A stretch of 64,000 nucleotides of DNA. It comes from Geobacter sp. Lineage in GTDB: Bacteria > Desulfobacterota > Desulfuromonadia > Geobacterales > DSM-12255. The stretch's first letter is position 1. Every line of letters begins with the position of its first letter. The notes beneath the pieces were generated by a model. It saw only the letters and a program-made list of their open reading frames with translations. It did not search any database and was not told the origin of the DNA. The position numbers were made by a program, and so were the translations under genes. The stretch lies in contig VFJK01000007.1 of NCBI GenBank assembly GCA_009886125.1, positions 1 to 64,000 on the forward strand, given 5' to 3'. Positions 1 to 64,000 of the stretch are shown here, one piece after another.

Positions 1-196
1 CCTCCTAAAAGATAGATATGGTTGGTCGCACTTCCATAACTACCTGAAGGAACTCATGCTTTTCAACTTTTAAAAGTGCGATTTACGCACTGTTGTCTGA
101 GACGAACCAATTTTTTTAGATTTTCGTTGTGTACTTAGCCAACTCCCTAAACCAGTGTGCCACTTAAACGGAACATTTAAGTTACCGTGCTCCGCC
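1..196. other. Junction DNA beside truncated helicase, possible IS remnant
   Basis: This stretch follows directly on the abrupt end of the helicase gene and shows no similarity in any frame to the missing helicase C-terminus. It contains two small inverted repeats: AGTGCG-ATTTA-CGCACT near 75-91, and ACTTAAA facing TTTAAGT near 162-182. The block around 155-195 (TGTGCCACTTAAACGGAAC and what follows) has the flavour of terminal sequence of an IS21-type element, but no transposase is visible before the window edge. What is seen is a break of homology plus inverted repeats. The insertion-sequence origin is an inference of low certainty. Confidence 0.25.
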
Positions 197-1381
197 TTAG
201 ACGACCGGGCCGTAGACATCCGGCCTGTCCATTGAGTACACCAGCGTTGACTCGCTTTCCTTATCCTTCTTGCGGATGTCGTAATGGCGGGGTGTTGCGG
301 TAAAAAAGAGGCGTTTGAGGATGGGCAAATTGTTGTCATCCAAGGCAAAGTTGAAGTGGGTTCCGATGCGTCCGGCGGTCTTGTGTGCCTCGTCGAAGAT
401 GCCGAGATCGAATGCCTGTTCCATACCTTCCGCGACGACATGAGCCGACTGGTAGGTGGAAAAAACCACCTTCACTCCTTCAAACGGACTGGTGAGGAAT
501 TTACGGACAGAGGCACTTTCGGTTGTAACGGGAAAATCAAGATCGGCTTGATGGACGATCAGGTCATCTGCACCCTTGGCCACGGTGGGGTCGGAACAGA
601 CGCAGAGAAAGGTCAGGTTTTCCGTGGCGGTCTCTCGCAGCCATTCATGCAGCATTTGGCGTACCAGGGCCAGCGAAGGGACCAGCACGAGCATATTGCG
701 ACAGTTACGACGTTCCGCTGCCCAGAGGGCAACCAAGGTTTTGCCGGTTCCACAGGCCATTACGACGGTGGCCCGATCATTGTCGTTAAGGCTACTATTG
801 ATAGCGTCAAGCGCCTCTAACTGATGTGGTTGAGGTTCCTTGCGAGGTAGCTTGATTTGACTGCCTTGCAGCCATCGACGCATGGCTTCGAGGTCTATTG
901 CTGTGAGACGGTCGAGATCACTGCCACGGATAGCGACAAAACCGCTGCGATCTCGCATGAGACTTGGCAAGGCTTCGCAGTTGGTGAACAAGACACGCTG
1001 GCTGACTTGGTCTGTCAGTCCCATGAAGGTTGAAAGCTCATCCCAAGTCAGAGATGGGCGGCGGCTCCTGAACTTGACCTGATAAGCTCGCAGTTCACCG
1101 TCGATAGTCCGGTAGGTGCCATCGACTCCTTTGTCTGTGCCGGTGTCAAGCCCGATGGCTTTGCGCTGCTCCAGAGGAATGGCCTCGAACGGCCATATTT
1201 CCCGTGCCTGGACAATTTTTTGGGTGACAAGATACGCTTCCGCGAATACCTCGAAAGCGTCTCCGATTTCCTTATTGCTGGGAAGAGCTGAAATCCGGGC
1301 TTCGATCTCGGCAAACGAATTCAGACCGTCAAATAAGCCATTGTTCAGGAATCTGGTTGTGGCGGGATGTCTTGAGTTCAA
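197..1381 (-). pseudogene. 3'-truncated restriction-type DEAD/DEAH helicase
   Basis: The 394 residues begin with a restriction-endonuclease-like domain (about residues 25-165; a PD-(D/E)xK style core is suggested by DKGVDG and the YQVKFRSRR segment). A superfamily 2 helicase domain follows, with a Q-like motif (PHQLEALDAI), Walker A (ACGTGKT near residue 210), Walker B (FDEAHK) and motif III (FTATPR). Full-length relatives in restriction and phage-defence loci continue with a second RecA lobe and a long C-terminus. Here the frame stops a few residues after the usual DxPxVYGPV segment, so ATP hydrolysis by this protein is very unlikely to be productive. The upstream gap to the amidase gene is under 80 bp. 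The gene is probably a relic of a defence system, cut by insertion or deletion at its 3' end. The alternative is a genuinely short nuclease-ATPase. Confidence 0.7.
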
Positions 1382-1459
1382 TGCGTATACTTCCAGAGCT
1401 TCATATCTTTTGCCGACTCTGCTGTTACAGTTAAGTTAAGAGACTGCCCCGATATATCT

Positions 1460-2839
1460 CTACTTCAGCGAAGCAATGTACGAGATGATCCCATCGAGAA
1501 TCCCTTCAGCCACCTGTTCATGGAAGGCAGGGTCCTTGAGCCGGACCTCCTCCTTCTCATTGCTTAAAAATGCGCTCTCGACAAGGATACTCGGCATGGT
1601 CGCACCGACCAGGACGTAGAACGGTCCCTGCTTCACGCCCAGGTTCTTCGTCGATGGATAGCTGCCGGAGAGCCGCTTGTAGAGGGCTTTCTGAACCTCT
1701 TCAGCAAGGTGTGCAGAGTCATTCAGCTTGTAGTTGGCCATGAGATCGAACAGTACCGCCTGGAGCAGGCTCACCTTTTCCAGTGAGGTCCCGTTCTCTC
1801 TGGCTGCAAGTTGTGCAGCCTTCTCGGTCTTGGCAAGATTGAGATAATAGGTCTCGATGCCTGCTGCGCTCCTGTTCAGGGAAGCATTTGCATGGATCGA
1901 GACGAAAAGGTCAGCTCCCACCTGATTGGCGATCGCGGTTCTCTCCTGAAGCTCGATAAACACATCAGTCGATCGTGTCATAACCGCATCTATGCCAAGC
2001 TCGTCCTTCAGCTTCCTGGCAAGGATCAGCCCCATGGAAAGCACGACATCCTTTTCCTGAAGCCCGCTATGCCCCACAGCTCCAGGGTCCTTACCGCCAT
2101 GGCCCGGATCCACGACTATCCTTCGGATCTTTCCGGGTTTCATCTTCTGCCGCGGCAGGGGTTTTAAAACAATCGACTCTTTCTGGATTTCAGGCAGGGG
2201 TTTTGGCGGCACTTTCACAGCAGGGTCGGCCACCGCGGCCGGCGCAGTCAGTACAGGCGAAAGGCTGCTTATCTCGGCCCGTTTCTCCCCTTTCACATCG
2301 ACAATGATCCTGAACGGGTCGGAAAAGGTGAATATCTTGTACTCCTTTATGTTATCGACATCCAGTACGACCCTGACGGTGTCGGCTCTGTACTGGGCTA
2401 CCCGCACGCTCTTGAGAAATCCATCCCCGATGGTTATATCTTTTACCCCTGGCGCAAGTTTTGCCCCGTTCACATCAAAAAAGATCCTGCTGAGAATACC
2501 TGATCCGGGGGTTTTGGCGATCTCATGCTTCTCGAAAGGGGCATCATGCGTCAAGGTGACCGCAACTCTCGTGTAATCCGGTGTTGTCCAGTGACGGACC
2601 TCTGTCAGCTGCGCTGGCTGGAGCACCGGCTTTTCAACAACAAGCGGAAGCGGTTTTTTCACTTTTTTTGAAGATTTGAGGGATCGGCTCTTGGCTGGTT
2701 TCTTCTTTTTCTTTGCAGTCGCGAGTTTCTTCGCCTGGGGAGATGAGCCCTTTTTCTTGCCTGACTCCTCAGCGCACACATTGATGGCAAAAAGGATTGC
2801 AAGGAGCAGAGTACTTATACATAAAATTCTACGGAACAT
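1460..2839 (-). CDS. N-acetylmuramoyl-L-alanine amidase with AMIN domain
   Basis: Exported zinc amidase that cleaves the amide bond between MurNAc and the stem peptide, the AmiA/B/C class used in cell separation. A signal peptide (about 1-23) is followed by a Lys/Ser-rich linker (25-70) and an AMIN domain (about 80-190), which targets septal peptidoglycan in this family. After a Pro-rich linker comes an Amidase_3 domain (about 235-455). Visible zinc and catalytic elements are DPGHGGKDPG (His near 245), LQEKDV (Glu), SIHANAS (His near 315) and the ESAFLSN glutamate near 421. Length (459) is normal. It overlaps mutS by one base (ATG of this gene at 2839, mutS stop at 2839), so the two are probably translationally coupled. 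mutS precedes it in the transcript. Confidence 0.93.
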   Translation of the reverse strand: MFRRILCISTLLLAILFAINVCAEESGKKKGSSPQAKKLATAKKKKKPAKSRSLKSSKKVKKPLPLVVEKPVLQPAQLTEVRHWTTPDYTRVAVTLTHDAPFEKHEIAKTPGSGILSRIFFDVNGAKLAPGVKDITIGDGFLKSVRVAQYRADTVRVVLDVDNIKEYKIFTFSDPFRIIVDVKGEKRAEISSLSPVLTAPAAVADPAVKVPPKPLPEIQKESIVLKPLPRQKMKPGKIRRIVVDPGHGGKDPGAVGHSGLQEKDVVLSMGLILARKLKDELGIDAVMTRSTDVFIELQERTAIANQVGADLFVSIHANASLNRSAAGIETYYLNLAKTEKAAQLAARENGTSLEKVSLLQAVLFDLMANYKLNDSAHLAEEVQKALYKRLSGSYPSTKNLGVKQGPFYVLVGATMPSILVESAFLSNEKEEVRLKDPAFHEQVAEGILDGIISYIASLK

Positions 2840-5466
2840 CAGAGCATCCTTTTGAGTTGATCCAGGAAGTTCAGCGCTTCAAGGGGAGTTATGGAGGACA
2901 CATCGACCTCTTTCACTCTTTGCATTAAACGGGCAGAACCGTCATCAAAAAGCGAGAGCTGCGGAGAGGGTTCGGTCTGGCTTGAACGCCGGCCTTTTGA
3001 GATCCGGGGCACCCCTTCTTCGGAAAACTCACCTTTTTCAAGATTCCTCAGAATCTCCTTTGAACGTTCGATGACCGATACCGGCAATCCAGCAAGCCTT
3101 GCAACCTGGATGCCATATGAGTGGGATGCCCCGCCGGGAACAATTTTTCTCAGGAATATCACCTGGTCGTTCCACTCCCGGACAGCAATATTGAAGTTCT
3201 TTACCCCGCTGCGGGTCACAGAAAGTTCCGTCATCTCGTGATAGTGCGTTGCAAAAAGGGTTTTCGCCTTATGCTCGCTCGAGTCGTGGAGAAACTCCGC
3301 AACAGCCCAGGCAATGGATATCCCGTCGAATGTGGAGGTCCCCCGACCGATCTCATCAAGTATGACAAGGCTCTTCGGAGTAGCATTCCTGAGGATGTTG
3401 GCAGTCTCTGTCATCTCCATCATGAAGGTCGACTGACCTTTCGCAAGGTTATCAGATGCCCCCACCCGGGTGAATATCCTGTCCGTCACACCGATGGCTG
3501 CTGAAGCAGCCGGCACAAAGCTCCCCATCTGCGCCATCAGGGTAATGAGCGCCACCTGTCTCATGAAGGTAGATTTGCCGGCCATATTCGGACCGGTGAT
3601 GATAAGCAGCTGGTTGTTCTCATTGTCCAGCTGGATATCGTTCGGGACAAAGCGCTCTCCAAGGGAAAGCGATTCGATCACCGGATGACGCCCTTCGATT
3701 ATGGCGATCGAATCCCCGGTGTTTACTTCGGGGCGACAGTAGTCAGCCCGGCGGGCGATCTCTGCAAATGAGAGCAGCACGTCGATTGTCGCGACATTGT
3801 CAGCAGTAACCGCGATCCGCCCACCTTCCGCTGCAACAAACGTGCGCACCTCCTGAAAAAGTGAGTACTCAAGCCCGGAGATCCGCTCCTCCGCTCCCAG
3901 CACCTTCTCTTCATACTCTTTCAGTTCAGGGGTGATGAATCGTTCGGCGTTTGCCAGGGTCTGCCTGCGTATATAATCGTCCGGTATATCAGAGAGGTTG
4001 GATTTTGTGAGCTCGATGTAATAGCCGAAAACCTTGTTGTATCTGATTTTCAGAGAACTGATGCCGGTGCGCTGCTTCTCCTTCGCTTCCAGCTTTGCAA
4101 TAAATCCTTTTCCTTCCCGGCTGATGCTGCGCAGATCGTCCAGCTCACTGTTGTATCCGTCGGCGATCACACCGCCATCCCGCAGGAGAAAAGGAGGGTC
4201 CTCAGCAATTGCGCTTCTGATGAGCCCGGAAACATCTTCAAGGAGGTCGATCCCGGAAACAGAACGCTTCAGAAGGTCTGCGCTGCATCCGGCAGCAGCA
4301 CGGGTGACTGAAGGCAATCTTTCCATAGAGTCCCTGAGTGCTACCATATCCCTTGCAGATGCAGATGCAAGGCTTATCCTTCCGTTGAGACGCTCCAGAT
4401 CGGAGATCCCTTCGATCTCAGCAGAGAGGGCCTCACGCAGAGCATGTCCGGCAAAAAGTTCTTCAACAGAATCGAGCCTGAGGCGGATCTCATCCACAGA
4501 TACGAGCGGATAATTGATCCACTCTTTCAGCTTTCTGGCACCCATCGGCGTAACCGTGTGGTCCATCAGTCCGAGCAGGGAGCCTTTCCGTCTGCCTTCA
4601 GCCATTGTCCTGGTAAGCTCGAGATTCCGCCGGGTGGTATCGTCAAGGAGCAGGAACTCCCTGCTCCGGTAGGTCGCAAGCTCACGGAGATGAAATGCCC
4701 CCCCTTTCTGAGTCTCCTTCAGATAGTGAAGAATCATTGAGGCAGCTGCAGCGGCACCTTTCATCCCCTGGCAGAGTGAATCCGGGTGAACAGCGAACTT
4801 TTCATCGAAGAGACGGACCGCATATTCGTCATCCTCCACCCACGCATCGATGAAGGTGACAATCGGCGAAACATCAAGCAGGACCTTTTTGTGGATCGCC
4901 GAATCTCGCATCCTCTGCGGAAGAAGCAGTTCGCGTGGAGATGCGCAGGAGGCTTCGGCGAGCAGAGCCTCCTCCGATTCGAACTCGGTTGCCCTGAAGT
5001 ACCCGGTTGAGAGATCCACTGTCGCGAGGCCTATCACTGTCGGGGCCAGATGGATGACAGCCAGAAGAAAGTTGTTCTCTTTGGGGGAGAGCGAGTCGGC
5101 TTCTGTCACCAGACCGGGCGTGATCACCTTGACCACTTCACGGCGGACTATCCCTTTGGCGCTTTTCGGATCTTCGACCTGCTCACAGATCGCAACCTTT
5201 TCGCCTGCCTCGATAAGTTTTGCAATGTAAGGGGTCGCGGAGTGGTACGGGATGCCGCACAGCGGGATGTCACCCCCTTCTGTGCTTTTGTTCCGGGAAG
5301 TAAGGGTGATATCCAGAAGCCTTGAAGCCTTTACCGCATCATCGAGAAACATCTCATAGAAATCGCCAAGACGGAAAAAGAGGATCGCATCCGGGTAAGA
5401 AGATTTTATCTCCAGATACTGCCGCATCATGGGAGTCAGTTCAGGGGGTGATGTCGCTTTTTCCAT
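2839..5466 (-). CDS. mutS: DNA mismatch repair protein MutS
   Basis: Mismatch recognition ATPase that starts methyl-independent or MutL-dependent repair. The protein has 875 residues, the usual MutS1 length. The N-terminal mismatch-binding domain opens with the canonical MMRQYLEIK and the DFYEMF motif, whose Phe-x-Glu contacts the mismatch. Connector, lever and clamp domains follow. The ATPase has Walker [10 protein letters not shown] at about 624-632, Walker [17 protein letters not shown] near 700, and the family helix-turn-helix dimer segment ending in LFATHYHE. The C-terminal tail ends with [14 protein letters not shown], the usual MutS tail. The gene is first in a minus-strand unit with the amidase. 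A palindromic repeat separates it from queA. Confidence 0.98.
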
Positions 5467-5507
5467 AATTAATCCATAGGACCAAGTAACTCTTTTACTT
5501 TCGCATC

Positions 5508-5584
5508 AAACCCCTCTAAATCTCCCCTTGTCAGGGGAGACTTCAAAGCTTCCCCCCTGACAAGGGGGGATTGAGGGGGGTTGG
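5508..5584. repeat. Palindromic intergenic repeat (REP-like)
   Basis: Two imperfect arms face each other: CCCCTTGTCAGGGGAGA on the left and TCCCCCCTGACAAGGGGG on the right. They are flanked by CCCCTCTAAATC and GATTGAGGGGGG, which also pair. The unit folds into a long hairpin between the two minus-strand genes queA and mutS. Similar C-rich palindromes with a TTGTCAGGGG core are, to my knowledge, dispersed in many bacterial genomes. It may act as a transcript-stabilising or attenuating hairpin. Confidence 0.7.
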
Positions 5585-5603
5585 TTTTAGAAGTTACAAG
5601 GTT

Positions 5604-6641
5604 TTAGCTTATAAACATGGCATCGCCGTAACTGTAGAACCTGAATCCTCCATCAACAGCCTGTTTATAGGCATCTAGGACCCTCTCCCTGCCCGCAAAT
5701 GCAGCTACGAGCATGAGTAGCGTGGATTCCGGAAGATGGAAATTGGTGATCAATCCATTGACGACTTTAAACTCATAGCCGGGATAGATGAAGATGTCTG
5801 CCTCACCCTCCCCGGCACGGGGGAGATCCCCGACAGCTGCATACTCCAGAGTACGGGCGACTGTGGTACCGACGGCAATGACTCTTCCTCCGGCGGCCCT
5901 GCACCTGGCAACAGCCGCAACCGTCTCTGCAGGGACGCTGTAGCGCTCGCTGTGCATCCGGTGTTCACGAAGATCTTCTGTCCGGACTGGCATAAAAGTC
6001 CCGGGCCCTACATGGAGGGTTATTGTTGCGACCTCTACCCCTCCGGACCTGATGCGGTCAAGCAAGGTTTCTGTAAAGTGCAGCCCGGCAGTAGGTGCGG
6101 CAACCGCCCCTCGTTCCTTCGCAAAGACAGTCTGGTAACGGTCACGGTCTTTTTCATGGGGCGACCTTTTTATGTAGGGGGGGAGAGGTACTGCACCGTT
6201 TCGGTCAAGCCAATCGAAAAAATCAACCATTCCGGAAAAAGATACGGTACGGGTCTCACCTTCTCCTGAAGAGACTATCGTGGCGGAGACCTTTTCGGCA
6301 AGCGTTATGACGGCTCCGGGCAGAAGGGGTTTTGATGAGCGTAGCAGCGCCTCCCAGATCTCACCCTCACCGACCAGACGACGGACAAGGAATATCTCGA
6401 CCTTCCCTCCGGTACTTTTCTGTCCGTAAAGCCTTGCCGGAATGACCTTCGTATCGTTCAGGACCAGAAGGTCGAAAGGACGGAGCAGTGCAGGCAGTGA
6501 AGTGACGGTGGTCTCCTCAATATTCCCGCTGCGCCGGTCGATAGTCATCAGCCTCGCCGACTCCCTCTCTGCCGGTGGCTCGGTAGCTATCGACTCGGGC
6601 GGGAGGGTAAAATGGTACTCTTCACGACGCATATTGATCAT
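5604..6641 (-). CDS. queA: tRNA queuosine biosynthesis protein QueA
   Basis: S-adenosylmethionine:tRNA ribosyltransferase-isomerase, which transfers and rearranges the ribosyl group of SAM onto preQ1 at tRNA position 34 to give epoxyqueuosine. The 345-residue length and conserved blocks fit the family: FTLPPESIATEPPAERESARLM at the start, LVLNDTKVIPARLYG, VAAPTAGLHFTE, TLHVGPGTFMPVR, and NFHLPESTLLMLVAAFAG near the end. The first ATG (6641) shares a base with the TAA of the upstream SpoIID-like gene. A second ATG at 6632 (MRREEYHF) is equally likely as the true start. The start/stop overlap indicates coupling to the upstream gene. Confidence 0.97.
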   Translation of the reverse strand: MINMRREEYHFTLPPESIATEPPAERESARLMTIDRRSGNIEETTVTSLPALLRPFDLLVLNDTKVIPARLYGQKSTGGKVEIFLVRRLVGEGEIWEALLRSSKPLLPGAVITLAEKVSATIVSSGEGETRTVSFSGMVDFFDWLDRNGAVPLPPYIKRSPHEKDRDRYQTVFAKERGAVAAPTAGLHFTETLLDRIRSGGVEVATITLHVGPGTFMPVRTEDLREHRMHSERYSVPAETVAAVARCRAAGGRVIAVGTTVARTLEYAAVGDLPRAGEGEADIFIYPGYEFKVVNGLITNFHLPESTLLMLVAAFAGRERVLDAYKQAVDGGFRFYSYGDAMFIS

Positions 6642-7756
6642 TATTTCTGTTTCAGCTTTTCGATCCTTGCTCCTGGATAGTAATAGGAGAGAATCTCACG
6701 GTAGTTAAACCCATCACCGGCCCGCTGCTTGGAGCCCCATTGGCAGAGTCCGACACCGTGCCCATTGCCGAAGCCGGCAAATATTGCATTATTCCCACTG
6801 AGCCGTATCGAAAAGTTCGTGCTCTTGATAACTGAATAGCCGACAGCCTTTCTGAAATTAACCGCAGATATCACCAGATCGTTTCGAGAGTGGGACAGGG
6901 TAAGATCCTGGAGACGCCCGCTTCGGTTGATCCTGCCGGCCCGTATATTGTAAAGCCCTCCGACCTGATACCCGGCAGACTTGAGTTGAGACTCTATTTT
7001 TTTCAACGGCAGAGTCTGCTCCCATTTTGAAGATGGCGCAGTAAGACAGTATTTGCAGTCTACCCCCTGGAGGTAGGGGAGGTCGGCACCCCAGACATTC
7101 TGGGCAGCTTCCGTATGGCCTCCGCAGTTAGAGTGATAGAACGCCTGGATCACTGCGCCGGAGTAGCCGAGCACTTCTCCCGCCGTTTCCTGCACCGCCC
7201 TGGCCGCCCGGTTGTCTTCAATATCCACCCCCTCATAGACCTGGTCCATGACGCTGGATTCAAGGTGATAGAGAGCACCCCTTCTGGCATCTTTCTGATA
7301 GATAGCGTAGGAGCGGGCGATAACCGCCTGGGCTTTTACTGCCTCTACAGGCCAGAGCGATGATATTTCGCAGTTGATCAGACCGATCAGATACTCTTCA
7401 ATCGGGATTTCATTGACTACAAGTAGACCTTTTTCAGAAGGATACAGATCAACGAGCCCCCGGTAGCTCTTGCCGTTTATCCGGATTACGGATGGCGCAG
7501 ATACCGTCAGGCGTTTGAATGGCTTCCCGGCAGCAATGACCGTGTTATCGGATCCTTTGCGGATGGAACAGGGCGGGGAGAGAAGTACCGGATTTCCCTT
7601 CTCATCTGCAGCGAGCAGCCCGTCACCGTCGAGCCGCAACTCGTCTGTTCCCTTCAGAATAGCAATACGGATGCTTTCAGACCTGATAGCAGCTGAGGAA
7701 GTTACAGCGACAGCAATGGTAATAAGGAGACATAAACATACACGAAACAGTGGCAA
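6641..7756 (-). CDS. SpoIID/LytB domain exported protein
   Basis: Exported protein of the SpoIID/LytB family. The characterised members are a lytic transglycosylase of sporulation and an amidase enhancer. A signal peptide spans about 1-23. The core carries IEEYLIGLINCEISSLWPVEAVKAQAV (about 120-150) with the family's invariant glutamate, followed by ARSYAIYQ, SNCGGHTE and the terminal GNGHGVGLCQWGS motif. Length of 371 is usual. The organism is not evidently a spore former, so a role in vegetative peptidoglycan turnover is the likely reading, in keeping with the amidase gene 4 kb away. The gene is coupled to queA by a one-base overlap. Confidence 0.9.
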   Translation of the reverse strand: MPLFRVCLCLLITIAVAVTSSAAIRSESIRIAILKGTDELRLDGDGLLAADEKGNPVLLSPPCSIRKGSDNTVIAAGKPFKRLTVSAPSVIRINGKSYRGLVDLYPSEKGLLVVNEIPIEEYLIGLINCEISSLWPVEAVKAQAVIARSYAIYQKDARRGALYHLESSVMDQVYEGVDIEDNRAARAVQETAGEVLGYSGAVIQAFYHSNCGGHTEAAQNVWGADLPYLQGVDCKYCLTAPSSKWEQTLPLKKIESQLKSAGYQVGGLYNIRAGRINRSGRLQDLTLSHSRNDLVISAVNFRKAVGYSVIKSTNFSIRLSGNNAIFAGFGNGHGVGLCQWGSKQRAGDGFNYREILSYYYPGARIEKLKQK

Positions 7757-8092
7757 TAGCTCTCCTCCTTAAAAATGTAATAAAAATCATAAAAGGCTCA
7801 CCCCGTCAACAGATAATCCGGCAGCTTTTACCGCAATTGCTCCGGAGATGAACTTTTTTCAGATAATGTCGCAATTGGCAAATGAATTGCTAAGTTAATG
7901 ATATCGGCATCAATGACCGCATCAAACTGGAGAAGAGTTTAATAAGCTATTATTACTTTTCATGATTTTCTGATTCTGTATACAGCATGAGCCCCTTACA
8001 GCCAGGCATCACGGAGAATCTCTCACAGGCTGAACGGGCTTACCGGAATTGGAATAAAATTATTAATTAGCTTAACTTAACCGCTATATAAC
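7757..8092. promoter_or_regulatory. Divergent intergenic region with nested inverted repeat
   Basis: This 336-bp gap lies between two divergent genes (SpoIID-like and HD-GYP). Positions 7990-8040 contain nested arms: AGCCC (7990-7994) with GGGCT (8036-8040), CAGCC (7999-8003) with GGCTG (8028-8032), and an inner GAGA-ATC-TCTC hairpin. This could be a structured 5' leader of the HD-GYP gene or a protein-binding site. No riboswitch consensus that I know fits. Otherwise the region is AT-rich and holds no convincing open frame. Confidence 0.35.
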
Positions 8093-10228
8093 TTGAAGAA
8101 ACTGCGAAATAAAGCCATGCACAACTTTAAAGGTTCAAGAGCACTAATGACCATGAACTCTCTGAAAGTAAAAATACTCGGTACTGTCTGCGGGCTGATA
8201 ATCATTTTCCTGTCAGCCGCTACGTATACGAACTTCAGGCATCAGAAACAGCTTGTTCACAAAATAACCGACGCGAATATCCAGCTTCTGAACGAAACCA
8301 TCAAGAGCAGCATCTCTGATGCAATGCGGAGCGGCCGCTCCGATGAAGTCAGATCAATACTCTCCCGCCTTAACAATTCGAGCCATATAACATCAATCAG
8401 GATTCTTGACCCGGAAGGGATGATTCTGAACTCTGCAAATCCTGTAGAAATAGGGACTTCAGTCCCCAAGCAGGACATGTCCGTCATAAAACGTGGTAAC
8501 TCGACAATACTCGACAATCTCCAGACATTCACCTCGATCTCCCTCATCAGAAATGCACCTGCATGCCACGGCTGCCACAGCCCCACTACCGAGGTACTCG
8601 GGATACTCCAGGTAAACACCTCCATTGAATACATGAGAAGCATCATGGTTTCCATGCGGAATAATGAGATCAAATCCACCATCGCTATCATCCTGATGAT
8701 CATACTCACCATGTCCGCCTTTCTCATCTTCTATGTGGATAAACCTATTAAACGCCTTATCGCCTCCATGCAGAGAGTCGAAAACGGGGATTTTGACACC
8801 AGCATTGTCATAGAAAGCAGCACTGAGATGAAGCATCTGAGCAATCACTTCAACCATATGGTCAAACAGCTGAATGCCGTTATGGATACGGCAATCACCC
8901 ATGAACGCGATCTTGCTTTGGCCCAGGGGAAACTTACCCACCACCGTGAAGTCCACCACCTGAATCAGAAACTTGAAACCCAGATAAATGAAATAGAGTC
9001 CTTGAATGTAACCCTTGAAGAGAGGATCGAAGAGATAGAAGAGGCTAACTACAAGATTGCCGATCTCGCCGGCGAACTTGAAGACAAGAACTACAACCTG
9101 GAAAAAGTTGTTGCCAGGTTATCGACACTCTACAAGGTCGGCCTTGCCATCAACTCAAATATGGAAAATGAAAACATTTTCCGGCTTATTGTTGACACAA
9201 CGATTGAAACCCTTCATGCCAACATCGGCTACATAATAATCCACGACAAACAGAGGGATGCACTTCGTGTTAACACGCTTGTCGGGCATGATGATTACAC
9301 TGTCGGTGAGACCTATATCCCCATAAAGGACTCCAGCGTGTCCGGATGGGTAATCAACAACGCCAAACCGCTTCTGATAGCCGACATAAACGATGCTCCG
9401 CAGTTCGATCGTTTCAGCGCTCTCGGATATGAAAGAAAGACCCTTATCTGCGCACCGCTGATTGTCAAGGATGATGTTATCGGGACAATCACAGTAGTAA
9501 ACAAGAATGACGGATCAACGTATACGAACGAGGAACTGGGACTATTGACTACTATCGCCGCTCAGGCAAGTATTGCGATCAAGAATTCAATGCTGTATGA
9601 AGAACAGCAGAAAACGTACCTGAATACAATCCACGCTCTTGTCTCAGCGATTGAGGCAAGTGACAGCTATACCAGAGGTCATTCTGAACGTGTGACCAAA
9701 TACAGTGTTGCCATAGCGAAAAAACTCGGACTTCCGCAGGATCGCCTGAAAATAATGGAGCGAGCTGCAGTCCTCCATGACATCGGCAAGATCGGCATAA
9801 ATCTTTCTCTCCTGCACAAAATAGGAAAACTCTCACCCGAAGATGTCTCCGACCTGCAGTTGCATCCTGAAATCGGCATCCGGATACTTGAACCGATAGA
9901 GTTCCTGAGTGATGTAAGACTCTGCATCCTGCAGCATCACGAGCGATTTGATGGCAAAGGCTATCCCAACAGGGTATCAGGGGACGACCTGCTGCTGGAG
10001 TCAAGAATACTCGCTATTGCCGACTCTTTTGATGCAATGACTTCTGACAGGCCTTATCGTAAAGCCCTCTCTCTCGATATTGCCCTGAACGAGTTGACTG
10101 ACAATGCCGGCGCCCAGTTCGACCCTGCTATCGTCCCTGTCTTTGTCGAGCTTCTCGAAAATGGTGCATTCCCTTTCTTTGCAACAGGGTCTCTCGTGTT
10201 GGACCAGACTGCCTTCGCTGCTGCCTGA
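8093..10228 (+). CDS. Membrane HD-GYP regulator with periplasmic c-heme motif and GAF
   Basis: Predicted c-di-GMP phosphodiesterase. Order of parts: TM1 (about 27-48); periplasmic sensor (about 50-193) containing a CxxCH heme c motif (CHGCH, about 156-160); TM2 (about 194-215); HAMP (about 213-265); a long coiled coil (270-345); GAF (about 355-505); and an HD-GYP domain (about 510-690). The HD-GYP domain has HDIGKIG (HD near 562) and HHERFDGKGYP, the GYP signature. The listed start is a TTG without a clear ribosome site. ATGs at 8117, 8147 or 8153 are alternatives, the last two preceded by AAAGG at workable spacing. The heme motif suggests redox or gas sensing coupled to c-di-GMP hydrolysis (inference). 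It is transcribed alone and has no partner gene beside it. Confidence 0.9.
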   Translation: MKKLRNKAMHNFKGSRALMTMNSLKVKILGTVCGLIIIFLSAATYTNFRHQKQLVHKITDANIQLLNETIKSSISDAMRSGRSDEVRSILSRLNNSSHITSIRILDPEGMILNSANPVEIGTSVPKQDMSVIKRGNSTILDNLQTFTSISLIRNAPACHGCHSPTTEVLGILQVNTSIEYMRSIMVSMRNNEIKSTIAIILMIILTMSAFLIFYVDKPIKRLIASMQRVENGDFDTSIVIESSTEMKHLSNHFNHMVKQLNAVMDTAITHERDLALAQGKLTHHREVHHLNQKLETQINEIESLNVTLEERIEEIEEANYKIADLAGELEDKNYNLEKVVARLSTLYKVGLAINSNMENENIFRLIVDTTIETLHANIGYIIIHDKQRDALRVNTLVGHDDYTVGETYIPIKDSSVSGWVINNAKPLLIADINDAPQFDRFSALGYERKTLICAPLIVKDDVIGTITVVNKNDGSTYTNEELGLLTTIAAQASIAIKNSMLYEEQQKTYLNTIHALVSAIEASDSYTRGHSERVTKYSVAIAKKLGLPQDRLKIMERAAVLHDIGKIGINLSLLHKIGKLSPEDVSDLQLHPEIGIRILEPIEFLSDVRLCILQHHERFDGKGYPNRVSGDDLLLESRILAIADSFDAMTSDRPYRKALSLDIALNELTDNAGAQFDPAIVPVFVELLENGAFPFFATGSLVLDQTAFAAA

Positions 10229-10300
10229 GATTCATCCCGTCACCAAAACCGCAACTCTCTCATTTGCCTAACCCGGTTTTTGATGTTATAACTACCCCCC

Positions 10301-11299
10301 ATGACCCCAGCATCACTCCAAACGAAAGCACCCGAAAAACTTCTTGCCGTAAAGGATCTCTCGGTCGAGTTCCCGGTAGCCGGCGGCAGCAGGATCAGAG
10401 CTGTCAGCTCTCTTTCCTTTGACATCCGCAGCGGGGAGACAATCGCTCTGGTCGGGGAGTCAGGCTGCGGCAAAAGTGTTACTGCTTTTTCAATAATGCG
10501 CTTACTGCAGAAACCTGGAGAAATCACCGGGGGGAAGATCCTGCTGGAAGGGAGTAACCTCCTTGATCTAGACGAGGAGAGTATGCGGAAGCTGCGCGGC
10601 TCCGCCATCTCGATGATTTTTCAGGAGCCGATGACCTCTCTGAACCCTGTCCTGACGACCGGATTCCAGATCAGCGAAGCGATCAGAAGCCATAATCCCA
10701 TCCCTAAGCACGCTGCCGAGACAGAGGCGGTAAAACTCCTTTCTCTGGTCGGAATACCTTCAGCGGAACAACACTACCACTCTTACCCTCATCAGCTCTC
10801 AGGCGGGATGAAACAGCGCTCGATGATCGCGATGGCACTTGCCTGCGCTCCTCGCCTTCTTATTGCTGACGAACCGACAACCGCTCTTGATGTCACCATC
10901 CAGGCCCAGATCCTCGAATTGATCGACCGCCTGAAGCAGGAGATCGGGATGAGCCTGCTGCTGATAACTCATAATATCGGGATAGTTGCCGAACGTGCGG
11001 ACAGGACCATAATAATGTATTCCGGATTTGCAGTGGAGTCAGCCCGCACAGGACGTATCATGGATAACCCGCAGCACCCTTACACCAAGGGACTCCTTGC
11101 ATCTCTGCCGCAGCGCTGCACGCCGGGAGAGTTGATCCCCACCATCAAAGGAATGATTCTGCCGCTGGACTCATCCTATTCCGGATGCCCCTTTGCAAGC
11201 AGATGCCCCTGCAGACTGGAGCGCTGCTCAAGCGCCTTTCCTCCGACCATTGAGATCGAACCGGAACATCATGTCGCATGCTGGGCGGTGATCTCCTGA
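10301..11299 (+). CDS. Oligopeptide/dipeptide ABC transporter ATPase (OppD/DppD type)
   Basis: ATPase subunit energising peptide import at the inner membrane. It has Walker A GESGCGKS near 52-59, signature LSGGMKQR near 166, Walker B LLIADEPT near 186, and the C-terminal oligo/dipeptide extension with its Cys-rich CPFASRCPCRLERC segment (about 296-310), which in relatives binds a [4Fe-4S] cluster. Length 332 is typical. It overlaps the next gene by one base. No permease or binding protein of this transporter is present in the window, so the two ATPases either serve components encoded elsewhere or belong to a split locus. A related metal or peptide substrate cannot be told from sequence. Confidence 0.93.
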   Translation: MTPASLQTKAPEKLLAVKDLSVEFPVAGGSRIRAVSSLSFDIRSGETIALVGESGCGKSVTAFSIMRLLQKPGEITGGKILLEGSNLLDLDEESMRKLRGSAISMIFQEPMTSLNPVLTTGFQISEAIRSHNPIPKHAAETEAVKLLSLVGIPSAEQHYHSYPHQLSGGMKQRSMIAMALACAPRLLIADEPTTALDVTIQAQILELIDRLKQEIGMSLLLITHNIGIVAERADRTIIMYSGFAVESARTGRIMDNPQHPYTKGLLASLPQRCTPGELIPTIKGMILPLDSSYSGCPFASRCPCRLERCSSAFPPTIEIEPEHHVACWAVIS

Positions 11300-12297
11300 T
11301 GAACATTCTCGAAGCAAGAGCGCTTAGAAAACAGTTCCAGCTCTCTGCATCTCCATTTGCAACCGCAAAGACCATAACTGCTGTAGACAGCGTCTCCCTC
11401 TCTCTCGGGAAGGGAGAAACTCTCGGCCTTGCCGGTGAATCAGGCTGCGGTAAATCTACTGTTGCACGCCTGATGATGGGCCTTATGCAACCTACTTCGG
11501 GAGAACTCTTCTTTAACGGTGCTCGGCTGTCGGGAATCCACAGGAATGCTGAGAGTAACTTCAGACGTGCTGTCCAGATGGTCTTTCAAGACCCCTTTTC
11601 ATCCTTGAACCCGCGCATGAGAATCGGGGAGATAATCGCCGAACCGATGATCATCCATCGCCTTGCCCCGAAAAATGATATCAAAAAACAGGTGCTGGAC
11701 CTCATGGACCGGGTAGGTCTTCCGTCGGGACAGTATGACCGATATCCGCATGAATTCTCCGGAGGGCAGCGACAGAGAATCGGCATTGCCAGGGCTCTTG
11801 CTGTCAAACCCCGCGTAATAATTGCCGATGAGCCCCTGTCAGCACTCGATATATCAATACAGGCCCAGATAATAAACCTTCTCATCGAACTCCAGAAAAG
11901 TTTCGGATTATCCTACCTGATCATCTCTCATGATCTTGCTGTCATACGCCATCTCAGCAGCCGCGTAGCGATCATGTATCTGGGCCGCATTGTGGAGCAG
12001 GGGAGTACCGATGACCTCTTCACCTCACCGCTTCACCCCTACACAAGAGCCCTGCTTTCAGCTATTCCTGACCTGAGCACCTCTGCAGTGAAAGCATCTG
12101 TTGCCGTCCGGGGAGACATCCCCTCAGCCGTTTCGCCTCCATCAGGCTGCCACTTCCATCCCAGGTGCCCGTTCAGCAAACAGATCTGCTCTGAGCAGTC
12201 TCCTCAGCTTGAAGAGAAAACACCGGGACATCTTGCAGCATGTCACTTCAGCAGGGAACTCTTTATGGAGTTACCGGGTAAAACTGTTGACAAATGA
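11299..12297 (+). CDS. Oligopeptide/dipeptide ABC transporter ATPase (OppF/DppF type)
   Basis: Second ATPase, the usual heterodimer partner of the preceding gene. The start is set at the ATG that overlaps the upstream TGA (TGATG). An in-frame ATG 21 bp upstream would only add residues inside the preceding gene. Walker A GESGCGKST lies near 46, signature FSGGQRQR near 153, Walker B VIIADEPLSALD follows, and the C-terminal oligo_HPY region has HPRCPFSKQIC. Length is about 332. The pair is probably one transcript. The following gene, nadB, starts about 50 bp later and may be read from the same message. Confidence 0.93.
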   Translation: MNILEARALRKQFQLSASPFATAKTITAVDSVSLSLGKGETLGLAGESGCGKSTVARLMMGLMQPTSGELFFNGARLSGIHRNAESNFRRAVQMVFQDPFSSLNPRMRIGEIIAEPMIIHRLAPKNDIKKQVLDLMDRVGLPSGQYDRYPHEFSGGQRQRIGIARALAVKPRVIIADEPLSALDISIQAQIINLLIELQKSFGLSYLIISHDLAVIRHLSSRVAIMYLGRIVEQGSTDDLFTSPLHPYTRALLSAIPDLSTSAVKASVAVRGDIPSAVSPPSGCHFHPRCPFSKQICSEQSPQLEEKTPGHLAACHFSRELFMELPGKTVDK

Positions 12298-12349
12298 GGG
12301 TGGCAGGTAAATAATTTTTCCACGAATTGAATCTACCGGAGCACTATAA

Positions 12350-13945
12350 ATGAAAATAGATTGTGATTTCCTTGTATTGGGAAGTGGTATAGCAGGTCTT
12401 TCATTTGCATTGAAGGCTGCCGCACATGGAACTGTTGCTGTGGTGTCGAAACGCGAAATAACCGAGTCCGCGACAAACTATGCGCAAGGGGGGATCGCCT
12501 CTGTCTTCTCAAAAGAGGATACCTTTGACGCACATGTCGAGGATACGCTTGTCGCCGGGGCAGGCATCTGCCATGAAGATGTCGTCCGGATGGTGGTAGA
12601 GGAAGGGCCCCCGACAATTCAGAGCCTTATAGACTGGGGAGTCAAATTCACGACAAGCGGCGACACATTCGACCTAACCCGTGAGGGGGGGCACAGCCAG
12701 CGAAGAATTCTTCATGCAGACGATGTGACCGGTCGAGAAATAGAGCGGGCGTTGGTCGCTGCTGCCAGAAACCACCCGAACATAACGATCTATGAAAACC
12801 ATATAGCAATTGACCTTATCACCGAGGCAAAGATAACACACAAAAGGATGAAGCCTAACCGCTGTCTCGGCGCCTATGTGCTGGCTATCGCAAAAGAGGG
12901 TGTTATGACCTTCACTGCTCGCTTCACCCTGCTTGCAACCGGCGGAGCAGGAAAAGTATATCTGTACACCTGCAACCCTGATGTAGCGACCGGTGACGGC
13001 GTCGCGATGGCGTACCGGGCAGGTGCTGACATAGCAAACATGGAGTTCATGCAGTTTCACCCCACAACGCTTTACCACTCTCACGCCAAGTCATTCCTCA
13101 TTTCGGAAGCGGTCAGGGGCGAGGGTGCGGTTCTCCGCCGCCGAGACGGAACAGCATTTATGGAGAAATATCACCCGCTGAAAGATCTGGCTCCGCGAGA
13201 CATCGTCGCCCGTGCAATCGACAACGAGATGAAGACGTACGGAGACGACTGCGTCTTCCTCGATATAACCCACAGGGAACCGGAGTACATCAGAAGCCGT
13301 TTCCCGAACATTTACCAGACCTGCCTCGAATACGGGCTCGACATGACGGCCTCTCCTCTCCCTGTTGTCCCTGCTGCCCACTATCTCTGCGGTGGCGTTG
13401 CTGTCGACAGCCATGCAGAGACAAACATAAAACACCTGTATGCAATCGGAGAAGTCGCCTTCACCGGACTTCATGGCGCAAACCGCCTGGCCAGCAACTC
13501 GCTGCTTGAGGCAGCGGTATATGCCGGCTGCGCGTACCGGCATATACTCAGCGAATTGAATGCTGAACGGCACGCTCTGCCTGCTGTCCCGGAATGGGAC
13601 TCCGGAACAGCCACAAACAGCGACGAGATGGTCATTGTTTCGCAAAACTGGGATGAGATCCGCCGCTGCATGTCCAACTATGTCGGCATCGTCCGCTCCG
13701 TAAAGAGGCTGAAACGCGCTTTACGAAGGATCAGGCTTGTTCAGGAAGAGATCGAAGACTATTACTGGGACTTCATTATCACTTCAGATCTGATAGAGCT
13801 CAGGAATATCGCTACCGTAGCAGAGCTCATCGTACGATGTGCCATGCAGCGCCAGGAATCGCGCGGACTCCACTACAACATAGACTACCCCGAGAGGGAT
13901 GACATTCACTGGAAGAAAGATACTTATGTCCGAAAAAGTTTCTGA
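12350..13945 (+). CDS. nadB: L-aspartate oxidase NadB
   Basis: FAD enzyme of the aspartate route to NAD: oxidises L-aspartate to iminoaspartate, which NadA condenses with DHAP. The FAD-binding start is visible (LVLGSGIAGLSFALKAA, residues 6-22), followed by NYAQGGIASVF, the substrate-loop REGGHSQRRILHADD, the catalytic-domain MEFMQFHPTTLY, and GGVAVDSHAETNIKHLYAIGE. Length (531) is normal for NadB, and the spacing of the succinate dehydrogenase-like C-terminal helix bundle fits. In anaerobes fumarate probably serves as electron acceptor (family knowledge). The 3' end overlaps the chorismate mutase gene by about 20 bp, so translation is likely coupled, an unusual pairing of NAD and aromatic pathways. 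Confidence 0.96.
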   Translation: MKIDCDFLVLGSGIAGLSFALKAAAHGTVAVVSKREITESATNYAQGGIASVFSKEDTFDAHVEDTLVAGAGICHEDVVRMVVEEGPPTIQSLIDWGVKFTTSGDTFDLTREGGHSQRRILHADDVTGREIERALVAAARNHPNITIYENHIAIDLITEAKITHKRMKPNRCLGAYVLAIAKEGVMTFTARFTLLATGGAGKVYLYTCNPDVATGDGVAMAYRAGADIANMEFMQFHPTTLYHSHAKSFLISEAVRGEGAVLRRRDGTAFMEKYHPLKDLAPRDIVARAIDNEMKTYGDDCVFLDITHREPEYIRSRFPNIYQTCLEYGLDMTASPLPVVPAAHYLCGGVAVDSHAETNIKHLYAIGEVAFTGLHGANRLASNSLLEAAVYAGCAYRHILSELNAERHALPAVPEWDSGTATNSDEMVIVSQNWDEIRRCMSNYVGIVRSVKRLKRALRRIRLVQEEIEDYYWDFIITSDLIELRNIATVAELIVRCAMQRQESRGLHYNIDYPERDDIHWKKDTYVRKSF

Positions 13946-14237
13946 AAATATAAGCAGCTACAGGGAAGAGATCGACAGGCTGGACAGTGAACTGCTGAGT
14001 ATGTTCAACAGGCGGGCAAATCTTGCCCTTAAAATAGGCCGGATTAAAAAATCCACCGGTCTCCCTGTCTATGACCCTTCTCGTGAGAAACGGATATTTG
14101 AGCGAATGAAAGGCGATAATACAGGCCCGCTGGATAACGGTGCTGTTGTCAGACTTTTCGAGAGGGTCATTGATGAATCAAGGCGGCTCGAACGTATAAT
14201 GACTCACCCTGAAGAGCCTGAAACGAAAGGAGCGTAG
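13926..14237 (+). CDS. Stand-alone chorismate mutase (AroQ type)
   Basis: All-helical chorismate mutase converting chorismate to prephenate, the branch point to Phe and Tyr. The 103-residue protein matches the CM_2 domain: YREEIDRLDSELLSMFNRRANLALKIGRIKK, with the family's Arg (NRR), Lys (IKK) and PVYDPSREK segment. An upstream in-frame ATG at 13899 lies deep in nadB. The ATG at 13926 follows GGAAGAAAG and gives the natural N-terminus, so it is chosen. It is not fused to prephenate dehydratase or dehydrogenase. It is followed 3 bp later by the DAHP synthase-like regulatory domain gene, which makes a regulatory partnership plausible. Confidence 0.9.
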   Translation: MSEKVSENISSYREEIDRLDSELLSMFNRRANLALKIGRIKKSTGLPVYDPSREKRIFERMKGDNTGPLDNGAVVRLFERVIDESRRLERIMTHPEEPETKGA

Positions 14238-14240
14238 GAA

Positions 14241-14450
14241 ATGCTTATCATTATGAAGAAATCGGCTGCAGAGAGTGAACTGGTCCATGTAAAGGAGTTT
14301 CTGATAGACAGGGACTTTGACATACACCAGTCGACAGGTGCCAACAGAACAATCATTGGAGTAATAGGCGACACAGAAAAGCTCGATAATGACGAGGTCG
14401 CCGGAATGCCGGGGGTTCTTCAGGTCATAAGGATTGCGAAAGAAGAGTAA
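14241..14450 (+). CDS. Free-standing DAHP synthase regulatory ferredoxin-like domain
   Basis: A 69-residue protein with the pattern of the N-terminal ferredoxin-like domain of class I-beta DAHP synthases such as Thermotoga AroF: M-hydrophobic-MKK start, a middle helix, then NRTIIGVIGD followed by an acidic helix and GVLQVIRI. In those enzymes the domain is fused to the barrel and closes over the active site when tyrosine or phenylalanine binds. Here there is no barrel: a TAA ends the gene and a terminator follows. AGGAGCGTAGGA precedes the ATG. Next to a chorismate mutase, it may act in trans as an aromatic amino acid sensor (inference). The only DAHP synthase in the window (39.7 kb, minus) is a different subclass without this domain. 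Confidence 0.8.
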   Translation: MLIIMKKSAAESELVHVKEFLIDRDFDIHQSTGANRTIIGVIGDTEKLDNDEVAGMPGVLQVIRIAKEE

Positions 14451-14476
14451 AAATCCAGAATTTCAGAAGATGATTT

Positions 14477-14515
14477 CAAAAGACCTGATCAGAAACAGCT
14501 GACCAGGTCTTTTTA
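14477..14515. terminator. Bidirectional intrinsic terminator
   Basis: AAAGACCTG pairs with CAGGTCTTT around an inner TCAG/CTGA stem, with T-runs on either side. It lies between the convergent regulatory-domain gene and the monoheme cytochrome gene and can serve both. Confidence 0.85.
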
Positions 14516-14520
14516 TTTCC

Positions 14521-14889
14521 TTATGGCTTTGCAGCCTCATCGATCAGATAATTCATCAGATTGACTACCAACTTGACATCATCTCTCGACATATTGGATT
14601 TAGGCTTGCGCAGCATCTTGATGCCGTAAGCCTTGGTCGCCTGCTTGTCGAACGGTTGCCCGGTTACCGGTGCAATACCGGTCTGGATCGCTATAACGGT
14701 CCTCTCCTGGGTGTGGCACTGAATGCACTTCACCTTCATGATCTCGAATGCGGTCTTCATATCTGAAGGGATCTGCCCAGGATCAAAATTCATCTTGTCC
14801 CCTTTCCCTACAGACTTTATCTTTGCATGAGCCGGGGTTGAAGTGCTGGCAAACAGGGCAACAATGATCAGTGTGATAATTATTCTCAT
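14521..14889 (-). CDS. Small periplasmic monoheme c-type cytochrome
   Basis: A 122-residue exported protein: signal peptide 1-22 (ends AHA), one heme c motif CIQCH at about 54-58, and KSNMSRDDVKLVVNLMNYLID near the C-terminus, where Met residues could supply the sixth ligand. It is not a close match to the classical class I fold, as the region after the heme is short and carries a QPFDKQATKAYG insertion. It lies 21 bp downstream of the heme-porin gene on the same strand, so the two are probably one operon, and electron transfer between them at the outer membrane is a reasonable guess. Confidence 0.85.
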   Translation of the reverse strand: MRIIITLIIVALFASTSTPAHAKIKSVGKGDKMNFDPGQIPSDMKTAFEIMKVKCIQCHTQERTVIAIQTGIAPVTGQPFDKQATKAYGIKMLRKPKSNMSRDDVKLVVNLMNYLIDEAAKP

Positions 14890-14910
14890 AGTATCTCTCC
14901 CTTATCGTCC

Positions 14911-16290
14911 TTAGAAAGCCGTCCTTATCCCGAGTAGGACCATCTTGTTGTCATCGGGATAGGAATTTGCTGTAGTGTGCTGGTATTCAAGTGTAACCTT
15001 TGTATTCTGGACCGGGGCGAAGGCCAGTGCCGGGATATACCTTCTGGTGATCTGCCCGTCCCAGGATTGAAGATACTCGTAACGGAAAAAAGCTAGAAGC
15101 TCCGTAGTGAGCATTAAATCAGCCTGAGCGGTATAGACATTTGTTTCACTCTGGATGTGCGAAGAGAAGTCAGGATTGTTGTCCTGGCCCCTTGCCCAGC
15201 CAAATTTGAGCCTGGCGCTCTTGATGACCAGGTCCAGATCCACCCCTGTCCGGTAAAAGTTATTACGCTGTGTCGAGGAGAGGCTTATCGAGTTTCTGCC
15301 CGAATACCCGTACCCGCCGATGACAAGATATATATAGTCGAAAATGCTTTCGGTGTCTAGGTCGATCTCAGGCTCTTTGGCCTTGAAATCAGACCCGCCT
15401 ATCTTCAGCGAAAGATGTGCATACCCTTCGTTTGTATCCTGGCCGTTTCGGTCCACACCGCCAACAGCAAAATAAAGACGGTTGAAAAGTATTCCGTTTG
15501 CTTCTATGGCATCCTCAGCAGAATCTGCTGTGAAATTTGAACTGCCCGCCCGATAACTGGTCGTCGGCATATCGGATATGCCGGCCTTGTTGCTCTTCTT
15601 CCAGAGAGACAGCTGAGGACGGAACCGCCCGGCCTTGAGGTTAAGCGGCGTCCCGAGAACATTCCGCCAGACAAGATAGAACTCCTCAAGATCATTGGCG
15701 TAAGGAGAGTTACTATTCAATGGTGTATTGCTCGCCGCCGGGTTGAATACCCCCTCAGCGTACAGATTGTATTTCAGGTAAAAACCGATTTTGTCTTTTA
15801 ACACACCGCCGCTTAAAAGCGAAACGGCTCTTGTTGAGAAGTCGACCTTGTCATAGGCGAGAGCATCGTTATAAGAAGCGTTCAGTGTGCCGGAAATTGA
15901 AAGCGGAACCGTCTGCGGAAGGCCGGCGAGCAATAAAGCCTCGTTCTTGCCGGCTGCAGCAGCGACCTGCGGCTCTTCACTTGATGTTTTCGTATTCACC
16001 GCTGCGATCTCTTTTAATTTCAAGAGCATATCGGGATCCCCTTCACCCTTTATGCCTGCATCTTTTTCTGGCTTCGCCTTCTCTTCCACCTTCTTATGCT
16101 TGTTCCAGACAAAACCGTTTTTCAGGAATGCATCTCCGTACTCGTTCAGTTCCGGGAAAATAGTATGGCATGTGGCACATTCGGTGTTATGTTCTCTGCT
16201 GAACGCCGGTATGGCATACGCTTGAGAAAAACTCCCGAAAATAATCGCCGCTGCAAACAGTGCAAGAAAAGTGTTTCGATGCGTTCGCAT
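14911..16290 (-). CDS. Outer-membrane porin-like protein with N-terminal c-heme
   Basis: Start taken at 16290: AGGGGG precedes this ATG and a clean signal peptide follows (MRTHRN through AYA). An upstream ATG at 16350 adds 20 non-signal residues. Directly after cleavage comes FSREHNTECATCHTIFPELN with a CxxCH motif at about 36-40, then a Lys/Glu-rich linker (60-95). The rest (130-459) is beta-barrel in character: alternating aromatic strands (KIGFYLKYNLYAEGVF, EFYLVWRNV, YLVIGGYGYSG, LLAFFRYEYLQSW) and a terminal phenylalanine. It is a porin with its own heme, a pattern known in metal-reducing and iron-oxidising bacteria for electron passage across the outer membrane. The exact substrate is unknown. 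Confidence 0.85.
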   Translation of the reverse strand: MRTHRNTFLALFAAAIIFGSFSQAYAIPAFSREHNTECATCHTIFPELNEYGDAFLKNGFVWNKHKKVEEKAKPEKDAGIKGEGDPDMLLKLKEIAAVNTKTSSEEPQVAAAAGKNEALLLAGLPQTVPLSISGTLNASYNDALAYDKVDFSTRAVSLLSGGVLKDKIGFYLKYNLYAEGVFNPAASNTPLNSNSPYANDLEEFYLVWRNVLGTPLNLKAGRFRPQLSLWKKSNKAGISDMPTTSYRAGSSNFTADSAEDAIEANGILFNRLYFAVGGVDRNGQDTNEGYAHLSLKIGGSDFKAKEPEIDLDTESIFDYIYLVIGGYGYSGRNSISLSSTQRNNFYRTGVDLDLVIKSARLKFGWARGQDNNPDFSSHIQSETNVYTAQADLMLTTELLAFFRYEYLQSWDGQITRRYIPALAFAPVQNTKVTLEYQHTTANSYPDDNKMVLLGIRTAF

Positions 16291-16580
16291 AATGCCCCCT
16301 TCTATATGTATCACTCCCTTGAGTGTTGTTCCGTCCTCCCCACTACGCAATCAAAGAGAGAGGCATACAAGGTGTCGCCTGTGTAACTGCACGATTTCAC
16401 GGATTCTAGCAAAAACTTTCGAAAAAAATCTTTATTCAAAACCGTCCTTACACGACAATATGTTTTACTCACAAAGTTCGTACAGGTAAAATCCAATTTA
16501 CTTATAAATTATTTTTTTACTTTAATCAATAGTGCATAATACTCCAGCCTTTAATATCATCATATCCAGAGGTATCCATT

Positions 16581-17672
16581 ATGAGCAAAAAACTCTACAT
16601 TGCAGCGACCGGGCAAAACTGCGGCAAAACGACCATGAGTGTCTCACTGATGCACCTGGCACGGAAGAAATACAGCAAAGTCGGCTTCATTAAGCCGATA
16701 GGTCCGAAAATCGAGATGTTCGGTGATCGCATGGTAGATATGGATGCAGTTCTGATGGCAAAAGCCTACGGACTTGAGGAAGATATCCACCTCATGTCAC
16801 CTGTTGCACTTCACAAAAACTTTACAAAAGACTTCCTCGCAGGAAAGATCCGTCAGGAAGAGCTTGAGCTGAGTGTGGTGTCAGCGGTCAGAGAGCTTGA
16901 GAAAAAGTATGACTTCCTGATCATCGAAGGAGCAGGTCATGCAGGGGTCGGATCGATCATCGGCCTCAACAACGCGAGGGTTGCGCATCTGCTCGAAGCG
17001 CCTGTTGTCATAGTCGCAGGGAGCGGCATCGGAAGCGTGGTAGACTCGCTCCGGCTCAATATGGCACTTTTCGAAAAAGAGAAGGCAGATGTCCGCCTGG
17101 CCGTGATCAACAAGGTCAGATATGACAAAAGGAACCAGATCATCGACCTTGTTCGTTTGGCTTTTGCTGATAGTGGACTCAAGATCACCGGAGGATTCAA
17201 TTACTCACCGATTCTTGCCAATCCTACCCTGGGCCACATCTCAAGACTTTTCGGCCTGCCGCTTCGTGCAAAACCAAAAGAGAGAAGCAGGATCATTCAC
17301 GATATACAACTCGGAGCTGCATCGTCACAAAGGGTTGTTGACAGCCTGCTGGAGGATACCCTTGTGGTTGTCACCGGATCGAGGGATGAGCTGCTGGTTA
17401 CGATTTCATCCCTCTATCACATACCTGAATATCAGGAAAAAATCGCCGGTCTGATCATCACCGGCCGCAACCCTGTATCCGAGATCAGCCAGAAGATAGT
17501 TGAAGACAGCGGCATACCGTATATCCGGATTCTCGAGACAACCGCAGATGTCTACACAGCACTGAGTGAGGATGTTGCGAAAATAACCGTTGAGGATGTC
17601 GAAAAGCTCAACTGGATCAAGGATCACGCGGAGAAAGAGATCGACTTTGATGCCATTGACTCGATACTGTAA
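16581..17672 (+). CDS. BioD-like P-loop protein with DRTGG domain
   Basis: A 363-residue protein with an N-terminal dethiobiotin-synthetase-like P-loop domain: TGQNCGKTTMSVSLM (Walker A at about 10-18), KPIGPK, and VIEGAGHAGVGSIIGLNNARVAHLL, the switch-like region. A DRTGG domain follows (about 215-335), as in the N-terminal half of long phosphotransacetylases. The catalytic Pta domain is absent, so this is probably a nucleotide-dependent regulator or CobB/BioD-type ligase of unknown substrate rather than an acetyltransferase. It stands alone, with ATG preceded by AGAGGTATCC. Its last 12 bp including the stop (CGATACTGTAAG) are tandemly duplicated just downstream. Confidence 0.8.
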   Translation: MSKKLYIAATGQNCGKTTMSVSLMHLARKKYSKVGFIKPIGPKIEMFGDRMVDMDAVLMAKAYGLEEDIHLMSPVALHKNFTKDFLAGKIRQEELELSVVSAVRELEKKYDFLIIEGAGHAGVGSIIGLNNARVAHLLEAPVVIVAGSGIGSVVDSLRLNMALFEKEKADVRLAVINKVRYDKRNQIIDLVRLAFADSGLKITGGFNYSPILANPTLGHISRLFGLPLRAKPKERSRIIHDIQLGAASSQRVVDSLLEDTLVVVTGSRDELLVTISSLYHIPEYQEKIAGLIITGRNPVSEISQKIVEDSGIPYIRILETTADVYTALSEDVAKITVEDVEKLNWIKDHAEKEIDFDAIDSIL

Positions 17673-17685
17673 GCGATACTGTAAG
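17662..17685. repeat. 12-bp tandem duplication at a gene end
   Basis: CGATACTGTAAG occurs twice head to tail, duplicating the last codons and stop of the DRTGG gene. It is a small replication-slippage scar with no evident function. Confidence 0.8.
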
Positions 17686-17827
17686 AAGTATCAGCAGAAG
17701 CACTCTTCCCGGAGCATGCAGCTTGACCAACTTTTTTTCCTTGGAAACAAATTTTAAAATAAGAATTTTACCATGTATTTTCTCTACTTTTTTTGGTATA
17801 AGTCAAGCAGTCAGAGGAGGATTTCAG

Positions 17828-19801
17828 ATGAAAACAGTACCTTTAAAACTTTGCCTGGTGGCTTCGCTTTTATCAATTGCAGCGGGTATGATCGCAGGTT
17901 GCGGGAGCGGCATGAGCGGAGAATCCTCCTCCGTAACCTCATTGGCCTCTGTCTCTTCCCGTGAATGCTTTAGTTGTCATGCGACCAACCAGAGAAGCGT
18001 TTCTACGGCCTCAGGCGTCAACATAACTGCACAGTGGCAACTTTCGGCTCATAATACGGCCGAGGGGGCAGGATGCGTCGACTGTCACGGGTATCATTAT
18101 CAATATATCACCCCGGCAAGTTGTCGTAACTGTCATGCTGCAGCTCATGGACAAAACGGGACAAGCTGCTCCAGCTGTCATGGTGGCGGTTCAAAAGAAC
18201 TTGCTGACTGCACAACCTGTCATGACATGACCAGGCTTCACCAGAATCCACCTATTGCTGATCCTGACTCTGCCGGCAAATGCTTTGGCTGCCATAATAA
18301 CGGGAGAAATTTCAAAATAAGTTCCATAGGCACGAGCCACTTCAATAATTTCACCGGTGCCGGCATACATGCAGCAATGTATGTGACGACCAATTATCAG
18401 AAATCCTGCTCAAGTTGTCATGAACCACATAATCCTCTCCTGGGACTCGGCAGTGAACAACGCACGGCATGGGCCAGGTCCGGCCACGGCGATGTGAACG
18501 GTGTTGCCTGGGCAAACAGGGATTTCAAGCAATCCGTTGATTGCATTCGTTGCCACACGGCAACCGGTTTTATCAACTACGCAGAATCAAATTTCACCCT
18601 TCCACAGTCAACATGGGCGGCTGCAGGGGATAAAAAACGAGAAGTCCTGACCTGCAGGGCATGCCACTTGAGCAGCAATTTCAAGAACAGCATTCGTCAG
18701 CTAGGCGCTTTCAGCGCACCTTATAATAGTGGAAACAGCCCCCTGGTCTTCAAAAATGTCGGCCTCTCCAATCTCTGCATCCCCTGTCATTCCGGTCGTG
18801 AAGGTGGCGCATCCATTAATGCCATTACCAGCTTTACCAATGTCAGCTTCAAGAACGCTCACTACCTTGCCGCAGCAGCTGTCTTCTATGGCAAGGGGGG
18901 ATTCAAGTTCTACACAAGCGACATTCGCTATCCAACCCAGTATGGCGTAAAAGCCGACGGAGTGATAATACTGGCAGCAGCAGCAACTGCCCAGCAGCCG
19001 GCAATCGCTGTAGGCGACGAGATGGTGGGCAGGAAGGCGAACTGGAACCACGGCAGGCTCGGCATGGAAAACTATCTCACCACCACGAATGCAACCGTGA
19101 CAGCTTCCGGTGCACGGCTTACCACAGGGACTGACGGCCAATGCCTCGCCTGCCATATGGGCGGCTCATGGAACTCCAGCTCCCACTCCTATGGCGCGCT
19201 AGAAACTGCGAATGCCTCCCAGTCAGGATCGACCTACACCAGAGGCTGTTATGGCTGCCATAACGGGACCGATATGCCCATGTCCGAGTTCATCGAAGAA
19301 GAGAAGGTGATCTGGGATCGTCTTTTTGACTTCTTTATATTTACCCTTCAGGAGCAAGGGATTTACTACAACGACGCCAACTACCCCTATTTCTTCAAGT
19401 CGGCAGCTGGCGCAGCAGCAGGGACCTCAAGCGACGCAATCAAAAACTGGACGACACAGATCACTGGCGGCAGTGGCGCCAAGACCATGGGCGCATGCCA
19501 GAATCTGAAACTGCTCAAATCCGAGAAGGGCTCTTTCGTCCATAACCGCTCTTACGGTAGACTCCTGATCTTCGACTCGATCCAGTACCTGCAGACAGGT
19601 ACAACGACCTACTCGAATTCAAACTACACTGCTACAGGGTCTGTAACAGACAAGCTCTCCTTCACTGCCTACTCGACAGCTGTTCATGCCGGTTCTGCCG
19701 GAGTCCTTTCTAGAGCAGCGAACCCGACACCGATCAACGGATCAAGCGGCTTGAAAGGTTATCTGCAGCGTACTTCAAGCGGCAAGAACTATAGGAGGTA
19801 G
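17828..19801 (+). CDS. Dodecaheme c-type cytochrome lipoprotein
   Basis: Start set at 17828 after GAGGAGG; the ATG at 17723 has no signal peptide. A lipoprotein signal ends at Cys25 (IAGC). Twelve CxxCH motifs can be counted: CFSCH, CVDCH, CRNCH, CSSCH, CTTCH, CFGCH, CSSCH, CIRCH, CRACH, CIPCH, CLACH and CYGCH. The C-terminal segment (LLKSEKGSFVHNRSYGRLLIFDSI) is a signature of Geobacter outer-surface cytochromes of the OmcB/OmcQ kind. Length is 657. It is most likely an outer-membrane-anchored conduit for extracellular electron transfer. OmcB-type proteins usually lie next to a porin and a periplasmic cytochrome. Here the porin-cytochrome pair is divergent, about 1.5 kb away, separated by the DRTGG gene. 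Confidence 0.92.
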   Translation: MKTVPLKLCLVASLLSIAAGMIAGCGSGMSGESSSVTSLASVSSRECFSCHATNQRSVSTASGVNITAQWQLSAHNTAEGAGCVDCHGYHYQYITPASCRNCHAAAHGQNGTSCSSCHGGGSKELADCTTCHDMTRLHQNPPIADPDSAGKCFGCHNNGRNFKISSIGTSHFNNFTGAGIHAAMYVTTNYQKSCSSCHEPHNPLLGLGSEQRTAWARSGHGDVNGVAWANRDFKQSVDCIRCHTATGFINYAESNFTLPQSTWAAAGDKKREVLTCRACHLSSNFKNSIRQLGAFSAPYNSGNSPLVFKNVGLSNLCIPCHSGREGGASINAITSFTNVSFKNAHYLAAAAVFYGKGGFKFYTSDIRYPTQYGVKADGVIILAAAATAQQPAIAVGDEMVGRKANWNHGRLGMENYLTTTNATVTASGARLTTGTDGQCLACHMGGSWNSSSHSYGALETANASQSGSTYTRGCYGCHNGTDMPMSEFIEEEKVIWDRLFDFFIFTLQEQGIYYNDANYPYFFKSAAGAAAGTSSDAIKNWTTQITGGSGAKTMGACQNLKLLKSEKGSFVHNRSYGRLLIFDSIQYLQTGTTTYSNSNYTATGSVTDKLSFTAYSTAVHAGSAGVLSRAANPTPINGSSGLKGYLQRTSSGKNYRR

Positions 19802-19829
19802 AAGCCTTCTTTCACAAATAAAATGGAAA

Positions 19830-19869
19830 TAACGAAGCCCCCGAAGTTACATCCTCGGGGGCTTCGTTA
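19830..19869. terminator. Bidirectional intrinsic terminator
   Basis: TAACGAAGCCCCCGA pairs perfectly with TCGGGGGCTTCGTTA around a short loop. It lies between the convergent cytochrome and formate dehydrogenase operons. Confidence 0.9.
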
Positions 19870-19891
19870 CAGTTGATTATCTGCACCTCTT

Positions 19892-20869
19892 TCAGCTGAA
19901 CCTTTCCACGATCATCCTTGAAACCGCCACTATCCCGATCCCGGTCGGACAGGCCGCATCACATCTGCCGCAGAGAAAGCAGCTTATCTCGCCCCATTTT
20001 GTCCGGTCTGCTGCCAGCTTGTGATGAATCCTGCGACGCGTCCGCAAGCCTTCCGTACCGAGCGGGTTATGGCCGCTCGCCTCACGCATGAACCCTTCAA
20101 GCTGGCAGGAGTCCCACATCCTGCTCCGCTCCACCCTGTCTGGATAGCGCCAGTCCTGAACCCCGAAGCAGGTGCACGTCGGGCAGACAAGATTGCAGCC
20201 AGTACACTGGATACAGCTTTCAGCGACACTGTCCCAGAAACGGTCAGGCACCATCTCGTTCAAGAGGAGTTTTGATGCCGCCTGGATGATGGCAGCATCT
20301 TCATCGACACATCCGCCGGACTTTTCCAGCAATGCGGCAAGAGCATCATCAGCCGCATCATCAGGGATTCGTGCGGCTATTCGCTTCCCGGGCTCACTAT
20401 ACGGGACGACAATCCAGACAGCCCCGTCAAAGACAAACTCAAGATCACACGCCCCTCCGGAGAGCGGGACAAACCCGCCAGAAGCTCCGGAAAAACCGGA
20501 AACAGCAGCAATGAGCGCCCCTTTACGGCGACTGAAGTAGATGTCGTCACGATAACCCTCAGCAAAAAAACGATCGATAAAACGGAGACAAAGCAGGTCT
20601 CGCGGTGTAAAACCGGCAACAAAAAGAGGTTTAGCTGACGATGCGTGCAGCAAGCCTTCTGACCCAATGGAGATCACTCCATCCTGCTGTGGGAAAAAAA
20701 CAGCTGTCGGCTTTGCCGCAAGAGCTCCTCCGGACAGTGCCGGCGGGCCGTCAAAAGGGGATGCGAAGACTCTCTCCCCTTCAGTTGTCAGCACAGGCAC
20801 TTTCACCTCAAACTCATCCGTGAAACCGATAAAGAACTCCTGAAGCCTATCAGGAATAACTGTTTTCAT
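19892..20869 (-). CDS. Iron-sulfur subunit of HydB/AsrA type
   Basis: A 325-residue protein whose C-terminal half carries two [4Fe-4S] motifs: CIQCTGCNLVCPTCTCF (about 218-235) and CFLCGRCDAACPTG (about 300-314). The N-terminal half has no cofactor motif. This architecture is that of the beta subunit of soluble sulfhydrogenases and of anaerobic sulfite reductase subunit A, which hand electrons between a catalytic subunit and a flavin diaphorase. It is last in a minus-strand operon with a four-base overlap (ATGA) to fdhA. Here it probably wires formate dehydrogenase to the diaphorase encoded first in the operon. Confidence 0.85.
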   Translation of the reverse strand: MKTVIPDRLQEFFIGFTDEFEVKVPVLTTEGERVFASPFDGPPALSGGALAAKPTAVFFPQQDGVISIGSEGLLHASSAKPLFVAGFTPRDLLCLRFIDRFFAEGYRDDIYFSRRKGALIAAVSGFSGASGGFVPLSGGACDLEFVFDGAVWIVVPYSEPGKRIAARIPDDAADDALAALLEKSGGCVDEDAAIIQAASKLLLNEMVPDRFWDSVAESCIQCTGCNLVCPTCTCFGVQDWRYPDRVERSRMWDSCQLEGFMREASGHNPLGTEGLRTRRRIHHKLAADRTKWGEISCFLCGRCDAACPTGIGIVAVSRMIVERFS

Positions 20870-22902
20870 CCGGCCCTCCTGACCCGTACAGCCGAAACCT
20901 TGAACTCCGGGATATGCGATTCAGGATCGAGCTCGTTGTTCGTAAGGGCATTAGCAGCCCCTTCGGCAAAATGAAACGGCATGAACAGTACTCCTGGAGG
21001 GACAACATCTGTCAGCTTTGTAAAAACCGTGATCTCGCCCCTGCGACTTGAAACAACTGCTCTTTCGCCACCCTTTATCCCGAGTTTCGTTGCGTCATCC
21101 GGGTTCATCTCCACGAAAGCCCGATTCTCCTCCCGGTCCAGGAGATGAGTCCGCCGCGTCATACTGCCGGTATGCCAGTGAAAATAGGTCCTGCCGGTAG
21201 TAAGGACAAATGGATATGCGTCATCAGGAGTTTCAGCCGGGGGCCTGTATGTCACCGGGACGAATTTGCCGAGACCCCGCGAGAATCTCTCCCGGTGGAG
21301 GATCGGCGTACCCGGATGGTCTGCATCCGTGCATGGCCACTGCAAACCGGCAAGTGGCAGCCGGCGGTGACTCACCCCGGCATAAATCGGCGTTAGAGAG
21401 GCGATCTCAGCCATGATCCCGGAAGTGTTTTCATATTTCATTCCGTAAAAACCGGCAGCAGCAGCCACCCCGCAGATGATTTCCCAGTCAGCCTTCGCTT
21501 CCCCGGGAGGTTCAACCGCTTTTTTCAGAAGCTGGATCCGCCGCTCTGTGTTGGTAAAACTGCCGTCCTTCTCGGCAAAACAGGCTGCCGGGAGGACAAC
21601 ATCCGCCAGCTGTGCCGTCTCTGTCAGAAAGATATCCTGCACCACCAACAGTTCCAGCGACTGGAGTGCAGCCAAAACGTGAGCCTGATCGGGATCGGAG
21701 ATCAGGGGGTTCTCTCCCATGATGAACATCCCTTTCAGATCACCGCGGGCAGCTGCGTTCATTGCAAGGGTCAGAGGCAGTCCCGGAGTAGCAGGCAGCA
21801 GCGCACCACCCCAGGCTTTTTCAAATTTCAATCTGACCGATGGATCCGCAACCTTCTGATAGCCGCTGTAAAGATCCGGAAGCGCTCCCATATCGCACCC
21901 ACCCTGGACATTGTTCTGCCCGCGAAGAGGGTTGACCCCGGTTCCTTCTCGCCCCACATTTCCTGTCAGCATGGCAAGATTTGCGATGCACCTGACATTA
22001 TCAACGCCATGAGTATGCTGTGTTATCCCCATGGAGTAGAAGATCATTGCCGACCCGGCAGCTGCATACTGCCGGGCAGCGTCACTGATCTCTGCTGCTG
22101 AAAGCCCGGTGAAAGAGGCTGCGCGCTCCGGTGTCCACTCCCGGACTGACTCGGCAAACTCATGGTAGCCTTCAGTCCGTGAGTCGATAAACGCTCTATT
22201 TTCAAGCCCTTCGCTGATTATCACCTGCATCATCCCTGAGAGAAGCGCTACATCACTGCCGTTCTTATGCCTGAGGTGACTGTCCGCATGCCGGGCAAGC
22301 CTGATGACCCTGTTATCAGCGACGATCAGCTTTGCGCCTCTTTTGGCAGCATTGATGATCCGTGTCCCGATCAGCGGATGCTGTTCGGTCGTATTCGATC
22401 CGATCACGAAAATAAGGTCTGCCTTGTCAATGCAGTCGATCGAGTTTGTCATGGCTCCGGAGCCGAATGTCTCGGCAAGCCCGACAACGGTCGAAGAGTG
22501 GCAGAGCCGCGCACAATGATCGATATTGTTCGTCCCGAAAACCCTCCTTGCCAGCTTCATCAGGAGAAAATTCTCCTCGTTCGTCGCCTTGGCAGAGGAG
22601 GCAAACATAATCGAATCTTTACCATACCTACCCTGTACGCTCCTTAGCCCGGAAACAACTCTTGCAAGAGCCTCATCCCATGAGACCGGAACCAGCTCCC
22701 CGTCTTTCCTGACCAGCGGAACGGTAAGCCGGTCAGGATGCCCGACAAAGGAGAAGGCGTTCCACCCCTTGACGCAAAGCCCTCCCCTGCTCACCGGATG
22801 ATTCCGGCTCGGCTCCACACCGACAAGCCGATTACCATCGCTCAGCAGATAGAACATGCAGCCCGTTCCGCAGTATGGGCAGACGGTAAAGGTCCGCTTC
22901 AT
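20866..22902 (-). CDS. fdhA: Formate dehydrogenase catalytic subunit, molybdopterin, Cys type
   Basis: Molybdenum or tungsten bis-MGD enzyme oxidising formate to CO2 (or the reverse). The N-terminal [4Fe-4S] ligands are CPYCGTGC (8-15) and GGLCVKG (Cys43, Lys45 of the electron path). The metal ligand is Cys134 in CARLCHSS, encoded TGC, so it is not selenocysteine. It is followed by the His essential to formate dehydrogenases. Further family marks are GSNTTEQHP, NVQGGCDMGALPDLY, FLTETAQLADVVLPAACFAEKDG, and TTGRTYFHWHTGSMTRR in the C-terminal MGD domain. The 678-residue length is close to soluble FdhF. It has no twin-arginine signal, so it is cytoplasmic, coupled by four-base overlaps on both sides to iron-sulfur and flavin subunits. 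Confidence 0.92.
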   Translation of the reverse strand: MKRTFTVCPYCGTGCMFYLLSDGNRLVGVEPSRNHPVSRGGLCVKGWNAFSFVGHPDRLTVPLVRKDGELVPVSWDEALARVVSGLRSVQGRYGKDSIMFASSAKATNEENFLLMKLARRVFGTNNIDHCARLCHSSTVVGLAETFGSGAMTNSIDCIDKADLIFVIGSNTTEQHPLIGTRIINAAKRGAKLIVADNRVIRLARHADSHLRHKNGSDVALLSGMMQVIISEGLENRAFIDSRTEGYHEFAESVREWTPERAASFTGLSAAEISDAARQYAAAGSAMIFYSMGITQHTHGVDNVRCIANLAMLTGNVGREGTGVNPLRGQNNVQGGCDMGALPDLYSGYQKVADPSVRLKFEKAWGGALLPATPGLPLTLAMNAAARGDLKGMFIMGENPLISDPDQAHVLAALQSLELLVVQDIFLTETAQLADVVLPAACFAEKDGSFTNTERRIQLLKKAVEPPGEAKADWEIICGVAAAAGFYGMKYENTSGIMAEIASLTPIYAGVSHRRLPLAGLQWPCTDADHPGTPILHRERFSRGLGKFVPVTYRPPAETPDDAYPFVLTTGRTYFHWHTGSMTRRTHLLDREENRAFVEMNPDDATKLGIKGGERAVVSSRRGEITVFTKLTDVVPPGVLFMPFHFAEGAANALTNNELDPESHIPEFKVSAVRVRRAG

Positions 22903-23771
22903 ATCGCCCCCCTCACCCCTTCTACCTGGTCAAGCCGGAATACCGGCCCGTCGGTGCAGCAGTACAGGTGCTCTATCGTACAGTGCCCGCATTTGCCGAC
23001 ACCGCAACGCATCTGCCTTTCAAGCGAAAGCAGTATACGACTGCTTGCCATCCCTTTTTTCTTCAGCTCTTCAATAACGGCCCGATACATCGGTGGAGGC
23101 CCGACAACAACAGCAATGGTGTTTTTCGGGATTACTTCGAGAGGCGGTATGAGTGCCGGCAGCAGACCGACTGACCCGTAAAAACAGTCACCCCCACTGA
23201 CATTATCGACGGTGACAGAACAGTCGAAAGCCGGAGAGTTTCTCCACTCGGCAAGATCATTTTTAAAAAGAAGTGCGTCCGGGTTTCTGGCTCCATAGAT
23301 GACAGCAACCCTGGCGAACTCATCACGACAGTCCTGGCAGTACTGAATCAGTGATCTGAGCGGAGCAAGCCCGCAGCCACCGGAAATCAGCAGAAGGTCT
23401 TTCCCCTGAAATGCCGTAAGATCAAAACTGCTGCCGAACGGCCCTCTGATACCGACCGTGTCACCCGGAACTTTTCTATGCATCTCAGCGGTCAGAGTAC
23501 CGGCCCGGCGGATCGCCAGATCGAAAAAACCTGTTCGTGTGGGGGATGATGCCACTGAAATCGGGGCTTCGGTATACCCCGGGATGGAGAGCTGGACAAA
23601 CTGGCCGGGGAGATGCCCCAACGGCCTGTTGTCGGTCATTCTGAGGGAGAAAAGCTTCTCGTCAGGGGTAAGATCGGCAACAGAGATGATCTCGGCTTCA
23701 CAGGGATTGTAGAGCAACTCTTCAGCAGGTGATGTCGTTCTGGCCATGTATGCTCCAGTGCTTTCCAGCAA
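22899..23771 (-). CDS. FAD/NAD(P)-binding diaphorase subunit (HydG/AsrB type)
   Basis: A 290-residue ferredoxin-NADP reductase-fold protein. The FAD domain (about 20-115) has PGQFVQLSIPG and APISVASSPTR. The NAD(P) domain has GGCGLAPLRSLIQ (about 130-142) and VVVGPPPMYRAV. The C-terminus binds a [2Fe-2S] cluster through RCGVGKCGHCTIEHLYCC. This is the sulfhydrogenase gamma/anaerobic sulfite reductase B family. It is first gene of a three-gene, mutually overlapping unit with formate dehydrogenase and a HydB-like subunit, so the product is likely a soluble formate:NAD(P)+ oxidoreductase. The ATG at 23747 (MARTTSPAEE) is a possible later start; the region before it is weakly conserved. Confidence 0.88.
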   Translation of the reverse strand: MLESTGAYMARTTSPAEELLYNPCEAEIISVADLTPDEKLFSLRMTDNRPLGHLPGQFVQLSIPGYTEAPISVASSPTRTGFFDLAIRRAGTLTAEMHRKVPGDTVGIRGPFGSSFDLTAFQGKDLLLISGGCGLAPLRSLIQYCQDCRDEFARVAVIYGARNPDALLFKNDLAEWRNSPAFDCSVTVDNVSGGDCFYGSVGLLPALIPPLEVIPKNTIAVVVGPPPMYRAVIEELKKKGMASSRILLSLERQMRCGVGKCGHCTIEHLYCCTDGPVFRLDQVEGVRGAI

Positions 23772-23925
23772 ATTACGAAAAGTCTAGCCGATGTCATTAT
23801 GCCTGTCCATAGATAGTGTCAGTGCATACATTTTCCGGATTCACTTTTCAGATAAGATGTTTTAGTGTATAAAACAATTTTCAGGCTGTGAAACTATTTC
23901 GTATCAGCAGCTTCAGGAGTCGCCA

Positions 23926-24675
23926 GTGATTCATTTCACAGATGTCAACAAGTGGTTTGGCCCTCTCCATGTTCTTAACAGCATAAACCTTCATGTCAAG
24001 CAGGGTGAAGTCGTTGTTGTCTGCGGGCCTTCAGGTTCAGGCAAATCGACCCTGATCAGAACCATCAATCAGCTTGAAGCGATTAACAACGGCACGCTGA
24101 TTGTCGACGGAATGGATCTCTCTGACAGGAAAACAGACATCAACAAGCTGAGAGCTGAAATAGGTTTTGTTTTCCAGCAGTTCAACCTCTACCCTCATCT
24201 CTCTGTTATCAATAACATCACCCTCGCCCCGATCAAGCTTCGCAACCTCTCCCGAAAAGATGCTGAAGAGCAGGCCATGCAGCTCCTGACACGAGTCGAT
24301 CTCGCGGAAAAACGTGACGCCTATCCCGCTCAGCTCTCCGGCGGACAGCAGCAGCGCGTTGCCATAGCGAGGGGCCTTGCGATGAAGCCCCGGATAATGC
24401 TCTTTGACGAACCTACATCCGCACTCGATCCGGAGATGATCGGTGAAGTCCTGGCTGTCATGCAGGACCTTGCAAAAAGCGGGATGACCATGGTTGTGGT
24501 TACCCATGAGATGGGATTTGCCCGGGAGGTGGCTCACCAGGTTGTATTTATGGATGCAGGTACTATTCTTGAAGAGGCTCCTCCTGCGGATTTCTTCTGC
24601 AATCCGCAGCATGACCGGGCAAAACAGTTTTTAAACCAGCTCTTGACACCAATGCACGGAGCTCTCTGCAGCTGA
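23926..24675 (+). CDS. Polar amino acid ABC transporter ATPase (GlnQ/GltL type)
   Basis: ATPase of a polar amino acid importer. The start is a GTG or ATG-class codon at 23926 after CAGGAG. Walker [10 protein letters not shown] lies at about 35-43, the Q-loop [14 protein letters not shown] is the family form, signature [17 protein letters not shown] is near 140, and Walker [15 protein letters not shown] near 162. Length 249 is typical. It begins a four-gene set with the binding protein and two permeases, all on the plus strand. Confidence 0.95.
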
Positions 24676-24734
24676 GAGATTCCTACAGGCAGCACGATCC
24701 GTCTGCCTGTTCACTTTCAACGGAGGTAAGACAA

Positions 24735-25556
24735 ATGAAAAAACTCGTTGCACTATTCATGATGGCCGCAGTTGTTGCAGTAGCGGCGAAAAGCTTTGCA
24801 GCCGCACCGGCAGACACCCTTGCTGAAGTGAAGAAAAAAGGGGTTCTGGTCGCAGGGGTAAAAGACTCGCTCCCGCCGTTCGGATACATCGATGAAAAGA
24901 CCCGCACGATCATCGGCTACGACATCGACTTCATCAACGCGATCGCCAAAAAACTCGGCGTAAAGGTCGAACTGAAGCCGGTAACCTCTGCCAGCAGGAT
25001 GCCTCAGCTTCAGGAGGGGAATATTGATATCATTGCTGCCACGATGACAAAAAACCCGGAAAGGGCAAAACAGATCGATTTCAGCCACACCTACTTCTTT
25101 ACCGGCCAGAAATTCATCACCAAAAAGGGGAGTATGAAGGCACTGAAGGACCTGGAAGGAAAGAAGATCGGTACGGCAAAAGGCTCTACATCAGAACAGA
25201 ACGTAAAGAAAGCGTTACCGACTGCTACTGTTCTCTCTTTTGATGACTACCCTCAGGCATTTCTTGCCCTTCAACAGGGAAAAGTCCAGGCTGTGACGAC
25301 CGACGAAGCCATCCTGGCAGGCATACTTGCCAAATCACCTGAAAAAGGAAAATACGAGATCCCGAATGTACAGCTCTCTGACGAACCTTACGGCCTCGGG
25401 ATGCGAAAAGGTGACAAGAACTTTGTAGACTTCGTAAACAAGACCATCCTTGAGATGGAGAAGAGCGGAGAAGCACAGAAGATTTTCGACAAATGGTTCG
25501 GACCGAAAACCGATTTCCACCTTCTGCGCAGCTTCAAGATAACAGCTGACAAGTAA
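24735..25556 (+). CDS. Amino acid ABC transporter substrate-binding protein
   Basis: Periplasmic family 3 solute-binding protein. A signal peptide (1-23, ends SFA) is followed by the two-lobe fold: VLVAGVKDSLPPFGYID, IIGYDIDFINAIAKKLGVKVELKPVTSASRMPQLQ, IIAATMTKNPERAKQIDFSHTY and GKKIGTAKGSTSEQNVKK. The last fits glutamate/aspartate- or glutamine-type binders; the Asp after GYDID and the Arg in SRMPQL are the usual ligand contacts. The ATG follows GGAGG. A strong hairpin at 25561-25597 right after the stop would let this gene be expressed above the permeases, as is common in such loci. Confidence 0.94.
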   Translation: MKKLVALFMMAAVVAVAAKSFAAAPADTLAEVKKKGVLVAGVKDSLPPFGYIDEKTRTIIGYDIDFINAIAKKLGVKVELKPVTSASRMPQLQEGNIDIIAATMTKNPERAKQIDFSHTYFFTGQKFITKKGSMKALKDLEGKKIGTAKGSTSEQNVKKALPTATVLSFDDYPQAFLALQQGKVQAVTTDEAILAGILAKSPEKGKYEIPNVQLSDEPYGLGMRKGDKNFVDFVNKTILEMEKSGEAQKIFDKWFGPKTDFHLLRSFKITADK

Positions 25557-25560
25557 TTCC

Positions 25561-25597
25561 GAAGGCTGAAGGGACGATGGCTTGCCCTTCAGCCTTC
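25561..25597 (+). terminator. Intercistronic hairpin after binding protein gene
   Basis: GAAGGCTGAAGGG pairs perfectly (13 bp) with CCCTTCAGCCTTC. There is no T-run, so it more likely stabilises the upstream message or causes partial attenuation than acts as a full terminator. Confidence 0.7.
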
Positions 25598-25608
25598 AAC
25601 CAGAGACT

Positions 25609-25773
25609 GAATCCGTTGCGGTGAGAGCCGGATCGAACGAAAACAGCCGGGGCACATCGCCCGGCAATGCAAGAATGCAAGCATGTCGGGAACTGCTCTG
25701 TAGATGATTAATTCATTGCTGATGCAGAAGCAGAGGCGTTGCAGTGAGAGACGGTTCTCACCGCTGCGGATTC
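25609..25773. repeat. Hairpin-bounded repeat element, copy 1
   Basis: A ~165-bp unit beginning GAATCCGTTGCGGTGAGAGCC and ending in the facing arm GGTTCTCACCGCTGCGGATTC. Besides the closing stem it shares with copy 2 (39562-39724) the blocks ATCGAACG-AAACAGC near the left arm and TGATGCAGAAGCAGAG plus GTTG-AGTGAGAGACGG near the right arm. The middle differs. It sits between the binding-protein gene and the first permease of the amino acid transporter, 17 bp before the permease GTG, so it is transcribed within the operon. It could be a MITE-like insertion or a structured RNA. Confidence 0.75.
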
Positions 25774-25789
25774 AACTTACGGAGTTTTC

Positions 25790-26497
25790 GTGCTCTCCTA
25801 CAAATTCGACTGGTCAATAATCCTGACAGGACAATATCACGACTGGCTTGTCTCCGGCCTCAAAGTGACACTTCAGCTGTCAGTTGCCGGAATAATCCTC
25901 TCTTTTCTGCTCGGACTTGTTGTCGCAGTCATGCGGATGAGCCATCTAAAGGTCTTCAGATGGAGCGCGTGCGTCTTCCTTGAGTTCACCAGGAATACCC
26001 CTCTTCTTGTCCAGATATTTTTCTGGTACTTCGGCTCATACAAACTGCTGCCGACCGTTGTCAATGAATGGCTGAACAGCACCAGCTTTGAATTTGCCGC
26101 CGGTCTCATCGCCCTGACCATCTACACTTCGGCGTTTATCGCCGAGGATATCCGCTCCGGTGTCCTCTCGATCCCGAAAGAGCAGATGGAAGCGGCACAA
26201 AGCAGCGGTTTTTCTTATCTTCGGGCCATGCAGTTCATCATCCTTCCGCAGGCCGTCAGGATAACGGTCCCCCCCTTGGTAAACCAGTTCCTGAATCTTG
26301 CGAAGAACTCATCTCTGGCCATGACCATCGGTGTCATGGAGCTAACCTATCAGGCGCGCCAGGTGGAAAGCTATACGTTCAAGGGGTTTGAAGCATTTAC
26401 TGCAGCGACTCTCGTCTACCTGGCGATATCCATTATCATAACCTTCCTTGTGGACCAGTATAACGAGCGGGTCCTTAAGCTCCACAAGGCGGCATGA
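25790..26497 (+). CDS. Polar amino acid ABC transporter permease
   Basis: Inner-membrane permease of the His/Glu/Gln/Arg family. The GTG start follows CGGAG. A 235-residue protein with about five membrane segments: GLKVTLQLSVAGIILSFLLGLVVAVMRMS at the start, then the EFTRNTPLLVQIFFWYFGSY block and the conserved cytoplasmic EAA loop (KEQMEAAQSSGFSYLRAMQFIILPQAVRITVPPLVNQFLNLAKNSSL) that docks on the ATPase. It is followed 1 bp later by the second permease. Confidence 0.94.
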   Translation: MLSYKFDWSIILTGQYHDWLVSGLKVTLQLSVAGIILSFLLGLVVAVMRMSHLKVFRWSACVFLEFTRNTPLLVQIFFWYFGSYKLLPTVVNEWLNSTSFEFAAGLIALTIYTSAFIAEDIRSGVLSIPKEQMEAAQSSGFSYLRAMQFIILPQAVRITVPPLVNQFLNLAKNSSLAMTIGVMELTYQARQVESYTFKGFEAFTAATLVYLAISIIITFLVDQYNERVLKLHKAA

Positions 26498-26498
26498 C

Positions 26499-27200
26499 GT
26501 GACCTTCCTCTCCAATTTTCAGGTAATATCAACCAACTTTGTCTACTTCATGGTCGGCCGATGGCCTGAAGGACCTTTGGGAGGCCTCGGGCTGACCATG
26601 TACCTGGCCGTCGCCTCCTGCATACTCTCGTTTGTCGGTGGACTCATCCTCGGACTGCTCAGCGTCTCCAGGCACAGATGGATCAGCTGGCCGGTCATGC
26701 TGGTTATCAACACTATTCGCGGCATACCGCTCCTCATGGTCATCTTCTGGATGTATTTTCTTCTCCCGGCACTCTTTGGCAAAGGCTTCCCGGAAACACA
26801 GACCGTCATCCTCGGGCTGACGATCTTCACCTCCGCCTATATGTCGCAGATCGTCAGGGCCGGGATCGAAGGGATCCCGAACGGGCAGATGGAAGCGGCC
26901 ATATCGACCGGGCTGAAACATTGGCAGGCGATGGTCTACATAATCCTTCCGCAGGGGCTGAGAAACATGATCCCCTCTTTTGTGAACCAGTTCGTCTCTC
27001 TCATCAAAGACACTTCCCTTGCATTCATCGTCGGAGTATCAGAACTTACCCATGTAGGGACGCAGATCAATAACCGGACCATGGCGTTCCCGACCGAGAT
27101 CTTCTTCTTCATAGCTGTTGTCTATTTTATCCTCTGCTACGCATTCACCTCTCTCTCCAGAACGCTGGAGAAGCGGCTCTCGTGGCGCAAAGCCATCTAA
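26499..27200 (+). CDS. Polar amino acid ABC transporter permease
   Basis: Second permease of the pair. The start is placed at GTG 26499, one base beyond the preceding stop; an ATG at 26448 would lie inside the upstream gene. It has GPLGGLGLTMYLAVASCILSFVGGLILGLL, the RGIPLLMVIFWMYFLLP block, and the EAA loop NGQMEAAISTGLKHWQAMVYIILPQGLRNMIPSFVNQFVSLIKDTSLAFI. Length 233. It completes an ATPase-binding protein-permease-permease importer, probably for glutamate, aspartate or glutamine. Confidence 0.93.
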   Translation: MTFLSNFQVISTNFVYFMVGRWPEGPLGGLGLTMYLAVASCILSFVGGLILGLLSVSRHRWISWPVMLVINTIRGIPLLMVIFWMYFLLPALFGKGFPETQTVILGLTIFTSAYMSQIVRAGIEGIPNGQMEAAISTGLKHWQAMVYIILPQGLRNMIPSFVNQFVSLIKDTSLAFIVGVSELTHVGTQINNRTMAFPTEIFFFIAVVYFILCYAFTSLSRTLEKRLSWRKAI

Positions 27201-27230
27201 GCATCAGTTGAGTTGTCAAACTCCACCTTA

Positions 27231-27278
27231 ACTACTAAACTACTAAACTACTAAACTACTAAACTACTTAACTACTTA
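27231..27278. repeat. 8-bp tandem repeat (six units)
   Basis: AACTACTA occurs four times and AACTACTT twice, head to tail with no interruption, 22 bp before the ATG of the TSUP permease gene. The unit is not a multiple of three and lies outside coding sequence, so copy-number changes would alter spacing in the leader or promoter rather than the protein. No ribosome-binding site is obvious between the array and the ATG. Confidence 0.9.
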
Positions 27279-27300
27279 ACCATTTAACCCTCAACCAACC

Positions 27301-28056
27301 ATGCCAGATCCGTTAACCATGCTGCTTCTCATTACCGCCGCTTTTGTAGCCGGCCTTATAGATGCTGTGGCCGGGGGGGGCGGACTGATTACCGTCCCGG
27401 TACTCATGGGTATCGGCCTCCCACCCCAAGTTGCCCTCGGCACGAACAAACTCCAGGCATCTTTCGGCTCCGGCAGCGCCATGCTCCACTTTGTCAGGAG
27501 CGGCACGGTAAAGCTGTCAGAGTGTATCACCGGCATCATCTGGACAGCCGCCGGTGCAGTTGCCGGAGTTCTGGCCATACAGCGGCTCGATCCGGCTATC
27601 CTCAGACATCTTGTGCCATGGCTGCTCATTGCGATTGCCGTGTACACGCTTCTCACCCCCAGGCTGGGCTCTGAAGATATACACGCCCGGCTTTCCCCGA
27701 AGATCTTCTACCCGCTGTTCGGGCTCTCGATAGGCTTTTATGACGGATTTTTCGGGCCGGGGACCGGCTCGTTCTGGGCAATGGCATTTGTACTGCTGCT
27801 GGGCTGCTCGCTGGTCAAAGCAACTGCACATACAAAGGTCATGAACTTTACGAGCAACATCGTCGCTCTTGTGGTGTTTCTTATGGCTGGGCAGGTACAT
27901 CTGCTGGAAGGGATTCTGATGGGGATCGCACAGTTTGCCGGGGCCAGGATCGGAGCGAACCTGGTGATTCTAAGAGGGGCAAAATTCATCCGCCCGGTAT
28001 TCATAACAGTCGTACTGCTCGTCACCGCGAAACTGCTTTACCAGAATTATCGTTGA
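27301..28056 (+). CDS. TSUP (TauE/SafE/YfcA) family membrane transporter
   Basis: A 251-residue integral membrane protein with about eight helices. The N-terminal repeat begins FVAGLIDAVAGGGGLITVPVLMGIGLPPQVALGTNKLQ, the TSUP signature, and the second half repeats it (IGFYDGFFGPGTGSFWAMAFVLLLG...AHTKVMNFTSN). Members export sulfite, sulfoacetate or other anions; the substrate cannot be called here. The start lacks a Shine-Dalgarno and follows an 8-bp tandem array. The 3' end is 1-2 bp from the convergent DUF4388 gene with no terminator between them. Confidence 0.9.
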   Translation: MPDPLTMLLLITAAFVAGLIDAVAGGGGLITVPVLMGIGLPPQVALGTNKLQASFGSGSAMLHFVRSGTVKLSECITGIIWTAAGAVAGVLAIQRLDPAILRHLVPWLLIAIAVYTLLTPRLGSEDIHARLSPKIFYPLFGLSIGFYDGFFGPGTGSFWAMAFVLLLGCSLVKATAHTKVMNFTSNIVALVVFLMAGQVHLLEGILMGIAQFAGARIGANLVILRGAKFIRPVFITVVLLVTAKLLYQNYR

Positions 28057-28057
28057 A

Positions 28058-29275
28058 TCAGCAGTTCAGGACGTGTTCCGGAAGAAAATTGATCAGGCCG
28101 ATATAGTCATCGGTAAAAGAGTCTGATCCTGATTGCAGGCAAGGCTTCGGCAGCACCGTCCTCACCCCGCACCGGTACGAATCCAGGGTAAAGCCGATTC
28201 CCTGTCCCTGTTCAAGCTGGACCATGATGATACCTTCGAATCGTTTCGAGAGATTTTTTTGAAGGTCGAGCACCGACTTACAGGCGCCGTTACCGATAGA
28301 TGACGGTGCATCGATGATAGTACGAAGAACAGTTCCGTTCTTTACGACTGACTGCGCCTGGGCCTCGAACTCCTCGGCACTCCCGCAGGGTTTCAGGTCA
28401 ACCCCGAAACTCCGCGACAAAACCTCCAGCGTATAGATCAGCAGACTGTCCGAGCTGAAGATCACTACCGGGGGGAGTGAGGTCTCACTGACTGAGTCGA
28501 CACCGGGAGCATGAGTATGACTGGCGAGGAGTGAAGCAAGTTTTTCCTTGTCAGACTCGGACAGATGCGGCGCAATTTCAGTAATCCGTGCCCTCTGGAA
28601 GCTCATCGGGTCAAACTCTGCAGCCCCGGAAAAAGCCTGTGGCAGTCTGGCCGTTATCTGATCAATCTCGGAAAGGCCAAGGTCGTCGACCGATATGAGC
28701 TCTTCGACTATCGCTGCCATAGCCTCAGACTCTTCAGAGTCATCATCGATCAGCCCGTCACGCTTCCTTTCGTCAAATATGCGCAAGGCATCCATCAGGA
28801 TACTCTGCGTATTCAGGTTGACCTCATGGTCCATCTTCTCGGGATAGTACCTGAACTCGCTGTCAGCCACCTCCACATGGTGCTCTAGTGTGAATTTACC
28901 TTTTTTCCAGGTCAGGATCTCGACAATAGTCATTTCGATCAGGTGCTGCAGGCCTTTATATGCATCCTTCTCCTGAACCAGTTCCATCTCGATCAGGGTT
29001 ATTGCAAGCGGTTTTCTGGCATCTCCATCAAGCTGCTGCTTCTTGAGCCCCTGCTCCAGCTGCTCCTGAGAGATCAGCCCCATATCGACAAGAAGTTGCC
29101 CTATCCTGACGCTGTTGTTGAGATGGGAGGCACTGACGATGAACCCATCCTTGAAAACCAGCTGGCTCTCCCCTTTACGGCCACTGACAGTAAGGAGACC
29201 CGATTTTCTGCTGGAATTTATGAGCTGGATCACATCCACTATTGGCAGATGCTCAAGTTCTCCGTGAAATGACAT
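28058..29275 (-). CDS. DUF4388 (PatA-like) regulatory protein
   Basis: A 405-residue cytoplasmic protein. The N-terminal DUF4388 domain (about 1-110: FHGELEHLPIVDVIQLINSSRKSGLLTVSG) is the PATAN-type domain typical of deltaproteobacterial signalling proteins. It is followed by GQLLVDMGLISQEQLEQGLKKQQ, a GspE/PilB N-terminal-like helical segment, and QKDAYKGLQHLIEMTIVEILTWKKGKFTLE. The C-terminal part (about 275-400, VVIFSSDSLLIYTLEVLSRSFGVDLKPCGSAEEFEAQA) looks like a degenerate receiver without clear phospho-site. The role is probably in type IV pilus, motility or GTPase signalling. No partner is adjacent. Confidence 0.8.
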   Translation of the reverse strand: MSFHGELEHLPIVDVIQLINSSRKSGLLTVSGRKGESQLVFKDGFIVSASHLNNSVRIGQLLVDMGLISQEQLEQGLKKQQLDGDARKPLAITLIEMELVQEKDAYKGLQHLIEMTIVEILTWKKGKFTLEHHVEVADSEFRYYPEKMDHEVNLNTQSILMDALRIFDERKRDGLIDDDSEESEAMAAIVEELISVDDLGLSEIDQITARLPQAFSGAAEFDPMSFQRARITEIAPHLSESDKEKLASLLASHTHAPGVDSVSETSLPPVVIFSSDSLLIYTLEVLSRSFGVDLKPCGSAEEFEAQAQSVVKNGTVLRTIIDAPSSIGNGACKSVLDLQKNLSKRFEGIIMVQLEQGQGIGFTLDSYRCGVRTVLPKPCLQSGSDSFTDDYIGLINFLPEHVLNC

Positions 29276-29459
29276 GCCTGCTGCTCCCTTTGGAAAGATT
29301 ACTGCTGAAAAATCGAAACGATTATAACAGCAAAATCATTTTCCTGCCAGAATCTCTGTAAACTATTTTGATCATTCCACCATCTTCACCCTGCTTTCCA
29401 TATAGCGGATGATATGTTATAGTTCCCTTCCATCATCAACAGCTGTCGGAGGAACGACT

Positions 29460-30620
29460 ATGCAAAGAGTCCTGTTTTTTATACTGGCCGCAACAATGGT
29501 AGCGTTTTCCGGAAAAGCAACTGCTGCAGAAATCACGGCTGTTTCTTCAATTACCCAGTCCGCTTTTGCACAAAAACTCGTAGACACCCTCGGGTGGGGA
29601 GAAGGGCTTCCGGACAAGCCGGTGGATAAGGATTACTTTACCATTCTAAGGGGGAACAGGACCTTCAAATTCGAAGCCGAGGATGCGTATGACCGGCAGG
29701 ACGATAATGTTTCCTTCAGAAACTATCTTCTTTTCGGTCCATTCTCCGGCGCTGGCTGGCTACATGGACCAAGCTCACCGGCAGCAGTCCACTTCAGGGT
29801 CTTCATACCGATATCAGGCAGATACACGGTCAAAGTTTCTGCCCAGGGGGATAACCAGCTCTGGTCAATTGCCGGCAAAGCCTTCAAGCTTAACAGCGGC
29901 CCGAAGTTTAAAGAGTCCGTGCTGGGGCAGGCTGTCATAACCGCCGGATTCCTCGACTTCAACGCAGTGATTCCACCCGGTGGCGCAATCGACTATATCA
30001 TCCTTACCGCGCCCTCATTCGCACCAGTCGAACCCCTTGCCGGATGGAGTCCCGCTGCCCCGCTGACTGGAGGAGCAGTTGACGAGGTAACAGCGGCGCT
30101 GCTATCTCTTGAACAGCAGCTGCCCGAAGATAAAGAGTATCTAAAAAAGATAGTCAGGGTCGGAGCCATATCGCCACCCCCTGCCGGTTTTTATGTCACT
30201 GACAAACAGATGCTGGGCAAACCTGTTGCTCCCACATGGTTGCGGGCAGGAAATTCGCCGGCGACTCTCTCCATCCCTCTGCAGACGGACAGCTTATCGG
30301 TGTATGGAATACGGGTTCACTTTCTGGGTGGAGAGCTGACTGCCGGTTTTGCTTCAAATTCGGTAACGGTCAAGGGCGCCCCTTCCCTTGACTGGGTGGA
30401 CGCCGGGACCTTCAGGCTCCCTAAAGGTGACACCTCGCTTCAGCTGCTGGTCCCTACGGCAGGAGGCGTCGACGTCATCGAGATCAGCAAAAAGCTGACA
30501 GCACCGTCTGATTATGCATCTGTGGCAAAATCATCCCGGAAAAGCGACTCATTGATAAAACCTGAAGAGCTCGACAGCATTCTCAAGTCGCTTCAGGAAA
30601 AGTTCAAAGAGAGAAGATGA
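29460..30620 (+). CDS. Exported protein with two beta-sandwich (CBM-like) domains, unknown
   Basis: Start set at 29460 after CGGAGGAACG, giving signal peptide 1-22 (ends TAA-AE). I do not recognise a named family. Two regions look like all-beta, carbohydrate-binding-like domains: about 50-180 (FKFEAEDAYDRQ...FRVFIPISGRYTVKVSAQG...AIDYIILTAPS) and about 250-345 (ATLSIPLQTDSLSVYGIRVHFLGG...LQLLVPTAGGVDVIEISK). A helical, charged tail follows. The gene runs straight into comEC (one base between stop and start). A role in envelope or DNA uptake could be guessed from that position only. Confidence 0.7.
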   Translation: MQRVLFFILAATMVAFSGKATAAEITAVSSITQSAFAQKLVDTLGWGEGLPDKPVDKDYFTILRGNRTFKFEAEDAYDRQDDNVSFRNYLLFGPFSGAGWLHGPSSPAAVHFRVFIPISGRYTVKVSAQGDNQLWSIAGKAFKLNSGPKFKESVLGQAVITAGFLDFNAVIPPGGAIDYIILTAPSFAPVEPLAGWSPAAPLTGGAVDEVTAALLSLEQQLPEDKEYLKKIVRVGAISPPPAGFYVTDKQMLGKPVAPTWLRAGNSPATLSIPLQTDSLSVYGIRVHFLGGELTAGFASNSVTVKGAPSLDWVDAGTFRLPKGDTSLQLLVPTAGGVDVIEISKKLTAPSDYASVAKSSRKSDSLIKPEELDSILKSLQEKFKERR

Positions 30621-30621
30621 C

Positions 30622-33042
30622 TTGAAAGCCGTGCTCCGGCTCCCCCCTCTCCTCCTCCCGTTCTGCTTTTTATCTCTGGGAATCGCCGCGGCAGTGGGTC
30701 TCGGCATATTTCTCCCTGCGCCGCTGAAATTCTGCCTGCTGCTGCTTCCTGTTCCATTTGTCTTTTTCAAATCCGGGAATTTCCTCTCACTGGGTCTTTC
30801 CCCGCTCCTGCTCATTGCCGGAAACCTGATGATACAGCAGGTTCTTATCGGAGATCCGCAGCAGCGCTCTGCCCTGGAGCAGCAGATCAACATCCTTTAT
30901 ACGGCAGAAGGGACCGTTGCCCAGCGCCCCGAATTCAAAGATGGCGGCTACAGGCTTCTGGTCAGAGCTGACTCGGTAAAGCCTCTGGAGTCGGATAAGG
31001 CACCGGTTCATCTGAACGGAATGCTCCTGTTACGGGTAGGGAGCAGTTCAAGAGCACTCTACAGTGGCGACAGGGTACGTTTTACCGGAAAACTGCGGCC
31101 GCCCAGAAACCTCGGAACACCAGGAGAGTTCGACACCGAGCGGTTCTATGCTCTGAAAGGTATTGTTGCGACGTCATTTGTAAAGAGCGATGCTGATATC
31201 GTTCTGCTCCCCGGCACCAATGGATCGGGATTCCAGCGGCATTTCGACACCATGGCAAGACGTATCGGCGATTTTATCATGAAGACTCTCCCCGGGACTG
31301 AAGGAGGGATCATGAAAGCACTTCTCATAGGTGACATATCTGACATCCCTCAGGAGATGAAAGACTCCTACAGCAGAACAGGCGTCAACCACATTCTCTC
31401 TATCTCCGGCTTTCACGTCGGAATCGTCACAATCGCCCTTTTTCAGCTCTGTTTAATCATCTCCAGGATCTTTCCGACCCTGCTCCTGTACCTGAACTTC
31501 AGACGCTTCGCCTGCATCGCGACTCTGCCGATTGTCCTCTATTACATGTTCCTTTCAGGGGCTGCACCGGCAACCTCACGATCGGTACTGATGCTTGTCG
31601 TTCTGATGATCGGACTCCTTCTGGAACAGGAATCAGATCATCTGAACTCGCTTGCACTGGCAGCAATGACGCTGCTGCTCATCAACCCTGCAAATCTTTA
31701 CGACATCTCTTTTCAGCTCTCATTCCTTGCACTATGGGGCATGACGATCCTGACCCCAATGATCATGAAAAGATTCGAGCCGGTAGATGCAAGCTGGAAA
31801 CGGAACCTCATCCTCTTCGCCGCAGCATCATTAGCTGCAGTGTCAGCAACATACCTCCCGGTTGCATTCTACTTCCAGCAGAGTTCTGTCACCGGGATCA
31901 TCAGCAATTTTTTCATCGTACCGATACTCGGATACGGTGCTGTCGTGAGCGGATTCGCTTCTCTCCCGCTGATTTTTCCGACTCCGGCCATTGCAGCCTG
32001 GCTTCTCAAGGCAGCCGGTTTTCTGGTAACCATTTCGAACACGATAATCTCGTGGCTGGACCGGATACCTCTGCTCCCGGTATTCATTCCGTCAGAAGCG
32101 GACATCATTATCTTCCTGACTGCACTTCTGCTGATGACTGTCATTAAGGACATTCGTGCAAAGTATATCCTTCTTGTATCAGCACCGTTCTTCATCATCC
32201 TCCTCCATCAACTCCCGAACAAAGGAACTGATTTTGCACTCAAAATCGACTTCCTCAGTGTCGGCCAGGGGGAATCTACACTCATAACCTTCAGCAATGG
32301 TGAGCGAATGCTTATTGACGGAGGAGGTTCCCTTTTTGAAAACGGATGGGATGTCGGAAAGAAGCTGATTCTTCCGGTGTTACGGAGATCAGGTGTCAGG
32401 AAGATCGATTACCTGGTGCTGACTCACGCTCATCCCGACCACCTCCAGGGGGTTCAAGCCGTCGCATCCGAGCTGCCGGTCGGAGAATTCTGGGAAAGCG
32501 GGATCAACTCGGGAGAGCATTATCGCCGGCTCAAAGTGATCCTTGAGCAACGCGGCATTCCTATCAGAATCTGCAACTCCGGTTCTCCACAGAGAGAAAT
32601 TTCCGGTATACAGGTACAATGCCTGTACCCCTTTGCGGCAAAATCGCTTCACCTGATGCATGATGACCTGAATGAGACTTCTCTTGTTCTGCGTCTGGAA
32701 TCAGACTGCTTTTCAGCCCTGTTTACCGGAGATATCGGCGTTGCAACAGAGTACGATCTGGTTCAGCAAGGGGTAGAACTCCGGTCGTCTCTTCTTAAAG
32801 TAGCTCACCATGGAAGCCGCTACTCCTCCTTTCACCGCTTTCTCGATGCCGTCTCGCCTGAAATCGCCCTTATAGGTGCGGGCTACAACAACAGTTTCAG
32901 ACTCCCGGCCATCGAGACTCTTGATAAATTGTCAGAACGCGGCATAAAAACATTCAGAACAGATCTTGACGGCACAGTGACTGTCATCTTTCCGAAAAGT
33001 GGCGAAAAGCCCGTAATATCAGCTTTTAAAAAGGCAATTTAA
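30622..33042 (+). CDS. comEC: ComEC/Rec2 family DNA internalisation protein
   Basis: Inner-membrane channel protein for single-stranded DNA uptake during transformation. An N-terminal membrane anchor and DUF4131/OB part (about 1-200) are followed by the competence domain (about 225-500: GGIMKALLIGDISDIPQEMKDSYSRTGVNHILSISGFHVGI). The C-terminal metallo-beta-lactamase domain (about 535-780) has LSVGQGESTLI, the metal motif THAHPDH near 600 and VAHHGSRYSS. Length 806 is typical. The start is TTG at 30622, one base after the upstream stop, preceded by GAGAGAAGA. The window has no other competence gene, but the LysM and amidase genes nearby act on the same envelope. Confidence 0.93.
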   Translation: MKAVLRLPPLLLPFCFLSLGIAAAVGLGIFLPAPLKFCLLLLPVPFVFFKSGNFLSLGLSPLLLIAGNLMIQQVLIGDPQQRSALEQQINILYTAEGTVAQRPEFKDGGYRLLVRADSVKPLESDKAPVHLNGMLLLRVGSSSRALYSGDRVRFTGKLRPPRNLGTPGEFDTERFYALKGIVATSFVKSDADIVLLPGTNGSGFQRHFDTMARRIGDFIMKTLPGTEGGIMKALLIGDISDIPQEMKDSYSRTGVNHILSISGFHVGIVTIALFQLCLIISRIFPTLLLYLNFRRFACIATLPIVLYYMFLSGAAPATSRSVLMLVVLMIGLLLEQESDHLNSLALAAMTLLLINPANLYDISFQLSFLALWGMTILTPMIMKRFEPVDASWKRNLILFAAASLAAVSATYLPVAFYFQQSSVTGIISNFFIVPILGYGAVVSGFASLPLIFPTPAIAAWLLKAAGFLVTISNTIISWLDRIPLLPVFIPSEADIIIFLTALLLMTVIKDIRAKYILLVSAPFFIILLHQLPNKGTDFALKIDFLSVGQGESTLITFSNGERMLIDGGGSLFENGWDVGKKLILPVLRRSGVRKIDYLVLTHAHPDHLQGVQAVASELPVGEFWESGINSGEHYRRLKVILEQRGIPIRICNSGSPQREISGIQVQCLYPFAAKSLHLMHDDLNETSLVLRLESDCFSALFTGDIGVATEYDLVQQGVELRSSLLKVAHHGSRYSSFHRFLDAVSPEIALIGAGYNNSFRLPAIETLDKLSERGIKTFRTDLDGTVTVIFPKSGEKPVISAFKKAI

Positions 33043-33071
33043 TTGACACCTCAATCATTGTTCTGTATTTT
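33043..33071 (+). promoter_or_regulatory. Sigma70-like promoter for the REC-GGDEF/hisS unit
   Basis: TTGACA at 33043-33048 and TATTTT at 33066-33071 with 17-bp spacing. It lies immediately after the comEC stop and before the response regulator. It is similar in sequence to the promoter at 41370. Confidence 0.5.
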
Positions 33072-33118
33072 TAGAACGATATAATATTTCTCTCTATTCC
33101 CTTATCTGGAGCATTTCG

Positions 33119-34519
33119 ATGGGTAAGATCCTATTAGTAGAAGATGATGCCTTTTTCAGGGAAATTTTTTCCGATCTCCTTAGAGAAGACGGTTATCATG
33201 TAGACACGGCATCATCAGGCAATGAAGCCCTCTTCAGGCTCGCAAACGGCAGCTACGATCTTGTGGTCACCGATATGGTGCTTCAGGATATAAGCGGTCT
33301 TGACGTTCTCGCTCGGGCAAAACAGCTGGATAGTGACACTGAAGTCATTGTAGTCACCGGATATGGGAACATGGAGTCAGCCATCTATGCGCTCAAAAAC
33401 GGTGCCAGGGACTATCTTATCAAGCCGATCAGCCATGACGAGTTCAAGCATGTCATCAAGCTCTCCATGGAGCAGAGGCGGCTGCTGGATGAGAACCAGG
33501 GGCTTAAAGACCAGATCCGGCTTTTCCAGACAAGCCAGACCATAGCTAACTGCATAGACATAGACAGGATACAGTCGTTGGTTCTGGAGGCTGTCATCAA
33601 GGAGACAGGGTCTGAAAAAGGCTTTTCCTGCCTCAGGGATGCAAGCAGGGATATTTATCTCATGGAGAGCAAAGGACTCTCAAGTGAGGAGGCCGACCGA
33701 CTCAATGAAGAGATCAAGCTGGTATTCAATTGGGAGGAAGAGACCTTTTCCGACCCGGTCAACCTGAAGATAAATCTGGCTGATCCCCCGACCGGAGAAG
33801 AGGCTGAGTTCCTTATCCTGCCGCTCAGCAGCAAATCCGGCCTCCAGGGAGTCATTGTCATCCTGAACAACACAGGCAGAGCTTTGATCCCCCCGGAAAA
33901 GTCCGGTAACATCCACTTTCTGATGGAACAGTCTACTCTTGCCCTTGAAAACGCCGGGCGGTACTCAGTTGCCAAAGACCTCCTCAACATTGATGAACTG
34001 ACAGGGCTCTACAACTACAGATATCTGGAGATAGCCCTTGAGCGTGAGATCAAGAGGGCCGAGCGCTACGGGTTGAGCATGTCGGTCATATTCCTTGATG
34101 TCGATTCGCTTAAAACCGTCAATGATTCTTACGGGCATCTTATCGGCAGTCGTGTACTCAAGGAGATCGGTGGCGTTCTCAAAAAATCCGTTCGTGAAGT
34201 TGACATCGTCATAAGGTACGGCGGAGACGAATACACGATCATCCTCATCGAAACCGGCAGACAGGGCGCATCGATTGTCGCAGAGCGTATCCGGAAGACG
34301 ATTGACAGCCACCTTTTTCCGATTGATGGAAGTCGTCACGCAAAACTGACTGCCAGCCTTGGCTTCGCATGCTTTCCTGAAGACACTAAATCCAAACTCG
34401 AACTGCTGGAGATGGCAGACCGTGCTATGTATCACGGCAAAGCAAGCGGCAAGAACATTGTCGCCCATATGTCAGAAAGCCTTGCAGGGCCAGATATGGA
34501 GCACAAAGAGTGTCTATAA
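33119..34519 (+). CDS. Response regulator diguanylate cyclase (REC-GAF-like-GGDEF)
   Basis: Predicted phosphorylation-controlled c-di-GMP synthase. REC domain residues 1-120 with Asp8/9, phospho-acceptor Asp52 (VVTDMVL) and Lys near 102 (LIKP). The middle region (about 135-285) is GAF-like. The GGDEF domain (about 300-450) has the active-site variant GGDEY near 367 and an upstream RxxD (REVD) inhibitory site five residues before it, so product inhibition is expected. No kinase is adjacent upstream. The histidine kinase at 35.8 kb is paired with another regulator. The 3' end overlaps hisS by ten bases. Confidence 0.93.
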   Translation: MGKILLVEDDAFFREIFSDLLREDGYHVDTASSGNEALFRLANGSYDLVVTDMVLQDISGLDVLARAKQLDSDTEVIVVTGYGNMESAIYALKNGARDYLIKPISHDEFKHVIKLSMEQRRLLDENQGLKDQIRLFQTSQTIANCIDIDRIQSLVLEAVIKETGSEKGFSCLRDASRDIYLMESKGLSSEEADRLNEEIKLVFNWEEETFSDPVNLKINLADPPTGEEAEFLILPLSSKSGLQGVIVILNNTGRALIPPEKSGNIHFLMEQSTLALENAGRYSVAKDLLNIDELTGLYNYRYLEIALEREIKRAERYGLSMSVIFLDVDSLKTVNDSYGHLIGSRVLKEIGGVLKKSVREVDIVIRYGGDEYTIILIETGRQGASIVAERIRKTIDSHLFPIDGSRHAKLTASLGFACFPEDTKSKLELLEMADRAMYHGKASGKNIVAHMSESLAGPDMEHKECL

Positions 34520-35757
34520 CGGCTATAAAAGGCTTTAACGATATCCTCCCCGGCGAAGTAGAGAAGTGGCACCATATAGAAGCAGCTGCCAGAGATGTAT
34601 TCAGCCGCTTCGGCTTTTCCGAAATCCGCGTCCCCATACTTGAGAAGACCGATCTTTTTGCCCGCTCCATCGGAGACACCACCGACATAGTTGAAAAAGA
34701 GATGTACTCCTTCATCGACAAGGGTGAGAACCGTATAACTCTCCGGCCTGAAGGGACTGCCGGCGTCATGAGGGCTTTCATCGAGCACAAGCTTTATGCT
34801 CTCGACCCTCTCAGTAAACTTTACTACATGGGACCCATGTTCCGCTACGAACGCCCGCAAAAAGGCCGCTACCGTCAGTTCCATCAGATCGGGGCCGAGG
34901 TCACCGGTGTCGCGAATCCCAAGATAGACGCTCAGGTCCTGACCATGCTCTCCCGGTTCTTTACTGAACTCGAACTGGATGAACCGACGCTTGAGATAAA
35001 CTCTCTCGGCTGCCCTGAATGCCGTCCTGCCTACCGTGAAACGCTGAAAGAGTTCCTCCGGTTAAAACTTGATGCACTCTGCGAAGACTGTTGCCGTCGC
35101 TTTGAAACCAATCCCCTGCGAGCACTTGACTGCAAGGTCGAAGGCTGCAAAACCGCAACCGCCGGCGCTCCTGCCATGCTTGAGCATCTCTGTACCGGAT
35201 GTGACACCCACTTTGCATCGACCCGTGAGTATCTCGAACTTGTCTCGACCCGGTACCGGATCAACAACAGGATGGTACGGGGTCTTGACTACTATACCCG
35301 GACAACTTTTGAGATGGTGACAGGTCTGCTCGGTGCCCAGAGTGCAGTTGCTGCCGGGGGAAGATACGACGGATTGATTTCGGATCTCGGCGGGCCACAG
35401 GTAACTGGTATCGGCTTTGCCGTGGGGGTCGAACGGGTTGCCCTGCTGCTTGATGCAGCAAAATTCTCTTCCTCACCTGATCTTTTCATTGTCGCACTGG
35501 GCGAACAGTCGGAGCGGAGGGCTTTCAGCATCGCCTGCGAACTCCAGGCGAGAGGAGTATCGGTCGAATTCGACTATGACGGCAAGAGCATGAAAAGCCA
35601 GATGCGGCGCGCTGACAAACTCTCCTGCAGTTTTACCCTGATCATCGGAGAATCTGAACTTGCCTCAGGGAAGGCGCCCTTGAAAGAAATGGCAACCGGG
35701 GTTCAGACTGAAGTGACGCTCGACACAGACAGCATCGCCAATCACCTGAAGAGCTGA
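34510..35757 (+). CDS. hisS: Histidyl-tRNA synthetase
   Basis: Class II synthetase charging tRNA-His. GTG start preceded by GGAG within the end of the previous gene. Motif 1 is IRVPILEKTDLFARSIG, motif 2 MFRYERPQKGRYRQFHQIG, the histidine-specific sequences are VRGLDYYTRTTFE and AAGGRYDGLI, and motif 3 is GIGFAVGVERV. The C-terminal anticodon-binding domain spans about 325-415. Length 415 is normal. Co-transcription with a diguanylate cyclase is unusual but the ten-base overlap makes it likely. Confidence 0.98.
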   Translation: MSITAIKGFNDILPGEVEKWHHIEAAARDVFSRFGFSEIRVPILEKTDLFARSIGDTTDIVEKEMYSFIDKGENRITLRPEGTAGVMRAFIEHKLYALDPLSKLYYMGPMFRYERPQKGRYRQFHQIGAEVTGVANPKIDAQVLTMLSRFFTELELDEPTLEINSLGCPECRPAYRETLKEFLRLKLDALCEDCCRRFETNPLRALDCKVEGCKTATAGAPAMLEHLCTGCDTHFASTREYLELVSTRYRINNRMVRGLDYYTRTTFEMVTGLLGAQSAVAAGGRYDGLISDLGGPQVTGIGFAVGVERVALLLDAAKFSSSPDLFIVALGEQSERRAFSIACELQARGVSVEFDYDGKSMKSQMRRADKLSCSFTLIIGESELASGKAPLKEMATGVQTEVTLDTDSIANHLKS

Positions 35758-35767
35758 AATCTCTGCC

Positions 35768-36859
35768 ATGAGATCTTCATCCCTCCGGATAGCAATAATT
35801 TTCTCAGCGATCCTCTGCATCAGCCTTCTCCACTACCTGACCCCTCTGCATCTTCACTACCTGCACGACATCTACCAGCGTTTCTACTACATCCCGATAA
35901 TCCTTGCCGCTCTCTGGTTCGGCTTCAGGGGTGGGCTCGGATGCGCTATCATCGTCAGTATCGCCTATACCCCTCATATCCTCTTCCAGTGGGGAGGGCA
36001 CTTCACTATGGAGATGGAGAAGTATCTCGAAATACTCCTCTACAACATAGTCGGAAGCCTTACCGGTCTGCTGTCACAGCGGGAGCAGGAACGGAGCCTT
36101 CAGCTTCAGCAGACTGCGGAGGGGCTTGAAGAGTCTTACAAAAAACTCCAGACACAATCCGACAGGATCATCGCCGTTGAGGAACAGCTCCGTCGCTCGG
36201 AAAAACTCTCGTCTCTCGGCGAAATGGCAGCCGTACTGGCGCATGAGATACGGAACCCGCTCGGCTCTATTCGAGGGACCGCCGAGATCCTCAAGGACGA
36301 CTACCCCCCAGGCACTCAAAAGCATGAATTTATAGAGATACAGATAAAGGAGACGGAGCGGCTGAACAATGTCGTTGAAGATTTTCTTAAAATGGCCCGC
36401 CAGCAGCCTTTTGAGATGAGCAGCTGCTCCATCACCGAAGAGCTGGAGACGATTGTCAAGCTCACTGAAAACCTGGCAAGGGATCAGGGGATCGAGCTGC
36501 TCCCCGAATTCCGGAAAAGCGTCAAGATCATCACACAAGGTGACGGGGAGAAGCTCAGACAGGCTTTTCTGAACATCATCAACAATGCTCTGCAGGCGAC
36601 CCTGCCGGGGGGAACAGTCTCGATCGACACCAGGATGACCGATTCAGCGGCAGAAATAACCTTCAAGGACACTGGAACCGGCATCGACAGCACTATCATT
36701 GACCGGATATTCGAGCCGTTTTTCACGACGAAAGCTGACGGAACAGGTCTGGGACTTGCCGTGACCAGAAAGATCATCGAAGGGCATGGCGGGAGCCTGA
36801 AGATCGACAGTAAACCCGAGAGCGCGACGACAGTTGTCGTCAGTCTGCCGTTACGGTAA
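35768..36859 (+). CDS. Membrane sensor histidine kinase (NtrB/ZraS-like)
   Basis: A 363-residue kinase with about three to four N-terminal membrane helices (10-110) and almost no periplasmic domain, so it probably senses a membrane or cytoplasmic signal. A coiled coil (110-145) leads to HisKA with the phospho-acceptor His in LAHEIRNPLGSIRG (near 158). HATPase_c motifs follow: NIINNALQA (N box), DTGTGID (G1), FEPFFTTKADGTGLGLAV (F and G2). It is followed 13 bp later by a sigma-54 activator, the cognate regulator by position. Confidence 0.94.
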   Translation: MRSSSLRIAIIFSAILCISLLHYLTPLHLHYLHDIYQRFYYIPIILAALWFGFRGGLGCAIIVSIAYTPHILFQWGGHFTMEMEKYLEILLYNIVGSLTGLLSQREQERSLQLQQTAEGLEESYKKLQTQSDRIIAVEEQLRRSEKLSSLGEMAAVLAHEIRNPLGSIRGTAEILKDDYPPGTQKHEFIEIQIKETERLNNVVEDFLKMARQQPFEMSSCSITEELETIVKLTENLARDQGIELLPEFRKSVKIITQGDGEKLRQAFLNIINNALQATLPGGTVSIDTRMTDSAAEITFKDTGTGIDSTIIDRIFEPFFTTKADGTGLGLAVTRKIIEGHGGSLKIDSKPESATTVVVSLPLR

Positions 36860-36872
36860 GAGAAGGAGCTTC

Positions 36873-38231
36873 ATGAAGCATAAGATCCTGATAATCGATG
36901 ACGATGCCTCACTCAGAAGGGTTCTTGAATTCAATCTTCAGAAAGCCGGATATGAAGTGACTGCAGCCGGCTCAGGAGAGGAAGGGATTGCCCTTTTCTC
37001 TGCAGCTCCGTCCCCACTGGTGATCACTGACATGAAGATGCCGGGGATGGACGGGATGCAGCTGCTGGGCTCAATAAAGGCATGTTCACCGGAGACACTG
37101 GTCATCATGATAACGGCCTTCGGTACGGTCGACATTGCTGTGCAGGCGATGAAGGCTGGTGCGTACGACTATATAACCAAGCCGTTCAACCGCGATGAAC
37201 TTCTGCTTACCGTTGCGAAGGCCTTGCAGTTGATCGATGTCGAGGCAGAAAACCGGAAGTTAAAGGAGGAACTGGCAGACCGAAGCGACTTCAGAACAGT
37301 TGTCGGGTCCTCTCCTCAGATGGATAAGGTCTTTTCCATAGTCCGGAAAGTCGCTGACACCGAGGCATCCGTCCTTATCACGGGCGAATCCGGTACCGGT
37401 AAAGAGCTTATCGCCCGCTCCATTCATGCCTTGAGCGACAGGAGGGGCTCCCCTTTCATCGCTATCAACTGCTCAGCCATCCCGCGAGACCTTCTGGAGA
37501 GTGAACTGTTCGGACATCTCAAAGGGGCTTTCACCGGAGCAGTCAAAGATAAACCGGGGAAATTCGAACTTGCTGATGGAGGGACCATCTTCCTCGATGA
37601 GGTGGGAGAACTTCCGCTCGAGCTTCAGCCAAAACTGTTGCGAGCACTGCAAGAGAAGGCCGTTGAGCCTGTTGGAGGCTCCACCCCCCGCAGCATCGAC
37701 TTCAGAGTCATCGCCGCTACAAATCTGGATATCGAAAAAGCACTGGGAGAGTTGACCTTCAGGGAAGACCTCTACTACCGGCTTGCAGTCATACCGATCC
37801 ATCTACCCCCTTTACGTGAGCGGAAAAATGATATACGGCTTTTGCTGAAGCACTTCTGCATCAAGCACGGTGCAGAAAAAGTTGTATTTGACGAACCGTC
37901 TCTCGCTGCACTGGAGAGATACAGCTGGCCCGGGAATGTCAGGGAGCTTGAGAATCTGACAGAGCGGCTGCTGATAATGCGCAGCAGTGACAACTTGACT
38001 TTGGATGATATTCCTGACAAGGTTCGCTCTACGGAAGGCCTGATATCCTCGGCTAAAGTAATCAATCTCCCGGAGGAGGGGTACTCTCTGGAAAAACTGG
38101 AGCAGGAGGTAGTAACCGAAGCGTTGAACCGTTCGGGCTGGAACCAGACTGCTGCTGCGCGTTTCCTGAAGATCCCGCGGCATACTCTTATCTACAGGAT
38201 GGAAAAATACGGCATTATCCCGGCAAAATAA
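36873..38231 (+). CDS. Sigma-54-dependent response regulator (NtrC family)
   Basis: Start set at 36873 after AAGGAG; a longer reading overlaps the kinase gene. REC domain 1-120 with phospho-acceptor Asp53 ([11 protein letters not shown]). AAA+ domain about 145-375 with Walker A GESGTGKE near 171, GAFTGA loop near 219 for sigma-54 contact, Walker [14 protein letters not shown], and the [19 protein letters not shown] segment. A Fis-type HTH ends the protein ([32 protein letters not shown]). Length 452. Targets are not evident. No strong -24/-12 promoter was found nearby. Confidence 0.95.
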
Positions 38232-38241
38232 AATCCAGCAC

Positions 38242-39543
38242 ATGAATTTATCAAGGGTTAGAGTTATCTGCATGCTACGGATCATTCTTCTGCTACTCCT
38301 TTTTGCAGCACCGATTGCTGACTCCTCAGCATTGGCAGCTCCTTTGCGACACGATGCATTCGAACTGCTGAATATCCTCCGGGCGACCAGAGTCATAACA
38401 AGAAGCCCGGAAGAGTTCAAAAGTTTTGCAGCCACGATTGAAGATGCTGAAAGAAGCTATATCCGCGGTGAGATTAATGATGCCGAACAGATGTTCTCTC
38501 TTGCCATTCTGAAAGGCAAACTCCTGCTCAGTTACAAGATCAAGGAGGAACAGACCTCCTCCATAAAACAACTCCCCGACCGACCGGTTTTTGCACCGAT
38601 AAGCAGCAGCACAAAGACAATACCTGTCGTGACTGACCTCCCGCCTGATTCAAAACCTTTTTTACCGACCGATCAGACCTCTGACGATGATTTCACAGAG
38701 ACCAGGCTCTCTAACCGTATTGTCGGCGGGAAAGGCATCTACCTGGTAAAGAAAAAGGAGACATTAAGGCTTGTCGCCTCAAAACTGGGTGTCCGCTTAA
38801 GAGACCTTGCCAAAATGAACAGCCTGAAAATTGATGCATTGCTCACACCTGACCAGAAGATCCGCTACAACAACCGCAGAATCGTGCCGAAACTGATACG
38901 CAACGGCATAGTCGTCAATATCCCTGACAGAAGCCTGTACTTTTTCCGTAACGGCAAAGTATCTGCAAGTTACCCTGTTGCTCTTGGAATATCAAAAAAG
39001 AAGGAAAGCACGATCTGGCGCACCCCGGTAGGTAAATTCCAGATTATCGACAAAAAAGAGAATCCGACCTGGCGGATCCCGCCATCGATTCAGAAAGAGA
39101 TGGAAGAAAATGGTGAAGAAGTACTGGAGGTCATCCCCCCGGGGCCAAAAAACCCTCTTGGAAAATATGCCATGAGAACCACCCTCTCCGGGATCCTCAT
39201 CCACAGCACGACACGGCCTGCGTCGATAAACAGCTACAGCAGCCACGGATGCATCAGGGTGATGCCGGAGCATATGGAGAAACTGTTCAGGGAAGTATCT
39301 GTGCCTATGTACGGGGAGATCATCTACCAGCCGGTCAAGGTTGAAGTCACCGAAGGGGGGAAAGTGTTCCTGGAGGTGAATAACGACTCTTATGAGTATG
39401 TCGAGGATCTGTCATCCGAGGTAAGCCGGCTGCTGAAGAAACATCATGCGACTGACAAAGTCTCGTGGCAGAAGGTACATCAAACACTGAAAGAAAAAAC
39501 CGGCATTGCCATTGATGTGACTCTCAATGACATGCCGGAGTGA
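38242..39543 (+). CDS. LysM L,D-transpeptidase (YkuD family)
   Basis: Exported peptidoglycan cross-linking enzyme. The signal peptide is best read from the ATG at 38272 (MLRIILLLLLFAAP), preceded by AAGGGTTAGAG; the ATG at 38242 adds ten residues. A helical region (35-95) is followed by a linker, a LysM (about 165-212: YLVKKKETLRLVASKLGVRLRDLAKMN) that binds glycan, and a YkuD domain (about 225-355). The YkuD domain has the HSTTRPASINSYSSHGCIRV catalytic motif (Cys near 337). Such enzymes form 3-3 cross-links or attach lipoproteins. Confidence 0.92.
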   Translation: MNLSRVRVICMLRIILLLLLFAAPIADSSALAAPLRHDAFELLNILRATRVITRSPEEFKSFAATIEDAERSYIRGEINDAEQMFSLAILKGKLLLSYKIKEEQTSSIKQLPDRPVFAPISSSTKTIPVVTDLPPDSKPFLPTDQTSDDDFTETRLSNRIVGGKGIYLVKKKETLRLVASKLGVRLRDLAKMNSLKIDALLTPDQKIRYNNRRIVPKLIRNGIVVNIPDRSLYFFRNGKVSASYPVALGISKKKESTIWRTPVGKFQIIDKKENPTWRIPPSIQKEMEENGEEVLEVIPPGPKNPLGKYAMRTTLSGILIHSTTRPASINSYSSHGCIRVMPEHMEKLFREVSVPMYGEIIYQPVKVEVTEGGKVFLEVNNDSYEYVEDLSSEVSRLLKKHHATDKVSWQKVHQTLKEKTGIAIDVTLNDMPE

Positions 39544-39561
39544 CCGGTTAAGGAGTCTCTT

Positions 39562-39724
39562 GAATCCGTGACGGTGAGAGCCGTATCGAACGGAAACAGC
39601 GGGGCTTCGAGCAATGACGTTGCGATTGTTTATTCCGGTTGATATGGGCCAGCCGCTGGAAATGCCGCTAATGATGCAGAAGCAGAGCGTTGTAGTGAGA
39701 GACGGCTCTCACCGTCACGGTTTC
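39562..39724. repeat. Hairpin-bounded repeat element, copy 2
   Basis: The second copy of the element at 25609. The left arm GAATCCGTGACGGTGAGAGCCGT pairs with the right arm ACGGCTCTCACCGTCACGGTTTC at 22 of 23 positions. Where the left arm reads TGA here instead of TTG in copy 1, the right arm has changed to TCA to keep pairing. Inner conserved blocks are ATCGAACGGAAACAGC and GATGCAGAAGCAGAGCGTTG. It lies between convergent genes (L,D-transpeptidase and DAHP synthase). Confidence 0.8.
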
Positions 39725-39735
39725 AGCCGGGATCG

Positions 39736-40809
39736 TTACTTTTCGGGTAGCCGACGGCCGCCGCATTTTTTCAGCCTCTTATGGGCATCACGGAGAATCC
39801 GTTCGGTAGTTGCCCAGTCTATGCACTTGTCAGTGATTGAAATGCCGTACTTGAGTTTTGACAGATCCGCCGATATAGACTGATTCCCGTTCTGCAGATA
39901 GCTCTCAATCATGACCCCTGATATTGACCTGTTCCCCGCCTCGATCTGCGACAGGACTGCATTGAGCACTGCAGGCTGCTTCTCGTGGTCTTTCTCCGAG
40001 TTGCCATGGCTGCAGTCGACCATAATCGTCGGGAGAATCCCGGCTTTTTCAAGCATCTCCTCGGTCTTCAGTATATCTTCCGGCATATAGTTCGGTTTCT
40101 TACCGCTCCCCCGGAGCACTATATGCACTTCAGGATTACCGGTTGTCTGGACAATCGAGGTAAGCCCCTCGCGGTTTATGCCGAGGAAGCTGTGCGGGTG
40201 CAGAGCCGCTATCATCGCATCAAGAGCGATCTGAAGATTACCGTCAGTGCCGTTCTTGAACCCGATTGGGAACGAAAGCCCGCTGGCAAGCTCCCTGTGG
40301 GTCTGCGACTCGGTGGTACGTGCTCCGATCGCCCCCCAGCAGATCATGTCAGCAAGGTATTCCGGAGTGATCGGATCAAGCATCTCATTTGCTACCGGCA
40401 GCCGCAGCGACGTAATCTTGCAGAGCAGGTTGCGGGCGATTCCGAGTCCTTTCGATATCTTGTGTGTACCGTCCATATCAGGGTCATTGATGACCCCCTT
40501 CCAGCCGACGGTTGTCCTTGGTTTTTCGAAATAGACCCTCATGATGATAAACAGTTGATCTGAAAGTTCAGCGGCAAGAGCCGACAGACGATTTGCGTAA
40601 TCGATTGCACCGATCGGGTCATGAATCGAACAGGGACCGACAACGACCATAAGGCGCCGGTCAGAGCCTCTGAGAATCGCCTTGATCTGCTCGCGACTGG
40701 ATGTTATGAATTCACTCCCGCCTTCATTCATCGGAAAAACCTGACGAAGGTCTGTCGGAGCTATGATCGGCGTGATACTCTTTATCTTCAGGTTGTTAGT
40801 CTTGATCAT
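39736..40809 (-). CDS. Class I-alpha DAHP synthase
   Basis: 3-deoxy-D-arabino-heptulosonate-7-phosphate synthase, first step of the shikimate pathway (PEP plus erythrose 4-phosphate). The 357-residue enzyme is of the AroF/G/H type: RRLMVVVGPCSIHDPIGAIDYANRL, MRVYFEKPRTTVGWKGVINDPDMDGT, TPEYLADMICWGAIGARTTESQTHRELASGLSFPIGFKNGTDG and VDCSHGNSEKDH supply the metal ligands (Cys, His, Glu, Asp) and PEP contacts. The N-terminal extension (about 1-45) in this class forms the feedback site. It has no ferredoxin-like domain, unlike the free domain at 14241. It is transcribed alone. Confidence 0.96.
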   Translation of the reverse strand: MIKTNNLKIKSITPIIAPTDLRQVFPMNEGGSEFITSSREQIKAILRGSDRRLMVVVGPCSIHDPIGAIDYANRLSALAAELSDQLFIIMRVYFEKPRTTVGWKGVINDPDMDGTHKISKGLGIARNLLCKITSLRLPVANEMLDPITPEYLADMICWGAIGARTTESQTHRELASGLSFPIGFKNGTDGNLQIALDAMIAALHPHSFLGINREGLTSIVQTTGNPEVHIVLRGSGKKPNYMPEDILKTEEMLEKAGILPTIMVDCSHGNSEKDHEKQPAVLNAVLSQIEAGNRSISGVMIESYLQNGNQSISADLSKLKYGISITDKCIDWATTERILRDAHKRLKKCGGRRLPEK

Positions 40810-40977
40810 TTCATCTCCCGGAATATATACTGTCTGGACAAAGACATATGTTTTTTAGCAGATTTTCCCGTTATATTCTAATAAAATATGACAATAGTGA
40901 GCAGCGACAGCAACTTACGACACCATATTTACTCTTCATGAACATATAGTTTGCATTATCGAACAAAAGAGGCGCTT

Positions 40978-41304
40978 TTGAGCATCGAGATAAACGAGTC
41001 AGACATTTCAATAGATTTTTTTCGCGCATCAGGACCTGGTGGACAGCATAGAAATACCACAGACTCTGCTGTCAGGATACGGCATATCCCGACAGGGATA
41101 ACTGTCCAGGCATCCGAGTCAAGGTCACAGCTGCGAAACCGGGAAACTGCCATGCGGCGCCTGCGGGAGGCTCTCCTGAAACTGCAGCAAAGACGGAAGG
41201 TACGAAGAGCTACAAAAGTCCCGAGATCTGCCAAAGAGAAAAGACTCTCTCACAAACGCATTACTTCCCTCAAAAAAAATCTCCGCAGCAAACCGGACGA
41301 TTGA
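40978..41304 (+). CDS. RF-1 domain GGQ protein (release factor-like)
   Basis: A 108-residue protein with the peptidyl-tRNA hydrolysis motif GPGGQHRN near the N-terminus, then [33 protein letters not shown] and a basic tail ([20 protein letters not shown]). It lacks codon-recognition domains, so it fits stand-alone rescue factors of the ArfB/RF-H-like group that hydrolyse peptidyl-tRNA on stalled ribosomes (family inference). Start is uncertain: TTG at 40978 has AGAGG at good spacing, while TTG at 40951 adds nine residues. Confidence 0.82.
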
Positions 41305-41369
41305 CGACCCATAATTTCCTCTTTTTCTTCGGCGCTCCGTGCAATAGCTTATTAACCTCCTGTTTTCAA

Positions 41370-41398
41370 TTGACACCTTAATTAGAACGGCGTATTTA
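41370..41398 (+). promoter_or_regulatory. Sigma70-like promoter of the secreted-protein cassette
   Basis: TTGACA at 41370-41375 and TATTTA at 41393-41398, 17 bp apart. Transcription would begin near 41405, giving a ~160-nt leader before the first large gene. Confidence 0.6.
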
Positions 41399-41440
41399 GC
41401 AAACACTCATTGTATTGCATTAAAAATCTGGAGAGGTTAA

Positions 41441-41530
41441 ATGGTGCCACATGGTCCATTTTTCGTGTCGTTATGGAACCGCTCGGGCCAGCAATTGCTG
41501 ATTGGGCGGTTTTTTGCGTTCTGTGACTGA
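41441..41530 (+). CDS. Putative 29-codon leader peptide
   Basis: A short open frame with an excellent ribosome site (GGAGAGG, four bases before the ATG). It encodes 29 residues starting MVPHGPFFVS and ending FFAFCD, rich in Phe, Gly and Arg with one Trp. Its codons 13-25 coincide with the terminator hairpin at 41477-41515. Translation of the frame would therefore open the hairpin. Could be chance, since the region is short, but ribosome site, hairpin and promoter line up as in attenuated operons. Confidence 0.4.
   Translation: MVPHGPFFVSLWNRSGQQLLIGRFFAFCD
41477..41515 (+). terminator. Intrinsic terminator in cassette leader
   Basis: AACCGCTC pairs with GGGCGGTT (one G-T pair), with an inner CAGC-AATT-GCTG stem and a following run of six T. 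It lies between the promoter at 41370 and the first large gene at 41563, so it would act as an attenuator or end a small leader RNA. Confidence 0.7.
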
Positions 41531-41562
41531 AAAACTGAATTATTGAGTTTATGGAGGGATAT

Positions 41563-44500
41563 ATGTTTCGCAAACACTCAAGGATCATCGCAGCGGTTGT
41601 ACTGTCATTTTTTACCTGGACCTCTGGCGGCCTTTTTTCTGTCGCCCATGCAGCACAGGATGCCGTCAAAAAGGCCAAGACTCAGGCTCCGGCAAAGAAG
41701 AGCGAGGGGGCAGAAGAACGCTTTGCCAAACTCACCGACGAACTGTCTGCCAACCTCTGCGACCAAAAAACAGATCATGCCGGCAAGAAGCAGAAGCTGA
41801 TCGCCCGCAAGGGTGAACTGGAGACCCTCGACACAGCCATCCGCACCGAATTCGCTGCTACCGAGCAACAGCTGAAGGCCGCCAAACTTCCAGCTGAAAT
41901 CCTGTCGCGGCATGCCAAGTTCGTCAAACACTACGACGACAACCTGAATGAATTGAAGAGGAACATCTCACTTGTTGAAAGCGCCAAGGGTGCTGAGGTA
42001 GAGACGGCGCTGGAGAAGAGCCGTCAGCACCTGGCAAAGGTAAAGGCCCCGTCGCGCCACCAGAAGCTCGATCCCAACAATCTTCCCCATCGGCAGCCAA
42101 AAGCCCTGAAGCGGGAGCCGCGGCTCAAGAAGGAGGAGTTTGACAAGGATCTCAAAAAAAACAAGCACGCCTGGAGAAGCACCAAGCGGATCATGGTTGC
42201 AGCCAACGGCTCGGTTGCCGGGCTATTGCCGTCGGATGGTCTTGCCGAAACAGTAGAAGTCCAGCTCACCCCGGAAATCAGGGCCAAGGCGCTGGAACTG
42301 GGGAACAGTCCGGTGAGGATCTACGAGTGGGTAAGGAACAATATTGATTACCAAGCATATTATGGCTCACTCAAAGGCTCTCAACAAACAATGCTGGAGT
42401 GTGCCGGAAACGATTTTGACCAGGCAAGTCTATTGATTGCACTACTGAGAGCTTCCAACATCGCCGCAAAATATGTCTACGGGACTGTTGAAATTCCGAT
42501 AGAAAGGGTCATGAGTTGGCTTGGTGTGACTGATCCGATGATGGCCATTTCAATGCTTGCGACCCAGGGTATTCCAATAAAAATTGCGACTACTGGAGGC
42601 ACAATTAAGGCCGTACAAATTGAGCATGTATGGGTTTCTGCATGGATTGATTATAATCCCTCGCGAGGTGCAGTTCATAAGCAGGGAGATACCTGGATTC
42701 CCCTTGATCCAAGCTTCAAGCAATATACCTCTCAAAAAGGGATGGACATGTATTCTCTCATGGGTTTCAGTGCCGCGCAGTTCTTGGAATCGTACATAAG
42801 AGACCCACGTGATGTTACTGCATACCAGGACTATGGCAAGCGCCTTGTCGATTTTGTTGATACAAATCTCCCCAATGCCACCATCGAGGACGTTTTCGGA
42901 ACTTCCGCTGTTAGTCATTCAAGGAGCATCGTCAAGAAAGAATATCCATTTCTCTTAGGCACCTTGCCCTATAAAGTCATTATAAAAGCTGGCCAGTTCA
43001 GTGAAATACCACTGCCTTACCGGTACTCAATCAGTATTCAGATTGGAGGAGACGCATTTGAGGGCACCTCCGGCATTAACTACACAGGCTGGCTTAGCAC
43101 TCTTGCAGATAAACGCGTCACGCTTTCCTATGAGCCCGCCACATCAACTGATGAATCCTTAGTTGCACAGTACGGCGGGAAGATGCTTGCCGTTCCTCCC
43201 TATTTGCTAAATGTAAAACCGGTTTTGAAGATAAACGGCGCTACTGTAGCTTCCGGAGCCGCCATTGGCCTTGGGAAAGACCAAAGTCTTGATATTAGCT
43301 TTTCAGGACCGGATGGTGATATGGATCGCGTTCAACATGTCATCACTGCTGGAGATTATTCAGCCATAGTTCTACCCTCGCAGAATACACCGAGCGCGGC
43401 GTCTTCTAAAAACATTGCGGCACTTTTCGAGAATGCAAAACGATACGATGCCGCTGATATCACCCTCGATGATCTTCTGGGTCAACTCCTCAATTCCATA
43501 GGCTATTCATATTTCTATCATATCGGTTTTGAAAATGATGTCTATGCAAAGACTATGCAACTCGAATACCGGCACCAGCCTTCAGAGGCTCTGGTCAAAC
43601 ACGGCATCTCAGTAAATTATTTATTCGGAATACCGCGAACGGTATCCGAAGGAAGCGTTAATATTGATGTGGCGAGAAATATCAAAAGTGTTTTTTCGCC
43701 TGCAAAGGACAAGACGCTGGAAAAGGACTTTATGATACTCTCCGGACTCTCGGCATCCAGTTGGGAGAGCCGAATACTGGAAGTTTTCTTTGATCTTCCT
43801 TCGGTTTCAGCTGTAAGGCTACTTAAGCTTGCATCAGAAAGAAATGTTCCTCTGCTTTCCATTGACAGCGCTAATCGAATAGATATGTTACCCCAACTTC
43901 AGGCAAGTGACGTAGTGAAAAATGATATTGAAAATGCCGTGAATGCTGGGAAGAAAGTAATAATTCCACAATCAGAAGTGACTTATAACCAATGGACTGG
44001 TACTGGATATATAGTCATGAATCCCGATACAGGTGCTGCGGGTTACATGATCAGTGGCGGGCTTGCAGGTGGAGGGACATCTGCCACGAGTGATTCCCTA
44101 AGAAATCCATCGCAAGAGCAATCAGTTTTTTCTATGCTCGCAAATCGCTCGTTTTGGGGGCAACGAATTGTTTTTATTGCTAAAGCATTTGTCGGGACGC
44201 CATATGTATGGGGCGGAAAAGAGATTGAAACCGGAGTAGATTGTTCTGGCTTTGTACATGAAGTTCATGAAACAGCAGGTATTTATATGCCAAAAGGAAA
44301 CGCAAGAAATCAATACAATTTGTGTTCTGCAATGGATTGGAGCCGTCCCTATGCTGATCGTACAGCTGGGGACATCATGTGGAATCAGGGGTTAACTCAT
44401 GTCGGTATAGAGGCTGGTATTAACACTATAATATGGCCACCGCATGCAGACCCCGGCACACCTGTTACCGGTGAAACAGTACTGCACGCATCAGGTCGTC

Positions 44501-44697
44501 CCTGCTATCAATCTAAAGACGACGCTCCAAAGGGAACTCCAAAGGAATGTATATTTATTGATTGTGAGCTAATTGATCCTACAAGACCTAAATTAGGTGG
44601 CAACGATTCTTGTGGTCAGTTTAATGAAGTAATTGAGTCTTCACCAAAATACTTTTCAAAAAATATCAATAATAATGTCTGTAGACCGAACAAGTAA
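41563..44697 (+). CDS. Large exported protein: transglutaminase-fold core with C-terminal NlpC/P60 domain
   Basis: Start at 41563 after GGAGGGAT. Signal peptide 1-31 (ends AHA); coiled-coil, Lys/Glu-rich region 35-210; transglutaminase-fold domain about 245-395. The His (EHVWVSAW, near 354) and Asp (PLDPSF, near 382) of the catalytic triad are present. The usual Cys position reads Asp (GNDFDQASLLIALLR, near 285), so this domain looks enzymatically dead, with a stray Cys three residues earlier. A long beta-rich region follows, then TGTGYIVMNPDTGAAGYMISGGLAGG (about 812-840), and a terminal NlpC/P60 domain (about 865-985: TPYVWGG, Cys894 in VDCSGF, His946 in THVGIEAG). NlpC/P60 enzymes cut peptidoglycan stem peptides. 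Composition turns AT-rich toward the 3' end. Thirteen bases separate it from the next gene. Confidence 0.88.
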   Translation: MFRKHSRIIAAVVLSFFTWTSGGLFSVAHAAQDAVKKAKTQAPAKKSEGAEERFAKLTDELSANLCDQKTDHAGKKQKLIARKGELETLDTAIRTEFAATEQQLKAAKLPAEILSRHAKFVKHYDDNLNELKRNISLVESAKGAEVETALEKSRQHLAKVKAPSRHQKLDPNNLPHRQPKALKREPRLKKEEFDKDLKKNKHAWRSTKRIMVAANGSVAGLLPSDGLAETVEVQLTPEIRAKALELGNSPVRIYEWVRNNIDYQAYYGSLKGSQQTMLECAGNDFDQASLLIALLRASNIAAKYVYGTVEIPIERVMSWLGVTDPMMAISMLATQGIPIKIATTGGTIKAVQIEHVWVSAWIDYNPSRGAVHKQGDTWIPLDPSFKQYTSQKGMDMYSLMGFSAAQFLESYIRDPRDVTAYQDYGKRLVDFVDTNLPNATIEDVFGTSAVSHSRSIVKKEYPFLLGTLPYKVIIKAGQFSEIPLPYRYSISIQIGGDAFEGTSGINYTGWLSTLADKRVTLSYEPATSTDESLVAQYGGKMLAVPPYLLNVKPVLKINGATVASGAAIGLGKDQSLDISFSGPDGDMDRVQHVITAGDYSAIVLPSQNTPSAASSKNIAALFENAKRYDAADITLDDLLGQLLNSIGYSYFYHIGFENDVYAKTMQLEYRHQPSEALVKHGISVNYLFGIPRTVSEGSVNIDVARNIKSVFSPAKDKTLEKDFMILSGLSASSWESRILEVFFDLPSVSAVRLLKLASERNVPLLSIDSANRIDMLPQLQASDVVKNDIENAVNAGKKVIIPQSEVTYNQWTGTGYIVMNPDTGAAGYMISGGLAGGGTSATSDSLRNPSQEQSVFSMLANRSFWGQRIVFIAKAFVGTPYVWGGKEIETGVDCSGFVHEVHETAGIYMPKGNARNQYNLCSAMDWSRPYADRTAGDIMWNQGLTHVGIEAGINTIIWPPHADPGTPVTGETVLHASGRPCYQSKDDAPKGTPKECIFIDCELIDPTRPKLGGNDSCGQFNEVIESSPKYFSKNINNNVCRPNK

Positions 44698-44710
44698 TAA
44701 AGGAGAGATA

Positions 44711-45682
44711 ATGAAAACAACTTGCATGATAGTTTTGAGTTACATTGTGTTTATGGTTCTAAGTTATGTGACTAATAGTTATGGAAAAGATATAGCTAAC
44801 TCACATAAGTTAAGTCATAATTATATATTGCGAAAAGTTAATGTATTTATTCCGTTTACTGTTAATAATATTAATGTAGCTGTTGATGATTTAGATAACG
44901 TTTATATAAATCATAATGCGTCAGTACTAGTCTACGGAAAAGGAGGAAATAGCATAAAAACTATAGAGCTGAACATTGATGATAAAAAATCACTTGGTAG
45001 ATTGCTAGAGGTATCTTCTACAGGTGACTTGCTTTTTATAGATAGTAAAATCAAGCCTTATAACAGAATATTCGTATTTAATAGTGATGGTAATCTTATA
45101 AATACTTTAAATTATGATGCTATTTTTAGATTAAATGATAAAAATATATTCAGAGCTGAAAATTATTCAAAAGGTAAAAAAATCAGGATGCATGCGCTCA
45201 ACAACAATCTAGAAAAAATTATTGATTACAGTAGTTACTATTTACCTAAAGATATTTTAAATCAAAAACCAGTCGGATTTATAGATAATGATATGAATTT
45301 ATATTACATGTGGTACTGGCCTGATTTTGTTAAAGTTGGACCATCCGGGGAAATTATATCGAAACAGAAAGTTACTTACAATGCTGAATTCTGGAGATTA
45401 ATTGGTATAGATTCTAAAAATATATTGTATGCGTTGGTTACAAGAAACAGTAAGAGTGAAATTGTCAAATTTGACGATAGAGCAGAAGTTATAACTTCAA
45501 TAGCGATTGAAGGCAAAACCAATATATCAAAGGTTATTGATAATGCCGAAGAAGGCGACGCTGAAACGTCTAACTATATTGTTATCGGCAATGGCAATAT
45601 TTATATAAAAAATGCTTACCCGGTGAACAAGAAAAAAGGTGAATACGCAATATACAGATTTGAACAGCAGTTGCAGAAATAG
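44711..45682 (+). CDS. AT-rich exported beta-propeller-like protein, candidate immunity
   Basis: Start at 44711 after AGGAGAGAT; signal peptide 1-25 (ends SYG). The remaining ~300 residues have repeated short beta motifs of propeller blades: DLDNVYINHNASVLVYG, GDLLFIDS...RIFVFNSDGNLI, DNDMNLYYMWYWPDFVKVGPSGEII, NILYALVT. I recognise no named family. Base composition is strikingly AT-rich next to the GC-balanced genes on either side, a sign of separate origin. Position directly after a peptidoglycan-hydrolase tip, plus export, fits a periplasmic immunity protein for the preceding product (inference). Confidence 0.75.
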   Translation: MKTTCMIVLSYIVFMVLSYVTNSYGKDIANSHKLSHNYILRKVNVFIPFTVNNINVAVDDLDNVYINHNASVLVYGKGGNSIKTIELNIDDKKSLGRLLEVSSTGDLLFIDSKIKPYNRIFVFNSDGNLINTLNYDAIFRLNDKNIFRAENYSKGKKIRMHALNNNLEKIIDYSSYYLPKDILNQKPVGFIDNDMNLYYMWYWPDFVKVGPSGEIISKQKVTYNAEFWRLIGIDSKNILYALVTRNSKSEIVKFDDRAEVITSIAIEGKTNISKVIDNAEEGDAETSNYIVIGNGNIYIKNAYPVNKKKGEYAIYRFEQQLQK

Positions 45683-45720
45683 TGAATGGGATGGGTAACG
45701 TATTGTAGCCTGGAGGAATT

Positions 45721-48450
45721 ATGCATAAATGGCAGTTGTTCATTACAGTAACGGTGCTTTTCACGTTGGTATTCTCCACGACGGCACATGCCCAGTTACC
45801 CCAAATTTCAAGCGGCCTCAGCTATCTCTCATCATCCCAAAACCCCGACGGCACTTGGGGAGCTGGCACTTCACTAGTCGAGACGACAGCTACCACCATC
45901 TCCGCACTGGAAACCCTGAAACTCCTGAATCAGACCGGCGGAACAGCCTATAGCACCGGTGTTACATGGCTACAGGGACAAACGCTCCAGGGAGTCGATC
46001 CCATTGCCGGACGCATCCGCGTCCTTGCACTTGCCAACGGCAACGCTGACGCCCTAATGCCCTCATTAGATCAACTCAAAGGCGCCTGGGGTGGAGATGA
46101 GGATTATACAATAAACATCCTCGACACCAACCTTGCCCTCCAGGCACTCAAAGCCGCCAATTATGCTGACCAGACCACCATAACATCTGCTCTCAACTAC
46201 CTCACTTCAACCCAGAACCTTGACGGTGGCTGGGGATTTGTCGCAGGGGACGACAGCAGCATTCACGTCACAGCGCTGGTCTCAAGAACTATCCAGCAAT
46301 TTGCCCAGACCACCTTACTCGCTACATCTCTCAACAAGGCAACCAGCTATCTGCTTGTCCGGCAGAACAGCGATGGCGGCTTCGGGAGCCCTTCCTCGAC
46401 AATTCACGAAACCGCCCTGGCCTACACCGCTGTCGTTGCCGTGATAACTGACGCAACTGTCCTCGGCAAGGCGGTCGGCTTTCTGACCACAAACCAGTCT
46501 GCCGATGGTTCCTGGCTCCAGGACCCGTACAGCACTGCCCTGGCTTTGCGGGCACTCCACTATTCGGAAAACAAGCCGACACCGCCGCCGCTGCCACCCA
46601 CAACCGGAACCCTTAACGGCAAGGTCGTCAGTGCCGCCACCAGTGAGCCACTGGCCGGAGTTACCGTTTCCCTTGCCGGAAACCCGACCATTATAGCTTC
46701 AACGGATAGTGCCGGGGCGTTCAGGCTTGCCAATATCCCCCAAGGGAGCCAACAGATATTGTTTGCATTAAGCGGTTATGCCTCAGGGAATCTTACAACG
46801 ACTGTCTTGGCCGGAAGTATCGTCAACCTCGGCACACTCACCCTTGCCGTTGCGTCACCTACCGGGATTGTCCAAGGGGTCATCACCGATGCAGCAACCG
46901 GCTCTCCCATCGCCGGAGTCGTCATCACCGTAACCGGAACGGCTACTTGGACAGCTGTTACAACTGCAGACGGTGCATTCAAGATTGTCGATGTTATTCC
47001 AGGGATTATTACTCTATCCACCTCTAAGGCAGGTTATGCCGCTATCAACGGGACTGGAACGATTTCTGCCGGTGGAGTGATGATGTTCAGCCCCGCCCTC
47101 TCTATCACTCAATCGTCGGGGGCAACTGGTGAGCTTAAAGGAATGATGGTAGATAAAATCTCATCAGTTCCCATTGCCGGAGCAGTTGTTTCCATCACTG
47201 GAACAAAGAGCTATACAACATCGACAAATGCGACTGGGCAATACTCCCTGACGAACATAGATCCGGGCAGTTATTTCATTTCAATCACTGCTGCGGGTTA
47301 TTATGCCTGGGGTTCGAATTCCCTGATAACTATTGTCGCAGGCGGAGTCACTGACCTAGTCACGCAAATGCTGGAGTTGACACCGGCTTCCACCTCAATC
47401 AGCGGACAAGTGACCGACAGCCTGACAAACGTACCAATTGCTGATGCAGAGGTTTTCGTGACAGGGACTACCCTTAAGGCTAAAACCGACGCCACCGGCG
47501 CTTATACGATCCAAGGGATAAACCTGCTGGGATTCGAGCTGAAAGCTTCAGCCACCGGCTATGACAGCAAGAGCTACAATATATACAATCAGTACCATGG
47601 CATTTACATGGTCGATTTCAGTCTTGCTGCAAGTCCCGTTAAAGTGGGGATTGTTTCCGTTACGACAGGCAAGGAGATCTACCAAGCGTATGCCGATGTT
47701 ACCGTCACGGCGGAGATACTCAACTCTGACATCCTCCCTGTAACCGCTACGATCAACGCCTCAATACTGAATGCCCAAGGGGAGGTTGTCACTAATCTGC
47801 AAGCAACTGCGCCCAATGCCGATGGGGTTCTCCTGCCCAGCATTACGTTCCAGCCGGGCATTATCAGGACTGTCAGTATCCCCTGGAATACGGGTTATCT
47901 TCCGCCGGGAGCGTACAGTATCATCGTCAAAATAATGGAAGACGCAAGCGTAACAGGACTTGAATCCATGGTAATCGCTCAGCAATCCCATAAGATCACC
48001 ATAGAACCAACCCAGGCCATTGCTTCGCTTACCTTGACCCCTTTCCCGAGATATACCAACCTTGGAGCGACCGAACAAATCGGGCTGCAAGCTGCCTTTG
48101 TCAACCGCTCGAACATACCGACAGAAGTAGTCTTTAGTTACGACTGGAAGAGCCCTGACGGGGTTGTCCTCCATTCAGGAACAGGAACGATCACAGCTTT
48201 GCCAACAGAAACCTCCAAATCCATTCTGCTGGAGAGCTTTCCCTTCACATTTACCAAAAGCGGGGAGCATCCGTCACAGGTAAAGATAACCTCCGGACCG
48301 ATGCCGGCAAGCCTTGTCGGCGGAGTAGTTACCGTAGCTCCTGGTATCCGCATAGAACCAAGTCAAAGCCTCACCCCCACAACGCTTATCCCTGATGGGG
48401 ACAAGCGGATCCGGCTCAACATCAGATTGAAGGGGGTGGAGACGAAATGA
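45721..48450 (+). CDS. Exported alpha/alpha-toroid protein with carboxypeptidase-regulatory repeats
   Basis: A 909-residue protein preceded by GGAGG. Signal peptide 1-24 (ends AHA). Residues about 25-285 form a prenyltransferase/squalene-cyclase-like toroid: QNPDGTWGAG, QNLDGGWGF, QNSDGGFGS and QSADGSWLQ are the repeat turns. The fold is shared with the thioester domain of alpha-2-macroglobulins, but no CxEQ thioester motif is seen and no catalytic DxDD. After a Pro-rich hinge come four CarboxypepD_reg-like beta-sandwiches (about 297-375, 385-465, 475-560, 565-650; each begins GxVxDxxTxxPIAGVxVxVTGT). Two Ig-like C-terminal domains follow. It is a surface adhesion or scaffold protein by architecture. 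A four-base ATGA overlap joins it to the next gene. Confidence 0.87.
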   Translation: MHKWQLFITVTVLFTLVFSTTAHAQLPQISSGLSYLSSSQNPDGTWGAGTSLVETTATTISALETLKLLNQTGGTAYSTGVTWLQGQTLQGVDPIAGRIRVLALANGNADALMPSLDQLKGAWGGDEDYTINILDTNLALQALKAANYADQTTITSALNYLTSTQNLDGGWGFVAGDDSSIHVTALVSRTIQQFAQTTLLATSLNKATSYLLVRQNSDGGFGSPSSTIHETALAYTAVVAVITDATVLGKAVGFLTTNQSADGSWLQDPYSTALALRALHYSENKPTPPPLPPTTGTLNGKVVSAATSEPLAGVTVSLAGNPTIIASTDSAGAFRLANIPQGSQQILFALSGYASGNLTTTVLAGSIVNLGTLTLAVASPTGIVQGVITDAATGSPIAGVVITVTGTATWTAVTTADGAFKIVDVIPGIITLSTSKAGYAAINGTGTISAGGVMMFSPALSITQSSGATGELKGMMVDKISSVPIAGAVVSITGTKSYTTSTNATGQYSLTNIDPGSYFISITAAGYYAWGSNSLITIVAGGVTDLVTQMLELTPASTSISGQVTDSLTNVPIADAEVFVTGTTLKAKTDATGAYTIQGINLLGFELKASATGYDSKSYNIYNQYHGIYMVDFSLAASPVKVGIVSVTTGKEIYQAYADVTVTAEILNSDILPVTATINASILNAQGEVVTNLQATAPNADGVLLPSITFQPGIIRTVSIPWNTGYLPPGAYSIIVKIMEDASVTGLESMVIAQQSHKITIEPTQAIASLTLTPFPRYTNLGATEQIGLQAAFVNRSNIPTEVVFSYDWKSPDGVVLHSGTGTITALPTETSKSILLESFPFTFTKSGEHPSQVKITSGPMPASLVGGVVTVAPGIRIEPSQSLTPTTLIPDGDKRIRLNIRLKGVETK

Positions 48451-51400
48451 ACTCATTAATAAAGAAATCGGTTTTCCTTTCGATAATAATGCTTGCCCTG
48501 TGGATATTTGCTCCGCTAACGCTTCATGCTGCCCCTGACAGCGCCGGAACCGAGTTTTACTTTGCCTTTCAACCCAATTACGGAAATCTTGGTACAAACC
48601 GATCTTTGTTTCTGTCTATTTCCGGCAAACAGGATACTCAAGGCACAGTCACCATTCCAGGATTGAATTTCATTCAACCTTTTGTTGTTCAAGCAAATAA
48701 AGTAACAACGGTTGCCATTCCAGTTGCTGCTATGTCCCTCGGTGAAAAAACCATTGCAAAGCTCGGGGTACATGTAGTTGCGCAGAACGAAATCACAGTC
48801 TATGGAGCAAACCTGGCATATGCATCATCGGATGCATTTCTGGCGTTCCCAGTAGACGTGTTAGGACTTGAATATATTGCCATGAGCTATACAGGGTTAT
48901 GGTATTCGACTTCGCCAAAATACGACTTTCCTTCTCAAATAGCTGTTATCGGTGTATTTGACAATACGACTGTGACGATTACCCCTTCAGTGGAATCAAG
49001 AGGCCGCCCTGCCGGAATTCCGTTCACAGCTTCCCTTAATAGCGGCGACACTTATCAGATATCTGGCACGAAAGATGCCGATCTTACCGGGACCATAATA
49101 ACTTCCTCGGCGCCTGTCGCTGTGATGAGCGGAGCAAGTATGGCCAATGTCCCCATTGTAAAGGCAACGGCTGATCATCTTGTGGAAATGATGCCACCAG
49201 TTAGCACATGGGGGAAATCTTTTCTTAGCATACCGTTGGCAACTCGTATGAAAGGAGACAACTTCCGCATTCTTGCCTCGCAGGACAATACTGCTGTGAA
49301 AATCAATGGCGCAGTTGTAGCAACGTTGAATCGTGGGAAATTCTATGAAACAGTCCTGACTGATCGCTCACAGATAGAAACGAGCGCGCCGACTCTGGTG
49401 GCTCAATATTCTACTAGTTTTCAATTTGATGGTGTAATTGATGGAGCATATAATGTCAATGCTGACCCTTTCATGATACTAATTCCTCCCACAGAGCAGT
49501 TTTTACGCCAATATACTTTCAGTGCTATTTCTGGATTTTCCCCTAATTTCGTGAACATTGTAGCGCCAAGTTCATCTATAATATCTGTCACTTTGGATGG
49601 AACCCCTGTTAACTCAGCCCTCTTTACGACAATTGGCTCCAGTGGTTTCAGCGGAGCTCAAGTCCAAATTTCAACTGGTGCTCATGTAATCAGTTCGGAT
49701 GCGCCTCTCGGCATATATGTATATGGTTTTGGCTATGCTAATTCATACGGCTACCCAGGGGGAATGTCGTTCCAGCCGATCAATCAGGGAGGGGACAGCT
49801 TTGCGCCGAATGTAAAACTTAACCAGGTTGGTGACACCATCCAGGGGATCGCTACGGACAGCGAAGATATTAATGCCAATGGACTGCTGGATGCTGGTGA
49901 GGATCTGAATAACAACGGCATTATTGACCGCCGTGGCAACAATGTTCCGAATAGTAATGGAATTATAGATCAGGATACAGGGATATTTAAGGTGGAGCTG
50001 GAAGCAGGGGCAACAAATCTGAAGCTGGATCGTCTCCCGTTTGTTCCAGGTGCATTGACCGCCTATTTCTCGATCTCGCTGTTGGACCCAAAATTGCCGG
50101 GGAGTGGTGTCTTGCGGGTAGCTGATGGGGTTGGCAATCTGACCAAATCGCCGATATCTCTATTCGGCGTCCCTACCCTTAAAGATGTGCGCCTCATTGA
50201 TACTATCTCCACCAATACTATTGATATTGATAGCTCGTCATATTCCAAAACCCCCTACAGTATTAATGTAGTCGGAGATCGGACCGTTATCGAATGGCGG
50301 TTCGACAGCTTTCCGGCAGACTCTTTTCAGGATCTCGGTTTGGATCTGGTTATAAAGAATCCGGCGGCAGGGGAACAGCGACTGATTAGTCACAAGCTGG
50401 AACTGACTTATGTTGATCCGAACGGTAAGCAGGTGCGGACTGAGCTGGACCCCCAGTATGCAAGGGTTTTGAATTCTGCTTTTGACAGCACGATTACCTC
50501 GGATAAATCTGCCTATCCGGCAAATGAAAACGTCCTGCTCAATGTGAGGGTCAATAACCTCAGCGAGTATGCAAGAACCATCGATGCAAGAATAATAGTC
50601 GAAGACAGCCAGGGCATATTGGCCAAAGAAGTTGCACTCTTGCCGACGCAGAGTTTAACCTCCGGAACGATCAAAGAGTTTGCCAACCTTGCCTTCAATA
50701 CCGGTTCCATCCTTGCCGGAGATTATCGAGCCCATCTCTTCCTTTCCGAAAACAACAGGCAGGTGGGGGAGTCTATTGCCACTTTCAAAATCCAGCCGAC
50801 TATGACCCTGAATTCAAAAGTGACAACGGATAAGGCTTCCTATTCCGCCAATGAACGTGTTGCAATTAAAGCGAATATTCAAAGTTTGAGCCCCAATTAC
50901 ATCTTCTCGGCACTGACCGCAAAAACAAGCATAGTCAATGACCAGGGGCTGATTCTGTTCACTGATGCGAAGACCATACCTCAACTTGCAACCAACCAGA
51001 CAGTTGAGTTGGCTACCAACTGGAACAGCGCCGTATTCCCGAAGGGCGCGTACACAGTAAAATCTGATGTTTTCGACGGAGCAACGCTTTTAAGCACGAC
51101 TCAATCAACGTTTGCAATAGTTGGCTCCACGGTTAAGGCTACCGGAGTTACTGGGACAGTTTCGATGCTGCCCAGTTCCATCGAATTTGGATCAGATGGG
51201 ACTATTACCTTTTCGCTTGCGAATAAAGGAAATGAAGAGATCCCCAATGCAACGGTGAAACTCCTCATTGTCGATCCTGATTCAACCCAGGTGATAAAAC
51301 TGTTGGAACCAATGAAGAGCATCGTTGTCCCTGCGATTGGATCTTTAACCGGCCAAGTGGTTTTACCGACAGCCGGGCTGACCCTGAAAAGCTATCTGGT

Positions 51401-53129
51401 GGTCATGCAGCTTGAGCAGCCGGGGAGCGTGAATTCCCTTGCCAGCAGTTCATTTGCAGTCAAGGACACAACGCCACCGATTGTAATCATTGTCATTCCT
51501 GTAAAAGATACTCTGTATAGTTCACCTGTAAACCTGTCCATCATTGCAGCTGATAATGCTTCCGGTATGGAGAGGGTCGAATATCAGATATACGATGGAA
51601 TCTGGAATAGCCTTCCGGTTGCAGACCCCGCCATTGGCAAATATGCACTGTCATGGCAGCCAGCGGTTGCCGACAACGGTGTGCGAACCGTCAAGTTCAG
51701 AGGCTTTGATTTGGCGGGTAACCAAAGTAATCCCATTTCAGTAACGTTTACGGTTGACACCATCCCGCCGGTCCTGACGGTCTCTACTCTGAGCGACGGC
51801 AGCTATACAAACAAGGAAGTGCTCAATATCTCCGGAACGGTGCGGGATAATTCCGGAGTCGCCAGTCTTGATGTTAATTGTGCCGTCGTATCGGTTGCCG
51901 GTGACGGTTCCTTCAGTCAGGCCCTGTTGCTCAAAAATCCTGACAATACTGTAGAGGTCAAAGCCATCGACATGGCAGGAAACAAGGCAGTTGACAGCCG
52001 CACCATCCACTTCGACCAGAAAGCACCAAACCTGACCATAGACGCTCCAGCAGATAACAGCAAAACAGCCATCTCCCCAATAGAAGTTAAAGGGAGCGTA
52101 GATGAAACCTCAACCGTCACCTCCAAGCTTAATGGCATCATCCAGCCGGTAATCATGGACGGCAACCGCTTCTCGGCCACAGTGCTTCCCGAACCACGCT
52201 GGAACACCATCGAAATAACCGCCACAGATTTGGCTGGAAACACGAGCAGCCAGAAGCGGAGCGTGCTGTTCGACGACCAGAGGCCGTCACTGGCAATCAC
52301 CGAGCCATCCCAGGATATCCGTACCAACAAAAGCAGCATGACCATCAGCGGCAAGGTTTCTGACCCTTACTCCGCTGTAGGCTTAACCGTAGCAATGGAC
52401 GGAGTCATCCTCACACCGCCGGTGGTTAATGACATCTTCTCCCAGATCGTCATCTTCACAGACGAAAAGCTCTACCCGATCACTATAACCGCCAGTAACG
52501 AAATAGGTACGCAGACTATCGCCCAGCGCAACATCATCTTTGATAAAACCCCGCCGAACATGACCATCGATCCGGTCTGCAGCCCGACCAATGCATCGAG
52601 TCAGATCGTAAAAGGCACCAGAGAGGATGGGGCAATTGTGGTTGTCAGCTGTGCTACCGCCACAGTCGGCGCTGTGGAGTATCCGACAACCACCAGTTGG
52701 CGGATGTCGCTCGCCGGGATGCAGGAGGGAGAGAACCGGCTACAGGCGACAGCCACAGATCTGGCTGACAACCGGACAACAGCCAATGCTACAATCCTTT
52801 ACGTGCCCAAGGCTCCTGAAGTGACCATCAGCGCCAGCCCTAACCAGATCTGGCCGCCGAATAAGAAGCTTGTCCCTGTAGTCATTGCCGGAAACGTGGC
52901 TACCTTTGGTGTGGACGTTAGGGACGTGACTGTCTCTGTTGCCGACGAATACGGCAAGTACAATCTTCAGGGGCTTAAACTTGGAGATACGGTGCTGCTG
53001 GAGGCATGGCGCGACGGGAACGACATGGACGGCAGGGTCTACACCATAACTGCTGTCGTCACGGATCAGGCGGGAAACAGGACAACGAAGTCAACAGCGG
53101 TCATTGTTCCCCACGATATGGGGAAATAG
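48447..53129 (+). CDS. Giant exported protein: IgGFc-binding domain plus Ig-like repeats
   Basis: A 1560-residue protein. Signal peptide 1-28 (ends LHA); N-terminal IgGFc-binding-type domain (about 30-440: GTEFYFAFQPNYG, NRSLFLSISG, then repeated VTIP and VYGANL blades). A calcium-binding-like segment follows near 470-510 (DINANGLLDAGEDLNNNGIIDRRGN, Asp/Asn-rich as in thrombospondin type 3 repeats). Two CARDB/Ig-like domains beginning SDKSAYPANENV and TDKASYSANERV, and then several bacterial Ig-like domains with the DTTPP/DTIPP/DKTPP-type linkers, complete it. There is no sortase or C-terminal barrel motif, so anchoring is unclear. It ends the cassette; a strong terminator follows at 53164. 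Confidence 0.88.
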   Translation: MNSLIKKSVFLSIIMLALWIFAPLTLHAAPDSAGTEFYFAFQPNYGNLGTNRSLFLSISGKQDTQGTVTIPGLNFIQPFVVQANKVTTVAIPVAAMSLGEKTIAKLGVHVVAQNEITVYGANLAYASSDAFLAFPVDVLGLEYIAMSYTGLWYSTSPKYDFPSQIAVIGVFDNTTVTITPSVESRGRPAGIPFTASLNSGDTYQISGTKDADLTGTIITSSAPVAVMSGASMANVPIVKATADHLVEMMPPVSTWGKSFLSIPLATRMKGDNFRILASQDNTAVKINGAVVATLNRGKFYETVLTDRSQIETSAPTLVAQYSTSFQFDGVIDGAYNVNADPFMILIPPTEQFLRQYTFSAISGFSPNFVNIVAPSSSIISVTLDGTPVNSALFTTIGSSGFSGAQVQISTGAHVISSDAPLGIYVYGFGYANSYGYPGGMSFQPINQGGDSFAPNVKLNQVGDTIQGIATDSEDINANGLLDAGEDLNNNGIIDRRGNNVPNSNGIIDQDTGIFKVELEAGATNLKLDRLPFVPGALTAYFSISLLDPKLPGSGVLRVADGVGNLTKSPISLFGVPTLKDVRLIDTISTNTIDIDSSSYSKTPYSINVVGDRTVIEWRFDSFPADSFQDLGLDLVIKNPAAGEQRLISHKLELTYVDPNGKQVRTELDPQYARVLNSAFDSTITSDKSAYPANENVLLNVRVNNLSEYARTIDARIIVEDSQGILAKEVALLPTQSLTSGTIKEFANLAFNTGSILAGDYRAHLFLSENNRQVGESIATFKIQPTMTLNSKVTTDKASYSANERVAIKANIQSLSPNYIFSALTAKTSIVNDQGLILFTDAKTIPQLATNQTVELATNWNSAVFPKGAYTVKSDVFDGATLLSTTQSTFAIVGSTVKATGVTGTVSMLPSSIEFGSDGTITFSLANKGNEEIPNATVKLLIVDPDSTQVIKLLEPMKSIVVPAIGSLTGQVVLPTAGLTLKSYLVVMQLEQPGSVNSLASSSFAVKDTTPPIVIIVIPVKDTLYSSPVNLSIIAADNASGMERVEYQIYDGIWNSLPVADPAIGKYALSWQPAVADNGVRTVKFRGFDLAGNQSNPISVTFTVDTIPPVLTVSTLSDGSYTNKEVLNISGTVRDNSGVASLDVNCAVVSVAGDGSFSQALLLKNPDNTVEVKAIDMAGNKAVDSRTIHFDQKAPNLTIDAPADNSKTAISPIEVKGSVDETSTVTSKLNGIIQPVIMDGNRFSATVLPEPRWNTIEITATDLAGNTSSQKRSVLFDDQRPSLAITEPSQDIRTNKSSMTISGKVSDPYSAVGLTVAMDGVILTPPVVNDIFSQIVIFTDEKLYPITITASNEIGTQTIAQRNIIFDKTPPNMTIDPVCSPTNASSQIVKGTREDGAIVVVSCATATVGAVEYPTTTSWRMSLAGMQEGENRLQATATDLADNRTTANATILYVPKAPEVTISASPNQIWPPNKKLVPVVIAGNVATFGVDVRDVTVSVADEYGKYNLQGLKLGDTVLLEAWRDGNDMDGRVYTITAVVTDQAGNRTTKSTAVIVPHDMGK

Positions 53130-53163
53130 ATGGCGGTTAAATAACTCGTCAGCAATCTGCAAT

Positions 53164-53207
53164 AACGAAAGAAGGGAGCGCACAACCGGTCGCTCCCTTC
53201 TTTCGTT
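53164..53207 (+). terminator. Intrinsic terminator ending the secreted-protein cassette
   Basis: AACGAAAGAAGGGAGCG pairs perfectly (17 bp) with CGCTCCCTTCTTTCGTT. It separates the cassette from the Rrf2 regulator gene. Confidence 0.88.
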
Positions 53208-53295
53208 GCAAACTTTAAATTCCGATACAAAATTTTCTTGACTCTTTTTTCTCATCATTGTAAAAAAGATAAAAAAGGTCTTTAAGGGATTAAGC

Positions 53296-53706
53296 ATGAT
53301 GGAGTTAACCCGAAAGGGTGAATATGCGATCAGGGGAATAGTGTATCTGGCCAAGCAGCCTGTCGGCAAGGTCGTACTTGTCAGTGACGTCGCAGATGCT
53401 ACCGGCGTATCACAGACATTCCTCGCAAAGATATTCCAGAGCTTTGCCAAGCTCGGCCTGGTGAACTCTTTCAGGGGGACCGGCGGGGGCTTCCTTCTCG
53501 GAAGACCGGCAGCAAAGATAACCCTTCGCCAGGTAGTAGAAGCTGTCGAAGGTCCGATCATGCCGAATAGATGCCTCTCCGGAGAAGGCATGTGCACTCG
53601 TGAAGCTGAATGCATGGTGCATCCGATATGGCGTAAAATACAGGGTGAGGTCTCATCGATTCTGGACTCAGTAACTCTTGAGGATCTTGCCAAAGAAAAA
53701 AAATAG
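53296..53706 (+). CDS. Rrf2 family transcriptional regulator with three cysteines
   Basis: A 136-residue winged-helix regulator: MMELTRKGEYAIRGIVYLAKQP, the DVADATGVSQTFLAKIFQSFAKLGLVNSFRGTGGGFLLGRP DNA-binding part, and a cluster of three Cys (RCLSGEGMCTREAEC, about 95-110) spaced like IscR/NsrR-type [2Fe-2S] ligands. Such regulators sense iron-sulfur status, nitric oxide or oxygen. It lies 84 bp upstream of cydA on the same strand, so control of the bd oxidase is the natural guess. A weak TTGACT promoter precedes it at 53238, and a short G/C hairpin with T-run (53703-53725) follows its stop. Confidence 0.92.
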   Translation: MMELTRKGEYAIRGIVYLAKQPVGKVVLVSDVADATGVSQTFLAKIFQSFAKLGLVNSFRGTGGGFLLGRPAAKITLRQVVEAVEGPIMPNRCLSGEGMCTREAECMVHPIWRKIQGEVSSILDSVTLEDLAKEKK

Positions 53707-53749
53707 GGGGGACCCCCTTTTTTTTGCCTGAATATGAGATAAAATAAGT

Positions 53750-53758
53750 CCTATTAGG
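53750..53758. promoter_or_regulatory. Possible operator before cydA
   Basis: CCTA-T-TAGG palindrome in the Rrf2-cydA gap, next to an AT-rich -10-like GATAAAAT. It is a candidate regulator site by position only; no second copy was found before the Rrf2 gene itself. Confidence 0.25.
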
Positions 53759-53790
53759 TACATTTAACACAGGGATGAGGAGGTAAAGTA

Positions 53791-55137
53791 ATGGACGTTC
53801 TGTTTTTGAGCCAGTTACAGTTTGCGGCGACATGCATGTTTCACTGGATATTTGTCCCGCTGACGCTCGGTCTCTCTATCATGACCGCCTGGATGGAGAC
53901 GAAGTATGTAACAACCGGCGATGAGACCTGGCTGCGCATGACAAAGTTCTGGGGGAAACTCTTCCTCATAAACTTTGCGCTCGGAGTTGTCACCGGTATT
54001 ACCATGGAGTTTCAGTTCGGGCTCAACTGGGCCGAGTATTCACGGTACGTCGGCGATATTTTCGGAGCCCCTCTGGCTGTCGAGGCAACGGTCACCTTCT
54101 TCCTCGAGTCGGTATTTATCGGCGTCTGGATTTTCGGCTGGAAGAAGGTTTCAAAGAAAGTTCACGCAACCACTATCTGGCTTGCTGCTATCGGCACGAA
54201 TCTTTCGGCCCTCTTCATCCTTCAGGCCAACGCATGGATGCAGAATCCTGTCGGTTTTGCCATTCGAAACGGCCGGGCCGAGATGACAGACCCCCTCGCG
54301 GTTTTCACCAATACGTACGGATTGATCAAGTTCTCCCATACCCTTCTCTCGGGATACGCACTCGCTGCCTTTGTCATCATGGGCATCTCGGCCTGGCATC
54401 TTCTCAAGAAGAATGAAGTCGATTTTTTCAAGCGCTCTTTCAGGTTTGCCGCTGTCTGGGGCTTTATCGCCTCGATGATCGTCGGCATTTCGGGCGACTT
54501 CCACGCCATCGAGATCGCCAAAGTGCAGCCGGCCAAGTTTGCCGCCATGGAATCTATCTGGGAGACGAAGAAGAACGCTGAAATGTGCCTGCTGCTGGTT
54601 CCGAATGCCGCTCAGGAGTGCAATTCATTAGAGGCGCTGAAAATACCGGGGATGCTCAGCTTCCTTGCCTTCCATGACACCAATGCCGAGATCAAAGGGC
54701 TGAAGGAGTTCCCCAAAGCACTGCGCCCACCAGTGACACCTGTTTTTTACAGCTTCCGCCTGATGGTCGCCATCGGCACCCTCATGATCCTTCTCAGTCT
54801 TGCCGGGATCTTCTTATCACGCCGAGACAAGTTCGAAGACAACCGGCTGTTTCTGAACCTCATGGTACTGTCGATACCCCTCCCCTATCTTGCCGAGCAG
54901 CTTGGCTGGCTGGTAGCTGAGTTGGGCAGGCAGCCCTGGATTGTCTACGGGGTTCTTAAAACAGCCGATTCAGTGTCAAAATCGGTAACTGCGACCCAGG
55001 TCCTGCTCTCACTGCTTGGGTTTACCGTGCTCTACGGTGTTCTGGGGGCGATCGATATCTATCTGCTGGTCAAATATGCCAAAAAAGGTCCTGACAGTGA
55101 CCTGTCAAATATCATAAATGTTCAGGGGAGGGGATAA
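53791..55137 (+). CDS. cydA: Cytochrome bd ubiquinol/menaquinol oxidase subunit I
   Basis: Subunit I of the bd-type oxygen reductase. The ATG follows GAGGAGG. Heme ligands are visible: His18 in MFHWIFVPLTLG (b595), His near 185 in KFSHTLLSGY and Met near 327 in YSFRLMVAIG (b558). The quinol-binding Q-loop (GDFHAIEIAKVQPAKFAAMES) is of the short type, and GRQPWIVYG is conserved. Length 448. It gives high-affinity oxygen reduction without proton pumping, useful for oxygen protection in an anaerobe. Followed 3 bp later by cydB. Confidence 0.97.
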   Translation: MDVLFLSQLQFAATCMFHWIFVPLTLGLSIMTAWMETKYVTTGDETWLRMTKFWGKLFLINFALGVVTGITMEFQFGLNWAEYSRYVGDIFGAPLAVEATVTFFLESVFIGVWIFGWKKVSKKVHATTIWLAAIGTNLSALFILQANAWMQNPVGFAIRNGRAEMTDPLAVFTNTYGLIKFSHTLLSGYALAAFVIMGISAWHLLKKNEVDFFKRSFRFAAVWGFIASMIVGISGDFHAIEIAKVQPAKFAAMESIWETKKNAEMCLLLVPNAAQECNSLEALKIPGMLSFLAFHDTNAEIKGLKEFPKALRPPVTPVFYSFRLMVAIGTLMILLSLAGIFLSRRDKFEDNRLFLNLMVLSIPLPYLAEQLGWLVAELGRQPWIVYGVLKTADSVSKSVTATQVLLSLLGFTVLYGVLGAIDIYLLVKYAKKGPDSDLSNIINVQGRG

Positions 55138-55140
55138 ACC

Positions 55141-56196
55141 ATGGATATTTCCATATTCCAGATCACATGGTTCGTACTTTGGGCGGTATTATGGGCAGTC
55201 TATTTCATGCTCGACGGCTTTGTCCTCGGCACCGGCTTTCTTTCCGGCATTATTGCCAGGAACGACACGGAAAAACGTGTCCTGATCAACAGCATCGGTC
55301 CGGTCTGGGATGGCAATGAAGTATGGCTGCTGACTGCAGGAGGAGCCACTTTTGCCGCCTTCCCGACAACCTATGCCCTTATGTTCAGCAATCTTTACTC
55401 CGCACTGGTACTGCTCCTTTTCGCACTTATTGTCCGCGGCGTCTCTTTCGAATTCAGAGGGAAGCTCGACGGAGCCCTCTGGAAAAGCTCCTGGGACAAG
55501 GCGATCATCATTTCCAGCTTTCTGCCGGCACTCCTGTTCGGCGTCGCCTTCGGCAACATTTTTAAAGGGATCCCGATGCGGAACGACTTCGCCAACCTGC
55601 AGTTCAGCTACGAGGGGGGACTGATCGGGCTGCTGAACCCGTACGGCCTGGTTACCGGCGTCCTTTTTGTACTGCTCTTTGCCGTACATGGCTCCCTCTA
55701 CATTTCGTTGAAGACGGTCGGCGACCTGAGCAGTCGCGCTCTTGTTCTGGCAAACAGGATCTGGCCGGCGCTGCTGGTCGTGGCCGTGGTATTTCTCGGC
55801 TATACCTACCCGGCGACAAAACTGTATGACAACTACCTGAAAGCCCCGGTGCTGCTGATCGTGCCGCTGGTTGCGGTAGCCTCCCTTATCCTGGTCAAAC
55901 TGTTTGCCGGAAAAGGTGACAACGGCAAGGCATTTATCTTCTCCTGCCTGACCATCGTCTTTGTCGTATTCACCGGCGTAACCGGTCTCTTCCCGAACCT
56001 GCTCCCGTCCAACCTCGATCCGGCATCGAACCTGACCATCTACAACTCGTCCTCCAGCCTGATTACTCTCAAGCTGATGACAGTTGTCGCACTGATCATG
56101 GTTCCCATAGTTATCTGCTACAAGATCTGGGTCTACCGGATCTTCAGGGCACCGGTGACAAGCGAGGATGTACTGGGAGACAAGCAGGCGTACTGA
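55141..56196 (+). CDS. cydB: Cytochrome bd oxidase subunit II
   Basis: Subunit II, 351 residues with about eight to nine membrane helices: ITWFVLWAVLWAVYFMLDGFVLGTGFLSG, then GPVWDGNEVWLLTAGGATFAAFPTTYA, which is the family signature, and RGVSFEFRGK. It is three bases from cydA, so one message. No cydX-like micro-ORF is convincing in the 20 bp between the stop and the terminator. The terminator at 56220 follows at once. Confidence 0.97.
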   Translation: MDISIFQITWFVLWAVLWAVYFMLDGFVLGTGFLSGIIARNDTEKRVLINSIGPVWDGNEVWLLTAGGATFAAFPTTYALMFSNLYSALVLLLFALIVRGVSFEFRGKLDGALWKSSWDKAIIISSFLPALLFGVAFGNIFKGIPMRNDFANLQFSYEGGLIGLLNPYGLVTGVLFVLLFAVHGSLYISLKTVGDLSSRALVLANRIWPALLVVAVVFLGYTYPATKLYDNYLKAPVLLIVPLVAVASLILVKLFAGKGDNGKAFIFSCLTIVFVVFTGVTGLFPNLLPSNLDPASNLTIYNSSSSLITLKLMTVVALIMVPIVICYKIWVYRIFRAPVTSEDVLGDKQAY

Positions 56197-56219
56197 TATG
56201 ATTTAACTCATATAACAGC

Positions 56220-56258
56220 AAAAAAAGGCCGGTCAGAAATTCTGACCGGCCTTTTTTT
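56220..56258. terminator. Bidirectional intrinsic terminator
   Basis: AAAAAAGGCCGGTCAGA pairs with TCTGACCGGCCTTTTTT (17 bp). It serves cydAB and the convergent small cytochrome gene. Confidence 0.93.
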
Positions 56259-56277
56259 GAGGATTGCAGACGAAACG

Positions 56278-56589
56278 CTACTTGAATGTCTTTAGAACGT
56301 ACTCGGCTATCGCCTTGGCATCCTTGTCCGGAAGGGCTTTCTGGTCAAACCTGGTCATAGCGGCGCCAGGGTTGCGCAGATACTTGACGAACCCCTGCGA
56401 ATCCTTGATCCCGTTTTGAGCGAGATCTGTTTTCTTCAAGGTCCGCTTCGGGTTGACAATGTTGCCGCCGTCCTTGTGGCAAGCAACGCAATGTCTGTTA
56501 AAAAGTTCCTGTCCGCTGGCAGCCAGGGTAGTGGCGGCTCCGGCGGCAACAATACAGATACTGGAGATTACGGTCAGCAGTTTTTTCAT
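56278..56589 (-). CDS. Small class I c-type cytochrome
   Basis: Start placed at 56589 after AAGGAG; an upstream ATG at 56655 gives no signal. The 103-residue preprotein has signal 1-24 and a single heme motif CVACH (GQELFNRHCVACHKDGGN). The NPKRTLKKTDLAQNGI segment and a Met (AAMTRFD) as likely sixth ligand follow, as in cytochrome c6/c553-like carriers. It is the last gene on the strand of the caa3 cluster, about 110 bp after ctaB, and could donate electrons to the fused cytochrome of CtaC. Confidence 0.88.
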   Translation of the reverse strand: MKKLLTVISSICIVAAGAATTLAASGQELFNRHCVACHKDGGNIVNPKRTLKKTDLAQNGIKDSQGFVKYLRNPGAAMTRFDQKALPDKDAKAIAEYVLKTFK

Positions 56590-56701
56590 GATGCGTGCTC
56601 CTTTTCGTGTGGTAAGTCGCACAGCTTGAAGTCCAGGCGGAAGCGACGTCTGCAACAGACTATAGCATAGTTTGGCGCGGCATCAAAAGGGATTGAAATG
56701 A

Positions 56702-57622
56702 TCAGGAAAGGAGGGACTCCAGGCAGATGACTCCGAAGAGCGTCATAAGGTAGACGAGCGAAGCTCTGAACCCCTGGCGATAGGCATGAGTCCAATAGAG
56801 GCAGCGGACGCAGAGGAGCAGAAAGACGATCCCTGCTCCGCCAGACAATGTCTGATAGATTGACGAGAAGGCGCCAAGCAGGCCGAGGGCAACGGTGAGA
56901 GGAAGAAGAAGCGCTATTGCAGTCAAAGTGAGGATTCTCGTCAAAGGTTCGCCATGAGTAAGCGGCAGGACCGGAAAGCCGGCCTGCGTATACTGATCGC
57001 GATACTCAAGTGCCAGCAGCCAGAAGTGAGGAAGTTGCCAGATGAAGATGATCAGGGCAAGTAGCAGCGGAAGCATCGTGATGGTGCCGCTGACAGCGGC
57101 TGCCCCGATCAGTGGCGGCAGCGCTCCCGGGATCGCCCCGAGCAGGACTCCCCAGGCAGAGCATCTTTTCAGCCAGAGGGTATAGAGAAACAGGTAGCTG
57201 CCGCTCGCGGCAGCCAACAGGCAGAAGGCAAGGTTGTTGAGACAGATGGCCGCGATGATAAAGGCCCCTCCAGTCAGGAGCAGAGCGAGGATTGCCACCG
57301 GTCCGCTGCCGGCAGTTGCCAATGCCCTGCTTCTGGCTGCCAGGCGCAGCATCTTTCGGTCAGCAGCGGCCTCGATCAGACAATTGCCCATGGCGGCGCC
57401 GCTGGCAGCCATGATCAGGCTGAGCAGCGTCAAGCAGAGGGTCGCTGCGGTCGGCATCTGACCCTTGCAGGAAAGGAGGATCCCGGCAAAACCGGCAACA
57501 GTCTCAGCAAGGACGATCCCCGGCTTGGAGAGCAGCAGGAGCGCCGCAAGGAAACCTGGCCTTCGCCCTGTTGACAGGACAGCAGCGGATGCAGTGCAGC
57601 TTTCCGGTCCTGCGGCCATCAT
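56702..57622 (-). CDS. ctaB: Protoheme IX farnesyltransferase (heme O synthase)
   Basis: UbiA-type prenyltransferase making heme O, precursor of heme A for the caa3 oxidase. 306 residues, about nine helices. The first Asp-rich motif is degenerate (NCLIEAAADRKMLRLAARSRALATAG, where most relatives have N-x3-D-x3-D), but Asp and the basic residues are kept. The second motif is YRDQYTQAGFPVLPLTHG, and FWLLALEYRDQY is canonical. Overlaps ctaC by four bases. No ctaA (heme A synthase) is seen in the window. Confidence 0.93.
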   Translation of the reverse strand: MMAAGPESCTASAAVLSTGRRPGFLAALLLLSKPGIVLAETVAGFAGILLSCKGQMPTAATLCLTLLSLIMAASGAAMGNCLIEAAADRKMLRLAARSRALATAGSGPVAILALLLTGGAFIIAAICLNNLAFCLLAAASGSYLFLYTLWLKRCSAWGVLLGAIPGALPPLIGAAAVSGTITMLPLLLALIIFIWQLPHFWLLALEYRDQYTQAGFPVLPLTHGEPLTRILTLTAIALLLPLTVALGLLGAFSSIYQTLSGGAGIVFLLLCVRCLYWTHAYRQGFRASLVYLMTLFGVICLESLLS

Positions 57623-58530
57623 TTCACCTCCTCGATAAAATCCACCAGCGCTTCGATCTCATCATCTTTCAGATCGCTGACAGTCGGCATAATCGGTTGA
57701 AAACCCTCGACGAGTTTTGCATTGGGGAAGCGGATCGATTCCCGCAGGTAGGCATCATTGACCATAACAGTCAACGGTTTGCCGTCCTGCAGTACCGTCT
57801 GTTTTTTGCCATAGAGCCCCTTGAAGGTCGGGCCGACAGCGCGACTGCCATCGAGGGAGTGGCAGGCGAGGCACCCCTTCTCTTTCGCCAGCTTTGCGCC
57901 GTCATGTTTAGTCGGTTGACCTTCTTCCGGCTGCACCAGCCAGGCAATGAATTCCGCTTCAGGCAGGGCTTCCACTGTGGTGATCATGGCCGAGTGCCCC
58001 TTGCCGCAGTACTGGGAACAGAAGAGATCGTAGGAGCCGGCCTTGTCGGCCACGAACCAGGCGTGGTTCTTCATCCCCGGAACCACATCCCGCTTGACCC
58101 GGAAAGCGGGGAGAAAGAAGCCGTGGAGGATGTCACTTGATACCAGATCCACCACCACCGGTTTCCCCACCGGCACGACCAGCTTCGGGCTGGTGCGGCC
58201 GTTGGCATAGGTAAAGTTCCACGACCACATCCGCGCCGTGGCAGTCACCGGCAGGGCATTCTTCGGGACCTCGCGCAAGGTCAGGTAACCGGCCCAGCCG
58301 TACCAGAACATCGCCATCACCAGGATGCTCGGCAGAACGATCCAGATGGTCTCCAGCCAGATATTGTCCGCCACCTGCGATGTCGGCTCCGGGGCCCGGG
58401 AGCGGCGATAGCGGAACGCGAACCAGAGCACCGTCGCGGTGATGCCGCCGAGCAGCAGGATGCAGGCCCCGAAGATAAACTTGAAGACCGGATCGACCGC
58501 GTCGGTTGTGGTAAGGAGCGCAGGGTTCAC
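57619..58530 (-). CDS. ctaC: Cytochrome c oxidase subunit II with fused cytochrome c (caa3)
   Basis: Start set at GTG 58530 (VNPALLTTTDAVDPVF), preceded by CAGGAATC; the longer ATG reading adds 19 unlike residues. Two membrane helices (15-85) are followed by the periplasmic CuA cupredoxin domain, with CSQYCGKGHSAM giving the CuA ligands and an upstream His in SSDILHGFFLPAF. A C-terminal cytochrome c domain follows (CLACHSLDGSRAVGPTFKGLYG, Met in QPIMPTVSDLKDDEIEALVDFI). The fusion identifies the enzyme as caa3. It accepts electrons from soluble or membrane cytochrome c. Confidence 0.95.
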   Translation of the reverse strand: MNPALLTTTDAVDPVFKFIFGACILLLGGITATVLWFAFRYRRSRAPEPTSQVADNIWLETIWIVLPSILVMAMFWYGWAGYLTLREVPKNALPVTATARMWSWNFTYANGRTSPKLVVPVGKPVVVDLVSSDILHGFFLPAFRVKRDVVPGMKNHAWFVADKAGSYDLFCSQYCGKGHSAMITTVEALPEAEFIAWLVQPEEGQPTKHDGAKLAKEKGCLACHSLDGSRAVGPTFKGLYGKKQTVLQDGKPLTVMVNDAYLRESIRFPNAKLVEGFQPIMPTVSDLKDDEIEALVDFIEEVK

Positions 58531-58680
58531 TTTGATTCCTGTTTCGCACCCGTCTTCAGGCCATCTTTCGCCGCGCCTCAATCGCAAAATCCTCGCCGTA
58601 GCGCTGCTACGTCTGCGGTTTTACTCAATCGTTACGACAAAATCTGATCTAAATCCGGGCACGATTGTATCTACTTGTAT

Positions 58681-58977
58681 CTACCGGTACAGCACATCGA
58701 AAAAAGTAAAACCAATGAAGATAGCCAGGGTTAAGAGCGCCACGAACAGCAGCCAGCGGAGCAGCTTCCCCTCGTACTTCATATGCATGAAAAAGGCGAT
58801 CACCAGCCCGCTCTTCAGTGAAGCGATGGCCAGCGCCCCCCAGACCCGGTTCACCCCCATGTCGAGCCGGGAGACCCAGATCGTCAATCCGGTCAGCGCC
58901 AGCAGGGCCAGCCAGACTGTGGTCAGCTTGGCGTAGCTGATTATGTGGGGAGATTGGGCGTCGGTTGGTTGGGGCAT
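58681..58977 (-). CDS. Cytochrome c oxidase subunit IV family protein
   Basis: A 98-residue membrane protein with three helices: VWLALLALTGLTIWVSRLDMG, WGALAIASLKSGLVIAFFMHMKYEGKLLRW, and LLFVALLTLAIFIGFTFFDVLYR. The FFMHMKYE segment is the mark of prokaryotic subunit IV (CtaF/CyoD-like). It helps stabilise the oxidase core. It is about 150 bp upstream of ctaC on the same strand. The gene before it in the original operon would have been ctaE, now 1.4 kb away. Confidence 0.9.
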   Translation of the reverse strand: MPQPTDAQSPHIISYAKLTTVWLALLALTGLTIWVSRLDMGVNRVWGALAIASLKSGLVIAFFMHMKYEGKLLRWLLFVALLTLAIFIGFTFFDVLYR

Positions 58978-58997
58978 ATGATTACCTTTGCTTATCG

Positions 58998-59249
58998 CTA
59001 GTTATTCCTATCGTCATACCTCGATTGATTTTTTGAATAATTCTCAATTTTGCCATATATCCACATGCCGAATATGCTGTATATTCCAGCGACTAAGCAA
59101 ATGCGTAATATCGGTTTTACTATCTGAACCTTTTGAAGGTTTTCGAAAACAAACACAGCAAAAAAACAAAGAAAAATACCAATCAATCCTAAGACTAATC
59201 CAAATTTAAATGAATATTTGAGCCACTTTTCAGTTTTAGGAGTTAACAT
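58998..59249 (-). CDS. Small two-helix membrane protein, unknown
   Basis: An 83-residue, AT-rich gene. Two membrane segments: FKFGLVLGLIGIFLCFFAVFVF and PILRICLVAGIYSIFGMWIYG; the ends are charged and Lys/Asn-rich. No family recognised. Codon use and base composition differ from the GC-rich oxidase genes around it, so it probably arrived with the toxin-antitoxin insert. No antitoxin-like DNA-binding region is present. Confidence 0.6.
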   Translation of the reverse strand: MLTPKTEKWLKYSFKFGLVLGLIGIFLCFFAVFVFENLQKVQIVKPILRICLVAGIYSIFGMWIYGKIENYSKNQSRYDDRNN

Positions 59250-59278
59250 TTTGCGCCTTCCTATTCGCTAGTCCCAGA

Positions 59279-59359
59279 TTACAGAAACAAATAATACAGC
59301 GGAAAAATAAAAATCCAGATCAAATCCACCAGGTGCCAGTAGAGCGCGCCGTTTTCAGC
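59279..59359 (-). pseudogene. Duplicated, diverged 3' end of ctaE
   Basis: Read on the minus strand this encodes [19 protein letters not shown] then PLYYLFL and a stop, the last 26 residues of a cytochrome oxidase subunit III. It matches the end of the intact ctaE at 60436. About six nucleotide differences in ~70 bp are nearly all silent; the last residues read FL instead of IL. It has no start and begins exactly at the stop of the PIN toxin gene. It is a remnant of a second ctaE or of a mobile-cassette attachment site carrying its own gene end. Confidence 0.85.
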
Positions 59360-59360
59360 A

Positions 59361-59795
59361 TCATCTACCCGTTTCATCCCCTAAAAACTCCAGAAACGTC
59401 CCCGGATCGACAATCCTAATCCCTTGGAAAACCCGCAGATCAAGCAGATGATGGTCTCCGGAGATTATGTAATCGGCCTTGCCTTCAACCGCGCAGGCAA
59501 GATACTTGTTATCCGACGGATCATCGGCAATGGCAGTCACGACGAGCGTTCCCGGCGTCATGATGGCTACCGTGGCCAGCCGGTCGATAAATAGGGTCAG
59601 CTCTTCAGGAGAAAGGGAGAGGCGCTTGGCAATCTTGGGATAGTTGAGAACGCGAAGGATTTCAGCGCGGATTTCATCCGATATAAGCAGCGTAAGCCGC
59701 TCTTCGCGGACCAGGCGCATGATCCGGTCCGGGTTCGAACCCGGTTTCAGCAGGGCGCTGACAAACTGGTTGGCGTCGAGGACAACCCGTATCAT
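59361..59795 (-). CDS. PIN domain toxin of a type II toxin-antitoxin pair
   Basis: A 144-residue protein of the COG1569-type PIN family: [20 protein letters not shown] at the start (Asp7), then an RILRLV-like helix, Glu near 44 (DEIRAEIL) and the [28 protein letters not shown] segment with further acidic metal ligands. Members are RNA nucleases controlled by a cognate antitoxin. Its stop codon lies flush with the ctaE fragment. Three bases separate it from the antitoxin gene, so they form one transcript. Confidence 0.9.
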
Positions 59796-59798
59796 CGG

Positions 59799-60065
59799 CT
59801 AGAGCCTGACAGCCTGAGACGCCTCGGCAAGATCCCGGTCGATGTCAGCGGCGCTGCCTGCCGGGATTCCGCTCTGCACCTGGTCATAGAGCCGAAAGAA
59901 CTCATCCCGCTCCTTTTTCATGCTCAGATACTTTTCAATGGAGATGATTGCGACCAGCGGTTTTCCGGCACGTTCGACAATGTATTCGTCAGACGTAATG
60001 GAAACCTCATTCATGACCTGTCCCAGGTTTTGACGGACCTTTATGGCGGAAACTGTTTTAAGCAT
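59799..60065 (-). CDS. Phd/YefM family antitoxin
   Basis: An 88-residue protein: TVSAIKVRQNLGQVMNEVSITSDEYIVERAGKPLVAIISIEKYL is the Phd/YefM DNA-binding fold, and the helical acidic C-terminus (DIDRDLAEASQAV) is the toxin-neutralising part. It precedes the PIN toxin in the transcript, the standard order. A palindrome at 60097-60109 lies just upstream, a likely autoregulation site. Confidence 0.9.
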   Translation of the reverse strand: MLKTVSAIKVRQNLGQVMNEVSITSDEYIVERAGKPLVAIISIEKYLSMKKERDEFFRLYDQVQSGIPAGSAADIDRDLAEASQAVRL

Positions 60066-60096
60066 GAGTGCACCTCGTAAACGTTATGACTGCTAT

Positions 60097-60109
60097 GACC
60101 ATTATGGTC
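60097..60109. promoter_or_regulatory. Operator palindrome of the antitoxin promoter
   Basis: GACCAT-T-ATGGTC, flanked by further ATGAC and ATGGT half-sites over 60086-60118. Such repeated palindromes upstream of Phd-type antitoxins bind the antitoxin or its complex. Position, 32 bp before the antitoxin ATG, fits autoregulation. Confidence 0.55.
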
Positions 60110-60207
60110 GATATGGTAATTTTGTCAAGGTGGTTGATTTCTCGCGCAAGCTTGAGATCTTAAAAAGACAGTAACTCACGCGACGACGCAACGGCGCGAC
60201 GAAAGGC

Positions 60208-60399
60208 TTATACTCGCTGGAGCGCGTATGCGGTCGTTTTTTTATTTCCGAGGTCTTCCCGGATAGAATCGAAAAATTCGTCATTTTCCGCCACGAACTC
60301 CCCGAGGCCCGAGCGAAGTTCATACAAGCCCCGTTCGACGGAATCGATAAATTCTTTCTGCTCGTCAGCGTTACAAGCATAAAGGCGGAGAGAATCCAT
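60208..60399 (-). CDS. Small acidic protein, unknown
   Basis: A 63-residue gene preceded by AAGGAAATTC. The sequence is acidic and helical (DEQKEFIDSVERGLYELRSGLGEF, ENDEFFDSIREDLGNKK). No family recognised. It sits between intact ctaE and the toxin-antitoxin pair on the same strand, inside the inserted segment. It could be a third partner of the module or an unrelated passenger. Confidence 0.5.
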   Translation of the reverse strand: MDSLRLYACNADEQKEFIDSVERGLYELRSGLGEFVAENDEFFDSIREDLGNKKTTAYALQRV

Positions 60400-60435
60400 G
60401 TGAATTTCCTTTTCAGTGCGTCTCAGTAACCAGAA

Positions 60436-61038
60436 TCAGAGAATCAAATAATACAGCGGAAAAATAAAGATCCAGATCAGATCCACCAGGTGCCAGTAGA
60501 GGGCACCGTTCTCCAGCCAGGAGTAGTTAGCGCTGTCGATCTTCCCCTGCTGCACCCGCACCGCCACAAAGCCCAGCAGCGTCCCGCCGATGAGCACGTG
60601 CAGACCGTGGAGGCCGGTGGTGAGGTAGTAGAGGCTGAAGAAGACCGATTCGCCCGGCGGGCCGGCCATGAGCCGCTTCGAGCCGGGGTAGATGTCGTGG
60701 CCGAACTTGGCGCTCCACTCCACGTACTTGATCCCCATAAAAATCATGGCGCAGCCGATGGTGCCGAGCAGCAGCCTGACACTGACGGTCTTTTGGTCGC
60801 GCTGGATTGCGGTGACGGCCATGGCGGCCAGCAGGCTGCTGGTGAGCAGGACGATCGTGTTGACCGCGCCGAAAACGACATTCAGTTCCTTACCGCCGAC
60901 TGCGAACTCATGCGGGTAGCGGGCCAGGTATACCGCATATAGCAGGAACAGCCCGCCGAACAGGATCAGTTCTGTGAAAAGGAACAGCCACATGCCGAGG
61001 GTTGCTCCGGCTTTGTCCCTGTGCAGCGGCTCACTCAT
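60436..61038 (-). CDS. ctaE: Cytochrome c oxidase subunit III
   Basis: Core subunit III, 200 residues with five helices, the short type found in caa3 and cbo3 oxidases: GMWLFLFTELILFGGLFLLYAVYLARYP, IYPGSKRLMAGPPGESVFFSLYYLTTGLHGLHVLIGGTLL and [25 protein letters not shown]. The His and Glu residues conserved in the family are present. It overlaps ctaD by four bases. The DNA after its stop is not the next oxidase gene but a foreign insert. Confidence 0.95.
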   Translation of the reverse strand: MSEPLHRDKAGATLGMWLFLFTELILFGGLFLLYAVYLARYPHEFAVGGKELNVVFGAVNTIVLLTSSLLAAMAVTAIQRDQKTVSVRLLLGTIGCAMIFMGIKYVEWSAKFGHDIYPGSKRLMAGPPGESVFFSLYYLTTGLHGLHVLIGGTLLGFVAVRVQQGKIDSANYSWLENGALYWHLVDLIWIFIFPLYYLIL

Positions 61039-62651
61039 GGGATTCCCGTCCCTTTAAAATCATACGGCCCGTGGGTCACGACCGGCTCTTCCTCGAAGTT
61101 CTCCGTCGGCGGCGGGGTGGCAATGCTCCACTCCAGAGTCGCGCCCCCCCAGGGATTGCCCGTGAACGGCTCACCCCACAGCAGGCCGCGGAAGAGGTTC
61201 ACCAGCAGCAGCACCAGGCCAATGGCCAGGAGCCAACTGCCGACAGTAGAGGCGAGATTGAGCGGGGCGAACTCGGGGAGGTAGTCGTAGTAGCGACGCG
61301 GCATCCCCTTCATCCCCAGGACCATCATGCAGAAGTAGGTGATGTTGAAGCCGGTGAACAGCAGCCCCCAGGCGAGCAGGGCCGGTTTCTCGGCGTAACG
61401 GCGGCCGTAGAATTTGGGGAGCCAGTAGTGCATGGCCCCGAAAAAGGCGAAGCCGGAGCCGCCGAAGATGACATAGTGGAAGTGGCCGACCACGAACTGG
61501 GTGTCGTGGACATGGATATCAGTGGCTGCGGCACCGAGGATCAGCCCGGTGAGGCCACCGATGGAGAAGAGGAGTAGGAAGCTGAGGGCAAAGAGCATCG
61601 GCGCTTCGAGGGAGATGGAGCCCTTGTAGAGGGTGGCGACCCAGTTGAAGACCTTGATGGCCGACGGGATGGCAACGACAAAGGTGAGGAAGGAGAAGAC
61701 CAGGATGGCGGTGTCGCTCATGCCGCTGGTGAACATGTGGTGACCCCAGACCAGCGAGCCGGCCGCGGCAATGGCGACACTGGAAAAGGCGATCATCTTG
61801 TAGCCGAAGACCGGCTTGCGGGAGAAGACCGGAATGATCTCCGAGATCACCCCCATGGCCGGCAGGATCATGATGTAGACCGCCGGGTGGGAGTAGATCC
61901 AGAACAGGTGCTGGTACATGAGCGGATCGCCGCCCCGGGCGGAATCGAAGAGACCGGTGCCGAGCATTCTTTCGGCAATGACCAGTGCGAGGGTAATGCC
62001 GAGGATCGGCGTTGCCAGGATCTGCACCCAGGCGGTGGCGTAGAGCGACCAGACGAAGAGCGGCAGCCGGGTCCAGCCCATCCCCTCGGCCCGGAGGCGG
62101 TGGATGGTGGTGACGAAGTTGAGGCCGGTGAGGATGGAGGAGAAGCCGATGATGAAAACGCCGAAGACCGCCAGAGAGACGTTGGTGCCGGTACGGGCGC
62201 TGAACGGGACATAAAAGGTCCAGCCGGTGTCAGGTGGCCCGCCACCGGTGAACAGGGCGGTGATGATGATCCCTGCGCCGAGCATGTAGAGCCACCAGGA
62301 GAAGAGGTTGAGCCGCGGGAAGGCGACATCGCGGGCGCCGATCTGGATCGGCATGACCAGGTTGCCAAAGGCGCCGGGAAAGCCGGGGATGATGAAGAGA
62401 AAGACCATGATGACGCCATGGACGGTGAAGAGGGCGTTGTAGCTCTGTGCCCCCATGATGGTCCGGCCCGGCGCCATCAGCTCGATCCGGAGCAGCAGCC
62501 CGAGAACGACGGCGATCAGGAAAAAACCAAGGACCGAGTAAAAATAGAGCAGGCCGATCCGCTTGTGGTCTGTGGAGAAGATCCAGGCGGTGATACCGGT
62601 TTTGCCGGTGTCGTTCCAGAAACTGCTTGGGGTTGGCTGTTGTGGCATCAT
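61035..62651 (-). CDS. ctaD: Cytochrome c oxidase subunit I
   Basis: Catalytic subunit of the caa3 oxygen reductase, 538 residues with twelve helices. Metal ligands: low-spin heme His in ALFTVHGVIM, CuB and cross-linked Tyr in WIYSHPAVYIMILPAMG, HHMFTSGM for CuB, and HDTQFVVGHFHYVIF for heme a3 and the low-spin heme. The K-channel Thr/Lys region and the helix VI Tyr indicate an A-type enzyme. Overlaps with the SCO gene upstream and ctaE downstream show one tightly packed operon. Confidence 0.97.
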   Translation of the reverse strand: MMPQQPTPSSFWNDTGKTGITAWIFSTDHKRIGLLYFYSVLGFFLIAVVLGLLLRIELMAPGRTIMGAQSYNALFTVHGVIMVFLFIIPGFPGAFGNLVMPIQIGARDVAFPRLNLFSWWLYMLGAGIIITALFTGGGPPDTGWTFYVPFSARTGTNVSLAVFGVFIIGFSSILTGLNFVTTIHRLRAEGMGWTRLPLFVWSLYATAWVQILATPILGITLALVIAERMLGTGLFDSARGGDPLMYQHLFWIYSHPAVYIMILPAMGVISEIIPVFSRKPVFGYKMIAFSSVAIAAAGSLVWGHHMFTSGMSDTAILVFSFLTFVVAIPSAIKVFNWVATLYKGSISLEAPMLFALSFLLLFSIGGLTGLILGAAATDIHVHDTQFVVGHFHYVIFGGSGFAFFGAMHYWLPKFYGRRYAEKPALLAWGLLFTGFNITYFCMMVLGMKGMPRRYYDYLPEFAPLNLASTVGSWLLAIGLVLLLVNLFRGLLWGEPFTGNPWGGATLEWSIATPPPTENFEEEPVVTHGPYDFKGTGIP

Positions 62652-63460
62652 GGTTTATCCCCGGGAGGTGAACGCCGCTTTTTGCCGGTCAGGATCAGAA
62701 ATGCAAGGAACGCTCCCGCAGCGAGGATCACGGTTGTAGCGCTGACCCGCAGCAGGTTGAACACATAGGTCTTACCCGCAGGATCGTAGGTGAAGCAGAA
62801 GTCCATCACCTTGCGGATGGAGGCGCCGCTGACTCCGCTGCGGGCTTCGGTTATGGCCAGGGCCAGATCCTTGGGGAGGACGGTCAGGCCGTACAGATAA
62901 CGGATGATGGTGCCGTTTTTATCCACCATGATGCTGACCACCGGGTGGGTAAAATCCTCGCCCTGACGCTGGAAAAAATATCCGGCGCTGTCGGTCAGAC
63001 GATGGATGGCAGCATTGTCACCGGTCAGGAACCGCCACCCCTCTTCAGGGAAAGGCTTCCGGAAGGCGTCCAGGTAGATACGCTTGCTTCTTGCGGCGAG
63101 TTCCGGGGTCTCCCGCTCATCGAAACTGATGGAAAGCACCCGGTAATCCACTGCCGGTTTCTGCTCCAGTTTCTGCAGTGCAGAAGCCATACGTGTCTGC
63201 AGAACGCTGCAGACGTTGGCACATCTGTAATAGACGGGAAGGATGATGGTCGGACCGGTGATCAGTCCGGCAAGCGTGACCGTTTTACCGGTTTCGTCAC
63301 GAAAGGTGGTATCCAGGGGAATTTTTGCTCCGAGGTGCTCATCGATCCCTCCCGGCGGAAGCTGTGCCTGCCCGCCATCGGCGGTATGGGCAGGGAGCAT
63401 TCCCGGCATCAGGAGCAGCGCCATGAAAAGCAGTATGGAAGCACGTAGAGAAGTTCGCAC
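62648..63460 (-). CDS. SCO1/SenC-type copper chaperone with membrane tail
   Basis: Exported thioredoxin-fold protein that delivers copper to the CuA site of subunit II. GTG start at 63460; signal peptide 1-24; copper ligands Cys80 and Cys84 in YYRCANVCSVLQ and a His near 171 in DFTHPVVSIMVD. The C-terminal membrane helix (about 240-258: TVILAAGAFLAFLILTG) is an uncommon addition for SCO proteins and suggests tethering on the outer face of the inner membrane. First gene of the caa3 unit. Confidence 0.9.
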   Translation of the reverse strand: MRTSLRASILLFMALLLMPGMLPAHTADGGQAQLPPGGIDEHLGAKIPLDTTFRDETGKTVTLAGLITGPTIILPVYYRCANVCSVLQTRMASALQKLEQKPAVDYRVLSISFDERETPELAARSKRIYLDAFRKPFPEEGWRFLTGDNAAIHRLTDSAGYFFQRQGEDFTHPVVSIMVDKNGTIIRYLYGLTVLPKDLALAITEARSGVSGASIRKVMDFCFTYDPAGKTYVFNLLRVSATTVILAAGAFLAFLILTGKKRRSPPGDKP

Positions 63461-63486
63461 AGGATTCCGTTCAATGCCGGCAATTT

Positions 63487-63668
63487 CGGTAGCAGGCAGC
63501 TGCCGTCATTCGCGCTGACGAGCTGTTTCTGTAATTCTAGGTTCATTACGCTACAGCCGATGAACTCACCCTTCGGGTTCAGACAGCATCGGCTGTTTAC
63601 GCTCCATTTCACCAAGAATTACGACGAAACAGCTCTAATGCGCTCTGTACGGCAGCTGCCGGCTACCG
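63487..63668. repeat. MITE-like inverted-repeat element
   Basis: A ~182-bp palindromic unit with 20-bp terminal inverted repeats: left end CGGTAGCAGGCAGCTGCCGT, right end ACGGCAGCTGCCGGCTACCG (one mismatch). Inner arms also pair (GAGCTGTTTC with GAAACAGCTC, GTAATTCT with AGAATTAC, ACAGCCGATG with CATCGGCTGT). There is no coding frame. It ends two bases from the stop of the next gene. It may also act as a transcription barrier between the 107-residue gene and the oxidase operon. Confidence 0.8.
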
Positions 63669-63669
63669 T

Positions 63670-63993
63670 CTAATCACGATCAAAGGTCTTTCTGAACAGG
63701 TGCAGCAGCAGGGCAGCCAGGAGCGCGGCTGCAACAGCAGCGGCCCCGAACAGCCGGCGTTTGCGCAGCTGCTCATCTATGCCGTTCAGGAGATCGTCGA
63801 GTTTCTTCAGTTCAGCCCGTATCCGCGCGGATTCCGCAACAACCTTGTCGGTGTCAACGGTATGAAAAAGCGAGTGGAAGCTGTTGCGCACAGCGAACAG
63901 CCCCTTTTCCAGACGGTCGGTGTCTATCCCCTGTTGCTTGAAGCCAGCAGTCCGGGTCTCAATCGTCATGATCATCTTTTCCGTTTCACTCAT
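63670..63993 (-). CDS. Coiled-coil protein with C-terminal membrane helix, unknown
   Basis: A 107-residue helical protein (positions 10-80 strongly coiled coil: ADRLEKGLFAVRN-like heptads and ESARIRAELKKLDDLLNGI). A single membrane segment LFGAAAVAAALLAALLLHLF and a short basic tail follow. It is a tail-anchored protein of unknown function. The ATG lies seven bases from the window edge, so the true start may be further upstream; MIMTIET is another internal start. Confidence 0.6.
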   Translation of the reverse strand: MSETEKMIMTIETRTAGFKQQGIDTDRLEKGLFAVRNSFHSLFHTVDTDKVVAESARIRAELKKLDDLLNGIDEQLRKRRLFGAAAVAAALLAALLLHLFRKTFDRD

Positions 63994-64000
63994 CGCCGCC

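Follow-up and report, generated by a model that had tools for sequence, protein, structure and literature searches.

The window analyzed here is a 64,000-nucleotide stretch of DNA from Geobacter sp. (assembly GCA_009886125.1), comprising positions 1 to 64,000 of the forward strand of contig VFJK01000007.1. The locus of interest consists of four genes, referred to as genes A–D, with the following features.

41563..44697, forward strand: gene A, 1044 amino acids; exported carrier with an exchangeable C-terminal tip, probable polymorphic toxin (open reading frame, Pfam, homologues with other tips)
41563..41655, forward strand: signal peptide, residues 1–31, bearing the conserved motif FFTWTSGGLFSVAHA
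42265..42711, forward strand: transglutaminase-like domain, residues 235–383 (Pfam Transglut_core, 3e-14)
44005..44061, forward strand: junction motif GYIVMNPDTGAAGYMISGG, residues 815–833; exchange boundary
44062..44694, forward strand: variable tip, residues 834–1044; predicted toxin domain
44194..44433, forward strand: NlpC/P60 domain inside the tip, residues 878–957 (Pfam NLPC_P60, 1e-8, exceeding the curated cut-off)
44701..44707, forward strand: Shine-Dalgarno sequence AGGAGAG of gene B, within the gap between genes A and B
44711..45682, forward strand: gene B, 323 amino acids; predicted immunity protein, exported and probably folded as a six-bladed beta-propeller
45721..48450, forward strand: gene C; secreted, with squalene-cyclase/prenyltransferase-like toroid repeats and carboxypeptidase-regulatory domains; conserved companion of the family
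48447..53129, forward strand: gene D; secreted IgGFc-binding and Ig-like repeat protein, occasional companion; overlaps gene C by 4 bp

The start of gene A at 41563 is preceded by a good Shine-Dalgarno sequence, and its signal peptide carries the motif of the carrier family, the consensus form of which is FFTWTSGG[VL]FS[IV]AHA. Alignment of the transglutaminase-like domain to the structure 3isr showed that the catalytic Cys is replaced (GNDFD), while His355 and Asp382 are retained. In a survey aligned to the same structure, the Cys was replaced in 30/30 homologues in which the site could be located, mostly by Ala or Asp, and the domain in gene A is predicted from sequence to be catalytically inactive. 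The preliminary description of this DNA had placed an NlpC/P60 tip with Cys894 and His946 at the end of the first cassette gene, and this was borne out: both residues (Cys894 in VDCSG, codon 44242–44244; His946 in THVGI, codon 44398–44400) coincide with conserved NlpC/P60 positions, and the Pfam assignment is backed independently by solved NlpC/P60 structures (3e-8). Neither RHS repeats nor a two-partner secretion domain was matched in gene A by the Pfam scan.

Gene B begins exactly 13 bp behind gene A and encodes a protein with a hydrophobic signal at its N-terminus, as had been described, but at 323 amino acids it is not the small protein that it had been called. By itself it gave no match in Pfam or NCBIfam, nor did a search of plasmids return one. 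The structural model is all-beta and matches six-bladed propellers of the NHL type (E about 1e-8); as a model of moderate quality (pLDDT 58, pTM 0.58), it indicates that the protein is probably a six-bladed propeller.

For the survey of relatives, a profile of the gene A body was searched against GTDB contigs, as well as the genomes of the order, class and phylum. About 30 relatives were found in Desulfobacterota and Nitrospirota, in which the body is conserved and the tip and next gene change jointly. Two architectures were seen: the body followed by a short tip, in frames of about 1000–1100 amino acids, and distant bodies in long frames of up to about 3500 amino acids, which were of RHS type where inspected. 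The tip and next gene were extracted for 30 short-tip pairs. The preliminary description had proposed aligning homologues of residues 1–830 and comparing their C-termini and next genes; in this comparison the body was conserved (median identity 44%), tip similarity was detectable in only 24/325 pairs and tip and next gene were exchanged together. The opposite pattern, in which tip and next gene would follow the body in their conservation, was absent among the relatives compared.

The tips so attached are of several kinds. NlpC/P60 tips were found in the window and at loci L005, L044, L106 and L111; caspase-like tips, assigned mostly by motif with a weak Pfam match, at L027 (twice), L094, L099, L102 and L105; and an SLT-like tip, also a weak Pfam match, at L112. 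An M15-like tip (L040) and an ADP-ribosyltransferase-like tip (L095) were typed by eye only, and the others are short and hydrophobic, with membrane segments. Most NlpC/P60 domains serve as housekeeping wall endopeptidases, another such domain is present in the window genome, and genes A–D are closely spaced in the same direction, as might be expected if gene A encoded the producer's own autolysin or wall-remodelling enzyme, placed at the surface by the body, and gene B its regulator or cofactor. Against this, the same body bears unrelated peptidase-like, lysozyme-like, presumed cytosolic and membrane-spanning domains in relatives, and the gene is patchy, the body being present in 23/141 genomes of the order and the window-type tip in 1/274 of the class; an autolysin is thus a very improbable explanation.

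The partners vary with the tips: wall-hydrolase tips are accompanied by propellers, caspase-like peptidase tips by serpin-like or YcdB-like proteins, and tips presumed to act in the cytosol by non-exported proteins. The serpin-like link is by Pfam only, with one member just above cut-off and weak support from PDB profiles, and the AlphaFold model of a serpin-like partner has a pLDDT of 32. No export signal was found in the partner of the soluble L095 tip or in that of a plasmid-borne relative from Paraglaciecola, the tip of which is nuclease-like by eye. At the NlpC/P60 locus L111, the first partner differs from those of the other NlpC/P60 loci and scores as neither membrane-bound nor exported from the start that was taken; if translation began upstream, its N-terminus would be hydrophobic. 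No evident partner was seen for the soluble tip of L097, which was excluded from the membrane-matching test.

In that test, with membrane segments predicted by a simple hydropathy window, a membrane partner was found behind 16/16 membrane tips and 0/14 soluble tips (Fisher 6.9e-9; 30 pairs), with the tip of L096, which has one predicted segment only, assigned by hand to the membrane class. Because the tips are related to each other, they were collapsed by BLAST links to 11 membrane and 5 soluble families, which split 11/0 versus 0/5 (chance 1 in 4368).

Exchange of tip and partner as a unit could be followed at three related loci. The body of L094 is nearer to that of L099 (79%) than to that of L102 (68%), whereas its tip is nearer to the L102 tip (61%) than to the L099 tip (50%). 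The L094 partner shares 75% identity with the first partner of L102 and is unrelated to the first partner of L099; judged by these sequences, tip and partner have moved together, against the body. The window tip and partner are both matched at the Nitrospirota locus L044 (tip 29%, 4e-17; partner 24%, 1e-13); in the 273 other genomes of the class, the search at the thresholds used returned no match to the tip and a single weak one to the partner. At L110 and L114, C-terminal fragments of the body carry further tips, each with its own partner. Such orphan modules are the pattern expected of polymorphic toxin systems.

Further copies were found in the same genome and genus. A second copy of the body in the window genome (L005) is 52% identical over residues 1–846; its tip is an NlpC/P60/CHAP-like domain (Pfam 4e-5 and 2e-5) distinct from the window tip, the two being 28% identical over 125 residues (E 0.001). 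The product of the gene after it is exported and matches beta-propeller repeats; this gene either overlaps the L005 gene or begins 10 bp later, depending on the start chosen. In a genome of the same genus (L027), two copies stand in tandem, each with a caspase-like tip and an exported YcdB/PepSY-like partner; they are 93% identical in their bodies, 38% in their tips and 49% in their partners. At the DNA level, identity between the two is about 100% over 1.7 kb, running from about codon 255 to codon 825, a repeat that could partly be an effect of assembly, as many of the loci are metagenome-assembled, and drops to about 50% right at the GYMVRNPETGEGAYMLSSG junction. The motif had been taken in the preliminary description as typical of the boundary before variable tips, and the position of this drop confirms it as the exchange boundary. 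A further partner homologue (31–34% identical), without a tip, lies downstream at L027.

Co-exchange with the tip and tight linkage to it would likewise be predicted if gene B, instead of conferring immunity, served the tip as its own export chaperone, as an adaptor or as a co-effector, and tip-specific chaperones do exist in some secretion systems. The location of the partner, however, tracks the site where the tip would be expected to act (membrane with membrane, exported with wall and peptidase, non-exported with presumed cytosolic), and such variation is not expected of the chaperone of a Sec substrate. Partner genes also occur as orphans without a tip (L027 and L099), and peptidase tips come with protease-inhibitor-like partners; these findings leave a chaperone, adaptor or co-effector role for gene B very unlikely.

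The AT-richness of gene B and of the 3' part of gene A, set against GC-balanced genes on both sides, had also been pointed out. The contrast was seen, with GC contents of 48.5% for the gene A body, 41.7% for the tip and 29.4% for gene B, followed by 53% and 49% for the next two genes; to be added to the description is that the C-terminal quarter of the body is likewise somewhat AT-rich. Across the 30 related pairs, GC was lower in the tip than in the body in 29/30 and lower in the partner than in the body in 30/30, with medians of 51.6% (body), 40.7% (tip) and 33.6% (partner). An AT-rich tip and partner are thus common to nearly all related loci and not special to the window locus. The sharp fall in GC to 29% could suggest a mobile-element insertion or decayed sequence without present function, but the frames are open, the catalytic residues are retained, the Shine-Dalgarno sequence is good and the identical GC pattern recurs in nearly all intact relatives, so that this explanation is hardly credible.

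Relatives of gene C lie near body genes in most of the extended loci. A strong homologue of gene C was found in 7 of 58 relatives' genomes, and all 7/7 also carry the body; this adjacency and co-occurrence suggest that gene C takes part in display or delivery.

Taken as a whole, genes A and B very likely encode a Sec-exported polymorphic toxin and its immunity protein. The immunity role that had been put forward for gene B is supported at the level of sequence by the conserved body, the joint swapping of tip and next gene and the fit of partner location to tip type. On the same footing, the architecture, the dead transglutaminase site, the tip/partner co-exchange and the matching of partner location to tip type are established, and we infer enzymatic activity, toxicity, neutralization, surface display and transfer into a target. 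The signal peptide would direct gene A through Sec, and the body, made up of a helical N-terminal region and the dead transglutaminase-like domain, would serve as the constant carrier, positioning the protein beyond the inner membrane and probably on the cell surface, with the exchangeable effector tip following the GYIVxxPxTGxxxYMISGG junction. The NlpC/P60 tip would act as a cysteine amidase, cleaving peptidoglycan stem peptides in a neighboring cell's periplasm. Gene B, translated directly behind gene A, would be exported into the periplasm of the producer itself, and its propeller may there bind and block the tip, as Tsi1 does Tse1, and exchange of tip and partner together at the junction would give rise to new specificities. 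The window genome (99.7% completeness) encodes a type II secretin, and no match to VipB, the T6SS sheath protein, was detected in it. This lack of an evident route into a target counts against the reading, as do the moderate quality of the propeller model, the deviating loci L111 and L097 and the possible assembly effect at L027. Promoter and terminator scans of the locus returned sites no more frequently than by chance.

RHS and CDI polymorphic toxins have a constant carrier, a conserved junction, a swapped tip with a downstream immunity gene, and orphan modules. The gene A family resembles them in each of these respects, showing a conserved N-terminal part with diverse tips, a next gene that changes with the tip and orphan modules made by recombination, but gene A is without RHS repeats or a two-partner secretion domain. 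Closer still are the polymorphic toxins with an N-terminal inactive transglutaminase domain described by Zhang et al. 2012 (PMC3482391), in which RHS repeats are reported always to follow and for which the inactive domain was proposed to anchor Sec-exported toxins. Gene A shares with these a signal peptide followed by a transglutaminase domain without the catalytic residue, variable C-terminal toxin domains and Sec-type export, and distant relatives of its body continue into long RHS-type proteins; about 30 proteins of the gene A family differ in passing straight from body to tip. The nearest parallel for the tip and its partner is Tse1/Tsi1 (Tae1/Tai1) of Pseudomonas aeruginosa, an experimentally established pair of an NlpC/P60-type peptidoglycan amidase and a periplasmic propeller-like inhibitor (PMC3391265). 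The gene A tip shares the NlpC/P60 catalytic Cys and His with this class of enzyme, and gene B, with its signal sequence and its moderately confident propeller model, may be the counterpart of Tsi1. Tse1, however, is a single-domain T6SS effector, whereas the gene A enzyme is the tip of a 1044-amino acid Sec-exported protein with a signal peptide, and the propeller of Tsi1 is fragmented, with three sheets, whereas gene B appears in its model to be a full six-bladed one.

In the open literature on beta-propeller or serpin immunity, inactive transglutaminase and squalene-cyclase companions, no description of the system was found, and no toxin of the RHS-free, Sec-exported carrier kind was found described in metal-reducing sediment or aquifer bacteria. 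New here are the RHS-free inactive-transglutaminase carrier, its NlpC/P60 tip and the propeller as predicted immunity protein. It is possible, at somewhat under an even chance, that the family constitutes an RHS-free, Sec-dependent delivery platform, combining a carrier with a conserved signal motif and dead transglutaminase, a squalene-cyclase-like surface protein dedicated to it, interchangeable tips that cut the wall, act as proteases, insert into membranes or work in the cytosol, and protease-inhibitor-like (serpin-like) immunity against the protease tips. With this finding, polymorphic toxins come to include an RHS-free carrier exported by Sec in metal-reducing bacteria of sediments and aquifers, and there is a candidate immunity family for NlpC/P60 tips, the table of Zhang et al. 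2012 (PMC3482391) having no immunity protein entered for Tox-NLPC/P60. The parallel with Tsi1 suggests that propellers have been recruited against wall-cutting enzymes on more than one occasion, and, given the companion genes and the motif conserved in the signal peptide, display and delivery of Sec-exported toxins become testable in genetically tractable Geobacterales.

The exchangeable C-terminal tips of several relatives carrying homologues of the gene A body (the constant part of the predicted exported toxin) are caspase-like, and the genes that accompany them, together with partner-type genes that have no tip themselves, were located as follows (L-numbers denote loci of relatives, L027 being of the same genus).

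L094:4192-5298, lipoprotein-like partner of a caspase-like tip, Pfam Serpin match
L102:6311-7414, lipoprotein-like partner of a caspase-like tip, Pfam Serpin match
L099:9984-11072, the same type and match; also counted as a tip-less partner-type gene
L027:18298-19179, tip-less partner-type gene
L027:19190-19759, M23-like (LytM) peptidase gene downstream of the partner; also in L094, L099, L102 and L105

The Serpin match falls in the C-terminal region of the lipoprotein-like partners, one of which scores 27.8 bits against a cut-off of 27, suggesting protease-inhibitor immunity as a possible role. The M23-like gene (70–82% identity among the loci compared) was found repeatedly behind caspase-like tips and was absent behind tips of other types within the downstream stretches inspected. 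The tip-less genes of L027 and L099 would be as expected for immunity gene arrays.

Tips of other kinds were also seen. L040 encodes a large tip with M15-peptidase-like motifs, as judged by eye, followed by two FG-GAP-like partners in tandem (45% mutual identity). On the Paraglaciecola mesophila plasmid NZ_CP047657.1 (L118), an RHS-free body homologue lies near an integrase; its tip is presumed cytosolic, and its partner carries no export signal. Decay of body loci is common, because several body genes (L105, L074 and G006:C54) are interrupted by frameshifts or stop codons.

Within the signal peptide of gene A (window 41563-41655) and its homologues, the motif FFTWTSGG[VL]FS[IV]AHA is strongly conserved and is retained with minor variation from Geobacterales to Nitrospirota. 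Signal peptides that are cleaved off do not usually show such conservation, and the motif is perhaps a sorting signal.

The squalene-cyclase-like secreted gene C (window 45721-48450) co-occurs with the body family: all 7 relatives with a strong homologue, in the set of 58, also carry the body. Gene D, of the IgGFc-binding type, may also be part of the predicted toxin system, since in a distant lineage its homologue (L114:789-5147) lies immediately upstream of a body gene.
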